NCBI RefSeq assembly: GCF_009733815.1
Contig: NZ_WNXY01000001.1
Span: forward strand, 620,001 to 684,000
Source: Pseudactinotalea suaedae
Lineage (GTDB): Bacteria; Actinomycetota; Actinomycetes; Actinomycetales; Beutenbergiaceae
Direction of reading: 5' to 3'
DNA length: 64,000 nucleotides
In this document: positions 1 through 64,000 of the stretch, one piece after another
Numbering within the stretch: position 1 is the stretch's first letter
How the letters are laid out: each line of letters starts with the position of its first letter
The notes under the pieces: model-generated
Database searches by the model: none
What the model was told of the DNA's origin: nothing
What the model saw: only the letters and a program-made list of their open reading frames with translations
Made by a program: the position numbers and the translations under genes

Positions 1-1245
1 GCCCACTACTGCCATCGGTGCGGCAAGGACGTCATCAGCTCGACGGACTCGCGCCAGCAGCACTTCGCCGTGAAGCCGGACGAGCCGGTCGCCTCCTTCG
101 CGATCGTCTCCACGATCATGCCGCGAGGCGCCGGTCAGCGCGGCCAGACCTACCGGATCGCGCTCGTGATCGCTCTGGTCATCGCGCTGCTCGCGGCCTG
201 CTTCGGCGCCGTGCCGCTGGCGGTGCTGGTGGCGGCGTTCGCGATCCCGGTCGTCTACATCGTGTACCTGTACGACGTGAACCTGTGGGACGACAACCCG
301 GTCCAGGTGACCGTGATGGCGTTCGTGCTCACGTTCGTGCTCGGTCTCGGGTTCACGGCGCTGTGGTTCCTGGGCATCGGTACCGGAAGTGCCGATGGCT
401 CCGGAGCCGGTGAGGCAGCCTCGAGCAGCAGCGTCGACGTGAGCGGCTTGCTCGTCGCGGCCCTGCTCGTCCCGATCGTCGGCGAGCTCATCCGGCAGAT
501 CGGCCCGGTCTTCCTCGCCAGCCGACCCCGCTTCGACGACCTCCTCGACGGCGCCAGCTTCGGTGTCATCTCGGGTGTCGCGTTCGCCACCGCCGACACG
601 CTCGTGCGGCACTGGCCGCTGCTCGTGGGCGGCTTCACGCGCGAGGTCGATCCCGGGCTGTGGATGTCGCTGATCTTCCTCGAGGGCTTCGTCAAGCCGC
701 TCCTGATCGGTACCGCCTCCGGCATCGCCTGCGCGGAGTTCTCCGGCCTGGGTCGCGGGTACGACGGCTTCTCGCCGCGCTACGTCCGCGGCGTGGTCGA
801 GGCCATCCTCGCGAACGTCCTCTACTTCGGTGGCATCCACCTGTTCAGCAACCTCGAGGACGCCACGCTCAGCGTGGTCGTCAGCATCATCTGGGGCCTG
901 CTGATCCTGGGGGTCCTCGTGATCCGGATGCGTCGCATCCTGCACGTCGCCCTGCTGGAGGCGGCGCTGGAGTCCGCTCAGGCCGAGGTCGCCGGGGCAC
1001 CGGTGCCGCAGGCCGAGCAGGAGTTCTGCTCCCAGTGCGAGATGCCGATGATCCTCGGATCCTCCTTCTGCAGCGCGTGCGGCGCCAGCGCGCGTGCGCG
1101 CGGCAAGGTGCACTCGCACGCCGGTGCGCCGCTTGCCGGACCGCCGGCGCCGGCCGCATCCGGACCCGGTGATCCGCCAGCACCCGCCGGGCCGGGCTCC
1201 GCGGGTGGCGGCACCGTGACGAGCACCGAGGGGGAGCAGAAGTGA
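1..1245 (+). CDS. PrsW-like multi-pass membrane protein with zinc ribbons (5'-partial)
   Basis: The reading frame is already open at base 1 and enters with [11 protein letters not shown], a CxxC zinc knuckle, so the start lies outside the window. Several hydrophobic segments follow, with a block (GELIRQIGP, then [19 protein letters not shown], later GGIHLF) that resembles the PrsW/PrsW-like intramembrane protease family in layout. The family's paired glutamates (EExxK, FxxxE) are not evident here, so proteolysis is doubtful. The C-terminus has a second zinc ribbon (FCSQCE...FCSACG) and a P/A/G-rich tail. It overlaps the next gene by GTGA, so the two are probably co-translated. Membrane location is clear; function is unknown. 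Confidence 0.7.
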
Positions 1246-2312
1246 GCGACCAGGGACAGCAGCCGGGATTCGGCTCGCCGGAGCAGCCGCAGCAGCCCCA
1301 GCAGCCGCCGGCACAGCCCGGTTACGGGCCTCCGCAGGGCCAGCCCGGGTACGTGGCGCCGCAGCAGGGGATGCCTCAGCCGGGCTACCCGCAGCAGGGA
1401 GCGCCGCCCCAGGGTTACCCGCAGCAGGGTGCACCGCAGGGCCAGCCGGGCTACCCGCAGCAGCAGCCCGGCTACGGGGCACCGCAGGGCCAGCCGGGTT
1501 ACGGCGCGCCGCAGCAGGGGTTCCCGCAGCAGGGTTACCCGCAGCAGCAGGGTTACGGCGGCTACCCCCCGGGTGGCTACGGCGGCGGCGGCCACCCGCA
1601 GCCGCCGAAGAAGAGCAACGGAGCCGTGATCGGTCTGGCGATCGGTGCGCTCGTGCTCGTGGTGCTGCTGGTCTTCGGCATCACCCGTCTGGTGGGTGGT
1701 GGCGGTGACGAGGATCCCACCATCGGCCCGACCGAGGGCACCACGGCGCCGCCGACCGACGACCCCACCGATGACCCGACGGATGACCCGACGGACGACC
1801 CGACCGACGAGCCCACGGACGACCCGACCGACGACCCGACCGACGAGCCCACGGACCCGCCGGGGAACGCCATCGTGATCGACCACGGCGTCTCGGTCGT
1901 GCCCGCGGCCGGATGGTCGCAGTCGGAGTCCGGTGACGGCTTCGTGGTTCTCGAGGACGGCGAGTCGGTCTTCTACGGCGAGGCGTTCATCCCGGACGGG
2001 ACGATCCTCGCCAGCGATCTGGCCGACAGCTACATCGCCCAGCTGACGGCGGAGGCGACCGATCCCACGATCGGCGAGGTCTCCGCCGTCGACGTGGGCG
2101 CCGACTTCGACGCGGTCCAGCAGAGCGCCCAGTGGACGATCTCCGACTCCAGCGGTTCGTACCTCTACCAGGTCACCACCACGGTGATCGTGCGCCAGTC
2201 CGACGGTCTGGTGACGCTGTCGACGGTCTTCTTCTTCCCGGAGATGGTCGACACGGACGCGCTCGGTGAGGCGTACGGGGAGATGGCGGCCTCGATCCTG
2301 TCGACCATGTGA
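1242..2312 (+). CDS. Single-pass membrane protein with Q/P/G-rich cytoplasmic region and DDPT repeats
   Basis: The GTG start overlaps the previous stop codon. Residues 1-120 are low-complexity (repeats of the type [11 protein letters not shown]). One membrane helix lies at about 127-148, followed by an acidic linker of DDPT/DEPT repeats (about 160-205) and a globular domain of about 150 residues with a [11 protein letters not shown]-like beta-rich core. The architecture matches many actinobacterial membrane proteins with a disordered inner tail and an exported C-terminal domain. No known catalytic motif is visible. The coupling to the zinc-ribbon membrane protein suggests a shared envelope role, which is inference. 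Confidence 0.8.
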
Positions 2313-2384
2313 GGTCATGACCGCCCTCGTCCGGGCCACGGTGCGCCGTCACCGTGGCCCGGACGTGTGCCAGGGTGGTGCGCC

Positions 2385-3770
2385 ATGAGCGCCGGGAGCG
2401 AGATCCTCGACCAGCTCCGTGGGCTGCGAGCCGCGGACCCGCCCACGCACGGCGGCCGGGTGCTGTCCTACGTCTACGACAGCGGCCGCCCGGATCTCGA
2501 CGAGCTCGCACAGCGAGCGGCGGCCCTGTTCCTGCCCGTCAACGGCCTGGACCCGACGACCTTCACCTCGGTGGCGACCCTGGAGCGGGACCTGGTGCGG
2601 TTCGTGCGGGACACGTTGCGCGGCGGACCTGAGGTCGTCGGCTCGGTGACGTCGGGAGGCACCGAGTCGTGCCTGCTCGCCGTCAAGTCCGCGCGTGACC
2701 GGGCACGGGCGGCGAGCTCCTCGCTGCAGCGTCCGGTTCTCGTGATGCCGACGACGGCGCACCCGGCCTTCCGCAAGGCCGCCACCTATCTCGGGCTCAC
2801 GCTGGTCGAGGTCCCGGTGGAGGTCGACGGCGCGGTCGACGCCGCGCGCTTCCTCGACGCTGTCGACCAGCACCGCGACGACCTCGCCCTCGCCGTCGTC
2901 AGCGCCCCGAGCTATCCGACGGGAACCCTCGACCCGGTGGAGCCGATCGCCGCCGGCTGCGCCGAGCGGGGTGTCGACCTGCACGTCGACGCCTGCATCG
3001 GCGGCCTGGTGCTGCCGTGGTGGCCGCACCCGGTCCCGGCCTGGGACTTCGCCGTACCCGGCGTGACCTCGATCTCGGCGGACCTCCACAAGTACGGCTA
3101 CGCCCCCAAGGGTGCCTCGGTCGTGCTCTACCGGGGTCGGGACCGGCACCTCGCGCAGTACTTCGCCACCGCGTCCTGGCCCGGCTACCCCGTGGTGAAC
3201 CCCACCGTGCTCGGCAGCCGGTCGGCGACCGCTCTCGCCGCCGCGTGGGCGGTGACGCAGGCGCTCGGGGTGAGCGGCTACACCGAGCTCGTGGCGCGGA
3301 CGGCGGAGGCGACGAGCAGGCTCCGTCGGGTGGTCGAGCAGATCGACGGTCTGAGGGTTCTCGGCACCCCGACCGGTCCGCTGCTGGCGCTGACGTCGGC
3401 AGGGGAGCGGGGCGTGGACCCGTTCCTGCTGGTCGACGAGGTCCGCGCACGGGGCTTCCTGCTGCAGAGCCAACCTGCGTTCACCCAGCCCGACGGCACC
3501 GTGCTGCCGCGGTCCGCGCACGCGACGATCACCCCGGTCTCGCTCGGCGTGGTCGACGAGCTGGGCGCCGCGATCGCCGCCGCGGCGGATCAGGTCCGTG
3601 GGGCGCGGCCGCCGCAGCCGGATCTGGCGTTGGTCGCGCAGGTCGCCGAGACCGGGCTGCCGGACCGGCTCGCCGGGGTGATGGCGACGCTCGAGGCGCT
3701 GCCGCGCGATCAGGCGCCCGCGCTGCTGGCGCAGCTGCTCGCCGCGGTGATCGACCCGGACCGGAGCTGA
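2385..3770 (+). CDS. PLP-dependent decarboxylase / sphingosine-1-phosphate lyase-like enzyme
   Basis: This group II PLP-decarboxylase-fold protein of 461 residues has the Schiff-base lysine motif SADLHKYGYAPKG. Upstream it has VGSVTSGGTESCLLAVKSAR, which binds the PLP phosphate, and HVDACIGG, whose Asp holds the pyridine nitrogen. The YGYAPKG context is closer to sphingosine-1-phosphate lyase-like proteins than to glutamate decarboxylase. The ATG at 2385 was chosen over an upstream GTG at 2367: CAGGGT lies 8 nt before the ATG and could act as a -10 for a leaderless message. The gene stands alone, so its substrate cannot be told from context. Confidence 0.85.
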   Translation: MSAGSEILDQLRGLRAADPPTHGGRVLSYVYDSGRPDLDELAQRAAALFLPVNGLDPTTFTSVATLERDLVRFVRDTLRGGPEVVGSVTSGGTESCLLAVKSARDRARAASSSLQRPVLVMPTTAHPAFRKAATYLGLTLVEVPVEVDGAVDAARFLDAVDQHRDDLALAVVSAPSYPTGTLDPVEPIAAGCAERGVDLHVDACIGGLVLPWWPHPVPAWDFAVPGVTSISADLHKYGYAPKGASVVLYRGRDRHLAQYFATASWPGYPVVNPTVLGSRSATALAAAWAVTQALGVSGYTELVARTAEATSRLRRVVEQIDGLRVLGTPTGPLLALTSAGERGVDPFLLVDEVRARGFLLQSQPAFTQPDGTVLPRSAHATITPVSLGVVDELGAAIAAAADQVRGARPPQPDLALVAQVAETGLPDRLAGVMATLEALPRDQAPALLAQLLAAVIDPDRS

Positions 3771-3823
3771 CGTTCCTCTGACATCATTCGTCCGACCCGC
3801 CTCAGCGCTCGAGAAGGACACCG

Positions 3824-4999
3824 ATGTTCCGACGCTTGCTCGTCCTCGCCAGCCTTCTCGCCGCGGCACTGGGCATGTCGCTCGCGACCGCGCCCACGGC
3901 TGCCGCCGCGCCCGAGGACGTCACCATCACCGCGCCGGGCCCCGATGGGGATGACACCACGCCGCTGATCACGGGTACGGCGGACCCGACGTATCCCGTG
4001 CGTCTGTTCGTCGATGAGGTCGAGGTGGCCGAGCTCAGCGTCACCGACGAGGGCAGCTGGCAGCACCAGATCGCCGAGCCGCTGGCTCGCGGCACCACCG
4101 TCGCCATCAGCGTGCGGGTGTTTGACGAGTCCGGCACCGTCACGTTCGCCAGGGCGGACTCGTGGTACTACGTCTGGCCCGAGGCGGTGACAGTCACGAT
4201 CAGCTCGCCGGCCGATGGCACGCTCGTCGGGACGTCGGTGACCTTGACCGGGACCTGGTCGCGGGGGCAGGACCTGTTCGTCGCGGTCGACGGCGTGCTC
4301 ACCGACGCATCGTTGGCGATATCCAGCGATGACGGCCTTTCCTGGTTCGCGTCGCTCCCTGAGCACGGCTTGCCCGACGGCCCGCACGAGTTCCAGGTCG
4401 TCGGCGTGGACGAGGTCGGCCGGCCGATCGCCTCCAACACGGTCACCCTGATCGTGGACGGCACCGACCCCGATCCGCCGGTCGTGACCTCGCCGGCACC
4501 CGGGAGCACGGTGCGTAGCCTCGACTTCTCCTTCGCGGGCACCGGCACCGCGGGCAACCAGATCGAGGTGATCTTCGCGAGCTCGGGGTTCGCCGCCGGC
4601 GAGACCGTGACGGTCCGCGAGGACGGCACCTGGACGGCCCCCGTCAACGACGACCCCTCCCAGCCGGGCAACTCCTCGCTGTGGCTCAACCTGTCATCCC
4701 GCACGCTCGAGCTGTATGTCGTGGAGACGGATGCCGCCGGCAACTCCTCGTTCATCGAGTACTCGTTCGTCCTCGATCTGAGCGAGCCGACCACGGCCCC
4801 GCCAGCGGAGGTCGATCCCACCGATGACGCCACCGAGGACGAGGGCATCCCTCCCGTGCCCGAGGTCACGACGTCGCCAGCACCTGCGCCCGCTGCCCAG
4901 CTCGCTGCCACCGGCCCATACGACGTGCGACTGCTCCTGGTCGGCCTCGGGCTCGTGCTCGGCGGGCTGGCGGTGCGCCGGCGGGCCTCCGCCGTCCGG

Positions 5000-5002
<3 letters not shown>
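3824..5002 (+). CDS. Secreted Ig-like-fold surface protein with LAATG sorting signal
   Basis: A good Shine-Dalgarno (GAGAAGGA) precedes the ATG. Residues 1-29 form a Sec signal peptide ending around TAAAA. Three bacterial Ig-like modules follow, each with the ITxPxPDGDxT...GTAD or VVTSPAPGSTV...GTGTAG pattern. An acidic/proline linker precedes LAATG, a hydrophobic helix (VRLLLVGLGLVLGGLAV) and a basic tail. LAxTG is the motif of class E sortases in high-GC actinobacteria, so the protein is probably attached to peptidoglycan. Ligand and role are unknown. Its TAG stop also forms the first bases of a -10 box for the pyr operon. Confidence 0.85.
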
Positions 5003-5652
<650 letters not shown>

Positions 5653-5653
<1 letters not shown>

Positions 5654-6624
5654 TGCGACACCTGCTCTCGGCCAAGGACCTGAGCCGCGAGGAAGCGGTC
5701 GCGATCCTCGACACCGCCGCCACGATGGCAGCCACGCAGCAGCGCGAGATCAAGAAGCTCCCGCCGCTGCGCGGCAAGACGGTCGTCAACCTGTTCTTCG
5801 AGGACTCGACCCGCACGCGGATCTCGTTCGAGGCGGCCGCCAAGCGGCTCTCCGCGGACGTCATCAACTTCTCCGCCAAGGGCTCCAGCGTCTCCAAGGG
5901 CGAGTCGCTCAAGGACACCGCACAGACGTTGCAGGCCATGGGCGCCGATGGCGTGATCATCCGGCACCCCGCCTCGGGTGCCCCGTTCCGCCTCGCCACC
6001 TCGGGATGGATCGACACCCCGGTGATCAACGCCGGTGACGGCAAGCACCAGCACCCCACGCAGGCGCTGCTCGACGCGTACACGATGCGACGCAACCTGC
6101 GCGGGGACGACGCGATCGGCTCCGACCTCGGCGGGGTGCGGGTCCTCGTGGTCGGCGACGTGCTGCACTCCCGGGTGGCACGGTCGAACGTCGATCTCCT
6201 GCACACCCTCGGCGCCACGGTCACCCTGGTCAGCCCGCCCACGCTGCTCCCGGTCGGCGTCGAGAGATGGCCGTGCGCGGTGTCCTACGACCTGGACGGC
6301 GCGATCGCGCAGGGCGCCGACGCGATCATGATGCTGCGTGTGCAGCGGGAGCGGATGAGTGCGGCCGGGGGCGGGTTCTTCCCCTCGCCGCAGGAGTACT
6401 CCCGCAAGTTCGGGCTCGACCGCAACCGGCTGGCCGCGCTCGGGCCGGACGCGCTCGTCATGCACCCCGGGCCGATGAACCGCGGCCTGGAGATCTCGGC
6501 CGAGGCGGCCGACTCCGCCCAGGCCGTGATCCTGGAGCAGGTGACGAACGGTGTCGCGGTCCGCATGGCCGTGCTCTACATGCTTCTCGGAGGGTCCGAG
6601 GGCGCCACCGGAGGGACTGCCTGA
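5653..6624 (+). CDS. pyrB: Aspartate carbamoyltransferase, catalytic subunit
   Basis: A 323-residue ATCase that transfers the carbamoyl group from carbamoyl phosphate to aspartate, the first committed pyrimidine step. The carbamoyl-phosphate motif [12 protein letters not shown] is near the N-terminus. [24 protein letters not shown] and [13 protein letters not shown] mark the remaining active site. No regulatory subunit gene (pyrI) is nearby, as is usual in actinobacteria. It overlaps pyrR and pyrC by single bases of stop/start, a strongly coupled arrangement. Confidence 0.97.
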
Positions 6625-8003
6625 TGAGTGCACCTGCGAGCAAGGACCGGAGCGGAGCGAGCGTCGCTGCGCCAGCACGGGGCACGAGCGAGTACCTGAT
6701 CCTGGGCGCCACCCTTCCGGACGGCTCCACCACGGACCTGCTCCTGCGCGACGGCGTCATCGCCGCGACCGGTGCCGAGGCCACGTCCGCGCGTGACAGC
6801 GGCGTGAGCACGATCGACGCCACCGGGTTGGTCGTCCTGCCCGGCCTGGTCGACCTGCACACGCACCTGCGCGAGCCGGGCCGCGAGGACGCCGAGACCG
6901 TGTGGTCCGGTACCCGCGCCGCCGCGCTGGGTGGCTTCACCTGCGTGCACGCGATGGCGAACACCCAGCCGGTCGCCGACACCGCCGGCGTCGTGGAGCA
7001 GGTGTGGCGGCTGGGCCGCGACGCGGGTTGGGTGGACGTACGCCCCGTCGGCGCGGTCACGGTCGGGCTGGGCGGCGAGCGCCTCGCCGAGCTGGGCGCG
7101 ATGGCCGACTCGGCCGCGACCGTCCGCGTGTTCTCCGACGACGGCGTGTGCGTGGACGACCCGGTTCTCATGCGTCGCGCTCTCGAGTACGTGAAGGCGT
7201 TCGACGGCGTGATCGCCCAGCACGCGCAGGAGCCGCGGCTGACCTCCGGTGCGGTCATGAACGAGGGCGTGGTCTCCGCCGAGCTCGGGCTGACCGGCTG
7301 GCCGGCGGTCGCGGAGGAGTCGATCATCGCTCGCGACGTGCTGCTCGCCGAGCACGTGGGCTCGCGCGTGCACATCTGCCACCTGTCGACGGCGGGCAGC
7401 GTCGACATCGTGCGCTGGGCCAAGGCCCGCGGCATCCAGGTGACCGCCGAGGTGACGCCGCACCACCTGCTGCTCACGGACGAGGCCGTGCGCGGCTACG
7501 ACCCGCAGTTCAAGGTCAACCCGCCGCTGCGCACGGCGCAGGACGTGCTCGCGGTCCGGCAGGGTCTCGCGGACGGGACGATCGACATCGTCGCCACCGA
7601 CCACGCCCCGCACCCCAGCGAGGACAAGGACTGCGAGTTCGACGTGGCCGCCTTCGGGATGACCGGTCTGGAGACCGCGCTGTCGGTCGTGATCGAGTCG
7701 ATGGTGCTGGCCGACGACGTCGAGTTCGGCTGGGAGGACGTCGCCCGCACCATGTCGAGCGCACCGGCCGCGATCGGCCGGGTGCACGACCAAGGGCGAC
7801 CGGTCGCCGTCGGCGAACCCGCCCACCTGACGCTGGTCGACCCGGGGTCACGCTGGCCGGTGGTGCCGCGCGAGCTGCTCACCGCGAGCGACAACACCCC
7901 GTTCGCCGGACGCGAGCTGCCCGGCCGGGTGGTCGCGACGTTCTACGGCGGCCGTGCGACCGTCCTCGACGCCACCCCGATCCCGATCGAGGGCCTCGCA
8001 TGA
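6624..8003 (+). CDS. pyrC: Dihydroorotase
   Basis: Type I dihydroorotase of 459 residues that cyclises carbamoyl aspartate to dihydroorotate. The metal ligands are visible in HTHLREPG, in QHAQEP, in HICHLST and in ATDHAPHP. A Lys in the carbamate position is not obvious because the segment reads SDDGVCVDD, as in other class I enzymes. The start ATG overlaps the pyrB stop (TGATG), although longer readings upstream remain open. The stop overlaps the next gene by ATGA. Confidence 0.96.
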
Positions 8004-8464
8004 GGTTCGTCTGGATCGGCCTGGCCGTGATCGTGATCGGGCTGCTGGTGTTCTCGTTGCTCCGGCGCACCGCCCTGGCGCCCGCGCCCAAGGAGGGACC
8101 GAACCTGCCCCCGCTGCCCAAGGTCCCGGCGGGCGGTGCCGACCACGGCCTCGAGACCACCTACGTGGTGACGAGCATCAAGGGCGCCCACGACCAGCGC
8201 GTGATCTCCCGCGGCCTCGACAAACGGGGCACCGCGATCGCCGCCGTCCGCACCGACGGCGTGCTGATCGACCGCCGCAGGGCCAGCACGCTGTTCATCC
8301 CGACCGTGAAGCTGGACGGCGTGCGCACCACCTCCTCGCTCGTGATCGTGCAGTGGACGCACGGCGGCTACGAGCTCGAGACCGGGCTGCGCATGCGCAA
8401 CGACGCCGAGCGCGACCGCCTCCACGACCGCGTGACCGCTCTGATCGAGAACCAAGGAGCCTGA
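8000..8464 (+). CDS. PH-like-domain membrane protein of the pyr operon (Rv1382-type)
   Basis: A 154-residue protein with one N-terminal membrane helix (about 3-22), a proline-rich linker and a C-terminal PH-like beta domain. An uncharacterised membrane protein sits at the same place between pyrC and carA in mycobacteria (Rv1382 position). Overlaps on both sides (ATGA with pyrC, TGATG with carA) show co-translation with the pathway enzymes. Its role in pyrimidine metabolism is unknown. A membrane tether or scaffold for the enzymes is only a guess. Confidence 0.8.
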
Positions 8465-9644
8465 TGACCACCACCGCACCGCAGACCGCACTGGTCGTCC
8501 TCGAGGACGGCTACGTGCTGCGTGGACGCGCCTACGGCGCGCGCGGCGCCGCCTTGGGCGAGATCGTCTTCTCGACCGGCATGACCGGCTACCAGGAGAC
8601 GCTGACCGACCCCTCCTACCACCGCCAGATCGTCGTGATGACGGCCCCGCACATCGGCAACACCGGCGTGAACGACGAGGACCCCGAGTCCCGCCGGATC
8701 TGGGTGGCCGGCTACATCGTGCGCGACCCCACCCGGCGCGCGTCGAGCTGGCGCTCCCGGCGCGAGCTGGAGGAGGAGCTGGCGGAGCAGGGCGTCGTCG
8801 GCATCTGCGACATCGACACCCGGGCCCTGACCCGGCACCTGCGGGACCGGGGCGTGATGCGCGCCGGCATCTTCTCCGGCGACGCGCTCCCCACCCTGCC
8901 CGGCAGCCACGGCGACGCCGAGCTGCTCGAGCAGGTGCGGTCCGCGCCCGCGATGGCCGGTGCCGACCTGGCACGGGAGGTGACCACCACGGAGAACTAC
9001 GTGGTCCCGCCGTCCGGCGAGTTCGAGGGCAAGGAGCCGCTCGCCCGGGTGGCCGCCGTCGACCTCGGCATCAAGGAGATGACGCCGCAGCGGCTCGCCG
9101 AGCGAGGTGTCGAGGTGCACGTGCTGCCCTCGACGTCCAGCATCGAGGACGTCCTGGCTGTCGATCCCGACGGGGTGTTCTTCTCCAACGGCCCCGGCGA
9201 CCCGGAGGCCTCGGTCCACGAGGTCGCCCTGCTCCGCGAGGTGCTGGACCGCAAGGTCCCCTACTTCGGCATCTGCTTCGGCAACCAGATCCTCGGCCGT
9301 GCGCTCGGGCTGGGCACCTACAAGCTGGCGTTCGGTCACCGTGGCGTCAACCAGCCGGTCAAGGACCTGGTCACCGGCAAGGTCGAGATCACCTCCCACA
9401 ACCACGGGTTCGCCGTCGACGCCCCGATCGGGGACCCGGTCACCACCCCCTTCGACGACGGCCGGTACGGCCGGGTCGTGGTCTCGCACGTCGGGCTCAA
9501 CGACGGCGTGGTCGAGGGGCTGCGGTGCCTGGACATCCCCGCCTTCTCCGTGCAGTACCACCCCGAGGCCGCCGCCGGCCCGCACGACGCCGCCTACCTG
9601 TTCGACCGTTTCGTCGACCTCATCTCCGGAAAGAGCGCCAGCTG

Positions 9645-9645
<1 letters not shown>
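8464..9645 (+). CDS. carA: Carbamoyl-phosphate synthase, small (glutaminase) subunit
   Basis: A 393-residue CarA that hydrolyses glutamine and passes ammonia to CarB. The N-terminal domain has [17 protein letters not shown]. The class I glutaminase domain has the nucleophile Cys in [11 protein letters not shown], and His and Glu in [13 protein letters not shown]. The usual GICLGHQ reads GICFGNQ, a change next to the nucleophile but not in the triad. It serves both pyrimidine and arginine synthesis. Confidence 0.96.
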
Positions 9646-12982
<3,337 letters not shown>

Positions 12983-12986
<4 letters not shown>

Positions 12987-13852
12987 GCACGATCGTGCCC
13001 TTCGGCACCCGGCTGGCCGACGCCATGGACAGCCACGGGCCGCTGTGCGTGGGGATCGACCCGCACCCGGGGCTCGTGCGCGAGTGGGGGCTGCCTGACG
13101 GCGTGGCCGGGCTCCGAGAGTTCGCGCTGCGGACGCTCGAGGCCGTCGGCCCCCACGTCGCCGCCGTGAAGCCGCAGGCGGCGTTCTACGAGCGCTGGGG
13201 GAGTGCGGGCTTCGCGGTGCTCGAGGAGCTGATCGCCGGCTGCCGGGCCGCCGGGGTGCTGTGCATCGTCGACGCCAAGCGTGGTGACATCGGGTCGACG
13301 ATGAACGGCTACGCCGACGCGTTCCTCGGCAAGGACTCACCTCTGGCCGGGGACTGCGTGACCCTGTCGCCCTACCTCGGCTACGGCTCGCTGGCGCCGG
13401 CGATCGCCGAGGCGCGCGCGACCGGGCGGGGCGTGCTGGTGCTCGCGCTGACCTCGAACCCCGAGGGGGCCGAGGTGCAGCACGCCAGGACCGCGGCGGG
13501 CACGAGCGTGGCGGCGGCGATCGCCGCGCACGCGTCCGCCGACAACGCCCAGGACCTGGCCGGCGGCGCCCGGCTGGGCACGGTCGGGCTCGTCACCGGT
13601 GCCACGATCGGGTCCGCACCGACCGACGTCGGTGCCGACCTGGCCGCGGTACGGGGCCCGCTGCTGGCCCCCGGTCTGGGGGAGCAGGGCGGCCGCCCGG
13701 AGGACCTCGAGGCCACGTTCGGCGCCGCCGTCGGGGCCGTGCTCGCCAGCGCCTCCCGCAGCGTGCTGCGGGCCGGCCCGGACCCTGCGGCGCTCGGGGA
13801 GGCGGCCAGGCGGCTCGCCGCCGAGCTCGCTGCGGCCACCGGTCGGGCGTAG
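12983..13852 (+). CDS. pyrF: Orotidine 5'-phosphate decarboxylase
   Basis: A 289-residue OMP decarboxylase of the longer actinobacterial/type 2 form. The catalytic [15 protein letters not shown] segment is clear, with CVGIDPHP at the N-terminus. It converts OMP to UMP, the last step of the pathway. pyrD and pyrE are not in this window. The ATGA overlap with carB shows coupling. The TAG stop is followed by GTT (TAGGTT), so it might also serve as a weak -10 element for the next gene. Confidence 0.95.
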
Positions 13853-13889
13853 GTTCGCCTTCCCAGAACCTGTCGCGCAGCTGCTGCGG

Positions 13890-13918
13890 TTGCCGCACCG
13901 CTCGCGCGTCGCTAGGTT
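13890..13918 (+). promoter_or_regulatory. Promoter of mihF (TTGCCG-17-TAGGTT)
   Basis: A -35-like TTGCCG (13890-13895) is spaced by exactly 17 nt from TAGGTT (13913-13918). This is the best complete promoter I can read in the window. It would give mihF (and gmk) its own transcript starting near 13925, after the ATG at 13922 and before the GTG at 13952. Confidence 0.6.
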
Positions 13919-13951
13919 GCCATGCAAGCGTCCCCAACCCGAGGTGAGATC

Positions 13952-14263
13952 GTGGCCCTCCCCAACCTCACGCCCGAGCAGCGCGCTGCTGCGCTCGAGA
14001 AGGCTGCCGAAGCTCGTGCCGTCCGTGCGGAGGTCAAGAACCGCCTCAAGTACTCGGGCGGCAAGCTCTCCGAGGTGATCGAGCAGGGCAAGACCGACGA
14101 CGCGATCGGCAAGCTCAAGGTGCTGTCGCTGCTGGAGTCGCTGCCCGGCGTGGGGCGCGTGACCGCCAAGTCGATCATGACCGAGATCGGGATCTCCGAG
14201 TCCCGCCGTGTCCGCGGCCTGGGGCCGCACCAGATCGCCAAGCTGGTCGAGCAGTTTGGCTGA
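13952..14263 (+). CDS. mihF: Integration host factor, actinobacterial type (mIHF)
   Basis: A 103-residue nucleoid protein. The sequence [22 protein letters not shown] and the C-terminal helix-two-turn-helix region ([21 protein letters not shown]...RRVRGLG) match mycobacterial and Streptomyces mIHF closely. It bends DNA and organises the nucleoid. GTG 13952 was chosen because it has GAGGTGAG 6 nt upstream and matches the family N-terminus. The alternative ATG at 13922 falls before the predicted transcription start. Confidence 0.92.
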
Positions 14264-14849
14264 GCCGGCTCCCACGGGCCGGCCCATCACGCCTGCGCGG
14301 CTGACGGTCCTGGCCGGCCCGACCGCCGTGGGCAAGGGAACCGTCTCGGCTGACATCCGCGCCCGCTACCCCGAAATCTGGTTGTCGGTCTCGGCCACCA
14401 CCCGGCCGCCGCGTCCCGGCGAGATCGACGGCGTCCACTACCTGTTCATCTCGCCCGAGACGTTCGCCGACATGGTGGCGCGCGGCGACTTCCTCGAGCA
14501 CGCGGTGGTGCACGGCCGGCACCACTACGGGACGCCGCGCGGCCCGGTGGACGCGTGCCTGGCCCAGGGCCGACCGGCGCTGCTGGAGATCGACCTGCAG
14601 GGCGCGCGACAGGTGCGCACCACGATGCCGGAGGCACGGTTCGTGTTCCTCGCCCCACCCACCTGGGAGGAGCTCGTGCGGCGGCTGATCGGCCGCGGCA
14701 CCGAGGACGACGAGGAGCGCGCCCGACGGCTCGCCACCGCCAAGATCGAGATGGCGGCGCAGTCGGAGTTCGACCACACGATCGTCAACGACGACGTGAC
14801 ACGCGCCACGGACGAGCTGGTCGCCCTCATCTCGGGGGAATCCGGGTAG
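14256..14849 (+). CDS. gmk: Guanylate kinase
   Basis: Guanylate kinase that phosphorylates GMP/dGMP with ATP. The P-loop is [10 protein letters not shown], with [17 protein letters not shown] and [16 protein letters not shown] binding GMP. The start is uncertain. TTG 14256 overlaps the mihF stop and gives 197 residues, but no strong Shine-Dalgarno is present, so translation may be coupled. The TAG stop begins TAGACT, a possible -10 for rpoZ. Confidence 0.93.
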
Positions 14850-14914
14850 ACTGGCCGTTGGCCACTTGGCTGAGCCCGCCGTGCCCACGGCACCGACCCC
14901 GCGGTGCGGGCTCG
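14847..14914 (+). promoter_or_regulatory. Possible rpoZ -10 (TAGACT) and structured leader
   Basis: TAGACT (14847-14852) coincides with the gmk stop codon. Behind it come TGGCC-GTT-GGCCA and a larger stem, GAGCCCGC (14872-14879) with GCGGGCTC (14906-14913), enclosing GTGCC-CAC-GGCAC. The structure could be a leader element or a processing or attenuation signal. There is no U-tract, so it is not a normal terminator. Confidence 0.35.
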
Positions 14915-14941
14915 CCGCCACCACGACTGTGAGGTCTTGAC

Positions 14942-15205
14942 ATGTCCGGAACCGTTGCCGCCCCTGAAGGCATCACCGACCCGCCGATCGACAAGCTGCT
15001 CGAGTCGGTCGACTCCAAGTACGCCCTGGTGATCTGGTCCTCCAAGCGGGCCCGGCAGATCAACGCCTACTACGCGCAGCTCAACGAGGGCCTGCTCGAG
15101 TACGTGGGTCCGCTCGTCGAGACCGAGCCGCAGGAGAAGCCGCTGTCGATCGCGATGCGCGAGATCTCCTCCGGGCTGCTGACCGTCGAGCCCGAAGAGG
15201 ACTGA
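14942..15205 (+). CDS. rpoZ: RNA polymerase omega subunit
   Basis: An 87-residue omega subunit with [31 protein letters not shown], the conserved omega core (usually KYxLVxxxAKRARQI). It helps beta-prime fold and assembles into the core polymerase. The common Ala before the Lys-Arg is Ser here. Its position between gmk and coaBC is conserved across actinobacteria. Confidence 0.95.
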
Positions 15206-15231
15206 GACCGAGCAGTCGGAGGGGGATCAGC

Positions 15232-16487
15232 GTGCGCGTCGTCCTCGGCGTCGCGGGCGGCATCGCCGCCTACAAGTCCGCCCTCCTGCTGCGCCTGCTG
15301 CGTGAAGCAGGCCACGAGGTCCGTGTCGTCCCGACGACGGCGGCCCTGGAGTTCGTGGGCGTCCCCACCTGGGAGGCCCTCTCCGGCCAGCCGGTGACCG
15401 CCTCGGTCTTCGACGGCACCGACACGGTCGAGCACGTCCGCATCGGCCGGCAGGCCGACCTGGTGATCGTCGCCCCGGCGACCGCCGACCTGATGGCCCG
15501 AGCCGCCGCGGGAATGGCGAACGACCTGCTGACCGCGACGCTGCTGACCGTCACGTGCCCGGTGCTGATGGCACCGGCGATGCATACCGAGATGTGGCAG
15601 CACCCGGCCACGGCCGCGAACGTCGCGACGCTGCGCGGTCGCGGCACGCACGTGATGGAGCCCGAGGTCGGCCGGCTCACCGGAGCCGACACCGGTCCTG
15701 GGCGGCTCCCGGAGCCCGAGGCGATCGCCGCCGCGGCCCTCGCCCTGGTCGAGCAGCCCGAGCGCACCGCCGACCTCGCCGGCCGCCGCGTCGTCGTGAG
15801 CGCCGGCGGCACCAGGGAACCGCTCGACCCGGTGCGCTTCCTGGGCAACCGCTCCTCGGGTCGGCAGGGCGTCGCGATCGCCGCCGAGGCCGCCGCGCGC
15901 GGCGCCGACGTGACGCTGGTCGCGGCGAACGTGGACGCGGCGTTGCTGCCCCCCGACGTCGAGATCGTCCCGGTCGAGAGCACCGCGGACCTGCAGGCCG
16001 CCATGCGCGAGCGCGCCGGCCGCGCGGACGTGCTGGTGATGGCAGCGGCCGTCGCCGACTACCGGCCCGCCACCGTCGCGGAGGCCAAGGTGAAGAAGTC
16101 GGGGGACGGCCTCGTCATCGACCTCGTCGAGAACCCCGACATCCTCGCCGGGCTCGCACGTGAGGCCCGCCCGGAGCAGGTGGTCGTCGGGTTCGCGGCC
16201 GAGACCGGCGACGCCGCCGGCTCCGTGCTCGAGCACGGCCGCGCCAAGGCTCGCCACAAGGGTGCTGACCTGCTCGCCGTCAACCAGGTCGGCAACGGGA
16301 GCGGCTTCGGGGACGTGCCCAACGCCGTCGTGATCCTCGACCGCCAGGGCGCGGTCGTCGGCGAGGTCGAGGGAACCAAGGCCGACGTCGCGCGCGGCCT
16401 GGTGGACGCCGTCGGGGCGCTGCTCGACACCCGGGCGGCGGTGGACGTGCCCAGCGAGCTGTCGGCGGGCGCGACTACGCTGCCCGG

Positions 16488-16491
<4 letters not shown>
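15232..16491 (+). CDS. coaBC: Phosphopantothenoylcysteine synthetase/decarboxylase
   Basis: A bifunctional 419-residue coenzyme A enzyme. The N-terminal flavin decarboxylase (CoaC) has [11 protein letters not shown] and [10 protein letters not shown], where the PAMHTxMW motif binds substrate. The C-terminal synthetase (CoaB) has [22 protein letters not shown] and [10 protein letters not shown]. It joins cysteine to 4'-phosphopantothenate with CTP and then decarboxylates the product. The GTG start has GGAGGGGGATCAGC before it. It overlaps metK. Confidence 0.96.
16476..16481 (+). promoter_or_regulatory. -10 box for leaderless metK (TACGCT)
   Basis: TACGCT lies exactly 6 nt before the GTG start of metK at 16488 and there is no Shine-Dalgarno. 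This is the geometry expected for a leaderless mRNA. The box is inside the end of coaBC. Confidence 0.55.
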
Positions 16492-17693
<1,202 letters not shown>

Positions 17694-17703
17694 CAGAGCG
17701 CCG

Positions 17704-19722
17704 GTGGCCGAACAACCCAGCCTCCTCGACCCGCGCTCGGAGCCGACGCGGGTCAGCACGTGGGCGAGCGTCGCGCAGGTGCTGGTCGACGTGCCGCTGC
17801 CGCACCTGGACAGGCCGTTCGACTACGGCATCCCCGAGAGCCTCGAGGACCAGGTGCGGGTGGGGGTGCGGGTCAAGGTCCGCTTCGCCGGCCGGGAACG
17901 CGACGGCTGGGTGATCGGCCGTACCGCTGCGAGCACCCACCACGGTGATTTGGCGCCTGTTCGCCGCGTGGTCTCGACGGTGCCGGTGCTGGCCCCGGAG
18001 GTGCTGCGCCTGGCGCGCTCGGTGGCGCAGACCTACGCCGGGACCACGACCGACGTGCTCAGGCTGGCCATCCCGCCCCGGCACGCGAGCGCCGAGGCAG
18101 CCGTGCTGGCTGCGGAGCCCGAGGAACGGACCGAGCTGCACGAGGGGCTGTTCGCTGAGAGCGAACACGGCGGTGCGTGGGACGCCTATCCCGGAGGACC
18201 GGCGTTTCTGCGGCGCCTGGCGACCGGGTCGTCGCCGCGAGCTGTCTGGTCGGCGTTGCCGGCACCCGAGGGTGGGCCGCAGTGGCCGGAGGCGATCGTG
18301 GCCGCGGTGCGCGCGGTGCGCTCATCCGGCCGCGGCGCGCTGGTGATCGTGCCGGACGCGCGCGACGTGGTGCTCATGGAGCAGGCGCTGCTGGACGCCG
18401 AGGTGGACCACGTGGTGCTGACCGCCGAGCAGGGTCGCTCGGCGCGCTACCGGCGGTTCCTGCTCGCGCTGCTCGGACGGGTGGGCGTGGTGGTCGGGAC
18501 GCGCTCGGCGGCGCTGACGCCGGTCCGGAATCTCGGGCTGGTGGTCTGCTGGGACGAGGGCGACGACCTGTACGCCGAGCCCAGGGCGCCCTACCCGCAC
18601 GCCCGCGAGGTGCTGGTGATGCGGGCGGAGCAGCAGGGGGCTGCGGCGCTGCTGGGTGGCTACGCCCGCACGCCCGCGGCCGAGCAGCTGGTCTCCGACG
18701 GCTGGGCGCGCTCGCTGGTCGCTCCCCGGGACCAGGTACGGACGCGGACGCCGCGGGTGGTGGTGCCCTCCGACGTCGACCTGGCCCGCGAGGGCGACGC
18801 GGCGGCGGCACGGTTCCCGCGCCCGGCCTGGGAGCTGGTGCGGCGTGCACTCGTCTCGGGGCCGGTGCTCGTGCAGGTGCCACGGGCGGGCTACCTCCCG
18901 GTCGTCGCGTGCGCGCGGTGCCGGACGCCCGCGCGGTGCGCCCACTGCCACGGGCCGTTGGGGCTGCCGTCGGGTGATGCGCCGCCCTCGTGCCGGTGGT
19001 GCGGCCGGCGTGCGAACGGCTGGCACTGCCAGGAGTGCGGCGCCGACCGGGTCCGAGCGGTCCGGTTCGGGTCGGGCCGGACCGCCGAAGAGCTGGGGCG
19101 CGCGTTCCCTGGCACGCCCGTGACCTCCTCCGGAAGGGACGGCGGCGTCGTCGACGCGGTCGACGGCAAGCCGCGTCTGGTGGTCTCGACGCCGGGCGCC
19201 GAGCCCATCGCGGAGGGCGGGTATGCCGCGGCGGTGCTGCTGGACGGCGCGGTGATGGCTGCACGCGAGGATCTCGACGCCTCCGTGGAGGCGCTGCGGC
19301 GCTGGTTCAACGCGGCCGCGCTGGTGCGCCCCGACGGCGAGGTGATGCTGCTCGGACAGCCACCCGCCGCCCCCGCGCAGGCACTGCTGCGGTGGGACCC
19401 GGTCGGGTACGCCCAGCGCGAGCTGGGCGAGCGTGCGGAGCTGAGGTTCCCGCCGTCGGCGAGGCTGGCGAGCATCACGGGGGAGTGGGCGGCGGTGCGC
19501 GGCCTGCTGCAGCGCGCCGAGCTGCCGACCGCGGCCGAGGTCCTGGGCCCCCAGCCGGTGCTCGGCGAGGACGGTGAGGAGCGCGCCCACGCCATCGTGC
19601 GGGTGCCGCGCGCCGACGCCGCGGCCCTGTCCGCCGCCCTCAAGGCTGCCGCTGCCGTGGGCAGCGCACGCAAGGACCCCGCCGCCCGCACCCAGATCGA
19701 TCCCTCCGCCCTCACCCCCTGA
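17704..19722 (+). CDS. priA: Primosomal protein PriA, actinobacterial form without helicase motifs
   Basis: The GTG start gives 672 residues. The N-terminal 3'-OH DNA-binding region (VLVDVPLPHLDRPFDYGIPE...VRVGVRVKVRFAGR) and zinc-binding cysteines (CARCRTPARCAHC, CRWCG, WHCQECG at about 400-440) are present. No Walker A GxGKT occurs where it should, near RAVRSSGRGALVIVPDA, and the DEAH position reads CWDEGDD. Actinobacterial PriA proteins are known for such loss, so the protein probably binds restart forks without unwinding. Its TGA stop is followed directly by a repeat array. Confidence 0.92.
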   Translation: MAEQPSLLDPRSEPTRVSTWASVAQVLVDVPLPHLDRPFDYGIPESLEDQVRVGVRVKVRFAGRERDGWVIGRTAASTHHGDLAPVRRVVSTVPVLAPEVLRLARSVAQTYAGTTTDVLRLAIPPRHASAEAAVLAAEPEERTELHEGLFAESEHGGAWDAYPGGPAFLRRLATGSSPRAVWSALPAPEGGPQWPEAIVAAVRAVRSSGRGALVIVPDARDVVLMEQALLDAEVDHVVLTAEQGRSARYRRFLLALLGRVGVVVGTRSAALTPVRNLGLVVCWDEGDDLYAEPRAPYPHAREVLVMRAEQQGAAALLGGYARTPAAEQLVSDGWARSLVAPRDQVRTRTPRVVVPSDVDLAREGDAAAARFPRPAWELVRRALVSGPVLVQVPRAGYLPVVACARCRTPARCAHCHGPLGLPSGDAPPSCRWCGRRANGWHCQECGADRVRAVRFGSGRTAEELGRAFPGTPVTSSGRDGGVVDAVDGKPRLVVSTPGAEPIAEGGYAAAVLLDGAVMAAREDLDASVEALRRWFNAAALVRPDGEVMLLGQPPAAPAQALLRWDPVGYAQRELGERAELRFPPSARLASITGEWAAVRGLLQRAELPTAAEVLGPQPVLGEDGEERAHAIVRVPRADAAALSAALKAAAAVGSARKDPAARTQIDPSALTP

Positions 19723-19726
19723 CCGC

Positions 19727-19855
19727 TTTCAACACGATTCCGTCCACCTCCCGGTTTCAACACGATTCCGTCCACCTCCCGGTTTCAACACGATTCCGTC
19801 CACCTCCCGGTTTCAACACGATTCCGTCCACCTCCCGGTTTCAACACGATTCCGG
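19727..19855 (+). repeat. Left array of the 28-nt tandem repeat (4 full copies plus a partial)
   Basis: Copies begin at 19727, 19755, 19783, 19811 and (truncated) 19839. Each starts TTTCAACACGATTCCGTCC and ends ACCTCCCGG. Copies are essentially identical with no variable spacers. The array starts 4 nt after the priA stop (TGA CCGC). Confidence 0.95.
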
Positions 19856-19956
19856 ACGCTCGCTCGTCGTCCACAGGTACTGCCTGATGCACATGTATCC
19901 ACAGCAGGGGTGACCCGCCCGAGCGAAGAACACGCGACCTCGCGTGGGATCGTCGG

Positions 19957-20847
19957 ATGGAGATCCGTCGACTCATGTCTGTTGCTGCCGACACCCACGG
20001 CGTCATCACCGCCGAGATGGCCACTCGGGCGGGGGTGTCCCGGAGTCGGTTCGGTCGGCTGCGACGGGCTGGGCGGCTCCAGCATGTGTGCGGTGTTGGC
20101 TACGTTCTCGGCACGCGTGCGCCAACCGTCCGGCAGCGGGCCGTCGCGGCTCGGCTGACGTGGCCGGACTCGATCGTCTGCTTTCGCACCGCAGCAGTCC
20201 TCCATGGCATGCCGATCGTCGACGACGGCGCGACCCATGTCCTCGTTCCGGACGGGCGCCGCTCGATGAAGGGCCTGGTGGCGCACCACTGGAGCATCCG
20301 CCCGGTACAGGTCGACGACCACGGGACGTGGGCGGTCACGGACCGGCTCACCACGCTTGCCGATGTGCTGGGACGACTTCCGAACACGGAGGCCTGGGGA
20401 CGTTTTGCCTGGCTGGTGACGCGCGACCTCATCACCTCCACCGAGCTGCGGGCGCAGCTCGCCGAGCGGACGCATCTCTACGGTGTCGTGCGCTTGCGCG
20501 CGATGGCGGCGGCACTCGACCGCGGCGCCGTGAGCCTGGCCGAGGTCGAGCTGCACGACCTCCTGAGGAAACGCGGCTTCACCGGGTGGCTCGGAAACGC
20601 CAAGATCTTCCGACGCAACCGCATCGTCGCGAGAGCAGACATCCTCTTCGTGGAGTCTCGCGTGATCATCGAGTACGACGGTCGCCTGGCCCATCCCCAG
20701 ACGCGCTCGGCCGAGGACCGGCGTCGTGACCGGCTGCTGCGCAGCCTCGGCTACCACGTCATCCACGTGCGGTGGGAACGGCTGATGTTCACGCCCCAGG
20801 CGCTGCTCGCCGAGCTCGAGGCGGCGCTTCTCAGCCGAGCCGCGTGA
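19957..20847 (+). CDS. AbiEi-like winged-helix / DUF559 (PD-(D/E)XK-type) protein
   Basis: A 296-residue protein. Residues 1-50 look like the winged-helix found at the N-terminus of AbiEi-family antitoxins (GVITAEMATRAGVSRSRFGRLRRAGRL). Residues about 190-280 match DUF559/Vsr-like nuclease folds, with E196/E198, D228 in RADILF and E239 in IIEYDG as the likely metal-binding set. No partner toxin or methylase gene is adjacent. The ATG has only a weak upstream purine stretch. The gene lies between inverted repeat arrays and has slightly lower GC than its neighbours, so it may be an acquired element. Its activity is not known. Confidence 0.75.
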   Translation: MEIRRLMSVAADTHGVITAEMATRAGVSRSRFGRLRRAGRLQHVCGVGYVLGTRAPTVRQRAVAARLTWPDSIVCFRTAAVLHGMPIVDDGATHVLVPDGRRSMKGLVAHHWSIRPVQVDDHGTWAVTDRLTTLADVLGRLPNTEAWGRFAWLVTRDLITSTELRAQLAERTHLYGVVRLRAMAAALDRGAVSLAEVELHDLLRKRGFTGWLGNAKIFRRNRIVARADILFVESRVIIEYDGRLAHPQTRSAEDRRRDRLLRSLGYHVIHVRWERLMFTPQALLAELEAALLSRAA

Positions 20848-20864
20848 GCACCGCGCAGGGATCG

Positions 20865-20960
20865 CGTCGAAACCGGACCGTGGACAGAACCGTGTTGAAA
20901 CCGGGAGGTGGACGGAATCGTGTTGAAACCGGTGGGTGGACGGAATCGTGTTGAAACCGG
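20865..20960 (-). repeat. Right array of the 28-nt repeat, inverted relative to the left array
   Basis: Two good copies and one degenerate copy read on the minus strand with the same TTTCAACACG...GTCCACC core. Two copies end ATTCCGTCCACC and one ends GTTCTGTCCACG, with a further remnant beginning TTTCGACGCGATCC. The array begins directly at the stop codon of the GH42 gene (TGA CCGG). Confidence 0.9.
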
Positions 20961-22949
20961 TCAGGTGCGGAAGCCGGCGGAGGTGCGGAGCAGGGTCGTG
21001 GGGGAGGAGTCGGGGTCGAGCCGCTGGATCTCCACCGTGGTGGCGGCGTGGTCGAGCAGGAAGCGGATGTGGCCGCGCTCGCCGATCCGGTCGACCACCT
21101 CGAGATCGGGATCGTCCGGGTGCGGCCCCACGAGGTCGTGGCGCTCCAGCACCTGGCGCACGATCCGGTCCAGCCCAGCGGCTCCGAGATCGGTGCCGAT
21201 GTACCAGGCCTCGCCCAGGCCCACCCGGTGGCGCGTGACGGCGGCGCGGCCGGCGTAGAAGTCGTCGTCGTAGGTACCCACGACCTCGGCGCCCTCCGGC
21301 ACCAGTACCTCGAACACGAGCGAGGCGGGTGCGGTGAGCCGTTCGGTCTGGAGCTCGAGGGTGACCGAGTTGTCCTCACCCGGTCCCGCGGAGTCGGTCT
21401 CCTCGACGCGGACGCCGAACACGTCGCCGAACGGTCCCGGCGCATCCATGAGGAAGGCGCGCGCGCTCTCGTCGGCCCTGCCCGCCCAGAACGAGGTCAG
21501 CACCGTCCCGCCACGCTCGACGACGGCGCGGAGCCGGTCGGCGATGTCGCCCTTGACCACGTGCAGGGCGGGTGCGAGCACCACGTCGTAGTCGCTCAGG
21601 TCCGCGGTGCACGGGACCACGTCGACGGCGGCGTTCGCACGCCACAACGCGCCGTAGTAGCCCAGCACCACCGCCAGATAGCTGACATGCCGGTTGAAGC
21701 CATCGGTCATCTCGGTGGTCCACCAGGAGTCCCAGTCGAAGATCACCGCGGTCCTGGCCGGGGTCCGGGCGCCCAGCACCGCATCTCCGAGGTCGGTCAG
21801 CTGGGCACCGAGCTCGGCGATCTCGCGGAACGCCCTCGTGTCGGTGCGGCCCGCGTGGTCCAGCACCGCGCCGTGGTACTTCTCGCACGCCCCCTGCGAC
21901 TGCCGCATCTGGAAGTACAGCACCGCGTCGGCACCGTGCGCGACCGCCTGCCACGACCACAGCCCGAGCACGCCGGGCCGCTTCACCGAGTTGACGTCGC
22001 GACTCGCGGTGATCGTGGGGGTCTGCTCCATGACCCAGAACGGAGACCCACCCCTGAGGCCACGCATCAGGGCGTGGCTGAACGCCATCCGGACCTCCTG
22101 ACGCCGCCCCGGCGGGTAGTTGTCCCAGGTCGCGAGGTCCAGGTGCGGGGCCCACCGGTGGTAGTCGATGGGCCGGAACGGGCCCATGAAGTTCGTCGTG
22201 ACCGGCGTCGTGGCGTCGTGGCGGCGGATCTGCTCCTTCTCCGCCACGAAGTTGGCCAGCAGCGCGTCCGACATGAACCGCCGGTAGTCGAGCGTGATGC
22301 CCTGGAAGGCGGTGTGGTTGGGCCCGCGCCAGTGCTCGCTGAGCGCGTTGGGCGGCACGATCTGCTCCCAGGCGGTGAACAGGTGCGACCAGAACATGGT
22401 GTTCCACGCCTGGTTCAGGGCGTCGAGGGTGCCGTACCGCGTACGCAGCCAGACCCGGAACGCCGCCGCGCAGCTCTCGCAGTAGCAGGAGCCGTCCGGA
22501 CCGCCGTACTCGTTGGCCACGTGCCAGGCGATCAGCCCAGGCGTCCCCGCGTAACGGGCCGCGATCCGTTCGGCGATCGCGGCGGAGAACCGCTGGTACG
22601 CCGGCGCGCTCGGGCAGTGGTTGTGCCGCTGCCCGTAGCTGTGCCGTCTGCCCTCGAAGTCGGTCCGGTTGACCTCCGGGTACTCGTGGGAGAGCCAGGG
22701 CGGCATCGCGCCGGTCGGCGTGGCGAGCACGATCGAGCGGCCACCCGCGACGGCGCGCTCGACGATGGCGTCCAGCGTCGTGAAGTCGTAGCTGTCCTCG
22801 GCGGGCTGCACGTGCGCCCAGCCGAACACCCCGACGGTGAGGGTGTCGATCGCCGCGAGGTCGAAGGCCGCGTAGTCCTCCTCCCAGACCTCGCGGGGCC
22901 ACTGCTCGGGGTTGTAGTCGCCGCCGTAGCGGATCCTCGGCGTGGTCAC
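20961..22949 (-). CDS. GH42-family beta-galactosidase
   Basis: A 662-residue GH42 enzyme. The N-terminus RIRYGGDYNPEQWP, the acid/base Glu in WHVANEYGG and the nucleophile Glu in FWVMEQTP are all present. CYCESC provides zinc-site cysteines typical of the family. A C-terminal trimerisation-like domain and beta domain follow. No signal peptide is present, so it works in the cytoplasm on imported galactosides. The GTG at 22949 overlaps the stop of the DUF624 gene (GTGA). It is the last gene of the GH3-to-GH42 operon. Confidence 0.93.
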   Translation of the reverse strand: MTTPRIRYGGDYNPEQWPREVWEEDYAAFDLAAIDTLTVGVFGWAHVQPAEDSYDFTTLDAIVERAVAGGRSIVLATPTGAMPPWLSHEYPEVNRTDFEGRRHSYGQRHNHCPSAPAYQRFSAAIAERIAARYAGTPGLIAWHVANEYGGPDGSCYCESCAAAFRVWLRTRYGTLDALNQAWNTMFWSHLFTAWEQIVPPNALSEHWRGPNHTAFQGITLDYRRFMSDALLANFVAEKEQIRRHDATTPVTTNFMGPFRPIDYHRWAPHLDLATWDNYPPGRRQEVRMAFSHALMRGLRGGSPFWVMEQTPTITASRDVNSVKRPGVLGLWSWQAVAHGADAVLYFQMRQSQGACEKYHGAVLDHAGRTDTRAFREIAELGAQLTDLGDAVLGARTPARTAVIFDWDSWWTTEMTDGFNRHVSYLAVVLGYYGALWRANAAVDVVPCTADLSDYDVVLAPALHVVKGDIADRLRAVVERGGTVLTSFWAGRADESARAFLMDAPGPFGDVFGVRVEETDSAGPGEDNSVTLELQTERLTAPASLVFEVLVPEGAEVVGTYDDDFYAGRAAVTRHRVGLGEAWYIGTDLGAAGLDRIVRQVLERHDLVGPHPDDPDLEVVDRIGERGHIRFLLDHAATTVEIQRLDPDSSPTTLLRTSAGFRT

Positions 22950-23662
22950 GGAGCCGATGCCTGCCCTTCGAGGGTGAACTGGTCGCGGACGAGATCGATG
23001 ACCGGGCGCTCGTGGTGCAGCAGCCACCGAGCCAGAACCCCGACGAGGGCGAGCAGCGCCGCCTCGTTCGTGATCCAGACCAGCCCGACGGCGCAGATCA
23101 CCATGGCCAGGAGCGCCACCGTGGCCCGGGGTACTCGGAAGAGTGTGAAGGCGGCAAGCCGCCACAGGTCACGGGTGCGGAAGGCGAACATGGTCGCCAG
23201 CACCGTGACGCGGATGCCGATCAGGGTCGTGACCCCGGCGATGCCCAGCAACAACCAGGCGTATCCCGGACCGATGCCCGCGCCGCCGATGTTGACCACG
23301 GTGACGGACACGATCCCGACGACCACGAGCCCGGGTGCCACCGCGCGCAGCACGTCGACCGCGTTCCGGCGCCAGCCCCTCCAGAAGGCGGACCAGGGCT
23401 CGGGGTGAACGGTGCGTGCCTCGTCACGCCAGGCGGCCAACGCAGCCGAGAGCGCGGCAGCAACCGACCCGGTGAGCAGCACGATCAGCAGGACGGCCAG
23501 GCCCTCCCACGGCAGCAGGAGCGCACCTGCTGCCGCGGGAAGGCTGGCGAGCACACATCCGAGGCTGATCGCGGCGTACCGGTGCAGCACCACGCTCGCT
23601 CGACCGAGGGGCCCTCGGCCGAGCTCGCCGGGCAACGGTTCGGCGCTCGTCACGGACGTCAT
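22946..23662 (-). CDS. DUF624 (YesL-type) membrane protein
   Basis: A 238-residue protein with about five or six hydrophobic segments and the FRTRDLWRLAAFTLFRVPRAT stretch seen in DUF624/YesL proteins. These accompany ABC importers for complex saccharides in many Gram-positive bacteria. Their function is unproven. It lies between the solute-binding protein gene (21 nt spacing) and the GH42 gene (4-nt overlap), so it belongs to the operon. Confidence 0.8.
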   Translation of the reverse strand: MTSVTSAEPLPGELGRGPLGRASVVLHRYAAISLGCVLASLPAAAGALLLPWEGLAVLLIVLLTGSVAAALSAALAAWRDEARTVHPEPWSAFWRGWRRNAVDVLRAVAPGLVVVGIVSVTVVNIGGAGIGPGYAWLLLGIAGVTTLIGIRVTVLATMFAFRTRDLWRLAAFTLFRVPRATVALLAMVICAVGLVWITNEAALLALVGVLARWLLHHERPVIDLVRDQFTLEGQASAP

Positions 23663-23683
23663 GCTGTCACGCTCCGCGATCGG

Positions 23684-25369
23684 TCACGCCTCGCGCAGCG
23701 AGTTGTTGAACTTCTCGAGGTAGCCGGACATGCCAGCGGACTCCAGCTCGCCGACGTAGGAGTCCCAGTCGTCGAAGGAACGCTGCCCGAGGATGAAGGC
23801 GGCCGTCGCCTGGTAGCAGGCATCCTTGAGCGCGGTCTGCTGCAGCGCCACCTGCTCCTGGTCGAGCTCGTTCAGCAGGAAGCCGGGGCCGAGATCCACG
23901 GGGTCCTTCTCGTTCATCTTGGCCCGGAACTCCACCACCTCCTCGCGCAGCATCGAGTCGAGGAGATCCTGCGTGGAACCGTGCGCCGGCATGAAGACAC
24001 CGTTGTGGTAGCCGTAGTCGGTGTTGAGCATCTGAGGTGCTCCTGGGTTGAGACCGTTGATGTCGATGTCGGGCATCAGCTCACGGGTACCGTCGGCGGC
24101 ACGGGTGAAGGTCTCGCCCTCGACACCCCACTTCGCGAACTCCAGGCCCTCGTCGGAGAAGTACAACCAGTCCAGGAACTGCAGCATCGCGACGAAGTCC
24201 TCGCGATCCAGCGCGGTCGAGGAGAGCGCGATACCGGACTCGAACCGCGTGTTGTCGACGAAGTTCCCCGCGGGGCCGGCCGGGACGATGATCTGGCGGA
24301 GCGCAGCATCGCTGTTCCCGGCCTGGACCAGGTTGTCCCGGTAGGTCAGGATCTCCTGGTCGTTCGACCCGATCACCGCCGAGCGCCCGTTGGTGAGCTT
24401 CTGGATGGCCGCGTCGTCATCCTGCGTGATCGACTCGGGATCCATCAGCCCCTCCTGCACGAGGCTGGCGTAGAACTCCAGCAGCTGCCGGTAGCCGTCC
24501 ATCGCTCCCGTGAACTCGTAGGCGCTGCCGTTCCACACGGTGCCGTCCCCGAACCCCCATCCGGCGCGGACGCCGAAGTTCGGTGCCGAGGCGTTGAGAC
24601 TGGCCTCCATCGGGCCGCCGGAGTTCCAGCGGTCGGAGAGCACGTAGTCGAGGTCGGGGGAGGCGGCCTTGACCTCGCGCATCTGGTCGCGGAACTCGTC
24701 GAAGGTCGCGGGGTCGGAGTCCAGGCCGGCGGCCTGCCAGAGGTCTTCCCGGATGGCGAACGTGTAGGTCGGCTTGGCGCTCTCCTGGAGCCCGGGCAGC
24801 ACGTAGTACTCGCCGTCGATCTGGCGCGTGCGGTCGAGGTCGGCCTGCAGGCCCCACGCCTCCACCTTGGCCCGGAAGTTGGGCATGTGCTCGATGTACT
24901 TCGAGACCGGCAGCAGCGCGCCGCTGGGCACGAACTGGTCCAGCGTCCCGGCGTACGCCTGCGTGATGACCGTGGGCGCATCCCCTGCCGCGATCAGCAG
25001 GCTGCGGCGGTCCTCGAAGTCCGAGAGCGGGACCGAGGTGAAGTCGAACGTGACGTTGTTGGTCTCGTCGACGTGCGTGAAGAAGGACCAGTCGTCCTTG
25101 AGCGGGTAGTTCGGGTGGTCGCGGTAGAGCATGTTGAACGTCAGCGGCGTCGTCGCGACGAAGGTCGTGCCGACGTCGTAGTCCTCCATCGCGCCGACCA
25201 TCTTGTCGCTGAGGTCGACGTCCTCGTCCCCACCGCCGCCACCGCCGCCGCCTCCGACGTCGCCGGTGTCGCAGGCAGCGAGGGTGAGGCCGAACGGGAC
25301 TGCTGCGGCGGTGATCAGGGCGCCGCGCAGCACGTTGCGGCGGCTGAGGGTGTTGCGGGTGTCGCTCAT
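23684..25369 (-). CDS. Extracellular solute-binding lipoprotein of a saccharide ABC importer (LplA/YtcQ type)
   Basis: A 561-residue binding protein. The N-terminus has twin arginines (SRRNVLRG), a hydrophobic stretch and a lipobox LAAC, followed by a poly-Gly linker (nine glycines). This points to Tat export and lipid anchoring. The length and organisation match the LplA/YtcQ group that serves large oligosaccharides. AAGGAGT lies 8 nt before the ATG. It delivers sugars to the two permeases encoded upstream. Confidence 0.88.
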   Translation of the reverse strand: MSDTRNTLSRRNVLRGALITAAAVPFGLTLAACDTGDVGGGGGGGGGDEDVDLSDKMVGAMEDYDVGTTFVATTPLTFNMLYRDHPNYPLKDDWSFFTHVDETNNVTFDFTSVPLSDFEDRRSLLIAAGDAPTVITQAYAGTLDQFVPSGALLPVSKYIEHMPNFRAKVEAWGLQADLDRTRQIDGEYYVLPGLQESAKPTYTFAIREDLWQAAGLDSDPATFDEFRDQMREVKAASPDLDYVLSDRWNSGGPMEASLNASAPNFGVRAGWGFGDGTVWNGSAYEFTGAMDGYRQLLEFYASLVQEGLMDPESITQDDDAAIQKLTNGRSAVIGSNDQEILTYRDNLVQAGNSDAALRQIIVPAGPAGNFVDNTRFESGIALSSTALDREDFVAMLQFLDWLYFSDEGLEFAKWGVEGETFTRAADGTRELMPDIDINGLNPGAPQMLNTDYGYHNGVFMPAHGSTQDLLDSMLREEVVEFRAKMNEKDPVDLGPGFLLNELDQEQVALQQTALKDACYQATAAFILGQRSFDDWDSYVGELESAGMSGYLEKFNNSLREA

Positions 25370-25432
25370 GAGGGTTACTCCTTGCGTCGTTGCGGGGGCG
25401 AGCGGGTGGTCTGGGGTGCGAGTCAGGTCGGG

Positions 25433-26359
25433 TCAGCCCTTGACGGAGCCGAGCATCACGCCGGACACGAAGTAGCGCTGGATGAAGGGGTAGACGCAGA
25501 TGATCGGCAGCACGGTGAGCACCATCGTCACGGCCTGCACGTTGGAGGCGATCTGCACGTTGTCCGTGCCCATGTCCTCCATGGACGTCGCGGCTGCGAG
25601 CAGGTTGCGGAGGTAGATCGTCACCGGGTAGAGCTCGGCCTTGTCCATGTAGAGGAAGGCAGCGAACCAGGAGTTCCAGAACGAGACGGCGTAGAACAGC
25701 ACCATGGTCGCGAGCACCGCCTTGCTCAACGGCAGCACGATACGAGCGAAGACGCCGTAGGTCGACAGCCCGTCGATCGAGGCGGCTTCCTCCAGGTCGG
25801 GAGGGAAGTTCTCGAAGAAGGACTTCATGATCAGCAGGTTGAAGACGCTGATCGCGTTCGGGATGACGATCGCCCAGATCGAGTTCTTGAAGCCGAGCGA
25901 GTTGATCAGCAGGTAGTTGGGGATCAGGCCACCGCTGAAGAACATCGTGAAGACCGCGATGCCGACGAAGAACGACCTGCCCTTCAGGTGCTTCTTCGCC
26001 AGGGCGTAGGCGAACGTGGTCGTCATCGCCATCGCGATCACGGTCGCCACCACGGTGTACACCACGGTGTTGCGGTAGTTGATCCAGAACATGTCGTCGC
26101 TCATCACGGCGGCGAACGTGGTGATGTTGAAGCCACGCGGGATGAGGTTGACCTGGCCGGCGGCGATCGCGCCCTCGGACGAGAACGCCTTGGCCACCAG
26201 GTTGACGAAGGGGTAGAGCGTGACGACGCAGACCAGGGCGAGGAAGGCGCCGTTGGCGTACTTGAAGACCTTGTAGCCGGTGGTCTCCTTGATCGTCCGC
26301 ATCGAGTTGCGCACGGCCGCCAGGTCGGGGACGTGAGCGGTCGGGTCGGTGGTCACCAC
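25433..26359 (-). CDS. Carbohydrate ABC transporter permease (LplC/YtcP type)
   Basis: A 308-residue permease with six predicted helices and the EAA loop EAASIDGLSTYGVFARIVLPLSKAV that contacts the ATPase. It ends ...YFVSGVMLGSVKG, the usual C-terminus of this family. The start is GTG 26359, or the adjacent GTG at 26356 that makes a GTGA overlap with the preceding permease. No ATP-binding subunit gene is in the locus. Confidence 0.9.
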   Translation of the reverse strand: MVTTDPTAHVPDLAAVRNSMRTIKETTGYKVFKYANGAFLALVCVVTLYPFVNLVAKAFSSEGAIAAGQVNLIPRGFNITTFAAVMSDDMFWINYRNTVVYTVVATVIAMAMTTTFAYALAKKHLKGRSFFVGIAVFTMFFSGGLIPNYLLINSLGFKNSIWAIVIPNAISVFNLLIMKSFFENFPPDLEEAASIDGLSTYGVFARIVLPLSKAVLATMVLFYAVSFWNSWFAAFLYMDKAELYPVTIYLRNLLAAATSMEDMGTDNVQIASNVQAVTMVLTVLPIICVYPFIQRYFVSGVMLGSVKG

Positions 26360-27354
26360 AGCGAGCTCCCTACGAGGCGACGCGAGATCGCGTTGGCGGA
26401 CAGGACCAGAGTGAGGCCGATGATCGCCTCGAAGAGGCCGATCGCGGTCGAGTACGAATAGCTGCCCGAGGCGATGCCGACCCGGTAGAGGTAGGTCGAG
26501 ATGACGTCAGCCGTGGGGTAGAGCAGCGGGTTGTAGAGCAGCAGGATCTTCTCGAACCCCACCGCCAGGAACGAGCCGATGTTGAGGATCAGCAGCACCA
26601 TCATCGTCGGCCGGATCCCTGGGAGCGTGATGTGCCACGTCTGCTGCCAGCGGTTGGCACCGTCGATGCGCGCGGCCTCGTACAGCTGGTCGTCGATCGT
26701 GGTGAGCGCGGCGAGGTAGAGGATCGTTCCCCACCCGACGGTCTGCCAGATCTCCGATCCCACGTAGATGGTGCGGAACCAGTCGGGCATCTGCATGAAC
26801 GAGATGGCGTCGCTGCCCACGGCGCGGATGATCTGGTTGATCGTGCCGTCGAGCGAGGTCAGCTGCAGCACGATGCCGGCCACGATGACGATCGACATGA
26901 AGTGCGGCAGGTAGGTGATCGTCTGCACGGCCCGCTTGAAGCGGCGCGACCGGACCTCGTTCAGCAGCAGCGCCAGCACGATCGGCAGCGGGAACACGAT
27001 GAGGAGGGTGAGCGCCCCCAGGATCAGGGTGTTGCTGAAGACGCGCCAGAACGTGGGGTCGTTCCAGAACATCTCGAAGTAGTAGAAGCCCACCCAGTAG
27101 TCGCCGAAGAGCGAGCCACCCGGTCGGAACCTGCGGAAGGCGATGATGTTCCCGGCCATCGGCAGGTAGCGGAAGATGACGAGGAACACGACCGGCAGGA
27201 TCAGGAAGGTGTAGAGCCGCCAGTCCTTGCGCAGCGCGTCACGCCAGCTCTGCCCGCTGCGACGACGACGACGCCGTTCCTTGATCGGTGGCGCGACGGT
27301 CTCGAGCCCGCTGGTGTTGCGGGAGCTCGCGTCGATGGTCAGGTCGGTGGTCAT
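26353..27354 (-). CDS. Carbohydrate ABC transporter permease (LplB/YteP type)
   Basis: A 333-residue permease with a basic, Ser/Arg-rich N-terminal tail (RRRRRSGQSWRDALRKDW) and six helices. The EAA loop is LYEAARIDGANRWQQTWHITLPGIRPT. It overlaps the GH3 stop by ATGA and the next permease by 4-7 nt, so the transporter halves are made together. It pairs with the LplC-type permease. Confidence 0.9.
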   Translation of the reverse strand: MTTDLTIDASSRNTSGLETVAPPIKERRRRRRSGQSWRDALRKDWRLYTFLILPVVFLVIFRYLPMAGNIIAFRRFRPGGSLFGDYWVGFYYFEMFWNDPTFWRVFSNTLILGALTLLIVFPLPIVLALLLNEVRSRRFKRAVQTITYLPHFMSIVIVAGIVLQLTSLDGTINQIIRAVGSDAISFMQMPDWFRTIYVGSEIWQTVGWGTILYLAALTTIDDQLYEAARIDGANRWQQTWHITLPGIRPTMMVLLILNIGSFLAVGFEKILLLYNPLLYPTADVISTYLYRVGIASGSYSYSTAIGLFEAIIGLTLVLSANAISRRLVGSSLW

Positions 27355-29669
27355 CGTCCCTCCACACGTGCGGTGGTGCGCAGCCGTCGGTCCCCGCCGA
27401 GGGTGCGCTCCGTGCCGACGAGTCGCAGCGGCAGCGTGGCCACCACGTCCTCGCTCGAGCGGGACAGCCGGAGCTCCACGTCGCCCGGTTCGACGATGCG
27501 GTCACCTCGGCGTCCCGTGAAGCTCGTCATGTCGGCAGGTACCTCGAACGTGACCGTCGAGGACTCACCGGGTTCCAGCGGCACCCGGGCGAACCCGATC
27601 AACCTGTTCTCGGGTCGCGTCACCTGCGCGGCGCGGTCGTGCAGGTACAGCTGCACGACCTCGGCGCCGTCTCGGCTCCCGGTGTTGCGGACGGTGACGC
27701 TGACCTCGACGACGCCGTCGACATGCCAGTCGGTGACGTCGTTCACGACCTGGGCGCCGCTCCACTCGAAGCTCGTGTAGCTCAGGCCGTGCCCGAACGC
27801 GTAGGCGGGGGTGGGGTCGATGTTGCTGACGGGGGAGCGCCGGCCCAGCGGCGGGTTGAGGTAGGTCGAGGGCTGCGCCCCTGCCTCGCGCGGCAGCGAG
27901 AGCGGGAGCCTGCCCGAGGGTGCGATCTCACCGGTGAGGATCTCGGCGATCGCCTCGCCGCCCTGCTGCCCGGGGAAGAAGGCCTGGACGATGCCGGCGA
28001 CGCCGTCGAGCAGACCGCCCAGGGCGTAGGGCCGCCCGGTGAGCAGGACGACCACGACCGGCGTGCCGGTCGCCACCAGTGCCTCGATCAGCTCCGCCTG
28101 CACGCCCGGGAGACGGAGGTCGGTCGCGTCGCAGCCTTCACCCGAGGTGCCACGACCGAACAGGCCGGCGCGGTCACCGACGGCGACCACGCAGACCTCG
28201 GCGTCGGCGGCGAGAGCGACCGCCTCGGCGAACCCGGACGTGTCGGGGTCCATGACGTCGCACCCCCGCGCATACCTGACGTCGGTGCGCCCGGCCAGCG
28301 CCTCACGAACCGTGGGGATCTCGACGCCCACCTCGGCACCGAAACGGACACCGACGTGCGCCGGGAAGGAGTAGCAACCGAGCATCGCGTAGGGGTCGTC
28401 GGCGAGCGGACCCACCAGCGCGACCGACCCGCCGGCGGCCAGCGGCAGCACGTGGTCGCGGTTCTCGACCAGCACGACGGCCTGACGGGCCAGGCGCAGC
28501 GCGAGCTCGACACCGGTCGGGTCGTCGAGAACCACCGGACCCGTCACCTCGGGCGACCAGTCGCCGTCGAGCAGCCCCAGCTCGGCCTTCTGCGTCAGCA
28601 CCCGCAGCGCTGCGCGATCGACCAGGTCCTCGGAGACCCGGCCCTCGCGCACCTCGGCGAGCAGCGGCCCGACATAGGCGTCACCGGAGGGGAGCTCCAC
28701 ATCGACGCCCGCGCGCAGCGCTGCGCCGGCAGCCTCACCCGTGGTCGCAGCGACCCGGTGCTGGGTCTCCAGGAACCGCACGCCGAAGTAGTCGGCCACG
28801 ACGACCCCGTCGAAGCCCCACTCGCCGCGCAGGAGGTCGGTCAGCAGCTCGTCGTTGGCTGCTGCGGGGACGCCGTCGATCTCGGAGTAGGAGTGCATCA
28901 CCGACCGGACACGCCCCTCGCGCACGGCCATCTCGAACGGCGGGAGGATGACGTCGGCCAGCTCGCGGGGACCCATGCTCACCGGTGCGAGGTTCCGGCC
29001 GGCACGGGAGGCGGAGTAGCCGGCGAAGTGCTTGAGCGTCGCGACGATGCCGGTGCTCTGCAGGCCCTTCACGTAGGCGGTCCCGATCGTGCCCACGAGG
29101 TAGGGGTCCTCGCCGATCGTCTCCTCGACGCGCCCCCAGCGGTAGTCACGGGTCACGTCGAGCACGGGAGCCAGACCCTGGTGGATCCCCGCGGCGCGCA
29201 TGGTGGCACCGATCTGGGTGGCCATCTCCTCGACGAGCTCGGGGTCGAAGGTGGCGCCCCAGGACGGCGGAACCGGGTAGCAGGTGGCCTGCCACGCGGC
29301 GAATCCGGCCAGGCACTCCTCGTGAACGAGGGCGGGGATGCCGAAGCGGTTCGCCGCCATGATCTGCCGCTGCGCGGAGGCGAGCGCTCGGGCACCGACC
29401 TCGGGTGCCACCGGGCTGGTGCCGAAGGGGCGGGTCAGCTGACCCAGGCCGCCCTCGATGGCCCTGTCCCAGTCGACGTCGCCGGTCATCTTCGACTGCT
29501 GGGGCGCGACGTCGCCCTCGGCACTGGAGTTCACCCAGAGCCCGACGAGCTGGGAGAGCTTCTCCTCCAGCGTCATCTCGGCCAGCAGCAGCGCAGCGCG
29601 CTCAGCGGGTGAGCGGTGCTGGTCGTGCCACGGGCTGCTCGTGGCGATGCCCTGCGTGCTGGACGCCAT
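27351..29669 (-). CDS. GH3-family beta-glycosidase (glucosidase/xylosidase-like)
   Basis: A 772-residue GH3 enzyme. The (beta/alpha)8 domain has LVHEECLAG, GRVEETIGEDPYLVG and ATLKHFAGYS. The nucleophile Asp lies in GVVVADYFGV, where most family members read SDW. The second alpha/beta domain and a C-terminal FnIII-like domain are complete. No signal peptide is present, so the product is cytoplasmic. ATG 29669 has GAAGGAGT 3 nt upstream. It is the first gene of the operon, downstream of operator-like sites. The exact sugar specificity is not readable. Confidence 0.9.
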   Translation of the reverse strand: MASSTQGIATSSPWHDQHRSPAERAALLLAEMTLEEKLSQLVGLWVNSSAEGDVAPQQSKMTGDVDWDRAIEGGLGQLTRPFGTSPVAPEVGARALASAQRQIMAANRFGIPALVHEECLAGFAAWQATCYPVPPSWGATFDPELVEEMATQIGATMRAAGIHQGLAPVLDVTRDYRWGRVEETIGEDPYLVGTIGTAYVKGLQSTGIVATLKHFAGYSASRAGRNLAPVSMGPRELADVILPPFEMAVREGRVRSVMHSYSEIDGVPAAANDELLTDLLRGEWGFDGVVVADYFGVRFLETQHRVAATTGEAAGAALRAGVDVELPSGDAYVGPLLAEVREGRVSEDLVDRAALRVLTQKAELGLLDGDWSPEVTGPVVLDDPTGVELALRLARQAVVLVENRDHVLPLAAGGSVALVGPLADDPYAMLGCYSFPAHVGVRFGAEVGVEIPTVREALAGRTDVRYARGCDVMDPDTSGFAEAVALAADAEVCVVAVGDRAGLFGRGTSGEGCDATDLRLPGVQAELIEALVATGTPVVVVLLTGRPYALGGLLDGVAGIVQAFFPGQQGGEAIAEILTGEIAPSGRLPLSLPREAGAQPSTYLNPPLGRRSPVSNIDPTPAYAFGHGLSYTSFEWSGAQVVNDVTDWHVDGVVEVSVTVRNTGSRDGAEVVQLYLHDRAAQVTRPENRLIGFARVPLEPGESSTVTFEVPADMTSFTGRRGDRIVEPGDVELRLSRSSEDVVATLPLRLVGTERTLGGDRRLRTTARVEGR

Positions 29670-29685
29670 CGGACTCCTTCGTCGG

Positions 29686-29705
29686 CGAGCACGACACCGT
29701 GCTCG
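29686..29705 (-). other. Short hairpin in the GH3 operon leader
   Basis: CGAGCAC (29686-29692) pairs with GTGCTCG (29699-29705) around a 6-nt loop. It lies between the operator-like sites and the Shine-Dalgarno of the GH3 gene. It may stabilise the mRNA, and its function is unknown. Confidence 0.35.
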
Positions 29706-29708
29706 ATC

Positions 29709-29723
29709 TTCGCAACTATCGAC
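29709..29723 (-). promoter_or_regulatory. Operator-like site 1 (GTCGATAGTTGCGAA)
   Basis: Read on the minus strand this is GTCGATAGTTGCGAA. It matches site 3 in front of the LacI-family gene at 13 of 15 positions. It lies 40 nt upstream of the GH3 start codon, a good position for repression. Confidence 0.5.
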
Positions 29724-29729
29724 GTCAGC

Positions 29730-29745
29730 GCCGATAGTCACCGAA
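29730..29745 (+). promoter_or_regulatory. Operator-like site 2 (GCCGATAGTCACCGAA)
   Basis: This shares CGATAGT and the closing CGAA with site 1 in the same divergent region. It is a weaker match with a 1-nt longer spacing. It may be a second binding site of the adjacent LacI-type regulator. Confidence 0.35.
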
Positions 29746-29828
29746 AGTAGCCATCGGAGCGAGCCACGTCAAGCCCCCGGGCACGGGCGCCACGAACGGC
29801 GCGCCACCGGCCACCGGTGCTAACCTCC

Positions 29829-29843
29829 GTCGAAAGTTGCGAC
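29829..29843 (+). promoter_or_regulatory. Operator-like site 3 (GTCGAAAGTTGCGAC) before the LacI-type gene
   Basis: This is an imperfect dyad, with GTCG and CGAC ends, located 34 nt upstream of the regulator's start codon. It is nearly identical to site 1, which argues for autoregulation together with control of the GH3 operon. Confidence 0.5.
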
Positions 29844-29876
29844 GCCGCCGCGCCGCCCAGGTGGATGGAGTGCCTC

Positions 29877-30899
29877 ATGACGGACAAGGCCGTCGTGCCG
29901 ACCCGCGCGACGATCGGCGTGATCGCCGAAGAGGCGGGTGTGTCGGTGCCGACCGTCTCGAAGGTGCTCAACGGCCGGCCGGACGTCTCGGCGCAGACCC
30001 GCGAGCGCGTGGAGACCGTGCTCGCACGACACAGCTACCGGCGGCGCAGCCGCGGGCCTGCCCGCAGCGGGCCGCCGTTGATCGACCTGTGCTTCCACGA
30101 GCTCGGCACCGAGTGGGGCCTGGAGATCATCCAGGGCGTCGAACGAGCGGCGTCGGACCTCGGGGTCGGCGTGGTGCTGACCGAGCTGGGTGGCAAGCAC
30201 CGCCCGGAGCAGGAGTGGCTCGACGCCGTGCTGGCGAGGCGTCCGCTGGGCGTGCTGCTCGTGATGTCGAGCCTCAGCGCCGCGCAGCGGCATCAGCTGG
30301 AGTCCCGTTCGATCCCGTTCGTGGTGATCGACACCGAGGGTGAGCCCCCGAAGGACGTGCCGACCGTCGGGTCGAACAACTGGAACGGCGGCTTCGCCGC
30401 GACGCAGCACCTGCTCGAGCTCGGGCACCGGCGGATCGGCATGATCTCGGGGCCCGACGACGTGCTCTGCTCGCGTGCGCGGGTCGACGGATACCGCTCC
30501 GCCCACGCCGAGGCGGGTGTTCCGTACGACCCCCAGCTGGTCCGCTGGGGCAACTTCGACGCCGGCAAGGGATACGTGCACGGCCGGGACCTGATGATGC
30601 TGCCCGACAGGCCGACCGCCGTCTTCGCCGGATCCGACGTGCAGGCGCTCGGCGTGATGCGCGCAGCCCGCGAGCTCGAGCTCCGCATCCCCGAGGACCT
30701 GTCGGTCGTCGGCTACGACAACCTGCCGCTGACCGAGTGGCTCGGGATCACCACGATCGAGCAGCCGCTGCGGGCGATGGCCCGCACCGCCACCCAGATG
30801 CTCGTGGCGCTCGCTCGGGGCGAGGAGCCACCGCTGCGCCGCGTCGACCTCGCGACGCGACTCGTGACGCGAGAGACCACCGCCGCACCGCTCGCCTGA
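29877..30899 (+). CDS. LacI-family transcriptional regulator of the saccharide locus
   Basis: A 340-residue regulator. The helix-turn-helix lies at residues 12-35 (IGVIAEEAGVSVPTVSKVLNGRPDVS). A periplasmic-binding-like sensor domain follows (RRIGMISGPDD, LSVVGYDNLPLTEWLGITTIEQPLRAM). ATG 29877 has a GGAG 8 nt upstream. The gene is divergent from the GH3-ABC-GH42 operon, and matching operator-like sites sit before both, so it probably represses the locus until an oligosaccharide binds. The inducer is unknown. Confidence 0.92.
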   Translation: MTDKAVVPTRATIGVIAEEAGVSVPTVSKVLNGRPDVSAQTRERVETVLARHSYRRRSRGPARSGPPLIDLCFHELGTEWGLEIIQGVERAASDLGVGVVLTELGGKHRPEQEWLDAVLARRPLGVLLVMSSLSAAQRHQLESRSIPFVVIDTEGEPPKDVPTVGSNNWNGGFAATQHLLELGHRRIGMISGPDDVLCSRARVDGYRSAHAEAGVPYDPQLVRWGNFDAGKGYVHGRDLMMLPDRPTAVFAGSDVQALGVMRAARELELRIPEDLSVVGYDNLPLTEWLGITTIEQPLRAMARTATQMLVALARGEEPPLRRVDLATRLVTRETTAAPLA

Positions 30900-30926
30900 G
30901 CCCCGGACTGTGATGAGGTGGGCTCC

Positions 30927-31574
30927 GTGACTTCTGAGACCTCGCTCACGACCGTCGTGCTCGACCTGGGCAACGTGCTGATCGGATGGGACCCGCGCCG
31001 CATCTGGTCGCGGACGCTGTCCGAGGAGGAGATCGAGACGTTCCTGACGGAGTCGGGCTTCGTCGAGCTCAACCACGCGATGGACGGCGGACGCACGTAC
31101 GCCGACGCGCGTGCCGAGATGTCCGCGCGCGCGCCGCATCACGTGACGACTCTGGACGCCTACTGGCACGCGTTCCCCGAGGCGCTGATCGGCCCGGTCC
31201 CCGGCACCGCCGAGCTGGTGTCCGAGCTCGCCGACCTCGGGATCCGGCTGCTCGGCCTGACCAACTGGTCGGCCGAGACGATCCACCACGCCCCGGCCGC
31301 TGCGCCGGCGATCGCGATGCTCGAGGACCTGCTGGTCTCGGGCCACGAGGGTCTCGCGAAGCCCGACCCTGCCATCTTCGAGCTCCTGATCGAGCGCTAC
31401 GACCTCGTGCCCGAGCAGACGTTGTTCGTCGACGACGTCGCCGCCAACGTCGAGGCCGCCCGCTCGGTGGGTCTGCACGCCCATCTGTTCACCGGTGCCG
31501 AGGGTCTCCGCGGCGAGCTGCGGTCGCACGGTGTCGAGGTCGCGATGGCGCCCGCCGGCGTCGAGCCTTCCTAG
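30927..31574 (+). CDS. HAD-family phosphatase (YihX-like)
   Basis: A 215-residue HAD hydrolase. Motif I is VVLDLGNVLIGWD, as in YihX-like sugar phosphatases (D-x-G-N-V). Motif II is LTNWS, motif III is the Lys in AKPDPAIFE, and motif IV is FVDDVAANV. GTG 30927 follows GAGGTGGG; an in-frame GTG at 30918 is an alternative. The substrate is unknown. Its TAG stop forms the start of a -10 box for fmt. Confidence 0.85.
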   Translation: MTSETSLTTVVLDLGNVLIGWDPRRIWSRTLSEEEIETFLTESGFVELNHAMDGGRTYADARAEMSARAPHHVTTLDAYWHAFPEALIGPVPGTAELVSELADLGIRLLGLTNWSAETIHHAPAAAPAIAMLEDLLVSGHEGLAKPDPAIFELLIERYDLVPEQTLFVDDVAANVEAARSVGLHAHLFTGAEGLRGELRSHGVEVAMAPAGVEPS

Positions 31575-31577
31575 ACT
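31572..31577 (+). promoter_or_regulatory. -10 box for leaderless fmt (TAGACT)
   Basis: TAGACT ends 7 nt before the fmt GTG. The first three bases are the stop codon of the HAD gene. No Shine-Dalgarno is present. Confidence 0.5.
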
Positions 31578-31584
31578 GCTCGAC

Positions 31585-32538
31585 GTGCGTGTGCTGTTCG
31601 CGGGGACTCCCGCCGTCGCGGTCCCTGCCCTGGAGGCGCTGCTGGCCTCCGACCACGAGGTCGTGGGTGTGCTCACACGACCCCCTGCACCGGTGGGCCG
31701 CAGGCGCGTGCTGACGCCGAGCCCCGTGCACGAGCGTGCCGAGCGCGCCGGCCTCCGGGTGGTGACGTCGAGCCGGCCGCACGCCGAGGAGACGCTGGCG
31801 CAGCTGCGCGACCTCGACATCGAGGTGGCCGCCGTGGTGGCCTACGGGGCGCTGCTGCGCGAGCCCGCGCTGTCGCTGCCGCCGCACGGCTGGATCAACC
31901 TGCACTTCTCGTTGCTGCCGGCGTGGCGCGGGGCCGCACCCGTGCAGCACGCGCTCATGGCCGGTGACGAGGTCACCGGCGCCTCGACGTTCCAGATCGA
32001 GGCGGGGCTGGACACGGGACCGGTGCTGGGCACGATGACCGAGACGATCACGCCGACCGACACCGCCGGGACGTTGCTGGACCGGCTCGCCCACGCGGGA
32101 GCGCCGCTGCTGGTCTCGACGCTCGACGCGATCGCGAACGGCAGCGCCCAGCCGCAACCACAGCCCTCCGACGGCGTCTCGCTGGCGCCGCAGATCACGT
32201 CAGCGGACGCCGAGATCGACTGGCGGCTCCCGAGCCACGTCGTCGACCGCCGCATCCGCGGCCTGACGCCGGCGCCCGGCGCCTGGACCACCCACCATGG
32301 CGAACGCTTCAAGATCGGCCCGGTGATCCCCACCATGCTGCGCATCTTCGTCCCGCCCGGCGCCGTCATGGCGAACGGCGACGGCGGCGTGCTGGTCGGC
32401 ACCGCCAGCGCCCCCGTGCGGCTGACCCAGATCGCCCCGCCGGGCAAGCCCTGGATGGACGCCACCGCGTGGGCCCGGGGTGCCCGGCTCGCGGACGGGT
32501 GGCGGTTCGACGTCGCGGAGGAGGTGACCGATGCCTGA
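31585..32538 (+). CDS. fmt: Methionyl-tRNA formyltransferase
   Basis: A 317-residue Fmt that formylates initiator Met-tRNA with 10-formyl-THF. RVLFAGTPAVAVPALEALL at the N-terminus and NLHFSLLPAWRGAAPVQHALMAGD carry the formyl-THF site. The C-terminal OB-like domain (RGLTPAPGAWTT) binds tRNA. GTG 31585 starts right after the -10 box and gives the family N-terminus. It overlaps rsmB. Confidence 0.95.
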   Translation: MRVLFAGTPAVAVPALEALLASDHEVVGVLTRPPAPVGRRRVLTPSPVHERAERAGLRVVTSSRPHAEETLAQLRDLDIEVAAVVAYGALLREPALSLPPHGWINLHFSLLPAWRGAAPVQHALMAGDEVTGASTFQIEAGLDTGPVLGTMTETITPTDTAGTLLDRLAHAGAPLLVSTLDAIANGSAQPQPQPSDGVSLAPQITSADAEIDWRLPSHVVDRRIRGLTPAPGAWTTHHGERFKIGPVIPTMLRIFVPPGAVMANGDGGVLVGTASAPVRLTQIAPPGKPWMDATAWARGARLADGWRFDVAEEVTDA

Positions 32539-34000
32539 GCAGCCTCGACGACCCGGCGGTCGCGGCCGAGGGCCTCGCCGCGAGGACCGGCAGCGCTCCC
32601 AGAGCCGGCCGAGCGAGCGCGCCCGTGGGGCGGACCCGGCACGCCGCGCCGCGTTCGACACGCTGCGTGCGGTCGCCGAGTCCGACTCCTATGCGAACCT
32701 CGTGCTCCCACCGATGCTCACCGAGCGCGGGATCCGCGGCCGCGACGCCGCCTTCGCCACCGAGCTCACCTACGGCACCTTGCGCCTGCAGGGCCGGTAC
32801 GACGCGATCCTCGCGCTGGCGGGCAGACGGGACCCGCAGGGCCTGGATGCGCCCCTGCTCGACGTGCTCCGTCTCGGTGCGCACCAGCTGCTCGGGATGA
32901 GGGTGCCGGACCACGCGGCCGTCTCGGAGACCGTCGGGCTCGCCCGGTCGGTGTGCGGCGCAGGCCCCAGTCAGCTGGCGAACGCCGTGCTGCGACGGGT
33001 CGCCGAGCGCGACCTGGACGGGTGGCTGGCCGAGATCACGGCCGGGACCGAGGATCCCACCGAGCGCCTGGCGCTCACCAGCTCGCACCCGGGGTGGATC
33101 GTCCGGGCGATGCGGCAGTCGCTGGCGATGACGCTTGCCGGCGCCGACGACCTGGAGGACCTGCTGGCGGCCGACAACGCCGCACCGGCCGTGACGATCG
33201 CCGTCCGGCCCGGTCTCGCCGAGCGGGGCGACGTGCCCGAGGACGCCGCGCCCGGCGCCTACGCGAGCACGGCGCGCGTGCTCGCCGGCGGCGACCCGGG
33301 TGCGCTGGCCTCGGTGCGCACCGGCCGTGTCGGCGTCCAGGACGAGGGGAGCCAGCTCGTGGCGCTCGCTCTCGCGGCCGCACCGCTCGAGGGCTCGGAC
33401 TCGCGGTGGTTGGACCTGTGCGCAGGTCCGGGCGGCAAGGCCGCCCTGCTGGCTGCGCTGCTGGGCGAGCGGGCGCCCGACGGCGTCCTGGTCGCCAACG
33501 AGGTCTCGCCCCACCGGGCGCGGCTGGTCGAGCAGGCTGTCGCTGCGGCGACCGACGTCGTCGACGTCCAGGTCCGGGTCGGTGACGGCCGTGAGCTCGG
33601 CGACCTCGAGCCCGAGCGCTACGACCGGGTCCTGGTCGACGCGCCGTGCACGGGTCTCGGCGCGCTCCGCCGTCGGCCCGAGTCGCGGTGGCGGCGCCAG
33701 CCTGCCGACCTCGCCGGGCTCAGCCCGCTCCAGCGTGACCTGCTGGACTCGGCGATCGCGGCGACCCGGCTCGGTGGGCTGATCGCCTACGTGACCTGCT
33801 CGCCGCACCTGGCCGAGACGCGACTGGTGGTCGAGGACGTCACCCGGAAGGCGGCCGTCGAGGTGCTGGACGCCACGGCTGTGCTCGCCGAGATCTCGCT
33901 CAGTGAGGTGTCGGGGCAAGAGGGCCCGTTCGTCCAGCTGTGGCCGCACCGGCACGGCACCGATGCCATGTTCCTGGCGCTGCTGCGGCGCACCGGCTGA
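32531..34000 (+). CDS. rsmB: 16S rRNA m5C967 methyltransferase RsmB
   Basis: A 489-residue methyltransferase with an N-terminal NusB-like RNA-binding domain (RRAAFDTLRAVAESDSYANL) and a C-terminal SAM domain. Motif I is LDLCAGPGGKAA. The two cysteines for catalysis and release are in DAPCTGLGALRRRPE and VTCSPHLAET. A basic, disordered tail of about 35 residues precedes the domain. It overlaps fmt by 8 nt, the usual order. Confidence 0.94.
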   Translation: MPEQPRRPGGRGRGPRREDRQRSQSRPSERARGADPARRAAFDTLRAVAESDSYANLVLPPMLTERGIRGRDAAFATELTYGTLRLQGRYDAILALAGRRDPQGLDAPLLDVLRLGAHQLLGMRVPDHAAVSETVGLARSVCGAGPSQLANAVLRRVAERDLDGWLAEITAGTEDPTERLALTSSHPGWIVRAMRQSLAMTLAGADDLEDLLAADNAAPAVTIAVRPGLAERGDVPEDAAPGAYASTARVLAGGDPGALASVRTGRVGVQDEGSQLVALALAAAPLEGSDSRWLDLCAGPGGKAALLAALLGERAPDGVLVANEVSPHRARLVEQAVAAATDVVDVQVRVGDGRELGDLEPERYDRVLVDAPCTGLGALRRRPESRWRRQPADLAGLSPLQRDLLDSAIAATRLGGLIAYVTCSPHLAETRLVVEDVTRKAAVEVLDATAVLAEISLSEVSGQEGPFVQLWPHRHGTDAMFLALLRRTG

Positions 34001-34011
34001 TTCTCGCTGGG

Positions 34012-34017
34012 TAGGCT
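34012..34017 (+). promoter_or_regulatory. -10 box for leaderless rpe (TAGGCT)
   Basis: TAGGCT is 6 nt before the rpe GTG start and no Shine-Dalgarno is visible. Confidence 0.55.
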
Positions 34018-34023
34018 CGCCTC

Positions 34024-34698
34024 GTGCCCACGCCGCCCATCCTGATCTCGCCGAGCGTGCTCGACTCGGACCTGTCGAGGCTCTCCGAGGAGGTCGAGCG
34101 GATCACCTCGGCCGATCTCGTGCACCTCGACATCATGGACAACCACTTCGTGCCGAACCTGACGTTCGGGCTGCCGGTGGTGCAGCGGTTGCTCGAGCAC
34201 ACCTCCATGCGCGCCGACGTGCACCTGATGATCGAGAACCCCGACACCTGGGCTCCCGCGTACGCCGAGGCCGGCGCGGCGTCGGTGACGTTCCACGCCG
34301 AGGCCTCCCGCGCTCCGGTCAAGCTGGCCCGTGAGCTGCGCGCCAAGGGTGCGCGTGCGGGCATCGCGCTGCGGCCTGCGACCGGTGTGGAGCCGTTCCT
34401 GGACCTGCTGCCCGAGCTCGACATGGTGCTGGTGATGACGGTCGAGCCGGGTTTCGGTGGCCAGGCCTTCATCGACGGCGTGCTCCCGAAGATCCGACGC
34501 GCCCGCGCCGCGATCGACGAGCTCGACGCCGACATCTGGATCCAGGTCGACGGCGGCGTGACGCGCGAGACGATCGGACGTGCCGCCTCTGCCGGCGCGA
34601 ACGTGTTCGTGGCCGGCTCTGCGGTCTACCGGGCGGAGGACCCTGCCGCCGAGATCGCGTCGCTGCGCGAGCTCGCGTTGGCGGCGTGGTCGGCATGA
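34024..34698 (+). CDS. rpe: Ribulose-phosphate 3-epimerase
   Basis: A 224-residue TIM-barrel epimerase that interconverts ribulose 5-phosphate and xylulose 5-phosphate. [17 protein letters not shown] holds the metal His and catalytic Asp. [11 protein letters not shown] and IQVDGGV (second Asp) complete the site. The GTG start is immediately preceded by a -10 box. Confidence 0.96.
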
Positions 34699-35570
34699 GC
34701 GTGCTCGGGCCGGTCAGGCAGCGTCTCGGTGACGCCATCTTCGAGCGGGTGGCGGGAGCCGACGGCGAGCGCCAGCGCGACCGGATCCATCTGACGCCGG
34801 GGCCGCGGTGGTTCCCGCCCGGCTCTCCGATCGTGCGGGTGCACGGCGACCACTCGATGTACATCGGCGGGATCCGCGCCCTGCTCGTGCAGAGCATGCA
34901 CCCCGTGGCGATGCGGGCGGTGTCCGAGCACTCCGGGTTCCGCGGCGACATGTGGGGCCGACTGGCACGGACCAGCACGTTCCTGGCGGTGACGACGTTC
35001 GGCGCCGAGCGGCACGCCGAGCAGGCGGTCAACGCCGTCCGCGCGATCCACGACCGGCTCGGCGGCGTGACCGACGAGGGCATCCCGTACCAGGTCTCCG
35101 ACCCGCACCTGCTCGCGTGGGTGCACGTGGCCGAGGTGGAGAGCTTCCTGCTGGCGCACCGGGTGTACGGGCGTCAGCCGCTCCCGGCCCCGGAGCGTGA
35201 CCGATACCTGGAGCAGACCGCTGTCGTGGCGCGCAAGCTCGGCGTGCTGGCACCACCGACGACCGAGGCGGAGCTGCGGGAGGTGCTGGCCGGCTATCGC
35301 GCCGAGCTGCGGGGGACCGCCGCTGCGCACGAGGCTGTCGAGGTGCTGCTGCGTCGCCCCGACCTGCCGGCAGCCGTGCGTCCGGCGTACCGGGCGCTGG
35401 CCGATGCCGCGATCGCGTTGCTCCCGCCGTGGATGCGTGCGGAGCTGGGTCTCTCGGCTCCGCGGCCGTTGCTCGAGCGCACCGTGGGCAGGGCCATCGG
35501 TGGCGGTCTCGTGGCGACGATCCGGTGGGCGACCCAGCCGCAGCAAGGCGCCCGACACAGCACGGGCTGA
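34695..35570 (+). CDS. MpaB/DUF2236-family oxygenase-like protein
   Basis: A 291-residue DUF2236 protein. The N-terminal [24 protein letters not shown] holds the conserved His residues thought to coordinate a heme or metal in the latex-oxygenase-related family. [12 protein letters not shown] and [14 protein letters not shown] are also typical. The protein is mostly helical. ATG 34695 overlaps the rpe stop (ATGA). The natural substrate is unknown. Confidence 0.85.
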
Positions 35571-35582
35571 CAGACAGGTGGA

Positions 35583-35615
35583 AGCGGCGCCGCGCCCCCC
35601 GAACGCGGCGCCGCT
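35583..35615. terminator. Strong GC hairpin between convergent genes (bidirectional terminator candidate)
   Basis: AGCGGCGCCGCG (35583-35594) and CGCGGCGCCGCT (35604-35615) pair perfectly over 12 bp with a 9-nt loop. It sits between the ends of the DUF2236 gene and the LPETG protein gene. No T-tract follows on either side, as is usual in high-GC actinobacteria. Confidence 0.75.
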
Positions 35616-35625
35616 GCCCTCACCC

Positions 35626-37392
35626 TCAGCGGCGGCTGAGCGACCTCACCCGCAGGAGCACCAGGCCCGCCAGCATGGCGAGTCCGGCGAGCAGGAGACC
35701 GGTCAGGTCGCCCGCCCCTGTCTCCGGCAGCGGCTCGGTGTTACCGGAACCGTCCGCCGGGACGTTCAGCGCCGGCGGGTCCATGGGGACCGTCCGGCCA
35801 GGACCGCCCGGCGTACCGGGGCCACCGGGAGCGCCGGGGGTGCCGGCGTCACCAGGAGTACCTGGGTCGCCAGGAGTGCCCGGGTCGCCCGGGTCACCGG
35901 GGTCGCCCGGGTCGCCCGGGTCACCGGGGTCGCCCGGGTCGCCCGGGTCACCGGGGTCGCCCGGGTCGCCCGGGTCACCGGGGTCGCCCGGGTCACCGGG
36001 GTCACCGGGGTCGCCCGGGTCACCAGGAACGGCGGCCGTCGCACAGGCTGCCGCGGCGTCGCCCAGCAGTCCGACCGAGAGGCAGGAGACGTCGACCGGG
36101 ACGGTCACCGGGAGGTTGATCCCGATACCGCCGGTCGCCCCCGGATCCACTCCGGCACCCGGCGTCGCAGCCGGGCTGGCGCAGGCGGCGCCCGCGTCAC
36201 CGAGAACGCCCGCAGCGATGCACGAGACGTTCACCGGCACCGTCACGGGAGCGCTGACGCCCAGCCCGTCCGTGGTGGCGGCGGGCCCCGAGGGACCGGG
36301 GATACCGGCCGCGGGTGCGGCCGGCTCCGTGGACTCCACCGCAGCGTCCCCGAGGACGCCGGCGGCGATGTTGCCGATCGTGACCGGAACGGTCACGGGA
36401 GCCTCGACGTCGATGCCGTCGGTGCTGCCGGCACCAGCCGGCGCAGTCCCGGGGGACGGCGCAGCGGCCGGCTCCGTGGACTCCACCGACGCGTCTCCGA
36501 GGACCCCGGCGGCGATGTTGCCGATCGTGAGCGGAACGGTCACGGGAGCCTCGACGTCGATGCCGTCGGTGCTGCCCGTCTCAGCCGGCGCGGCCCCGGA
36601 GGACGGCGCAGCGGCCGGCTCCGTGGACTCCACCGACGCGTCTCCGAGGACCCCGGCGGCGATGTTGCCGATCGTGACCGGAACGGTCACGGGAGCCTCG
36701 ACGTCGATGCCGTCGGTGCTGCCGGCACCAGCCGGCGCAGTCCCGGGGGACGGCGCAGCGGCCGGCTCCGTGTCCTCCACCGCAGCGTCTCCGAGGACGC
36801 CGGCGGCGATGTTGCCGATCGTGACCGGAACGGTCACGGGAGCCTCGACGTCGATGCCGTCGGTGCTGCCCGCCTCAGCCGGTGCGGCCCCGGAGGACGG
36901 CGCAGCGGCCGGCTCCGTGGACTCCACCGACGCGTCCCCGAGGACACCCAGCGCGACGTCGGAGACGTCCACCGGGATGGTCACCGGAACCTCGACATCG
37001 ATGCCGTCGGCACTGCTGCCGGAACCGGCAGGAGTGTCGCCGATGGCGAGCTCAGCGTCCGCCTCCGAGGACATCACCCACGGGTCCCCGAGGGTCGTTG
37101 CGGTCTCGGCGGGTGCCGCGGGCTCGGCCACGTCCGCCGGTTCGGACTCCACCGTGGCGTCACCGAGCAGCCCGAGGGCCACGTCGTCGACCGCTGCGCT
37201 GACGTCCACCGGGACGTCGACCGAGATGTCGGGCAGCGCCTGGGTGACCTCGCCGAGAGGCAGGTCGACCGAGACGTCGAGTCCGAGGCCGAGGACGTCG
37301 TCCTGGGCGGCGTGGGCCGCACCGGCCCCGACGGCCAGGAGGCCGCCTGTGACGAGCGCCGTCTGCAGCGCGCGCCGAACGAATGGATGCAT
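35626..37392 (-). CDS. LPETG-anchored surface protein with 49-residue repeats and collagen-like stalk
   Basis: A 588-residue secreted protein. Start ATG 37392 has AGGAAAGAG upstream. The signal peptide ends near GAAHAAQD. Residues about 25-400 hold repeated beta units of the form VPVTVPVTIGNIAAGVLGDA linked by P/A/S-rich spacers, four of them nearly identical 49-residue copies. Two later units carry cysteines (VSCIAAGVLGDAGAAC, VSCLSVGLLGDAAAAC). Then comes a Gly-X-Pro tract (GDP, GTP, GAP) of over 25 triplets, the anchor LPETG, a membrane helix and a basic tail. Sortase would link it to the cell wall with the stalk near the wall. The VPV...VLGD units loosely recall chaplins, which is a guess. 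Confidence 0.85.
   Translation of the reverse strand: MHPFVRRALQTALVTGGLLAVGAGAAHAAQDDVLGLGLDVSVDLPLGEVTQALPDISVDVPVDVSAAVDDVALGLLGDATVESEPADVAEPAAPAETATTLGDPWVMSSEADAELAIGDTPAGSGSSADGIDVEVPVTIPVDVSDVALGVLGDASVESTEPAAAPSSGAAPAEAGSTDGIDVEAPVTVPVTIGNIAAGVLGDAAVEDTEPAAAPSPGTAPAGAGSTDGIDVEAPVTVPVTIGNIAAGVLGDASVESTEPAAAPSSGAAPAETGSTDGIDVEAPVTVPLTIGNIAAGVLGDASVESTEPAAAPSPGTAPAGAGSTDGIDVEAPVTVPVTIGNIAAGVLGDAAVESTEPAAPAAGIPGPSGPAATTDGLGVSAPVTVPVNVSCIAAGVLGDAGAACASPAATPGAGVDPGATGGIGINLPVTVPVDVSCLSVGLLGDAAAACATAAVPGDPGDPGDPGDPGDPGDPGDPGDPGDPGDPGDPGDPGDPGDPGDPGDPGTPGDPGTPGDAGTPGAPGGPGTPGGPGRTVPMDPPALNVPADGSGNTEPLPETGAGDLTGLLLAGLAMLAGLVLLRVRSLSRR
35850..36032 (-). repeat. Collagen-like 9-nt/GDP codon repeat tract
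   Basis: On the plus strand this is a run of (GGGTCGCCC / GGGTCACCG) units coding GDPGDPGDP on the minus strand. It is highly GC-rich and prone to length change. Confidence 0.9.
36371..36958 (-). repeat. Four tandem 147-nt coding repeats (49 codons each)
   Basis: The landmark TTGCCGATCGTGA recurs at 36371, 36518, 36665 and 36812, an exact spacing of 147 nt. Copies differ mainly in the spacer part (SSGAAPAE or SPGTAPAG). The regular period shows recent duplication in the gene. Confidence 0.9.
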
Positions 37393-37473
37393 GACTGATC
37401 TCTTTCCTGACTGAGTGGGTTGGCGCAGGTGCGCCGTGGGCACGTGCCGTGCGCGAGGCACGGCAGGGCCCGC

Positions 37474-38661
37474 TCAGCCAGGGGAGACAGGAACCTCGAA
37501 GAAGGTGGCCGTGCGCGACGCACGCGCCTCGAGATCGGCGGCGCGCCAGACGGCGGCAGGAACGACCGCGGCGGTGATGATCATGGCGGCCATCTCGGGT
37601 GCGCCGGCGCTACGCGCTGCCGCGGCGCCCGAGGCGCTGGCCGGCAACGAGCCGCTCGACGGCTCGTGAGCCGGTGTGGACGAGCCGTCCTGGGGTGCCT
37701 CACCCAGAGAGCCGGCGCCGGACGACGGCGATGCTGTCGTGCCGTTCGCTCCTGGAAGGGCTGGCGCGGCAGAGCTCGTCCCGGGCGCCTGATCGTCCGG
37801 CCGGTCGGGCGCGGGACCGCTCGAGGCAACGGGACCGGGTGGGACCGGTGGTGCCGTGACAGCAGGCACGTCCCGGTCAGCAGGTACGTGGGCAGCGGCA
37901 CCCGGATCGGCGACGCCGGGCAGCTCGGGCGAGAGCGGATCGGTGACCGGGTCGAGACCGTCGGTCACCGGGTCGAGAACGCCGGTCACGGGGTCGAGTA
38001 CGCCGGTCACGGGGTCGAGTACGCCGGTCACCGGGTCAAGAACGCCGATCACCGGGTCCAGCGGCGCGGTGACGGTCCCGACCAGGTCGGTGACCGGTGC
38101 CAGCACACCGGCGATCGGCGTGATCGCGGGGCTGGCTGCCTCGACCACGGAGGCCACCGGCGCCAGCACCTCCTCGACGACGGGAACCGCGACGGGCGCG
38201 ACGACGTCGTCGACCACCGGAGCCACGACGCCGTCCACCACGGGTGAGACCACGTCCTGCACGACGGGCGCGACCGGGGTGACGATCTCCTCCACGACGG
38301 GCGCCACCGGGGCGACGACCTCCTCCACGACCGGCGCCACCGGGGCGACGACCTCCTCCACGACCGGCGCCACGGGCGCCGCGACCTCGCTCACCACAGG
38401 GGCGACGACCTCGTCGACGACCGGCGCGACGACCTCCTCCACCACCGGCGTGACCACGCCGTCGGTCACGGGGGAGAGGACCTGGTCGAGCGTGCTGGTC
38501 AGCGGGTCCACGAGGCCGTCGAGCGGGCCGGCCTCGGCATCGGCGGCGGACGCGGTGGCGATCACCAGCCCGACACCCACGGCGCCACCGACGAGGAGCG
38601 CACGCCGCACGAGCGAGCGCGCCACAGCGCCGCTCCAGTGCGACCGATGCGCTTCCGCCAT
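37474..38661 (-). CDS. Secreted V/P-rich repeat protein
   Basis: A 395-residue protein. ATG 38661 has GGGGGACGGAG upstream; a longer open frame extends further but lacks signals. A signal-like helix (VRRALLVGGAVGVGLVIATASAADA) is followed by repeats of the type APVVEEVVAPVAP (about 55-170) and then GVLDPVT (about 205-240). A disordered P/S/G-rich region follows. The C-terminus has a hydrophobic stretch (MAAMIITAAVVPAAVW) and a basic end, but no LPxTG. It may be cell-envelope associated. The gene is 81 nt upstream of the LPETG protein gene in the same direction. Confidence 0.7.
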   Translation of the reverse strand: MAEAHRSHWSGAVARSLVRRALLVGGAVGVGLVIATASAADAEAGPLDGLVDPLTSTLDQVLSPVTDGVVTPVVEEVVAPVVDEVVAPVVSEVAAPVAPVVEEVVAPVAPVVEEVVAPVAPVVEEIVTPVAPVVQDVVSPVVDGVVAPVVDDVVAPVAVPVVEEVLAPVASVVEAASPAITPIAGVLAPVTDLVGTVTAPLDPVIGVLDPVTGVLDPVTGVLDPVTGVLDPVTDGLDPVTDPLSPELPGVADPGAAAHVPADRDVPAVTAPPVPPGPVASSGPAPDRPDDQAPGTSSAAPALPGANGTTASPSSGAGSLGEAPQDGSSTPAHEPSSGSLPASASGAAAARSAGAPEMAAMIITAAVVPAAVWRAADLEARASRTATFFEVPVSPG

Positions 38662-38690
38662 CGCCACAGCTCCGTCCCCCGACACCTGCG

Positions 38691-38708
38691 TTGTGCCACG
38701 GATCACAA
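38691..38708. promoter_or_regulatory. Crp/Fnr-like dyad (TTGTGC-N6-TCACAA)
   Basis: TGTGC (38692-38696), six bases and TCACA (38703-38707), flanked by T and A, match the actinobacterial Crp consensus TGTGA-N6-TCACA with one mismatch. It lies about 30-47 nt upstream of the start of the V/P-rich protein gene. Confidence 0.4.
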
Positions 38709-38801
38709 GATCGCGTGACCTTTCAACCATAGCGGGTGTGCGGTCCGCCCGCCATCCTTCGGGACAGGACATCCCGGCGGGGTCGGGCGCGCGAGACGTA
38801 C

Positions 38802-38807
38802 TAGAGT
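38802..38807 (+). promoter_or_regulatory. -10 box for the FMN riboswitch transcript (TAGAGT)
   Basis: TAGAGT would start RNA at about 38814, just before the first paired base of the riboswitch at 38822. No convincing -35 is seen. Confidence 0.45.
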
Positions 38808-38821
38808 GCTCTCGAGCTTGA

Positions 38822-38961
38822 CGTGCTCCGGGGTCGGTGTAATTCCGAACCGGCGGTGACAGTCCGCGACCCGGCAGTGCTCGTCCACCCGGACGGGCAG
38901 TGGCGGTTGACCTGGTGAAACTCCAGGACCGACGGTGAAAGTCCGGATGGGAGGAAGCACG
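38822..38961 (+). ncRNA. FMN riboswitch (RFN element)
   Basis: This is a complete RFN element. The conserved blocks GGGTCGGTGTAATTCC, CCGGCGGTGACAGTCC, GACCTGGTGAAACTCCAG, GACCGACGGTGAAAGTCC and GGATGGGAGGAAGCAC appear in order. The closing stem pairs CGTGCT (38822-38827) with AGCACG (38956-38961). It senses FMN and is placed to control the riboflavin-uptake genes that follow. Confidence 0.95.
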
Positions 38962-39014
38962 CGGCGGGAGCGGCCCCCTGGGTCGCGCCGTCGTCAGGTG
39001 GGTGCTGGTGCACC

Positions 39015-39045
39015 CCTCTCACCCCGGAGATCGCCGGGGGAGAGG
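39015..39045 (+). promoter_or_regulatory. Shine-Dalgarno-sequestering hairpin of ribX
   Basis: CCTCTC (39015-39020) and CCCCGG (39022-39027) pair with CCGGGG (39034-39039) and GAGAGG (39040-39045), twelve pairs with one bulged A. The 3' strand is the ribosome-binding site GGGGGAGAGG of the gene starting at 39055. A small competing stem, GGGTGC (39000-39005) with GCACCC (39010-39015), overlaps its base. No U-tract follows, so control is probably translational. Confidence 0.7.
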
Positions 39046-39054
39046 ACGATCACG

Positions 39055-39816
39055 ATGGCCGGTCAGGCCTCCTCGGTCGCTGCACGTCGCGGTCTCGTGG
39101 CGCCCTTCGCCCTCGGCGCGGCGCTCGTGGTGCTGTGGGCGTTGACGTCCGTGGCCCTCGGGCCTGCTCTGGTGCCCTCGCCGTCGGAGCTCGCGGTCCG
39201 GCTCGTCGCCGAGATCGCTGCCGGTGACATCCTGACGGCGGCCGGCGAGACCTTCGGGGTGAGCGCCCTCGGGTGTCTTCTCGGGCTCGCGATCGCGCTG
39301 CCGCTCGGCTACCTGCTGGCCCACTCCCGGACGGCGACCGCGGCGCTCGGGCCCTACCTCGCGGCGTCCCAGGCGATCCCTGCCGTGGCCTTCGCGCCCC
39401 TGCTCGTGCTGTGGTTCGGGTACGGCGCGCTGCCGAAGGCGCTGCTGTGCGCCTTGCTGGTCTTCTTCCCGATCCTGCTCAACACCGTGCTGGGGCTGTC
39501 CACGCTCGACCGTGACGTCGTCGACGCAGCGCGTGTCGACGGCGCCGACCGGTGGCGCCTGCTGGTGCACATCGAGGGCCCGATGGCGCTGCCCGCGGTC
39601 CTCACCGGCATCCGCAACGGCTTCGTGCTGTCGGTGACGGGCGCCGTCGTCGGCGAGTTCGTCATGGGTGGCGCCGGTCTGGGTGAGCTGCTCTCGATCT
39701 TCCGTGATCGCGTCGACACCGCAGGCATGGTGGCGACGCTCTTGGTACTGGCGGCCCTGGCGGTCGCCATCAACCTGGCCGTGCGCGGCCTGGAAAGGAT
39801 GGTCCGATGGTGGTGA
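39055..39816 (+). CDS. ribX: Riboflavin ABC transporter permease (RibX/ThiX type)
   Basis: A 253-residue permease with about six helices. The EAA loop region is VDAARVDGADRWRLLVHIEGP, and it resembles ThiX/SsuC-type subunits. An FMN riboswitch directly upstream assigns it to riboflavin uptake (RibXY) rather than thiamine. ATG 39055 follows GGGGGAGAGG; the frame is open upstream through the riboswitch but is not translated. It overlaps ribY. No ATPase gene is adjacent, so a shared ATPase must energise it if the system is a normal ABC importer. Confidence 0.85.
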   Translation: MAGQASSVAARRGLVAPFALGAALVVLWALTSVALGPALVPSPSELAVRLVAEIAAGDILTAAGETFGVSALGCLLGLAIALPLGYLLAHSRTATAALGPYLAASQAIPAVAFAPLLVLWFGYGALPKALLCALLVFFPILLNTVLGLSTLDRDVVDAARVDGADRWRLLVHIEGPMALPAVLTGIRNGFVLSVTGAVVGEFVMGGAGLGELLSIFRDRVDTAGMVATLLVLAALAVAINLAVRGLERMVRWW

Positions 39817-40811
39817 CGCGACGACGTGCCCTCATGCTTGCCGCGGCGGTGGGAGCCGGCCTGATGACGGCGGGCTGCACCGATCCGCGGCCGGGAGCCC
39901 CGGACGCGAAGGTGACGATCGGCTTGACGTACGTGCCCAACGTGCAGTTCGCGCCGTTCTACCTCGCAGCCCAGCAGGGCTACTTCGCCGAGGCGGGCGT
40001 CGACGTCGCGCTGCGCCACCACGGGGAGTCGGAGGATCTGTTCGGAGCCCTGAGCGCCGGGCGGGAGCAGATCGTCGTGGCCGGTGGCGACGAGATGCTG
40101 CAGGCGCGCTCCCAGGACGTCGACGTCATCAGCGTCGCCACCCTGTACCAGAGCTACCCGGTCACGATGATCGTCCCGGCGGGCAGCGACATCACCGCGC
40201 CCGAGCAGCTGGCCGGACGCACCATCGGCATCCCCGGCCCCTATGGCGAGACCTACTTCGGGCTGCTCGCGATGCTCGACGCCGCCGGCCTCACCGAGGC
40301 CGATGTCACGGTCGCCAGCATCGGGTACACCCAGCAGGCGGCGCTCTCCGGCGGTCACGTCGACGCCGTGATGGGCTTCGTCAACAACGACGTGCCTCAG
40401 TTCCAGGCGACCGGGCTGGCCGTGACTCCGGTGAGCATCGGGGACGTGCCGCTCGTCGGCATCGGGCTCGGCACCACCAGCCGCGTCGCCACCCAGAACG
40501 GCGGGGCGCTGCGCGGGGTCATCGAGGCGGTCGGGCGCGCGGTCGCCGACATCGCCGCGGACCCGAACCTGGCCGTCGAGGCCGCCGTCGAGGAGATCCC
40601 CGGCACCGTGACCGAGGAGCAGCGCGTCATCATGGCGGCCGTGGCCGAGGCGACCGTGCCGCTGTACGGCGATCTCAGCGGCACCTGGGGTCTGCAGGAC
40701 GAGACCCGCTGGAGCGCGATGGCCCCAGCCATGCTCGAGCTGGGACTGATCGCGGCCGCCGTGCCGGCCGAGGAGGCCTTCACCAACGAGTTCGTCGCGC
40801 CGGTGGACTGA
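39807..40811 (+). CDS. ribY: Riboflavin-binding lipoprotein of the ABC importer (RibY/ThiY type)
   Basis: A 334-residue binding protein of the NMT1/ThiY-like fold. The N-terminus [21 protein letters not shown] gives a lipobox (TAGC). The ligand-site motif [22 protein letters not shown] is typical. It overlaps ribX by 10 nt. Riboswitch control and the resemblance to RibY suggest that it captures riboflavin outside the membrane. Confidence 0.85.
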
Positions 40812-40835
40812 TCCGAGAGGCGTCGGTGACGAAGG

Positions 40836-40841
40836 TAGGCT
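40836..40841 (+). promoter_or_regulatory. -10 box for leaderless hisE (TAGGCT)
   Basis: TAGGCT lies 8 nt before the hisE GTG, and there is no Shine-Dalgarno. Confidence 0.5.
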
Positions 40842-40849
40842 GACCGGCC

Positions 40850-41113
40850 GTGAAGACGTTCGACGAGCTGTTCGCAGAGCTGGCACGCAAGGCCGAGGAG
40901 CGACCCGCCGGTTCCGGCACGGTCGCGGAGCTCGACGCCGGCGTCCATGCGATCGGCAAGAAGATCGTGGAAGAGGCCGCCGAGGTGTGGATGGCGGCCG
41001 AGCACGAGGGCCAGGAGCAGACAGCGCTGGAGATCTCCCAGCTGCTGTACCACCTGCAGGTCCTCATGCTCTCGCGCGGGCTGACGCTCGCCGACGTCTA
41101 CAAGCACCTGTGA
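40850..41113 (+). CDS. hisE: Phosphoribosyl-ATP pyrophosphatase
   Basis: An 87-residue all-helical HisE (MazG-like) with [16 protein letters not shown], whose Glu residues bind Mg2+. It hydrolyses PR-ATP to PR-AMP in histidine synthesis. The gene is paired with hisG away from the other his genes, which is common in actinobacteria. The GTG start is preceded by a -10 box. Confidence 0.95.
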
Positions 41114-41130
41114 CCACCGAGGAGCCCCCG

Positions 41131-41973
41131 ATGCTGCGCGTCGCCGTCCCCAACAAGGGCTCGCTGGCCGAGCCGGCCAGCGAGATGCTCCGGGAGGCCG
41201 GCTACCGGCAGCGCCGTGACGGCCGCGAGCTCGTGCTCGTGGACGAGGCCAACGACGTCGAGTTCTTCTTCCTGCGTCCGCGCGACATCGCGGTGTACGT
41301 CGGGTCCGGGACCGTCAACGCCGGGATCACGGGGCGCGACCTGCTGCTGGACTCCGACGTCGACGCGGTGGAGCACCGCGCGCTGGGGTTCGCGCAGTCG
41401 ACGTTCCGCTACGCCGGTCCCGCCGGTGAGATCACCCGCCTCGAGCAGATCGCGGGCAAGCGGGTCGCGACCTCCTACCCGGTGCTCGTCGGCAACCACC
41501 TGCGCGAGCGCGGCGTCGAGGCCGAGGTGGTCCGGCTCGACGGCGCGATCGAGTCCACGGTGCGGCTCGGGGTCGCGGACCTCGTCGCCGACGTCGTCGA
41601 GACCGGCTCCACGCTGCGGGCGGCGGGCCTGGAGGTGTTCGGCGACCCGATCCTGCAGTCCGAGGCCGTGCTGATCCGTCCCGCCGGCGCCGAGCACCCG
41701 GGCCTGGCGATCCTCGACCGGCGGGTGCACGGCGTGCAGGTGGCGCGCCGATACGTGCTGATGGACTACGACGTGCCGGAGTCGGCCGTCGAGCGCGCAG
41801 TCGCGATCACGCCGGGTCTGGAGTCGCCGACCGTCTCGCCATTGCGCACCTCCGGGTGGGTGGCCGTGCGATCCATGGTCGAGCGCGACATCACCAACCA
41901 GGTGATGGACCGGCTGTACGAGGTCGGCGCGCGAGCCATCCTCGTCACGTCGATCGACGCCTGCCGTCTCTAG
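41131..41973 (+). CDS. hisG: ATP phosphoribosyltransferase, long form
   Basis: A 280-residue HisG that starts histidine synthesis from ATP and [28 protein letters not shown] is the N-terminus, and [18 protein letters not shown] binds the PRPP phosphates. The last ~75 residues form the ACT-like histidine-feedback domain (long form, no HisZ needed). ATG 41131 has GAGGAG 9 nt upstream. A GTG at 41110 overlapping hisE is a less likely start. Confidence 0.95.
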
Positions 41974-41979
41974 ATCCCC

Positions 41980-42432
41980 ATGCCGACGGCGGAGCGGGTC
42001 TTTCGACCGCGGTTCACCGTGGTCGTGTGCGTGGTGATCTCGCTGGCCTTCGTGGCAGGCGCCGCGTTCCTGCTGCTGACCCTGGCGGGTCTGGAGAGCG
42101 ACCACACCGCCGACGCGCTGGCGATCGTGATCATCACGGTGATCGCGGTCCTGACGTGCTGGGTGCTCGGGCGGCCACGCGCCGTCGCGGACCGTGAGGG
42201 CATCGCGGTGCGCAACCCGATTCTGAGCCGGTACGTCGCCTGGGAGGAGATCGTGGCGGTGCGGTTCGGTCGTCACGACCCCTGGGTGCTGCTCGACCTC
42301 GCCGACGGCTCGTCACACCCGGTGCTGGCTGTCCAGGCCGCCGACGGCGCACGGGCGCGGCGCGACGCCGACTGGCTGCGCCGGCGTGTGGCGGCGCACG
42401 AGGGACAGGAACCGCCGGCCGCCGAGCGCTGA
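41980..42432 (+). CDS. PH-domain membrane protein
   Basis: A 150-residue protein with two N-terminal helices (about 13-36 and 46-63). A bacterial PH-type domain follows (ADREGIAVRNPILSRYVAWEEIVAVRFGR). Proteins of this kind often follow hisG in actinobacteria. The role is unknown. It starts 6 nt after hisG. Confidence 0.8.
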   Translation: MPTAERVFRPRFTVVVCVVISLAFVAGAAFLLLTLAGLESDHTADALAIVIITVIAVLTCWVLGRPRAVADREGIAVRNPILSRYVAWEEIVAVRFGRHDPWVLLDLADGSSHPVLAVQAADGARARRDADWLRRRVAAHEGQEPPAAER

Positions 42433-42446
42433 CCCGGGGGAGCGCT
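42425..42446. terminator. Weak hairpin between convergent genes
   Basis: AGCGCT (42425-42430) and AGCGCT (42441-42446) can pair around a 10-nt loop. It spans the stop of the PH gene and ends just before the GroES-like stop. It is short, with no T-tract. Confidence 0.3.
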
Positions 42447-42447
42447 G

Positions 42448-42783
42448 CTAGAGGTACAGCCCGGTCGAGACCTCGACGCGGGCGGCGGCCACGGCGTGGA
42501 GGTCCTTCTCGCGCAGGATCACATAGGTCTCGCCCTGGATCTCGACCTCGTGCTGCTGCTCCTCGCCGAACAGCACCTGGTCACCGACCTTCACGGTCCG
42601 CACGTGCGGACCGACGCCGAGCACCGCGGCCCAGTGCAGCCGGTGCGCCATCTGCGCCGTGGCCGGGATGACGAGACCAGCCGCTGACTTCCGCTCGGCA
42701 TCGTCGGTGGACAGCTGCACGAGCACGCGGTCGTGCAGCATCATGATCGGGAGCTTCCCGGGGGGAGTCGTCGGCGCAGCCAC
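42448..42783 (-). CDS. GroES/Cpn10-family co-chaperone-like protein
   Basis: A 111-residue Cpn10-fold protein (LHDRVLVQLS...GLVIPATAQ, VKVGDQVLFGEEQQHEVEIQGETYVILREKDLHAV). The mobile-loop position holds DAERKSAAGLVIPA as in GroES. It differs from a canonical GroES in its longer N-terminus and VEVSTGLYL tail, and no groEL is adjacent. It could be an accessory GroES paralogue. The GTG start is supported by a leaderless-type -10 box. Confidence 0.8.
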   Translation of the reverse strand: MAAPTTPPGKLPIMMLHDRVLVQLSTDDAERKSAAGLVIPATAQMAHRLHWAAVLGVGPHVRTVKVGDQVLFGEEQQHEVEIQGETYVILREKDLHAVAAARVEVSTGLYL

Positions 42784-42791
42784 GAGAACCC

Positions 42792-42797
42792 AACCTA
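42792..42797 (-). promoter_or_regulatory. -10 box for leaderless GroES-like gene (TAGGTT)
   Basis: On the minus strand TAGGTT lies 8 nt before the GTG start, with no Shine-Dalgarno. Confidence 0.5.
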
Positions 42798-43862
42798 CGC
42801 CAGCGAGGCGGCATAGGCACCGGCCGCCGCGGCCGCGAGGAACGGCGTCGGGTCCTCGGCGAGGCCGCGCCCCATCGTGGACAACGGCACGGGGGATCCT
42901 CGGAGGGCCTCGGCGAGCCCGTCGACGGCGGTGCTCACCAGGGTGTGTCGCTCACCGAGCGCCTCGGCCTGGCTCTCGACGAGGGCGCCGAGGTCGCCGC
43001 CCAGCTCGGGGACGACGACGTCGGCCCGTGCCAGCGCGACGCGGCCGTAGGCGGTCAGGCTGTGGTGGGAGATGCCGCGGTGGCGCTCACGAGGGTCGGC
43101 GGCTGAGACCCGCAGGCTCGCGACCGGGCGGCCGCCCAGCGTCGCGACCGCGTTGATCGCATCGCCGGCGGCCACGCCGGAGAAGCCCCACCGGGTCCCG
43201 GTGCCGAGGTTGCCCGGTCCCTGGGCGACCACGACCACGTCGGCCTCGAGCACGAGCCGTGCCGCCAGCAACCCGGAGTGCAACGAGACGGCCTCGACGT
43301 CGCCGCCGAAGGCCTGCCCGACGGTGACCGATGCGTGCAGCCAGCCGGCCTCACGCAACCCGGCGACAGCGCGCGAGAACCACAGGGGCAAGGCTCCGCC
43401 GTCGGTCATCACGTAGACGACCCGCGCGCCCGGGCGCCGGCTGCGCACACCCGCGACGACGGCGGGCAGCGCCGAGTGCAGATCGGCGACGACCACGGGC
43501 AGCCCACCGAGGTCGTCGGCGTCACGGAGGAGGTCGTGCTGCTCGGACTCCTGCTCGTCGGCGCCGAGCACGAGCGTCTGCAGCGGTGTGTAGCGCGCTT
43601 TCACGAGGTGGCCGGGCGCGGGCGGAGGATCGGCGGGCAACCGGTCCGGCAGCGCGACGACGAAGCCGTAGCCGCCGGTGCCCAGCCCGCGCTGCAGCGC
43701 GGCCGTGGTGACCAGGACCCGGTCGCCGGGCCGCGGGTCGCCCACCAGCTCGGGGTAGGCGAGCGCCCGCACCGGCACCTGGTCGATCGTCACCACGAGC
43801 TCCTGTGCTCCCGGCCACGACGCGCCGACCTCGGCCACGATCCCTTCACGCCAGATGATCAC
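42795..43862 (-). CDS. DUF3866-family protein
   Basis: A 355-residue protein matching DUF3866. It has IIWREGIVAEV at the start, GDRVLVTTAALQRGLGTGGYGFVVA in the middle, and a Rossmann-like region (VVYVMTDGGALPLWFSRAV, VVVAQGPGNLGTGTRWGFSG). The function is unknown. The GTG at 43862 was chosen because of the family N-terminus and a -10 box 7 nt upstream. It is divergent from pafB. Confidence 0.8.
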   Translation of the reverse strand: MIIWREGIVAEVGASWPGAQELVVTIDQVPVRALAYPELVGDPRPGDRVLVTTAALQRGLGTGGYGFVVALPDRLPADPPPAPGHLVKARYTPLQTLVLGADEQESEQHDLLRDADDLGGLPVVVADLHSALPAVVAGVRSRRPGARVVYVMTDGGALPLWFSRAVAGLREAGWLHASVTVGQAFGGDVEAVSLHSGLLAARLVLEADVVVVAQGPGNLGTGTRWGFSGVAAGDAINAVATLGGRPVASLRVSAADPRERHRGISHHSLTAYGRVALARADVVVPELGGDLGALVESQAEALGERHTLVSTAVDGLAEALRGSPVPLSTMGRGLAEDPTPFLAAAAAGAYAASLA

Positions 43863-43869
43863 GCCAGCG

Positions 43870-43875
43870 ACCCTA
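43870..43875 (-). promoter_or_regulatory. -10 box for leaderless DUF3866 gene (TAGGGT)
   Basis: On the minus strand TAGGGT lies 7 nt before the GTG start. Confidence 0.5.
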
Positions 43876-43985
43876 GTCACCCGGCGACCACCGGCCTCCC
43901 TGGACGTGCGGTGACAGACCTGCAAGCGGGTCTGAGGTCCGGGACGCGCACCGGCGGCGTGAAGCAGCGCGCGCGATGCGCGCGC

Positions 43986-43991
43986 TAGCGT
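43986..43991 (+). promoter_or_regulatory. -10 box for leaderless pafB (TAGCGT)
   Basis: TAGCGT lies 7 nt before the pafB ATG with no Shine-Dalgarno. Confidence 0.5.
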
Positions 43992-43998
43992 TGCGGAC

Positions 43999-44964
43999 AT
44001 GAGCGAGCGGGTCGATGCGGCGGAGCGGATGCTCGACCTCGTCATCGCGCTCTCGCACACGCGGCACCGGATGACCAAGTCGGAGATCCGCGCGAAGGTG
44101 CACGGCTACGGCACCAACAGCTCCACCGAGGCGTTCGAGAGGATGTTCGAGCGCGACAAGGAGCACCTGCGCGATCTCGGCATCCCCATCGTCACGCTGA
44201 CCGACGCGGTCCACGAGGACGAGATCGGCTACCGCATCGACACGGCCGCCTACTCGTTGCCGCCGATCGACCTCACCCCGGCGCAGATGGGTGTGCTCTC
44301 GCTCGCGGCCGAGGTCTGGCAGGACTCGGCGTTCGCCGGGTCGGCTCGGCGCGGGCTCACCAAGCTGAAGGCTGTCGCGGGCAGCTCGACCACGGCGGCG
44401 CCCGGCGTGGCGCTGCGCGTCCGCGGCCCCGACCCGGCGATGAGCGACCTGATCGAGGCGATCGCCGAGCGTGTGCCCGTGCGGTTCACCTATCGCGCGG
44501 CGTACAGCGGCGAGACCACGGTGCGTGAGGTGGAGCCGTGGCGGGTGCACGCACGCGACCGCGGCTGGTACCTGGTCGGGTATGACCGGGACCGGCAGGC
44601 GCAGCGTTCGTTCCGGACCTCCCGCATCGTCGGCAAGGTGCAACGGGTGGGGGAGCCCGGCTCGGTCACCATCCCCGAGCACCGCCCGCCGACGCCGGAG
44701 CGCGTGTTCCACACACCGGTCCGGCTCGCGATCCGACCCGAGAGCGCCGCCGCGCTCCGTGCGCGCGGATCGGTCGTCGACTCGATCGAGGGCCCCACGG
44801 GGGCGCGCGACGTCGTCGCCCTGGACGTGAGCGACGTCGAGCACGTCGCCGACGAGGTGGCCGGCTACGGGCACTCGGTGCTCGTGCTCGACCCGCCCGA
44901 GCTGCGCGAGGCGGTGCTCGCCCGGCTCCGCGCCGTCGCGGCGCTGGGAGGTGCGCGATCGTGA
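43999..44964 (+). CDS. pafB: DNA-damage regulator PafB (HTH-WYL)
   Basis: A 321-residue regulator with an N-terminal winged helix (RVDAAERMLDLVIALSHTRHRMTKSEIR) and a WYL domain (RVPVRFTYRAAYSG, VEPWRVHARDRGWYLVGYDRDR). A C-terminal WCX extension follows. With PafC it forms the activator of the LexA/RecA-independent DNA damage response in actinobacteria. It overlaps pafC by GTGA, so the two subunits are made in equal amounts. pafA, the neighbour in mycobacteria, is not present here. Confidence 0.93.
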   Translation: MSERVDAAERMLDLVIALSHTRHRMTKSEIRAKVHGYGTNSSTEAFERMFERDKEHLRDLGIPIVTLTDAVHEDEIGYRIDTAAYSLPPIDLTPAQMGVLSLAAEVWQDSAFAGSARRGLTKLKAVAGSSTTAAPGVALRVRGPDPAMSDLIEAIAERVPVRFTYRAAYSGETTVREVEPWRVHARDRGWYLVGYDRDRQAQRSFRTSRIVGKVQRVGEPGSVTIPEHRPPTPERVFHTPVRLAIRPESAAALRARGSVVDSIEGPTGARDVVALDVSDVEHVADEVAGYGHSVLVLDPPELREAVLARLRAVAALGGARS

Positions 44965-45932
44965 TCGAGTCCGCTCCCGACCGGTTGACCCGGATGCTCT
45001 CGATGGTCGCCTACCTGCGTGACAACCCCGCCGTGCCCGTCGCCGAGGTGGCCGAGCACTTCCGGATCAGTCCGGAGCAGGTGATCGCCGACGTCAACAC
45101 GCTGTGGGTGTCGGGGACCCCCGGCTACATGCACGGTGACCTCATCGACTTCTCCGGCGACGACCTCGAGCACGGCGTCATCACGCTGCTGGACTCGCGC
45201 GACATGGACCGGCCGCTGCGGCTCTCGCCCGGCGAGGCGGTCGCGCTGCTCGTGGCCCTGCAGTCGCTCTCGCTCGCGTTCGACCACGGCGAGGACGCCT
45301 CCCTGGTCGACGAGACGATCGCGGTGCTGCGGGCCGCCGCGGGCGACGCCGCGAAGGCGGCCGACGCCGTGGAGGTGGCCGCACCGCGGCGCGACGTCGA
45401 CGCACGCGCCGAGCGGATCCGGGCCGCGCTCAGCACGGGGCGCCGGTTGCACCTGCGGTACGTCTCGGCCTCGGACCAGACCACCGAGCGCGACGTCGAC
45501 CCGCTGCAGCTGCTGACCGACGCCACACGGTGGTTCCTGGTCGCCTGGTGCCACCGCGCCCAGGGTGTGCGGCAGTTCCGGGTGGACCGCATCCTCGACG
45601 TGCAGGTCCTCGACGTCGCCGCAGACCCGCACCCGGACGTGCAGCTCACCGGACGCCCGGAGCCCGACACCGCGCAGGCGGCGCAGGTGCGGCTGGAGCT
45701 GAGCAGCCGGGCGCGCTGGTTCGCCGAACAGCTTCCCGGCGCCACGATCACCGAGCTCGACGACGGCTGGCTCGAGCTGACGATCGGGGTGGTGGATCTG
45801 GCCTGGCTCGACAACGTCGTGATGGCCCTCGGCGCCGAGGTGCGTGCGATCGAGCCGCCCGAGGTCGCCCGCCGCGTGAGCTCGCGCGCCCAGGCGGGCC
45901 TCGACGCCTACGCAGAGCTCGGACTGATCTAG
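44961..45932 (+). CDS. pafC: DNA-damage regulator PafC (HTH-WYL)
   Basis: A 323-residue partner of PafB. The HTH region is RMLSMVAYLRDNPAVPVAEVAEHFRISPEQV. The WYL domain has RRLHLRYVSASDQTTERDVDPLQLL and RWFLVAWCHRAQGVRQFRVDRI, with a WCX domain after it. The GTG start overlaps pafB. WYL domains are thought to sense single-stranded nucleic acid, which would switch the complex on. Confidence 0.93.
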   Translation: MIESAPDRLTRMLSMVAYLRDNPAVPVAEVAEHFRISPEQVIADVNTLWVSGTPGYMHGDLIDFSGDDLEHGVITLLDSRDMDRPLRLSPGEAVALLVALQSLSLAFDHGEDASLVDETIAVLRAAAGDAAKAADAVEVAAPRRDVDARAERIRAALSTGRRLHLRYVSASDQTTERDVDPLQLLTDATRWFLVAWCHRAQGVRQFRVDRILDVQVLDVAADPHPDVQLTGRPEPDTAQAAQVRLELSSRARWFAEQLPGATITELDDGWLELTIGVVDLAWLDNVVMALGAEVRAIEPPEVARRVSSRAQAGLDAYAELGLI

Positions 45933-45945
45933 CACGGCCGGCCAC

Positions 45946-45951
45946 TAGGCT
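45946..45951 (+). promoter_or_regulatory. -10 box for the leaderless gene at 45958 (TAGGCT)
   Basis: TAGGCT lies 6 nt before the GTG start, with no Shine-Dalgarno. Confidence 0.5.
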
Positions 45952-45957
45952 GGTCGC

Positions 45958-46299
45958 GTGATCTGGTTCGCGGTGTGGACGGTGCTGGTGCTCGCCACCA
46001 TCGCCGGTGCCGTGCTGCTCGGGCTCCGGTTGTGGCGATCCGGCAAGGCGCTGCTGAAGCAGCTGGAGGCGACCGGTGAGGTCATGGACCGGCTGCAGAC
46101 GCGGGTCGAGGAGCTCGAGGCCGCGCGCGTTCCCGAGCCGGTGTTCACGCCGTCGCTGCTGGCCACCGAGGAGCAGCGGGAGCGCTGGCGAACGATCCGG
46201 CAGGCCAACCGCGACACGCGGGCGGCGCGGCGCGCCGTCCGGCGCGGCCTGACCTACAAGCGTTGGGATGCGGTGCTCAGCACCTCGCCTCGTCGCTGA
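45958..46299 (+). CDS. Small single-pass membrane protein with coiled coil
   Basis: A 113-residue protein. The N-terminal helix spans residues 2-23. A heptad-like region (KALLKQLEATGEVMDRLQTRVEELEAA) and a very basic tail (RAARRAVRRGLTYKRW) follow. It lies between pafC and tatA, but I recognise no family. An accessory role in the envelope is possible but unproven. Confidence 0.7.
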   Translation: MIWFAVWTVLVLATIAGAVLLGLRLWRSGKALLKQLEATGEVMDRLQTRVEELEAARVPEPVFTPSLLATEEQRERWRTIRQANRDTRAARRAVRRGLTYKRWDAVLSTSPRR

Positions 46300-46358
46300 G
46301 GGCGCGACCCGCGACCCCTCGCTGGGCGTGAGCGGACGCCTACCGGGTTCGCGTCGCC

Positions 46359-46364
46359 TAGACT
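46359..46364 (+). promoter_or_regulatory. -10 box of tatA (TAGACT)
   Basis: TAGACT places transcription start near 46371, after the ATG at 46368. The usable start is therefore the ATG at 46398, and the short leader carries AGCGGAGA. Confidence 0.5.
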
Positions 46365-46397
46365 GACATGAAGCAACTCACTCGAAGCGGAGACATC

Positions 46398-46694
46398 ATG
46401 CGTCTGCAGGCCTGGCACGCGATCGTGCTGCTCGTCGTGATCCTGCTGGTGTTCGGCGCCAGTCGGCTTCCCGACATCACCCGCAACGTCGGTCGATCGA
46501 TGAAGATCTTCAAGGAAGAGGTCCGGGACCTCCGCGACGACGGCGACACCGTCAAGGACGCGGTCAACCCGACCCCGGAGATCAACAACACGACCGAGAC
46601 ACCGGTCAACACCATCACCACCGACGCTCAGCACGGGGTGACCCAGCCCGGCGGCAGCAGGCCGTCCGACGTTCCTCCCAGCCCCGGCCGGTAA
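46398..46694 (+). CDS. tatA: Twin-arginine translocase subunit TatA
   Basis: A 98-residue TatA. The N-terminal helix (AWHAIVLLVVILLVFGASRLPDI) with the FGASRLP hinge is followed by an amphipathic helix (RSMKIFKEEVRD) and a P/T-rich tail. It forms the pore-like oligomer of the Tat pathway for folded proteins. It overlaps nothing and is directly followed by tatC. Start 46398 was preferred over the upstream ATG (see the promoter entry). Confidence 0.94.
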   Translation: MRLQAWHAIVLLVVILLVFGASRLPDITRNVGRSMKIFKEEVRDLRDDGDTVKDAVNPTPEINNTTETPVNTITTDAQHGVTQPGGSRPSDVPPSPGR

Positions 46695-47591
46695 GTGCCC
46701 GTGGCCCGTGAACAAGGGTCGCGGAAGAACAACCCCGAGGCGCGGATGGCGCTGGCGGAGCACCTGCGGGAGCTTCGCCGCCGGGTCATCTTCGCGACCG
46801 CAGGGATCCTGATCGGTGGGATCGTCGGCTGGATCCTGTACAACCCCAACACGATCGGGCCGATCGGTCTCCCCGGCGGCAGCACGCTGGGACCGATCGA
46901 GATCGTCGGCGTGTTCGAGGCGCTGCAGCGACCGATCGAGGAGCTGCAGGCGGTTCGACCCGAGCTCGTCACCCTGAACTTCCAGGGCATCGGCACGGCG
47001 TTCGACATGCAGCTCCGGATCGCGCTGTTCACCGGGCTGCTGCTCAGCTCGCCGTGGTGGATCTACCAGATCCTGGCGTTCATCACCCCCGGCCTGACCA
47101 AGAACGAGCGCAAGTACACGTTCGGTTTCATGGGCGTGGCCGTCCCGTTGTTCGCCACCGGCGCGATCCTGGCCTGGAGCGTGCTGCCCAAGGCGCTCGA
47201 GGTGCTGATCGGCTCGTTCACGCCCGACAACACCACGAACCTCCTCGCGGCGGACATCTACCTCAAGTTCGTCATGCAGTTCGTCCTCGCGTTCGGCATC
47301 GCCTTCCTGCTCCCGCTGGTGATGGTGGCCCTGAACTTCATGGGCGTCGTCAAGGCCGGACTGTGGCTCAAGGGCTGGCGCTGGGCGATCGTGGGCATCT
47401 TCACCTTCTGCGCCTTCGCCACACCGAACCCGGAGCCGACGGCCATGATCTTCATGGCGTTGCCGATCGTGGCGCTGTACTTCATCGCGGTCTACGTCTG
47501 CCACGTCCACGACAAGCGGGCCGCCAAGCGGCGCGCCCAGGAGGACGCCGAGCTCGCCGCAGCCGACGACGCGTCCACCGCGAACGCCTGA
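46695..47591 (+). CDS. tatC: Twin-arginine translocase subunit TatC
   Basis: A 298-residue TatC with six helices. MALAEHLRELRRRV at the N-terminus and the FITPGLTKNERKYTFGF segment with its conserved Glu form the signal-peptide recognition site. It works with TatA to export proteins with RR signals, which plausibly include the binding protein at 23684-25369. The start GTG 46695 follows the tatA stop directly; GTG 46701 is an alternative. Confidence 0.96.
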   Translation: MPVAREQGSRKNNPEARMALAEHLRELRRRVIFATAGILIGGIVGWILYNPNTIGPIGLPGGSTLGPIEIVGVFEALQRPIEELQAVRPELVTLNFQGIGTAFDMQLRIALFTGLLLSSPWWIYQILAFITPGLTKNERKYTFGFMGVAVPLFATGAILAWSVLPKALEVLIGSFTPDNTTNLLAADIYLKFVMQFVLAFGIAFLLPLVMVALNFMGVVKAGLWLKGWRWAIVGIFTFCAFATPNPEPTAMIFMALPIVALYFIAVYVCHVHDKRAAKRRAQEDAELAAADDASTANA

Positions 47592-47598
47592 GCCCCCG

Positions 47599-48525
47599 AT
47601 GGCCAGACTGGGCGTCGTCGTCAACCCTGCCGCGAACGGCAACCGTGGAAGCCTCCCGGGAACCGGGGTGCTGCGTGAGCTGGAGGCCGCCGGCCACGAC
47701 GTCGTCGACCTGTCCGCCGAGGCCGCGGACGAGGCACAGCAGCGGGCCCACGCGGCGTGCGCCGCTGAGTCCGGACAGCTCGACGCGCTGATCGTGGTGG
47801 GCGGCGACGGCATGGTGCACCTCGGCGTCAACGCGGTCGCCGGCACCGACGTGCCGCTCGGCATCGTCGCGATCGGCAGCGGAAACGACTTCGCGCGCGC
47901 CGTGGGGCTGCCGGCGCACAACGGCCTCGACGCGCTACGTGCGCTCGAACGTGCCCTCGAGGCGGGGCCCCGGCGCGTGGACGTGCTCCGGTCCACGGGT
48001 GCGTTCGGCACGATCCGCACCGCGTGCGTGGTCTCCGTGGGCCTGGACGCCGCCGTCAACGCCCTCGCCAACAGCTACCGGTTCCCGCCCGGCGGCGGCA
48101 AGTACATCCGCGCCGCGCTGACCGAGCTGCGCGGCTTCAAGCCCTACGGCTACACGATCACGATCGACGGCGAGCGTCGCGAGATGCCCGGCACGCTGGT
48201 GGCCGTGGCGAACAGCCGCTACTTCGGCGGCGGCATGCAGATCGCGCCGAACGCGCAGATCGACGACGGTCTGGCCGACGTCGTGCTCGCCGGCGCGCTC
48301 ACGCCGTGGCAGGCGACACGGATCTTCCCGCGCCTGTACGAGGGTTCCCACGTGCATCACCCCGCGGTCGAGATCATCCGCGCCAAGGAGGTCGTCGTCG
48401 AGCCGCTGGCGCCGCACCCGCAGCCGCCCGAGGCCTACGGCGACGGTGAGCGCATCGGGGCTGTCCCGATGCGGATCGCCGTCGAGCCGGGTGCGCTGCA
48501 GCTCCTCGCGCCCCACGTACGCTGA
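47599..48525 (+). CDS. Diacylglycerol kinase-family lipid kinase
   Basis: A 308-residue DAGK catalytic-domain protein. NPAANGNRGS, the ATP-binding VVGGDGMVHLGVN and AIGSGNDFARAVGLP are typical. It phosphorylates diacylglycerol or a related lipid at the membrane. It lies 7 nt after tatC and before helY, as in mycobacteria-like gene orders. Confidence 0.9.
   Translation: MARLGVVVNPAANGNRGSLPGTGVLRELEAAGHDVVDLSAEAADEAQQRAHAACAAESGQLDALIVVGGDGMVHLGVNAVAGTDVPLGIVAIGSGNDFARAVGLPAHNGLDALRALERALEAGPRRVDVLRSTGAFGTIRTACVVSVGLDAAVNALANSYRFPPGGGKYIRAALTELRGFKPYGYTITIDGERREMPGTLVAVANSRYFGGGMQIAPNAQIDDGLADVVLAGALTPWQATRIFPRLYEGSHVHHPAVEIIRAKEVVVEPLAPHPQPPEAYGDGERIGAVPMRIAVEPGALQLLAPHVR
48518..48523 (+). 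promoter_or_regulatory. -10 box for leaderless helY (TACGCT)
   Basis: TACGCT lies 6 nt before the helY ATG at 48530. Confidence 0.55.
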
Positions 48526-48529
48526 CGAC

Positions 48530-51295
48530 ATGTCGTCACCTGCCGAGCGTTACGCGGCGGCGATGCGCCGACAGGCGCACGAACGCACCGAGCTCGCCCA
48601 GTTCGCGGGCACTCTCGAGTTCGAGCTCGACACCTTCCAGGTCGACGCCTGCCGCGCCGTCGAGGACGGTCGTGGGGTGCTGGTGGCCGCACCCACCGGA
48701 GCGGGCAAGACCGTGGTGGGGGAGTTCGCCGTCCACCTCGCGCTGACGCAGGGGCGCAAAGCCTTCTACACCACGCCGATCAAGGCGCTGAGCAACCAGA
48801 AGTACCAGGACCTCGTGCGACGCCACGGCGCCGCGTCCGTGGGGCTGCTGACAGGCGACACGGCGATCAACGGCGACGCCCCGGTGGTCGTGATGACCAC
48901 CGAGGTGCTCCGCAACATGCTCTACGGCGGCTCCCCGGCGCTGGACGGTCTCGGGTTCGTGGTGATGGACGAGGTGCACTACCTCGCCGACCGTTTCCGC
49001 GGCCCCGTGTGGGAGGAGGTGATCCTGCACCTCTCGCTCGACGTGCAGGTGATCTCGCTGTCGGCGACGGTCTCGAACGCCGAGGAGTTCGGCGACTGGC
49101 TCTCCGAGGTGCGCGGCGAGTGCGCCGTGGTGGTCTCCGAGCACCGGCCGGTGCCGTTGTGGCAGCACGTCATGGTGGGCGCCGACCTGCACGACCTCTA
49201 CTCCGGTGACGTCGACCCCACCCGTCCGGGTGTGACGCCGCCGATCTCGCACGACCTCGTCGAGGCCATCCGTGCGCTCGAGCGCTCCGGTGACCGGCGC
49301 CGCGGCGGCCGGGACACGCGCGGTCGTGGCCGTGGCCGCTACCAGCAGCGGCAGCCGATCGTGCGGCCACCCGCCCGTGGGGTCGTCGTCGACCGGCTCG
49401 ACCGCGCCGGGCTACTGCCGGCCATCGTGTTCATCTTCTCCCGGGCCGGCTGCGATGCCGCCGTGGCCCAGGTGGTGCACTCGGGCGTGCGTCTGACCAC
49501 GCCCGCGGAGCGGCACCAGATCGCCGACATCATCGCCGAGCGCACCGCGGCGCTGCCGCCCGAGGACCTCGACGTGCTCGGCTTCGACGCGTGGGAGCAC
49601 GCCCTGCTCTCGGGCGTGGCCGCGCACCACGCCGGGCTGCTGCCGGTCTTCAAGGAGACCGTGGAGGCGTTGTTCACGCAGGGCCTGGTCAAGGTCGTGT
49701 TCGCCACCGAGACGCTCGCGCTGGGTATCAACATGCCGGCGCGCTCGGTCGTGCTCGAGAAGCTCGTCAAGTGGGACGGCAGCGGCCACGCCGCGATCAC
49801 GGCGGGCGAGTACACCCAGCTGACCGGCCGCGCTGGGCGACGCGGCATCGACGTCGAGGGTCACGCCGTCGTGCTCTACGCCTCCGGGCTCGACCCGGTC
49901 GCGCTGGCCGGTCTCGCGTCCCGCCGCACCTACCCGTTGCGCTCCTCGTTCCGCCCGACCTACAACATGGCGGTCAACCTCATCGCCTCCGTGGGCTGGG
50001 AGCGGGCGCGGGAGGTGCTGGAGACCTCCTTCGCGCAGTTTCAGGCCGACCGTGCCGTCGTCGGGCTGGCGCGGCAGGCACGCAACCACAGCGAGGCCCT
50101 GGAGGGCTACGCGGACGCGATGCGGTGCCACCTGGGCGACTTCGGCGAGTACATGGAGCTGCGCCGCTCGATCTCCGACCTCGAGTCCGAGCTCTCGCGG
50201 GTCCGTTCGCGCGCGCAGCGTGAGGCGGTCGCCAGCACGATCGCCTCGCTCAGCCGGGGCGACGTCGTCCAGCTCCCCAGCGGGCGCAGGTCCGGTTTCG
50301 CGGTCGTCCTCGAGCCCCCGACGGCGGCCGGCTTGGACGGCGGGTCCGTCACGGTGCTCACGGGCGAGGGCCAGGTCCGGCGCCTCGTCGGCGCCGAGGT
50401 CCCGTACGGGACCCGGTCGGTGACGAGGGTCAAGATCCCCAAGGCGTTCAGCGGGCGCCGTCCGAAGGACCGGCGCGACCTGGTCTCCTCGATGCGGAAC
50501 GCGCTCGGCGCCCTCGCCGAGGCGCGGCCCGAGCGGGGGCGGCGTCCTCCCGCCGTGGGGGAGGACCGCCTCACCGAGCTCAAGGCCGCGCTGCGCGCCC
50601 ACCCGTGTCACGGCTGCGCCGACCGCGAGGAGCACGCGCGCTGGGCGCATCGCTACTTCAAGCTGCGCGACGAGCACGAGGCGCTGCTCCGGCGCATCGA
50701 CGGCCGGACGTCGTCGATCGCCCGCGAGTTCGACAAGGTCTGCGGCGTGCTCGCCGAGCTGGGCTACCTGGCCGGTTCCGGTCCCGAGACCACGGTGACC
50801 GAGCACGGGGAGTGGCTGCGACGCGTCTACTCCGAGCAGGACCTGCTGGTGGTCGAGGCGTTGCGCACCGGGCTCTGGGACGACCTGGACCCCGCCGGAC
50901 TCGCCGCGGTGGTGGCCGCCGTGCTGTACGAGTCGCGCTCTGACGAGCTGACGCCACGGCCACGCCTGAAGAGCCGCGTGGTGGCGCAGGCCGTGGACGC
51001 CACCGAGGTGCTGGCGCGCGATCTCGCTGTCGTCGAGGCCGAGGCCGGGCTCAACCCGCGATCTCCGCTGGATCTCGGACTGGTGGCCGCGGTGGACCGG
51101 TGGGCGCGCGGCGCCCACCTCGACGAGGTGATCGACTCCGACCTCGCCGCCGGCGACTTCGTGCGCTGGGCCAAGCAGGTCATCGACCTGCTGGACCAGC
51201 TGAGCGACGCGGCGCCGTCGAGCTCGCTCCAGGACACCGCTCATCGCGCGGTCCGTGCAGTCCGGCGCGGGATCGTCGCGCTCGGGACCGTCTGA
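48530..51295 (+). CDS. helY: DEAD/DEVH-box RNA helicase HelY (Ski2/Mtr4-like)
   Basis: A 921-residue superfamily 2 helicase. Walker A is APTGAGKT, motif Ia TTPIKALSNQK, motif II MDEVH, motif III SATV, and motif VI QLTGRAGRRGID. A long C-terminal region similar to the Mtr4/Ski2 arch and helical domains follows. It probably unwinds structured RNA for decay. ATG 48530 fits the family N-terminus. The TGA stop is directly followed by a tandem-repeat array. Confidence 0.95.
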   Translation: MSSPAERYAAAMRRQAHERTELAQFAGTLEFELDTFQVDACRAVEDGRGVLVAAPTGAGKTVVGEFAVHLALTQGRKAFYTTPIKALSNQKYQDLVRRHGAASVGLLTGDTAINGDAPVVVMTTEVLRNMLYGGSPALDGLGFVVMDEVHYLADRFRGPVWEEVILHLSLDVQVISLSATVSNAEEFGDWLSEVRGECAVVVSEHRPVPLWQHVMVGADLHDLYSGDVDPTRPGVTPPISHDLVEAIRALERSGDRRRGGRDTRGRGRGRYQQRQPIVRPPARGVVVDRLDRAGLLPAIVFIFSRAGCDAAVAQVVHSGVRLTTPAERHQIADIIAERTAALPPEDLDVLGFDAWEHALLSGVAAHHAGLLPVFKETVEALFTQGLVKVVFATETLALGINMPARSVVLEKLVKWDGSGHAAITAGEYTQLTGRAGRRGIDVEGHAVVLYASGLDPVALAGLASRRTYPLRSSFRPTYNMAVNLIASVGWERAREVLETSFAQFQADRAVVGLARQARNHSEALEGYADAMRCHLGDFGEYMELRRSISDLESELSRVRSRAQREAVASTIASLSRGDVVQLPSGRRSGFAVVLEPPTAAGLDGGSVTVLTGEGQVRRLVGAEVPYGTRSVTRVKIPKAFSGRRPKDRRDLVSSMRNALGALAEARPERGRRPPAVGEDRLTELKAALRAHPCHGCADREEHARWAHRYFKLRDEHEALLRRIDGRTSSIAREFDKVCGVLAELGYLAGSGPETTVTEHGEWLRRVYSEQDLLVVEALRTGLWDDLDPAGLAAVVAAVLYESRSDELTPRPRLKSRVVAQAVDATEVLARDLAVVEAEAGLNPRSPLDLGLVAAVDRWARGAHLDEVIDSDLAAGDFVRWAKQVIDLLDQLSDAAPSSSLQDTAHRAVRAVRRGIVALGTV

Positions 51296-51577
51296 GCCCC
51301 ACCTTCTCGCGCGCGGCGGTGGGACTTGAGCCCACCGGTTGCACGTGGCGGTGAGACAGGACCCACCGGTTGCACGTGGCGGTGAGACAGGGCCCACCGG
51401 TTGCACGCGGCGGTGGGACAGGGCCCACCAGTTGCACGCGGCGGTGAGACAGGGCCCACCAGTTGCACGCGGCGGTGAGATAGGGCCCACCAGTTGCACG
51501 CGGCGGTGAGATAGGGCCCACCGGTCGCACGCGGCGGTGAGATACGGCCCACCGGTTGCAGGCGGCGGTGAGATAGG
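51296..51577 (+). repeat. 31-nt tandem repeat array, family A
   Basis: After a degenerate first unit (51296-51329), eight full copies begin at 51330, 51361, 51392, 51423, 51454, 51485, 51516 and 51547. Each starts GCCCACCGGTTGCACG (or CCAGTTGCACG) and ends GCGGCGGTGAGA[C/T]AGG. There are few point changes between copies and no unique spacers. It starts right after the helY TGA. Confidence 0.95.
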
Positions 51578-51690
51578 GCCCATCGGGGGCACCCGCGTGG
51601 GCGCTACGTCACCGCCGCCACCCCGGCGTGGGCGCTAAGTTACCGCCGCTACCCGGGCGTGGGCGCTAAGTCACCGCCGCTGCCCACTGC
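51578..51690 (-). repeat. 31-nt tandem repeat array, family B (inverted relative to A)
   Basis: Three copies with landmark GTGGGCGCT at 51597, 51628 and 51659, again spaced 31 nt. The plus strand reads GTGGGCGCTAAGTCACCGCC. The complement of family A shares the TGGGC...TCACCGCCGC core, so B looks like A reversed, with a changed half. Confidence 0.85.
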
Positions 51691-52040
51691 GGCCGCTGCG
51701 TCGGCGACGCTCTCGGCCTCAGGCGTCGCCGCGCCGGCCGCAGACACACCGGCGACACGCCGGAGTCGTCGAGAAATGCCGCAACTGGTCTCAGAGCGCT
51801 GACCTGCGCGAACGCCCGTGACCTGCGATGACGCATGCTTGGCGGCACTGCCGAACGTCGGTATGTTCGCTCCCTGTACTGCTGCAGGGGGAGAACCTCC
51901 GCGCAGTCACCGACCAGGCCCGCGCGTTCACTAGAAAACGGGGCCCCGAGACCGGGGCAGCGGACCGAAGGACGTGCGGGCCGGTCGGTGCCAGCGGGGG
52001 AGCGGCCGGTCGGTGCCGGCGAGGAACGTATCCTGGGCCG
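51691..52040. other. Non-coding stretch upstream of lnt
   Basis: About 350 nt without a convincing gene. It includes CGAACGTCGGTATGTTCG near 51853, an imperfect dyad whose spacing does not fit LexA. I see nothing else except the lnt -10 box at its end. Confidence 0.6.
52029..52034 (+). promoter_or_regulatory. -10 box for leaderless lnt (TATCCT)
   Basis: TATCCT lies 6 nt before the lnt GTG start. Confidence 0.5.
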
Positions 52041-53609
52041 GTGCCTCAGCTCCAGCCGCGACGACTCACGACCGCGGCGGTGGCGATCGTGGGCGGTCTG
52101 CTCACCGACACGGCCTTTCCGCAGCGCAGCTGGTGGCCGATGGCCATCATCGGCGTCGCGCTGCTCGTGCTGGCCCTGCGCCGGGACTCCGCCCGGTGGG
52201 CCGCCGCCGTTGGCTTCCTCTGGGGCATCTCGTTCTTCCTGCCCCACATCTGGTGGGCCAACGAAGCGGTGGGCGTGATCCCATGGATCGCCCTGTCCGT
52301 CGCCGAGGCCGGCATCGTCGCCGCCACCTGCGCCGCGTGGGTGTGGGTCCGACGAGGGACGTTGCTGCAGCGGCTCGTGCTCGGGCAGGCCGCGGTGTTC
52401 GGCGTCGTCTGGGCGGTGGGGGAGCAGCTTCGTCAGGTCTGGCCGTTCGGGGGCTTCCCCTGGGGCAGGCTCGCGTTCTCGCAGACCGACTCACCGTTGC
52501 TCAGGCTGGCCTCCCTGGGTGGCGCACCGCTGGTGTCCGCCGTCGTGGCCGCGCTCGGTCTGCTGCTCGCGAGCGTCGCGGTGACGCTGCGACAGGCGGA
52601 CACCGTGCGCCTCATCGGTGCTCCCGCCGCGGTGGCCGCGGTGCTCGGGCTCAGCCTCCTGGTGCCGCTGGGCACGCACGGCTCCGCCGGGCAGCTGCGC
52701 GTCGGCGCGGTGCAGGGCAACGTCGCCGAGCCTGGGCTGGGTGCGTTCGCCAACGCCTACGAGGTGCTCAACAACCACGTGAGCGGTACCGAGCAGCTCG
52801 CCGAGGACGTCGGCGCCGGCGGTGTCGATCTGGTCGTCTGGCCCGAGAACTCCTCCGACTACAACCCGCGCGCCTACGAGGACGCGCGGGTGCTGGTCGA
52901 GCAGGCGGTCGCGGCTGTCGGGGTGCCGCTGCTGTTCGGCACGGACCGGTACGTCGAGGCCGGCGACGAGCCCGGCGCCGTCGACGAGCGGTACAACGAC
53001 ATGGTGCTGTGGCTGCCCGGGGAGGGTCCGGTCGAGGCCTACTCCAAGCAGATCCCTGCCGCGTTCGCCGAGTACATCCCGATGCGCGAGGTCGCTCGGA
53101 TCTTCTCCTCCGCCGTCGACCTTGTCGGGACCGACATGGCCCGCGGGACCGAGATCGCGGTCGTGGACGTGCCGGTCGCCACGCTCGAGCGCGACGTCCC
53201 GGTGGGCACGATCATCTGCTTCGAGGTGGCCTACGACGCGCTGATCCGGGAGTCGGTGGTCGGTGGCGCCGAGGTGCTGTTCGTCCCGACGAACAACGCC
53301 TCCTTCGGCTACTCGGCCGAGTCGGAGCAGCAGCTGGCGATGTCGCGGTTCCGCGCGGTCGAGCACGGCCGTGCCACCATCCAGATCTCGACCGTGGGTG
53401 TGAGCGGGGTGATCGCGCCCAACGGTGTGGTGCTGGAGACCACCGAGCTGTTCACGGCCGACCAGCTCGTGGCGACGGTGCCGCTGCGGACCGAGCTCAC
53501 GATCAGCGACCGGCTGGGTGACGCCCCGGTCGTAGCATTCACCCTGTTCACGGTGCTGGCGCTGCTCACCGGTATCGCCACCGCACCACGGCGGAAGCGT
53601 CGCCGATGA
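52041..53609 (+). CDS. lnt: Apolipoprotein N-acyltransferase
   Basis: A 522-residue Lnt. The N-terminal half holds about six helices. The C-terminal nitrilase-like domain has the triad E269 (VWPENSSDY), K336 (YSKQIPAAFAEYIP) and C393 (GTIICFEVAYD). It adds a third acyl chain to lipoproteins at the outer face of the membrane. It overlaps the polyprenol-phosphate-mannose synthase gene by ATGA. In M. tuberculosis the two are fused; here they are separate. Confidence 0.94.
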   Translation: MPQLQPRRLTTAAVAIVGGLLTDTAFPQRSWWPMAIIGVALLVLALRRDSARWAAAVGFLWGISFFLPHIWWANEAVGVIPWIALSVAEAGIVAATCAAWVWVRRGTLLQRLVLGQAAVFGVVWAVGEQLRQVWPFGGFPWGRLAFSQTDSPLLRLASLGGAPLVSAVVAALGLLLASVAVTLRQADTVRLIGAPAAVAAVLGLSLLVPLGTHGSAGQLRVGAVQGNVAEPGLGAFANAYEVLNNHVSGTEQLAEDVGAGGVDLVVWPENSSDYNPRAYEDARVLVEQAVAAVGVPLLFGTDRYVEAGDEPGAVDERYNDMVLWLPGEGPVEAYSKQIPAAFAEYIPMREVARIFSSAVDLVGTDMARGTEIAVVDVPVATLERDVPVGTIICFEVAYDALIRESVVGGAEVLFVPTNNASFGYSAESEQQLAMSRFRAVEHGRATIQISTVGVSGVIAPNGVVLETTELFTADQLVATVPLRTELTISDRLGDAPVVAFTLFTVLALLTGIATAPRRKRRR

Positions 53610-54373
53610 GGACGCTCGTCATCATGCCGACCTACAACGAGCGGGATGCGCTGCCGACGACGCTCGCGCACCTGCGGGCGACGATTCCCGGTGTCGACGT
53701 GCTCGTCGTCGACGACAGCTCGCCCGACGGCACCGGCGTCTGGGCCGACGGCGCTGCCGCCTCCGACCCGCAGGTCGAGGTGCTGCACCGCGCGGGCAAG
53801 GAAGGGCTCGGCCGCGCCTACCTGGACGGCTTCCGCTGGGCGCTGGCACAGGGCTACGACGCCGTCGTCGAGATGGATGCCGACGGCTCGCACCGCGCGG
53901 AGGACCTGCCCGCGCTGCTGGCGGCCGCTGCTGCGGACCCCGCGCCCGATCTCGTGATCGGGTCGCGCTGGGTACCCGGGGGCGCGGTCGTGAACTGGCC
54001 GTGGACCCGCCAGCTCATCAGCAAGCTGGGCACGGGCTACGCCCGGCTCGCGCTGCGGCTGAGCGTGCGGGACGCGACCGCCGGGTTCCGGGTCTACCCG
54101 GCGCGCACGTTGCGCCGGCTGCCGCTGGAACAGGTCGAGTCGCAGGGCTACTGCTTCCAGATCGACATGACCTGGCGCGTGGAACGGGCGCGGGGGCGTG
54201 TCGTGGAGGTCCCGATCACGTTCGTGGAACGTACCCAGGGGACATCAAAGATGAGCCGGGCGATCGCCGTGGAGGCGATCACCCGGCTCACCGAGTGGGG
54301 TCTTGACGACCGTCGACGCCGGATCAAGCTCCGGGTCCGTCGGTTGGTTCAGGCGCTTCGGCGCCGCGCCTGA
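53606..54373 (+). CDS. ppm1: Polyprenol monophosphomannose synthase
   Basis: A 255-residue GT2 enzyme of the DPM1 type. VIMPTYNERDALPTTL, VDDSSPDGTG and the DxD-like EMDADGSHRAEDLP bind GDP-mannose and the metal, and VPITFVERTQGTSKMS is also typical. It makes polyprenyl-phosphate mannose for lipoglycan and protein mannosylation. Its end overlaps the 3' end of rbpA by 25 nt on the other strand. Confidence 0.93.
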   Translation: MRTLVIMPTYNERDALPTTLAHLRATIPGVDVLVVDDSSPDGTGVWADGAAASDPQVEVLHRAGKEGLGRAYLDGFRWALAQGYDAVVEMDADGSHRAEDLPALLAAAAADPAPDLVIGSRWVPGGAVVNWPWTRQLISKLGTGYARLALRLSVRDATAGFRVYPARTLRRLPLEQVESQGYCFQIDMTWRVERARGRVVEVPITFVERTQGTSKMSRAIAVEAITRLTEWGLDDRRRRIKLRVRRLVQALRRRA

Positions 54374-54696
54374 CCGCTGCGCAGCAGCGCGAGGCGCTCG
54401 TCGAGAAGCTCTTCGAGCTCACCGACGGTGCGGCGCTCGAGCAGCATGTCCCAGTGGGTGCGCTGCTTCTTGGTCGCCTTGGGCTCGGGGCGCGTCGCGT
54501 CACGCAGCAGCGCCTCACCGCCGCCGGGTGCCTCCCAGACAGCGGGGACATCTGCCTCAGCGCTGAACGGAATGACGATGACCCGGCCATCGGGGCAGTC
54601 GTAGACTGCCTCGATCCGAGGGGCGAACTCGACGCCGACCTCGGTCTCCAGGCTGTTCGCACCGATCTTCATCCCTCGCAGGGAACGTTCGGCCAT
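54349..54696 (-). CDS. rbpA: RNA polymerase-binding protein RbpA
   Basis: A 115-residue RbpA (MAERSLRGMKIGANSLETEVGVEFAPRIEAVYDCPDGR, with the C-terminal ERRTVGELEELLDERL sigma-interaction helix). It stabilises open complexes with the primary sigma factor. GAAGGAGGAGACC precedes the ATG. A sigma-R-type promoter is upstream. It ends inside the tail of ppm1. Confidence 0.95.
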   Translation of the reverse strand: MAERSLRGMKIGANSLETEVGVEFAPRIEAVYDCPDGRVIVIPFSAEADVPAVWEAPGGGEALLRDATRPEPKATKKQRTHWDMLLERRTVGELEELLDERLALLRSGQARRRSA

Positions 54697-54755
54697 GGTC
54701 TCCTCCTTCGCGTACGTGCAGGCGCGGGTGGTGCTGCGTCCGTACTCTTCATCTC

Positions 54756-54781
54756 AACGGATCATCATCCAGTGGTGTTCC
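54756..54781 (-). promoter_or_regulatory. Sigma-R/SigH-type promoter of rbpA (GGAAC-N18-GTT)
   Basis: On the minus strand GGAAC (54777-54781) is followed after exactly 18 nt by GTTG (GTT at 54756-54758). This is the thiol-stress sigma-R/SigH consensus. rbpA is a known sigma-R target in Streptomyces. The start of transcription would be about 50 nt before the ATG. Confidence 0.65.
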
Positions 54782-54853
54782 GCGCGGCTGGTGAAGGTGC
54801 TGTGAAGCCTTGCGGGTGCGGGTGCGCAGATATGCCCGTCCGGCCGCCACAGA

Positions 54854-54859
54854 TACGCT
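54854..54859 (+). promoter_or_regulatory. -10 box for the leaderless aldo/keto reductase gene (TACGCT)
   Basis: TACGCT lies 6 nt before the GTG at 54866, which supports this start over the ATG at 54872. Confidence 0.5.
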
Positions 54860-54865
54860 GGCCGG

Positions 54866-55816
54866 GTGCAGATGACCTACCGCCAGCTCGGCCGTTCCGG
54901 ACTTACCGTCTCTACCGTGGGGCTGGGGTGCAACGCCTTCGGCACCACCATACTTCCCGACGACGTCCCCGCCGTGGTCGATGCGGCGTTGGAGGCCGGG
55001 ATCACACTGTTCGACACCGCTGACGTCTACGGCGGCGAGCCCGGCATGAGCGAGCAGCTGCTCGGCAAGGCTCTGGGCTCCAGGCGCGACGCCGTGGTGG
55101 TGGCTACCAAGTTCGGCATGGACATGCGCGGCGCGAACGGACCCGACTGGGGCGTGCGGGGCTCCCGCCGCTACATCCGCACCGCCGTCGAGGCGTCGTT
55201 GCGTCGGCTGGGGACCGATCACATCGACCTGTACCAGATGCACCGGTACGACGACGCGACCCCGTTGGAGGAGACGCTGGCGGCGCTGCACGAGCTCGTG
55301 CTCGAGGGCAAGGTCCGTTACCTGGGGTCGTCGAACTTCACCGGCTGGCAGATCGTGGACGCGGACTGGATCGCCCGCACCGCCGGCGGCAGCCCGATGA
55401 TCTCCGTGCAGAACGCCTACTCGCTGCTGGAGCGCGGCGTCGAGTCCGAGGTGATCCCCGCCGCCGAGCACGTCGGCGCCGGGATGCTGCCGTACTTCCC
55501 GCTGGCTTCCGGTCTGCTGACCGGCAAGTACCGCCGTGGTGAGGCGGCGCCGGAAGGCACCCGCCTCACGCAGCGCCCCGAGCGGCTCGAGGCCGCCAAC
55601 TTCGACGTGATCGAGGCGATCCGCGCCTTCGCCGAGCAGCGCGAGGTGCCGATGGCGACGGTGGCGATCGGTTACCTCGCGGCGCAGGACGTCGTGGGAT
55701 CGGTGATCAGTGGCGCGTCCCGGCCCGAGCAGGTGCGGTCGAACGCCGCTGCGCTGGAGTGGGAGCCGACCGAGGCCGACCTGGCCGAGCTCGACGAGAT
55801 CACGACGGCTCGCTAG
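54866..55816 (+). CDS. Aldo/keto reductase
   Basis: A 316-residue NADPH-dependent TIM-barrel reductase. LGRSGLTVSTVGLGCNAFG, the catalytic Asp/Tyr in LFDTADVYGGEPGMSEQLLG, the Lys in VVVATKFG, and the His in LYQMHRYD make the tetrad. It resembles the YhdN/L-glyceraldehyde reductase-like group, and the substrate is unknown. It ends 17 nt inside the convergent WYL gene. Confidence 0.9.
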   Translation: MQMTYRQLGRSGLTVSTVGLGCNAFGTTILPDDVPAVVDAALEAGITLFDTADVYGGEPGMSEQLLGKALGSRRDAVVVATKFGMDMRGANGPDWGVRGSRRYIRTAVEASLRRLGTDHIDLYQMHRYDDATPLEETLAALHELVLEGKVRYLGSSNFTGWQIVDADWIARTAGGSPMISVQNAYSLLERGVESEVIPAAEHVGAGMLPYFPLASGLLTGKYRRGEAAPEGTRLTQRPERLEAANFDVIEAIRAFAEQREVPMATVAIGYLAAQDVVGSVISGASRPEQVRSNAAALEWEPTEADLAELDEITTAR

Positions 55817-56783
55817 CAGCGTCGGAGACGTCCGCGCGCTGCGGGGCCGCGGCCGCGGCTGCCAGCAGTCGCTCTCCGAGCCTGCGCAGCTGGTCGGCGA
55901 CCTCGGGAGGTGTGATCACCCGGAACGGCGCACCGATCTCAGCCAGCTTGACGGCGTACCAGTCGGGTGTGCTGGTGCTGCCGAGCAGCCGGGTGGTGCC
56001 GTCGGGCAGCTGCTCGAGCCGGCCGAGCTGGCGGGGGACCCACCAGCGCACCCGCTCCGCGGGCGCCTCGATGATCACCTCGACGGCGAGCTGCCAGCCC
56101 TCCGAGAGGTGCTCCTCGACGGCCGCCAGCAGGTCGAGCTCCTCAGGGGGCTCGAACGACTCCGCCAGCGGGTGGACCGACTCGATCCGGTCGACCCGAT
56201 AGAGCCGACGAGCCTGACGGTCACGGGACCAGCAGAGCACGTACCAGTAGCCCCGGCGCGGGACCACACCCCAGGGGTCGATCTCGGTGGCGAAGGAGTG
56301 CTCGGCGCAGTAGCGGATGCGCACGGCGTGCCGTGCGCCCACCGCCTCCACCAGCTGGGCCACGACGGCGCCGTCCACCTCGGGGCCGGCCGGGGGAGTG
56401 GGTACGAGGGCCCGGACGCCGTCGACCGCACCGGCGAGCGAGGCCGGAAGCACGCGGGTGAGCTTGTCGAGAGCTCGTCCGGCCGCGTCGTCGCGTCCGT
56501 GCCGGCTCTCGACGGCGGCCATCGTCAGCCCCAGCGCCTCGGACATCGTGAACCGCAGCGGCGCCGGGCGGGCGCCCCGCCCGATCTGGTAGCCGCCGTA
56601 GCGACCCGGGGCCGACTCGACCGGGATGTCCGCCTCGCGCAGGATCGCGACGTAGCGTCGCGCGGCGCGGTCGCTCACCCCGAGCCTGTCGCCGAGGTCG
56701 GCAGCCGTGATGCCGGGGCGGTCCTGGATGAGCGCGAACGCCAGCAGGGCGCGGGAGGTCGGGCTGTCGCCGTCGAGACCCAT
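55800..56783 (-). CDS. HTH-WYL transcriptional regulator (YafY type)
   Basis: A 327-residue regulator. The HTH is RPGITAADLGDRLGVSDRAARRYVAILREADIPVES, followed by the YGGYQIG wing typical of the DeoR-like YafY group. A WYL domain (HAVRIRYCAEHSFATEIDPWGVVPRRGYWYVLCWSRDRQARRLYRVDRI) and a C-terminal WCX-like domain follow. The target is unknown; the divergently oriented DinB-like gene or the nearby reductase are candidates. Confidence 0.9.
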   Translation of the reverse strand: MGLDGDSPTSRALLAFALIQDRPGITAADLGDRLGVSDRAARRYVAILREADIPVESAPGRYGGYQIGRGARPAPLRFTMSEALGLTMAAVESRHGRDDAAGRALDKLTRVLPASLAGAVDGVRALVPTPPAGPEVDGAVVAQLVEAVGARHAVRIRYCAEHSFATEIDPWGVVPRRGYWYVLCWSRDRQARRLYRVDRIESVHPLAESFEPPEELDLLAAVEEHLSEGWQLAVEVIIEAPAERVRWWVPRQLGRLEQLPDGTTRLLGSTSTPDWYAVKLAEIGAPFRVITPPEVADQLRRLGERLLAAAAAAPQRADVSDAASEPS

Positions 56784-56789
56784 CAGGGC

Positions 56790-56795
56790 AGGCTA
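56790..56795 (-). promoter_or_regulatory. -10 box for the leaderless WYL regulator gene (TAGCCT)
   Basis: On the minus strand TAGCCT lies 6 nt before the ATG at 56783. Confidence 0.5.
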
Positions 56796-56828
56796 GAGGA
56801 GGCGCGGAGCCGGGTGGAAGGCCACGCG

Positions 56829-57386
56829 CTAGATGCGCCAGGCCGGCGGCGGGTCCTCGCCGACCCGGCCGTCGATCGCCTCGCGGATGATGTCGGCGTG
56901 CCCGGTGTGCCGGCTGTACTCCTCGAGGAGGTCGAACGCCAGCCTGCGCAGGCTCACGACGAAGCCGTCGTCGGCGCCCCAGGCGATCTGCTGCTCGAGA
57001 CCGCCGTCGGCGACCGCCTCGGCGATCCGGGTGCGTGCGCGAGCCACGGCGTCGTCCCAGAGCGCGTAGAGCTGCTCGGCGCCGAGACCGGTCGTGTCGA
57101 ACGTGAAGGCCTTGGGGTCGCCGTCGTACGACGCCATGCCCGACCACGGCGGGCCGTACGGCGCACCCGAGAGGTTCGGTCCCCACTTCTCGTCCTCGAC
57201 GCACGCGAGGTGCTTGAGCAGCCCGCCGAGGGTGAGGCTGGAGGCCGCCACGGTGCGGTTGAGCGCGGCCTCGTCGAGGCCGTCGGCCTTCCAGCGAAAG
57301 GTCGCACGCTGCCGCTCGAGGGCGCCGAGCAGGTGCTCGATCTCGGAGCCGTCGAAGGGTGGTTCCCACGCAGGTGTCGCTGTCAT
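56829..57386 (-). CDS. DinB/DUF664-family protein (mycothiol-transferase-like)
   Basis: A 185-residue four-helix-bundle protein. GLLKHLACVEDEKW holds the first metal-binding His, and LLEEYSRHTGHADIIREAIDG the two others in the HxxxH pattern. DUF664 proteins in actinobacteria are related to mycothiol-dependent transferases. The substrate is not known. Confidence 0.85.
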   Translation of the reverse strand: MTATPAWEPPFDGSEIEHLLGALERQRATFRWKADGLDEAALNRTVAASSLTLGGLLKHLACVEDEKWGPNLSGAPYGPPWSGMASYDGDPKAFTFDTTGLGAEQLYALWDDAVARARTRIAEAVADGGLEQQIAWGADDGFVVSLRRLAFDLLEEYSRHTGHADIIREAIDGRVGEDPPPAWRI

Positions 57387-57392
57387 GGAGCG

Positions 57393-57398
57393 AGGCTA
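57393..57398 (-). promoter_or_regulatory. -10 box for the leaderless DinB-like gene (TAGCCT)
   Basis: On the minus strand TAGCCT lies 6 nt before the ATG at 57386. Confidence 0.5.
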
Positions 57399-57453
57399 GG
57401 GAGTACCGCGGACGAGCGGCTTCCGCATACCGGGGAAGTGGCAGGATGGCGCC

Positions 57454-57894
57454 ATGGCCAGCCGACCGGACGCGGATCGACTGCGCGAGCTGAAGCTGCT
57501 GCGCCAGGTGCGGGACCGGATCGACCGCGACTACCGCGAGCCGCTGGACGTCCCCGCGCTCGCCGGCTGCGTGCACATGTCGGCCGGGCACCTGAGCCGG
57601 CGGTTCAAGCAGGAGTACGGCGAGTCCCCCTACTCCTACCTGATGACCCGCCGCATCGAACGCGCGATGACCCTGCTGCGCCGGGGCGACCTGTCGGTGA
57701 CCGAGGTGTGCTTCGCCGTCGGGTCCTCGTCCCTGGGGACCTTCAGCACGAGGTTCACCGAGCTCGTGGGGATGCCGCCGAGCACCTACCGGGACCGGGC
57801 CAAGGAGGAGCTGCGCGGGCTCCCGTCGATGGTCGTCAAGAGGGTGGCCAGACCGATCAGGAATCGAGAAGCGCCACCGAGGCCGACGGCCTAG
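57454..57894 (+). CDS. AraC-family HTH regulator (DNA-binding domain only)
   Basis: A 146-residue protein that is almost only the AraC double HTH (DVPALAGCVHMSAGHLSRRFKQEYGESPYSYL and VTEVCFAVGSSSLGTFSTRFTELVGMPPSTY). No ligand-binding domain is present. CAGGAT 6 nt before the ATG may act as a weak -10. It heads a compact cluster with VOC, PPOX and UvrA-like genes and probably controls them. Confidence 0.88.
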   Translation: MASRPDADRLRELKLLRQVRDRIDRDYREPLDVPALAGCVHMSAGHLSRRFKQEYGESPYSYLMTRRIERAMTLLRRGDLSVTEVCFAVGSSSLGTFSTRFTELVGMPPSTYRDRAKEELRGLPSMVVKRVARPIRNREAPPRPTA

Positions 57895-57897
57895 CGT
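57892..57897 (+). promoter_or_regulatory. -10 box for the leaderless VOC gene (TAGCGT)
   Basis: TAGCGT ends 7 nt before the ATG at 57905. Its TAG is the stop codon of the AraC-type gene. Confidence 0.5.
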
Positions 57898-57904
57898 GAA
57901 CGCC

Positions 57905-58312
57905 ATGGCGATCACCCTGCACACCACGTTCCTGCCGCACGACGACCCGGAGGCCGCGAAGGCCTTCTACCGCGACCTCCTCGGCTTCGAGGTGCGCCAG
58001 GAGGTCGGCTACAACGACATGCACTGGATCACGGTGGGCCCGCCGGATCAGCACGACGTCAACATCGTGCTGTACCCGCCCGGCGCCGACCCGGCGATCA
58101 GCGACGACGAGCGCCGCACGATCACGGAGATGATGGCGAAGGGCACGTTCGCCAGCATGCTGCTGGCGAGCGACGACCTCGACGCGACCTTCGCGACCCT
58201 CGAGGCCGGCGGCGCCGAGATCCTCCAGGAGCCGGCCGACCAGGACTGGGGCGTGCGTGACTGCGCCGTGCGCGACCCCGCCGGCAACACGCTCCGCATC
58301 CAGCAGCGGTGA
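57905..58312 (+). CDS. VOC-superfamily (glyoxalase/bleomycin-resistance-like) protein
   Basis: A 135-residue beta-alpha-beta-beta-beta double module (FLPHDDPEAAKAFYRDLLGFEVRQEV and ASMLLASDDLDATFATLEAGGAEIL...VRDPAGNTLRIQQ). VOC proteins bind metals or drugs. The neighbouring UvrA-like protein makes a resistance or detoxification role plausible but unproven. The GTGA overlap with the next gene shows coupling. ATG 57905 is preferred to GTG 57896 because of the -10 position. Confidence 0.88.
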   Translation: MAITLHTTFLPHDDPEAAKAFYRDLLGFEVRQEVGYNDMHWITVGPPDQHDVNIVLYPPGADPAISDDERRTITEMMAKGTFASMLLASDDLDATFATLEAGGAEILQEPADQDWGVRDCAVRDPAGNTLRIQQR

Positions 58313-58778
58313 GCGGGGCTGCGGACCGGCGCAGCGGAGCGCAACGGCGCCGTGACGTCGAGGGCCGGCTCCTCGCGGACAACGACGCCTGGGTGGCGAC
58401 CGCGAGCCCGGACGGCGAGCCCCACCTGGTGCCGCTGTCCTACCACTGGGACGGTGCCACCCTGCTGCTCGCGACGCCCGCCGACAGTCCGACCGGTCGC
58501 AATCTCGAACGGGGCGGCACCGTGCGACTCGCGCTCGGGCACACCCGCGACGTCTGCCTCGTGGACGGTACGGTCGAGACCCTGACGATGGCAGCGGTGC
58601 CGCGCGAGCGTGCCGACGCCTTCGCCGCCCACACCGGGTTCGACCCCCGTAACCTCACCACCCCCTACCACTGGTACCGCGTGACACCACGCCGGGTGCA
58701 GGCCTGGCGCGAGGAGAACGAGCTCGCCGGGCGCGAGCTGATGCGCGATGGCCGGTGGATCGTCCCGACAGGAGCCGC

Positions 58779-58782
<4 letters not shown>
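58309..58782 (+). CDS. PPOX-class flavin/F420-binding split-barrel protein
   Basis: A 157-residue split-barrel (DNDAWVATASPDGEPHLVPLSYHWDGATLLLATPADSPTGRNLERGGTVRLALG). The PPOX family uses FMN or F420, and which is used here cannot be told. It overlaps the VOC gene (GTGA) and the UvrA-like gene (ATGA), so it is part of a coupled set. Confidence 0.85.
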
Positions 58783-61175
<2,393 letters not shown>

Positions 61176-61185
61176 CGTGACGCCC

Positions 61186-61707
61186 ATGACGCAACTGGTG
61201 CTCACCGCTGTCGGGGACGACCGGGAGGGACTGGTGTCGGCGCTGTCCCGAGCCGTCGAGGATCACGGTGGCAACTGGCTCGACAGCCAGCTGGCCAGGC
61301 TGGCCGGCAAGTTCGCCGGCATCGTGCTCGTCGAGGTGCCGGACGCAAACGTCGCTGCCTTCACCGACGCGACCGCGGGACTCCTGGACCAGCTCGGCTG
61401 GAAGGTCGACGTCAACCCGGCAGGCGCCGGGGGAGCGGCAGGGAGGGAGGTGCAGGTGCATCTCGTGGGACTGGACCGCCCGGGCATGGTCCGGCAGGTG
61501 AGCTCGGCACTGGCGGCGCGACGCGTGAGCATCCGCGACTTCCGGTCGTGGACGCAGAACGCACCGCAGGGCGGTGGCCTGCTCTTCGAGGCCGAGGCAG
61601 TCGTGACGTTGCCGACCGGTGTCGACGTCGAAACGGTACGAGCGGCACTGGAGCCGATCGCGGACGAGCTGATGGTGGACCTCGATCTCGCCGAGCCGGC
61701 GAGTTGA
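61186..61707 (+). CDS. Two-ACT-domain protein (GcvR-like)
   Basis: A 173-residue protein with two ACT domains (LVLTAVGDDREGLVSALSRAVEDHGGNWLDS, VHLVGLDRPGMVRQVSSALAARRVSIRDF). This matches the glycine cleavage regulator GcvR layout. The ligand is probably an amino acid. There are no gcv genes nearby. Start 61186 follows a -10 box. Confidence 0.85.
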   Translation: MTQLVLTAVGDDREGLVSALSRAVEDHGGNWLDSQLARLAGKFAGIVLVEVPDANVAAFTDATAGLLDQLGWKVDVNPAGAGGAAGREVQVHLVGLDRPGMVRQVSSALAARRVSIRDFRSWTQNAPQGGGLLFEAEAVVTLPTGVDVETVRAALEPIADELMVDLDLAEPAS

Positions 61708-62174
61708 CCAACGACAGCGCCGAGCCGTCGCTTCTCGAAGACTTCCTCTCCGAGGACACCCGTCGGGTCCTGCACGCGACGTGGGAGGTCGTCCGCACAC
61801 GCGACGGCGCATTGCTCGACCCGCTCGTCGCCGCACTGCCCAGGATCCGGCGTGCCACCGATCGCCTGGACCTCGGAGGTGCGTTGCACTCGAACCGCGT
61901 CAGTCTCGAGCACGCCCTGGACAAGATCGAGAGCTATCGGGACAAGTCCTGCTGGTGCGCCAGCTACCCAGGCCTGTCCTTCTACGAGCCACCCAAGGAA
62001 GAGCGAGCCGGGCACGTCCGGATCCTCGCGACGAGCGAGCCCGGCTGGTCCATGACGTTCCACTGCGCGTGCGCGCTCTGCGGCCAGGAGTTCGACGTCG
62101 AGCAGGGTGACTACCACTACACGTGGTGGAAGTGGGTGCCCCGGGGTGTGAAGCGGCGGCGGCGCACGACGTAG
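61704..62174 (+). CDS. Hypothetical protein with CWC and CACALC cysteine motifs
   Basis: An uncharacterised protein of about 156 residues from TTG 61704, which overlaps the previous stop; the start is uncertain. CWCASYPGLSFYEPP and HCACALCGQEFD could bind a metal. The C-terminus is WWKWVPRGVKRRRR, aromatic then basic. I recognise no family. Confidence 0.55.
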   Translation: MTNDSAEPSLLEDFLSEDTRRVLHATWEVVRTRDGALLDPLVAALPRIRRATDRLDLGGALHSNRVSLEHALDKIESYRDKSCWCASYPGLSFYEPPKEERAGHVRILATSEPGWSMTFHCACALCGQEFDVEQGDYHYTWWKWVPRGVKRRRRTT

Positions 62175-62248
62175 CTGCGGAATGCGGAAACCAGACCCGG
62201 CCGGTGATCCAGCTTCATCCACCAGCGTCTGAGCGGCAGACTGGGGCC

Positions 62249-63073
62249 ATGAGTCGTAGACGTGTCCTGCTCACTGGTGCCACCGGGTACGTCGCCGGGC
62301 AGCTGCTGCCCGTGCTGCGCGAGCGCTATGACCTGACGATGGTCGACGTCCGCGACACCGACAGGGACGGGCGTCCGGTCGAGGGTGTGCAGCTGGTCGA
62401 CCTGTTGGCCGCGGACGAGGATGAACTGCGAGGGCTGTTCGAGGGCGTCGAGGTGATCGTGCACGCCGGGTACGCCCGTGCGGAAGGCGCCCCGAGCTAT
62501 GCCGCCGAGCGGCGCAATCTCGACATGACGGCCCGCGTGTTCGAGGCTGCCCAGCTGGCCGGGGTGCGGCGGGTCGTGGTCACCAGCACCAACCAGGCCT
62601 CCAAGTGGTACGAGCAGCCGTGGAAGGCCGGCCGCATCGATCGGGTGGACCCGTACGACTACCCGCGGCCCGACACGTTCTACGGCTGGGCCAAGGCTGC
62701 GTACGAGTCGCTCGGGTTCCTCTACGCCAGCGGCGGCGCCGGACCGGTCGTGGAGAACGTCCACGTGCGGATCGTCTGCCCGCGGCCGATCCGTGCGGAG
62801 GACTTCATCGATCGTCCGACCGTGGACTACCTGCGCGACATCACCGGCTGGGTCTCCGAGCGCGACCTGCAGCAGCTCTACGTCCGCTGCATCGAGGCAG
62901 AGTCGGTCGACGACGAGCACGGCGTCCCGTTCCAGATCTTCTACGGCGTCTCGGGCAACGCCCGCACCTTCTGGTCGATCGCCAACGCACGCCGGGTCAT
63001 CGGCTACGAACCCCAGGACGACTCCGAGATCGCATTCGCCGACGAGATCGCCGCCCGGACTCACCAGAGCTGA
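62249..63073 (+). CDS. NAD(P)-dependent epimerase/dehydratase (extended SDR)
   Basis: A 274-residue extended SDR. The Rossmann motif VLLTGATGYVAGQLLPVL, VVVTSTNQASKWYEQ and the catalytic YxxxK-like YGWAKAAYE (Tyr and Lys) fit uronate dehydrogenase/NAD-epimerase relatives. CAGACT 6 nt before the ATG may act as a weak -10. The substrate is unknown. Confidence 0.85.
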   Translation: MSRRRVLLTGATGYVAGQLLPVLRERYDLTMVDVRDTDRDGRPVEGVQLVDLLAADEDELRGLFEGVEVIVHAGYARAEGAPSYAAERRNLDMTARVFEAAQLAGVRRVVVTSTNQASKWYEQPWKAGRIDRVDPYDYPRPDTFYGWAKAAYESLGFLYASGGAGPVVENVHVRIVCPRPIRAEDFIDRPTVDYLRDITGWVSERDLQQLYVRCIEAESVDDEHGVPFQIFYGVSGNARTFWSIANARRVIGYEPQDDSEIAFADEIAARTHQS

Positions 63074-63191
63074 CGTCTCTCACCGGCGGCGAGAACTCAT
63101 GCGCGGCTGAGCGTGAAGAGTGACAAGTCGGGCCCATCCCGTCACGATGTGTCGAGCAGATGTAGCGATGCCACCGCGCCGCCTGACAGTC

Positions 63192-63197
63192 TAGGTT
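63192..63197 (+). promoter_or_regulatory. -10 box for the leaderless gene at 63204 (TAGGTT)
   Basis: TAGGTT lies exactly 6 nt before the ATG at 63204 with no Shine-Dalgarno. Confidence 0.5.
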
Positions 63198-63203
63198 GAG
63201 CTC

Positions 63204-63806
63204 ATGAGGAGTGTGCGTGGCTCGGGGTTCACATGGCGCGCGATCGTGCCCGCCTTGACCGCTGGCATCGTTTCGGCGAATCGCCGCGACAGTCAGCCTG
63301 AGCGCTGGTCGTCTCCTGTTGCTTCTGTCGCGCCAGGCCGTCGCCGTGATGAAGGTAGTCACTCTCGCCAGCGACACCGCTTTCCCACGGCTGCGCTCGT
63401 CATGGCGATATTCGGGATCGCCATGATGTCTTCGTGTGCTTTCCCCAGCCACGACCTCACTGTTGATGTGTTCTCTGGCCGAGACAATCCGACCGTCGAA
63501 GTCGAGCGATCGACGTGGGACGATCTGGAGGAACTGGCGTCCAGCAACGAAACTACGCCGATCAGCAGCCAAGAGTCGTCACTCCTCGTTCCGGCGCTCG
63601 GTTTTCGTGGATACACCGCCGAGATCACCCTCGACGCTGACACCCATTCCTCTATACGACTGAGCCGCGATGTGTTGGTGGTTGAAACCAACGACACCTT
63701 TCACCAACTCACAGGGATTCACGTGTCGGAACTCTTCGAAACCGTGACCGCTGAGATCGATGATCAGGTGAGTGACGACGTGCTCGAGGCAATCCGGGAG
63801 TCGTAG
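63204..63806 (+). CDS. Putative lipoprotein of lower GC content
   Basis: A 200-residue protein. A hydrophobic helix (about 62-77) ends in a lipobox-like MSSC at residue 78, followed by a soluble domain (DLTVDVFSGRDNPTVEVERS...). The long basic N-terminus before the helix is unusual. The start may be ATG 63402 instead, but the -10 box supports 63204. GC is visibly lower than in the rest of the window and ATA codons occur, so the gene may be foreign. The function is unknown. Confidence 0.55.
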   Translation: MRSVRGSGFTWRAIVPALTAGIVSANRRDSQPERWSSPVASVAPGRRRDEGSHSRQRHRFPTAALVMAIFGIAMMSSCAFPSHDLTVDVFSGRDNPTVEVERSTWDDLEELASSNETTPISSQESSLLVPALGFRGYTAEITLDADTHSSIRLSRDVLVVETNDTFHQLTGIHVSELFETVTAEIDDQVSDDVLEAIRES

Positions 63807-64000
63807 ACCGATCGGTCCGAGGTGACTGCAAACCGACGTCAGTCGACGATCACACAGGCCGAAGGACTCATATGGCGGTCGGCGGCCTGCTGCCGTCGCT
63901 ATCGGGGTTTGCCTCGACGCGACCGAGGCCACCAAGGACTCCCGTCCACCTCAGGCATCCGCGCCGACCAGCGTCTGGAGAGTGACCTCGACAAGCGCCT
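63807..64000. other. Window end without a supported gene
   Basis: 194 nt with moderate GC. One frame reads SGIRADQRLESDLDKRL up to the last base, which could be the start of a gene cut by the window edge or a remnant. There is no recognisable start signal. Confidence 0.3.

Follow-up and report, generated by a model that had tools for sequence, protein, structure and literature searches.

A probable divergent relative of the long chaplins in Pseudactinotalea suaedae, with many repeated units and a recurrent secreted partner

What kind of surface protein combines a run of repeated, valine- and proline-rich units with a collagen-like stalk and a sortase motif? The question was raised by a gene on the minus strand of a stretch of 64,000 nucleotides from contig NZ_WNXY01000001.1 of Pseudactinotalea suaedae (assembly GCF_009733815.1), here called the window, whose positions are counted from its first letter. 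The gene is an exact ATG-to-stop open reading frame (35626..37392, minus strand, as are all features below) for P0001, a multi-unit chaplin-like cell-wall protein of 588 amino acids. Its signal peptide, of a type common to its relatives, occupies residues 1-28 (MHPFVRRALQTALVTGGLLAVGAGAAHA; 37309..37392), with an inferred cleavage site. Eight units follow: two diverged ones (unit 1, residues 47-95, 37108..37254; unit 2, residues 122-170, 36883..37029), four near-identical ones of 49 residues or 147 nucleotides without cysteine (units 3-6, 36295..36882), and two that carry a cysteine pair spaced C-x12-C (unit 7, 36145..36291; unit 8, 36028..36144). The protein continues with a proline-rich stalk (35797..36024), an LPETG sortase motif (35716..35730), and the hydrophobic stretch and basic tail of a sorting signal (35629..35706), ending in RVRSLSRR.

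Long open reading frames of 733 and 661 amino acids also lie on the plus strand of this locus and are taken as shadows of GC-rich sequence. P0001 and its orthologue L013 share 66% amino acid identity over 549 aligned codons, and their differences fall mainly on codon position 3 (138, 96, and 266 at positions 1, 2, and 3), which identifies the minus strand as coding. A sequence-only reading of the gene had proposed a surface protein with an LPETG anchor and two Cys-pair versions of the unit; the signal peptide, LPETG, hydrophobic stretch, and basic tail bear out the former and units 7 and 8 the latter. It had also placed the near-identical units first and outermost. Two diverged units precede them, and only the second half of that description stands, in the sense that the N-terminal units are outermost because the anchor is C-terminal. 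Nor are the 147-nucleotide repeats exact, as had been stated, since units 3-6 share 84-95% DNA identity. TRF reported 4.7 copies with 90% matches and a score of 1104, and this score, together with the recurrence of such units in 11 of the family's 24 genomes, argues that the repeat is more than chance.

With P0001 as the query, matches were obtained in 25 of 39 near genomes, many of them over the stalk only. The stalk was also covered by all three PHROGs matches, two of which took in the C-terminal part as well, and by three of the four matching loci on viral contigs, the remaining one (L096) aligning over residues 353-563. A profile of 25 units matched 12 of the 24 family genomes, own genome included, one of them (G003) with a fragment; full units are present in 11, again counting the own genome. 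Each of those 11 has its unit matches at a single locus, except G017, which has one stretch in duplicate, near both ends of the same contig. The unit profile found no match in any of the eight genomes of genus g7. Ten family proteins (L012-L021) were read. Between species, each represented by one genome, the number of units per protein ranges from 6 to 9 by pattern and reaches 10 by profile (G010).

Pfam ChpA-C (PF03777) gave no match over its gathering score in P0001 or its own genome, and the control genomes were likewise without a match. Profile-to-profile comparison with hhalign aligned 25 window-family units with 13 chaplins at E 2.6e-6 and a probability of 88.7. The same tool joined the window family to a set of intermediate proteins (E 5.6e-13) and these intermediates to chaplins at E 1.1e-10, the latter link being partly circular because the intermediates were chosen by the Pfam chaplin cut-off. 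The intermediate set consisted of twelve proteins from ChpA-C-positive genomes plus the Agromyces protein L003, which was found with P0001 itself (33% identity, residues 2-350) and passes the ChpA-C cut-off (32.0 versus 21), as do the relatives L125 and L127. Across the order, 17 of 248 genomes score over that cut-off. Proteins of five of the ChpA-C genomes (L060, L066, L068, L069, and L071) were missed by the pattern and left out, and the intermediate profile gave no match in two of these five (G216 and G153). The unit sets comprised 71 and 68 units after duplicates and L014_463 had been excluded. Before this cleaning, a first hhalign run had given a probability of 3.1 and E 0.0047; on the uncleaned rows the observed score was 15.7 versus 13.0 for the best of 100 column permutations, 4 of 91 units having been excluded from this first run as out of register.

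Profile HMMs were then compared on a set of 4465 sequences that included 325 shuffled decoys, none of which was matched at E<=1. The window-family HMM recovered 5 of 12 labelled chaplin open reading frames at E<1e-3, with a best full-sequence value of 6e-8 and a best single-unit E on a chaplin of 1.1e-4; it matched none of the V-P-rich partner frames in the set at E<1e-3. The intermediate HMM found all ten window-family proteins (the window protein at 1.9e-35) and 11 of the 12 chaplins. With the chaplin HMM, all 13 intermediates were found, but of the ten window-family proteins only three at E<1e-3, and the window protein was not matched at E<=1. The full-sequence E-values of this comparison all profit from the number of repeats.

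When the intermediate profile was run across 396 genomes of the phylum, 17 were matched. Four of them belong to the order, counting the own genome, 11 to a single genus that is presumably Streptomyces, and two lie elsewhere. Of the seven loci retrieved from this search, six carry unmistakable chaplins, with chaplin HMM E-values of 6.5e-30 or lower in a small database. The seventh, L106, combines the two cysteine registers, VCGN and SCNS, within a single protein (VCGNGVGVLGDASASC and SCNSVGLLGDASSNC), which accounts for the offset of the first cysteine by one residue. The chaplin domain is defined in the excerpted text of PMC13251363 by three GN motifs 12-13 residues apart, and these motifs are absent from the window units. 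We conclude that the window units are homologous to the chaplin domain at the profile level, as the sequence-only reading had guessed in calling them chaplin-like beta units, and that the window family is a divergent branch to which the label PF03777 should not be given. Some residual chance of convergence attaches to such low-complexity V-P-V cores.

The cysteines of the units follow a strict rule. Among 72 units of the ten family proteins, both cysteines are present in 23 and neither in 49, with no mixed case. Most of the Cys-pair units are those closest to the stalk. Nine of the proteins contain pairs, and in these nine each cysteine from the first unit onward sits inside a unit. As the cysteines come in pairs and all within units, the pair would fit an intradomain disulphide. 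In P0001, two of the eight units carry it, with a spacing of 12 compared with about 17 in chaplins. For chaplins, an intramolecular disulphide has been suggested, according to the excerpt of one review (PMC5618241), while passages of PMC3079736 propose that intermolecular disulphides speed nucleation, describe the cysteines as dispensable for fibrils in vitro, and note that ChpE also lacks them. AlphaFold assigned no fold to units 7-8 (pLDDT 42.3, from an alignment of 16 rows that comprised the window and L003 only), and a search of solved structures gave no match either to window-family units or to chaplins. Disordered units were half of what the sequence-only reading had named as evidence against itself, and a prediction without a unit fold (pLDDT 42) is what was found; the result is not decisive, because, according to the same passages of PMC3079736, part of the structure of some chaplins is random coil until they are agitated. 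On a hydrophobicity-type aggregation scale, window units and chaplins overlap, and this overlap was given no weight.

The stalk spans 76 residues and contains 25 G-x-y triplets; G-x-P accounts for 24 of these and GDP for 17. The claim of a Gly-X-Pro stalk thus stood, whereas its count of over 25 such triplets was slightly too high. Collagen proper is another matter. Pfam Collagen (PF01391) scores 50.6 bits on the window stalk and 52.9 bits on the opposite-strand translation of the same repeat. Stalks are of DPG type in four of the ten family members (window included), of Gly-free DPT/DPV type in five, and missing in one, so that the glycine at every third position holds in the window and not family-wide. 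L084, another surface-type protein of the own genome, also has a DPT/DPV stalk. Given the five Gly-free stalks and the opposite-strand match, a true collagen triple helix is unlikely, and the simpler reading would be an extended linker, rich in Pro and Asp with a period of three.

At the C-terminus, P0001 carries the three elements of a long-chaplin sorting signal (LPETG, hydrophobic stretch, and basic tail) and falls just under two library cut-offs, 18.4 versus 20 for Pfam Gram_pos_anchor and 15.4 versus 15.9 for NCBIfam LPXTG_anchor. LPxTG or LAxTG motifs are found in eight of the ten family proteins and LAESG in L019; the open frame of L015 loses its sorting signal within the stalk. The own genome has three sortase genes: one of class E (254.7 versus a cut-off of 160), one class E-like and under the cut-off (106.0), and one class F-like and under its own cut-off (111.9 versus 166). 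Streptomyces chaplins are anchored by class E sortases, and the class E sortase of this genome probably uses the LPETG of P0001.

A further element of the locus lies directly upstream. P0002 (37474..38772) is a protein of 432 amino acids with a signal peptide, V-P repeats of the VAPVVEEVVAPV type, and the tail EVPVSPG. The sequence-only reading mentioned neither this gene nor the structured RNA between the two genes. A V/P/A-rich open reading frame occupies the same place on the same strand in all 32 loci examined (the window, L085-L094, L113-L132, and L003). L003 is from Agromyces, and the other loci belong to six families, one of which is not in the class. At every one of the 32 loci the C-terminus of this frame reads P-(D/G/A)-stop, with S, R, or T before the P in 30; partners were chosen without regard to the tail, except at L087, L088, and L122, which were assigned later by it. 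At L087 and L088 the automatic choice had fallen on a different frame. At the ten family loci (L085-L094), the partner ends in (I/V)PVSP(G/A), or in LVSPA in L090, an ending found in none of the 21 other loci of the same scan, where DVSPD, PGSSPD, GSRPD, TTPD, IPNSPA, and similar endings occur. For comparison, S, R, or T followed by P and then D, G, or A closes 51 of the 1823 closed frames of at least 100 amino acids at these loci, partners included. A signal-like N-terminus was found in the partner's own open frame at 28 of 31 loci. None was seen in the L126 partner, and at L087 and L088 the signal peptide and the tail lie in different frames, which points either to a split gene or to an indel in the assembly.

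How closely is this partner tied to chaplin-like genes? P0002 matches were found in 12 of the 24 family genomes, that is, in 11 of 11 with a chaplin-like gene and 1 of 13 without (Fisher p 1e-5, with G003 counted as without). In the single exception, G022, the partner lies directly upstream of an LAATG-anchored protein (L155) whose signal peptide is of the same kind as in the chaplin-like family, and in a genome of another family (G105) it precedes an LATTG-anchored protein (L156); no chaplin units were detected in L155 or L156. In L152 and L154, paralogues ending in RPGFAPD precede the gene for a secreted protein whose signal peptide is similar. A profile of the tail matched 21 of 248 genomes at E<0.001, 19 of them also with a chaplin-like profile match and G105 among the other two, a search that is partly circular because 16 of the 20 profile rows come from sampled genomes. 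Thirteen genomes with chaplins, of which only 150 first-look candidates each were scored, had no hit of the same profile at E<=0.001, and no partner-type frame was found within about 1.5 kb of 26 chaplin loci (25 of Streptomyces type plus L106, with some overlap). P0002 and six other partners stayed below the cut-offs of all Pfam and NCBIfam models. Without an alignment, AlphaFold drew the P0002 repeat region as one long helix (mean pLDDT 71.5, pTM 0.24), which was treated as weak. We judge the two-gene cassette around P0001 to be undescribed.

Between the partner stop codon and the P0001 start lies an intercistronic stretch (37390..37476) with a predicted three-way junction. The gap from stop to start measures 81 nucleotides in the window. 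Of 31 loci, 25 gave a length (range 55-141), and in 19 of these 25 it is 79-87 nucleotides. Three-way junctions with a closing stem that begins inside the first ten bases, counted from the partner stop, were predicted in 24 of 31 loci, against 4.0 of 31 expected from 200 dinucleotide shuffles of each sequence and 30 of 220 behind other likely genes of these loci; L122 was left out of the 31-locus gap, fold, and tail counts, its tail being found separately. A similar fold is predicted at L155 and L156, and in L152-L154 the enclosing stem begins some bases past the stop codon. Rfam gave no match in the stretch. Alignment-free tests were used for these RNAs. The arms of the closing stem vary from group to group. 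Swapping them among 26 of the 31 sequences (those of 80-95 nucleotides, in author-set groups by genus or family) gave -9.1 kcal/mol for own arms versus -6.2 across groups, and none of 5000 permutations reached the observed total. The arm pairing is strong evidence that falls short of formal covariation, because own arms pair strictly best in 7 of the 26 sequences and relatedness contributes. The window's own closing stem (TGAG/CTCA) has only 4 base pairs, is absent from the centroid, and has a z-score of -1.9.

An exported leader with a conserved extreme C-terminus (32 of 32 tails; 28 of 31 signals) calls to mind SecM-type systems, in which a regulatory arrest peptide lies upstream of a structured intercistronic RNA. 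A simple ribosome-site switch of this type is not supported, because masking the first 15 nucleotides, on the stop-codon side, gave no consistent change (mean ribosome-site accessibility was 0.52 before and 0.48 after, with a rise in 12 of 22). The RNA may instead have a role in mRNA processing, stability, or termination. Termination is slow at proline codons, and the cassette could then be a new regulated surface-display system, in which the partner's -S-P-(D/G/A)-stop tail slows termination, the three-way junction at that stop reads the delay, and the yield of the anchored protein, which is chaplin-like at most loci and of another kind in L155 and L156, is thereby set. We hold this version to be unlikely; were it true, export of the partner would be coupled to building of the coat.

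Taken as a whole, the explanation that we consider probable makes P0001 a long-chaplin relative, divergent and with many units, that forms a wall-anchored coat and belongs to a two-gene cassette with its partner and the RNA. The signal peptide, the eight units with a V-P-V core homologous at the profile level to the chaplin domain, the Pro-rich stalk, LPETG, and a class E sortase in the genome can all be read from the DNA. A different account would see an ordinary Pro-rich surface spacer or adhesin for plain adhesion or display, its V-P-V units being low-complexity filler that converged on a chaplin-like composition in a GC-rich genome. The missing ChpA-C match, the lack of a predicted unit fold, the low complexity of the family stalks and linkers, and the variable unit number all agree with such a spacer. 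However, filler would hardly be expected to give position-specific matches that beat all 100 column permutations while no shuffled decoy was matched at E<=1 and no tested V-P-rich partner frame at E<1e-3, or to keep its cysteines strictly paired, and the phylum-wide profile search ended on chaplins; we regard this account as unlikely.

Two other proposals have, in our estimate, a very slight chance each. According to one, P0001 is a collagen-like adhesin of the streptococcal Scl type, with the Gly-x-Pro stalk as a triple helix and the units as a trimerising head. The 50.6 bits of Pfam Collagen speak for it, as do weak NCBIfam SclB and SclA matches that stay far under their cut-offs (19.2 versus 325 and 18.3 versus 400). 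The family stalks, five Gly-free and one missing in ten, the higher score of the opposite-strand reading, and the DPT/DPV stalk of L084 tell against it, and the sequence-only reading's view of the stalk as collagen was abandoned on the first two of these grounds. According to the other, the protein is an S-layer or sheath-type structural protein with no relation to chaplins, and the V-P-repeat partner serves as the template for its assembly. Its appeal lies in the pairing with a partner at 32 of 32 loci, also before anchored proteins without detected chaplin units (L155 and L156), but the profile homology of the units to chaplins contradicts it and no S-layer domain was among the Pfam matches.

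On the preferred reading of P0001 as a long-chaplin relative, we propose the following sequence of events. The protein would be exported and linked to peptidoglycan by the class E sortase, and the stalk, as an extended polyproline-type linker and not a collagen triple helix, would hold the units outside the wall. The outer, cysteine-free units may pair as beta strands, mutually or with those of neighbouring molecules, giving a hydrophobic chaplin-type coat that would alter wettability and adhesion, while a disulphide would lock the inner Cys-pair units close to the wall. The secreted V-P-repeat protein would act as a dedicated partner on a shared transcript, and the intercistronic RNA junction might adjust the relative yield of the two proteins. 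If so, chaplin-type coats extend from spore-forming filamentous bacteria to multi-unit proteins of several Micrococcales families. Surface attachment has been suggested, in an excerpt of PMC4255298, to precede the role of chaplins in aerial growth, and the extension to Micrococcales makes this suggestion testable. Among the matches listed in open-licence literature, no paper addressed multi-unit chaplin-like proteins of Micrococcales beyond a remark on Arthrobacter chlorophenolicus in that excerpt.

How, then, does P0001 compare with known systems? The streptococcal adhesins Scl1 and Scl2 share its G-x-P repeat and LPXTG motif; P0001 is far under their NCBIfam cut-offs, and its stalk glycine is not conserved in the family. 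In Actinoplanes missouriensis, CwpA and CwpB are hydrophobic wall proteins dependent on a class E sortase outside Streptomyces, proposed to render the cell surface hydrophobic; unlike P0001, they are reported to lack a chaplin domain, a comparison by description only (all from the excerpt of PMC13251363). Closer are the ChpA-C-positive proteins of other Micrococcales, such as Agromyces L003. Like P0001, they are multi-unit and have the same type of signal peptide, with a Pro-rich stalk in many and an LAxTG-type signal in most of those read to the end, and their loci share the partner and mostly also the RNA fold. Unlike the window units, theirs are typically GGNAISVIGDS and able to pass the Pfam cut-off, and only one of the 13 proteins (L067) has Cys pairs. 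On the one hand, the long chaplins of Streptomyces (ChpA-C, PF03777) have a similar signal peptide type, chaplin units, a Pro/Gly-rich stalk, and a sorting signal, and stalks of PGN/PGD type stand before LAxTG in Streptomyces L033 and L034 and also in L104 and L108. Since chaplin units, such stalks, and LAxTG already occur together there, the earlier statement that no described family has this combination was mistaken. On the other hand, long chaplins consist of two chaplin domains and a sorting signal (excerpt of PMC5618241), and those read in this analysis have two units compared with the eight of P0001, and chaplins have an NPAFGNTC end and GN motifs, whereas the window units lack both, space their cysteines by 12, and mostly have none. 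Our verdict is that P0001 is a new variant of the long chaplins within an undescribed two-gene cassette. A consistent two-gene unit, a conserved tail, and a recurring RNA junction are named by none of the libraries used (Pfam, NCBIfam, and Rfam), and this recurrent cassette, with its conserved C-terminal tail and structured intercistronic RNA, is the part that a specialist in long chaplins would not expect.

The chaplin-like gene of the window is directly preceded by a gene for a V-P-repeat partner protein (37474-38772, minus strand), and at every one of the 32 loci examined (the window, L085-L094, L113-L132 and L003) such a partner, with a C-terminal -P-(D/G/A) tail, immediately precedes a chaplin-like gene. 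Seven of the partner proteins were queried against Pfam and NCBIfam, and no model scored over the cut-off. At L087 and L088 the partner gene is split over two frames, with the tail in one and the signal peptide in the other, and the chaplin-like ORF from the genome of L087 loses its frame within the stalk. These broken frames are either real frameshifts in the repeats or assembly errors.

The intercistronic RNA of the window (37390-37476, minus strand), which starts at the stop codon of the partner, was predicted to fold into a three-way junction, a topology predicted at a total of 24 of 31 loci, and a search of Rfam returned nothing matching this stretch. Anchored proteins at L155 (5117-8068, plus strand) and L156 (2750-4420, minus strand) are likewise preceded by the partner and by RNA with a similar predicted fold. 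One of these proteins has TDG/SDG repeats, the other is of a GDDG/VDDL type, and chaplin units were not detected in either. Partner paralogues ending in RPGFAPD (L152 and L154) are followed by a secreted protein rich in Ser and Thr, whose signal peptide is similar but which shows no evident sorting motif. Among the chaplin-type proteins themselves, a 238-aa open frame (L106, genome G268) contains both Cys registers of the unit, VCGN and SCNS, and so naturally links the two subfamilies.

Elsewhere in the window, two 28-nt tandem arrays (19723-19854 and 20861-20967), mutually inverted as judged by eye, flank a 296-aa ORF (19957-20847, plus strand). Arrays of a 31-nt repeat (51312-51586, 8.8 copies; 51595-51685, 2.9 copies) lie between ORFs that by eye resemble a helicase (48446-51295, plus strand; left) and an apolipoprotein N-acyltransferase (51828-53609, plus strand; right). 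An FMN riboswitch (RF00050, 92.4 bits; 38820-38963, plus strand) sits just upstream of ORFs that on inspection are ABC-permease-like (38935+) and solute-binding-lipoprotein-like (39807+), and this arrangement suggests a RibXY-type riboflavin importer.
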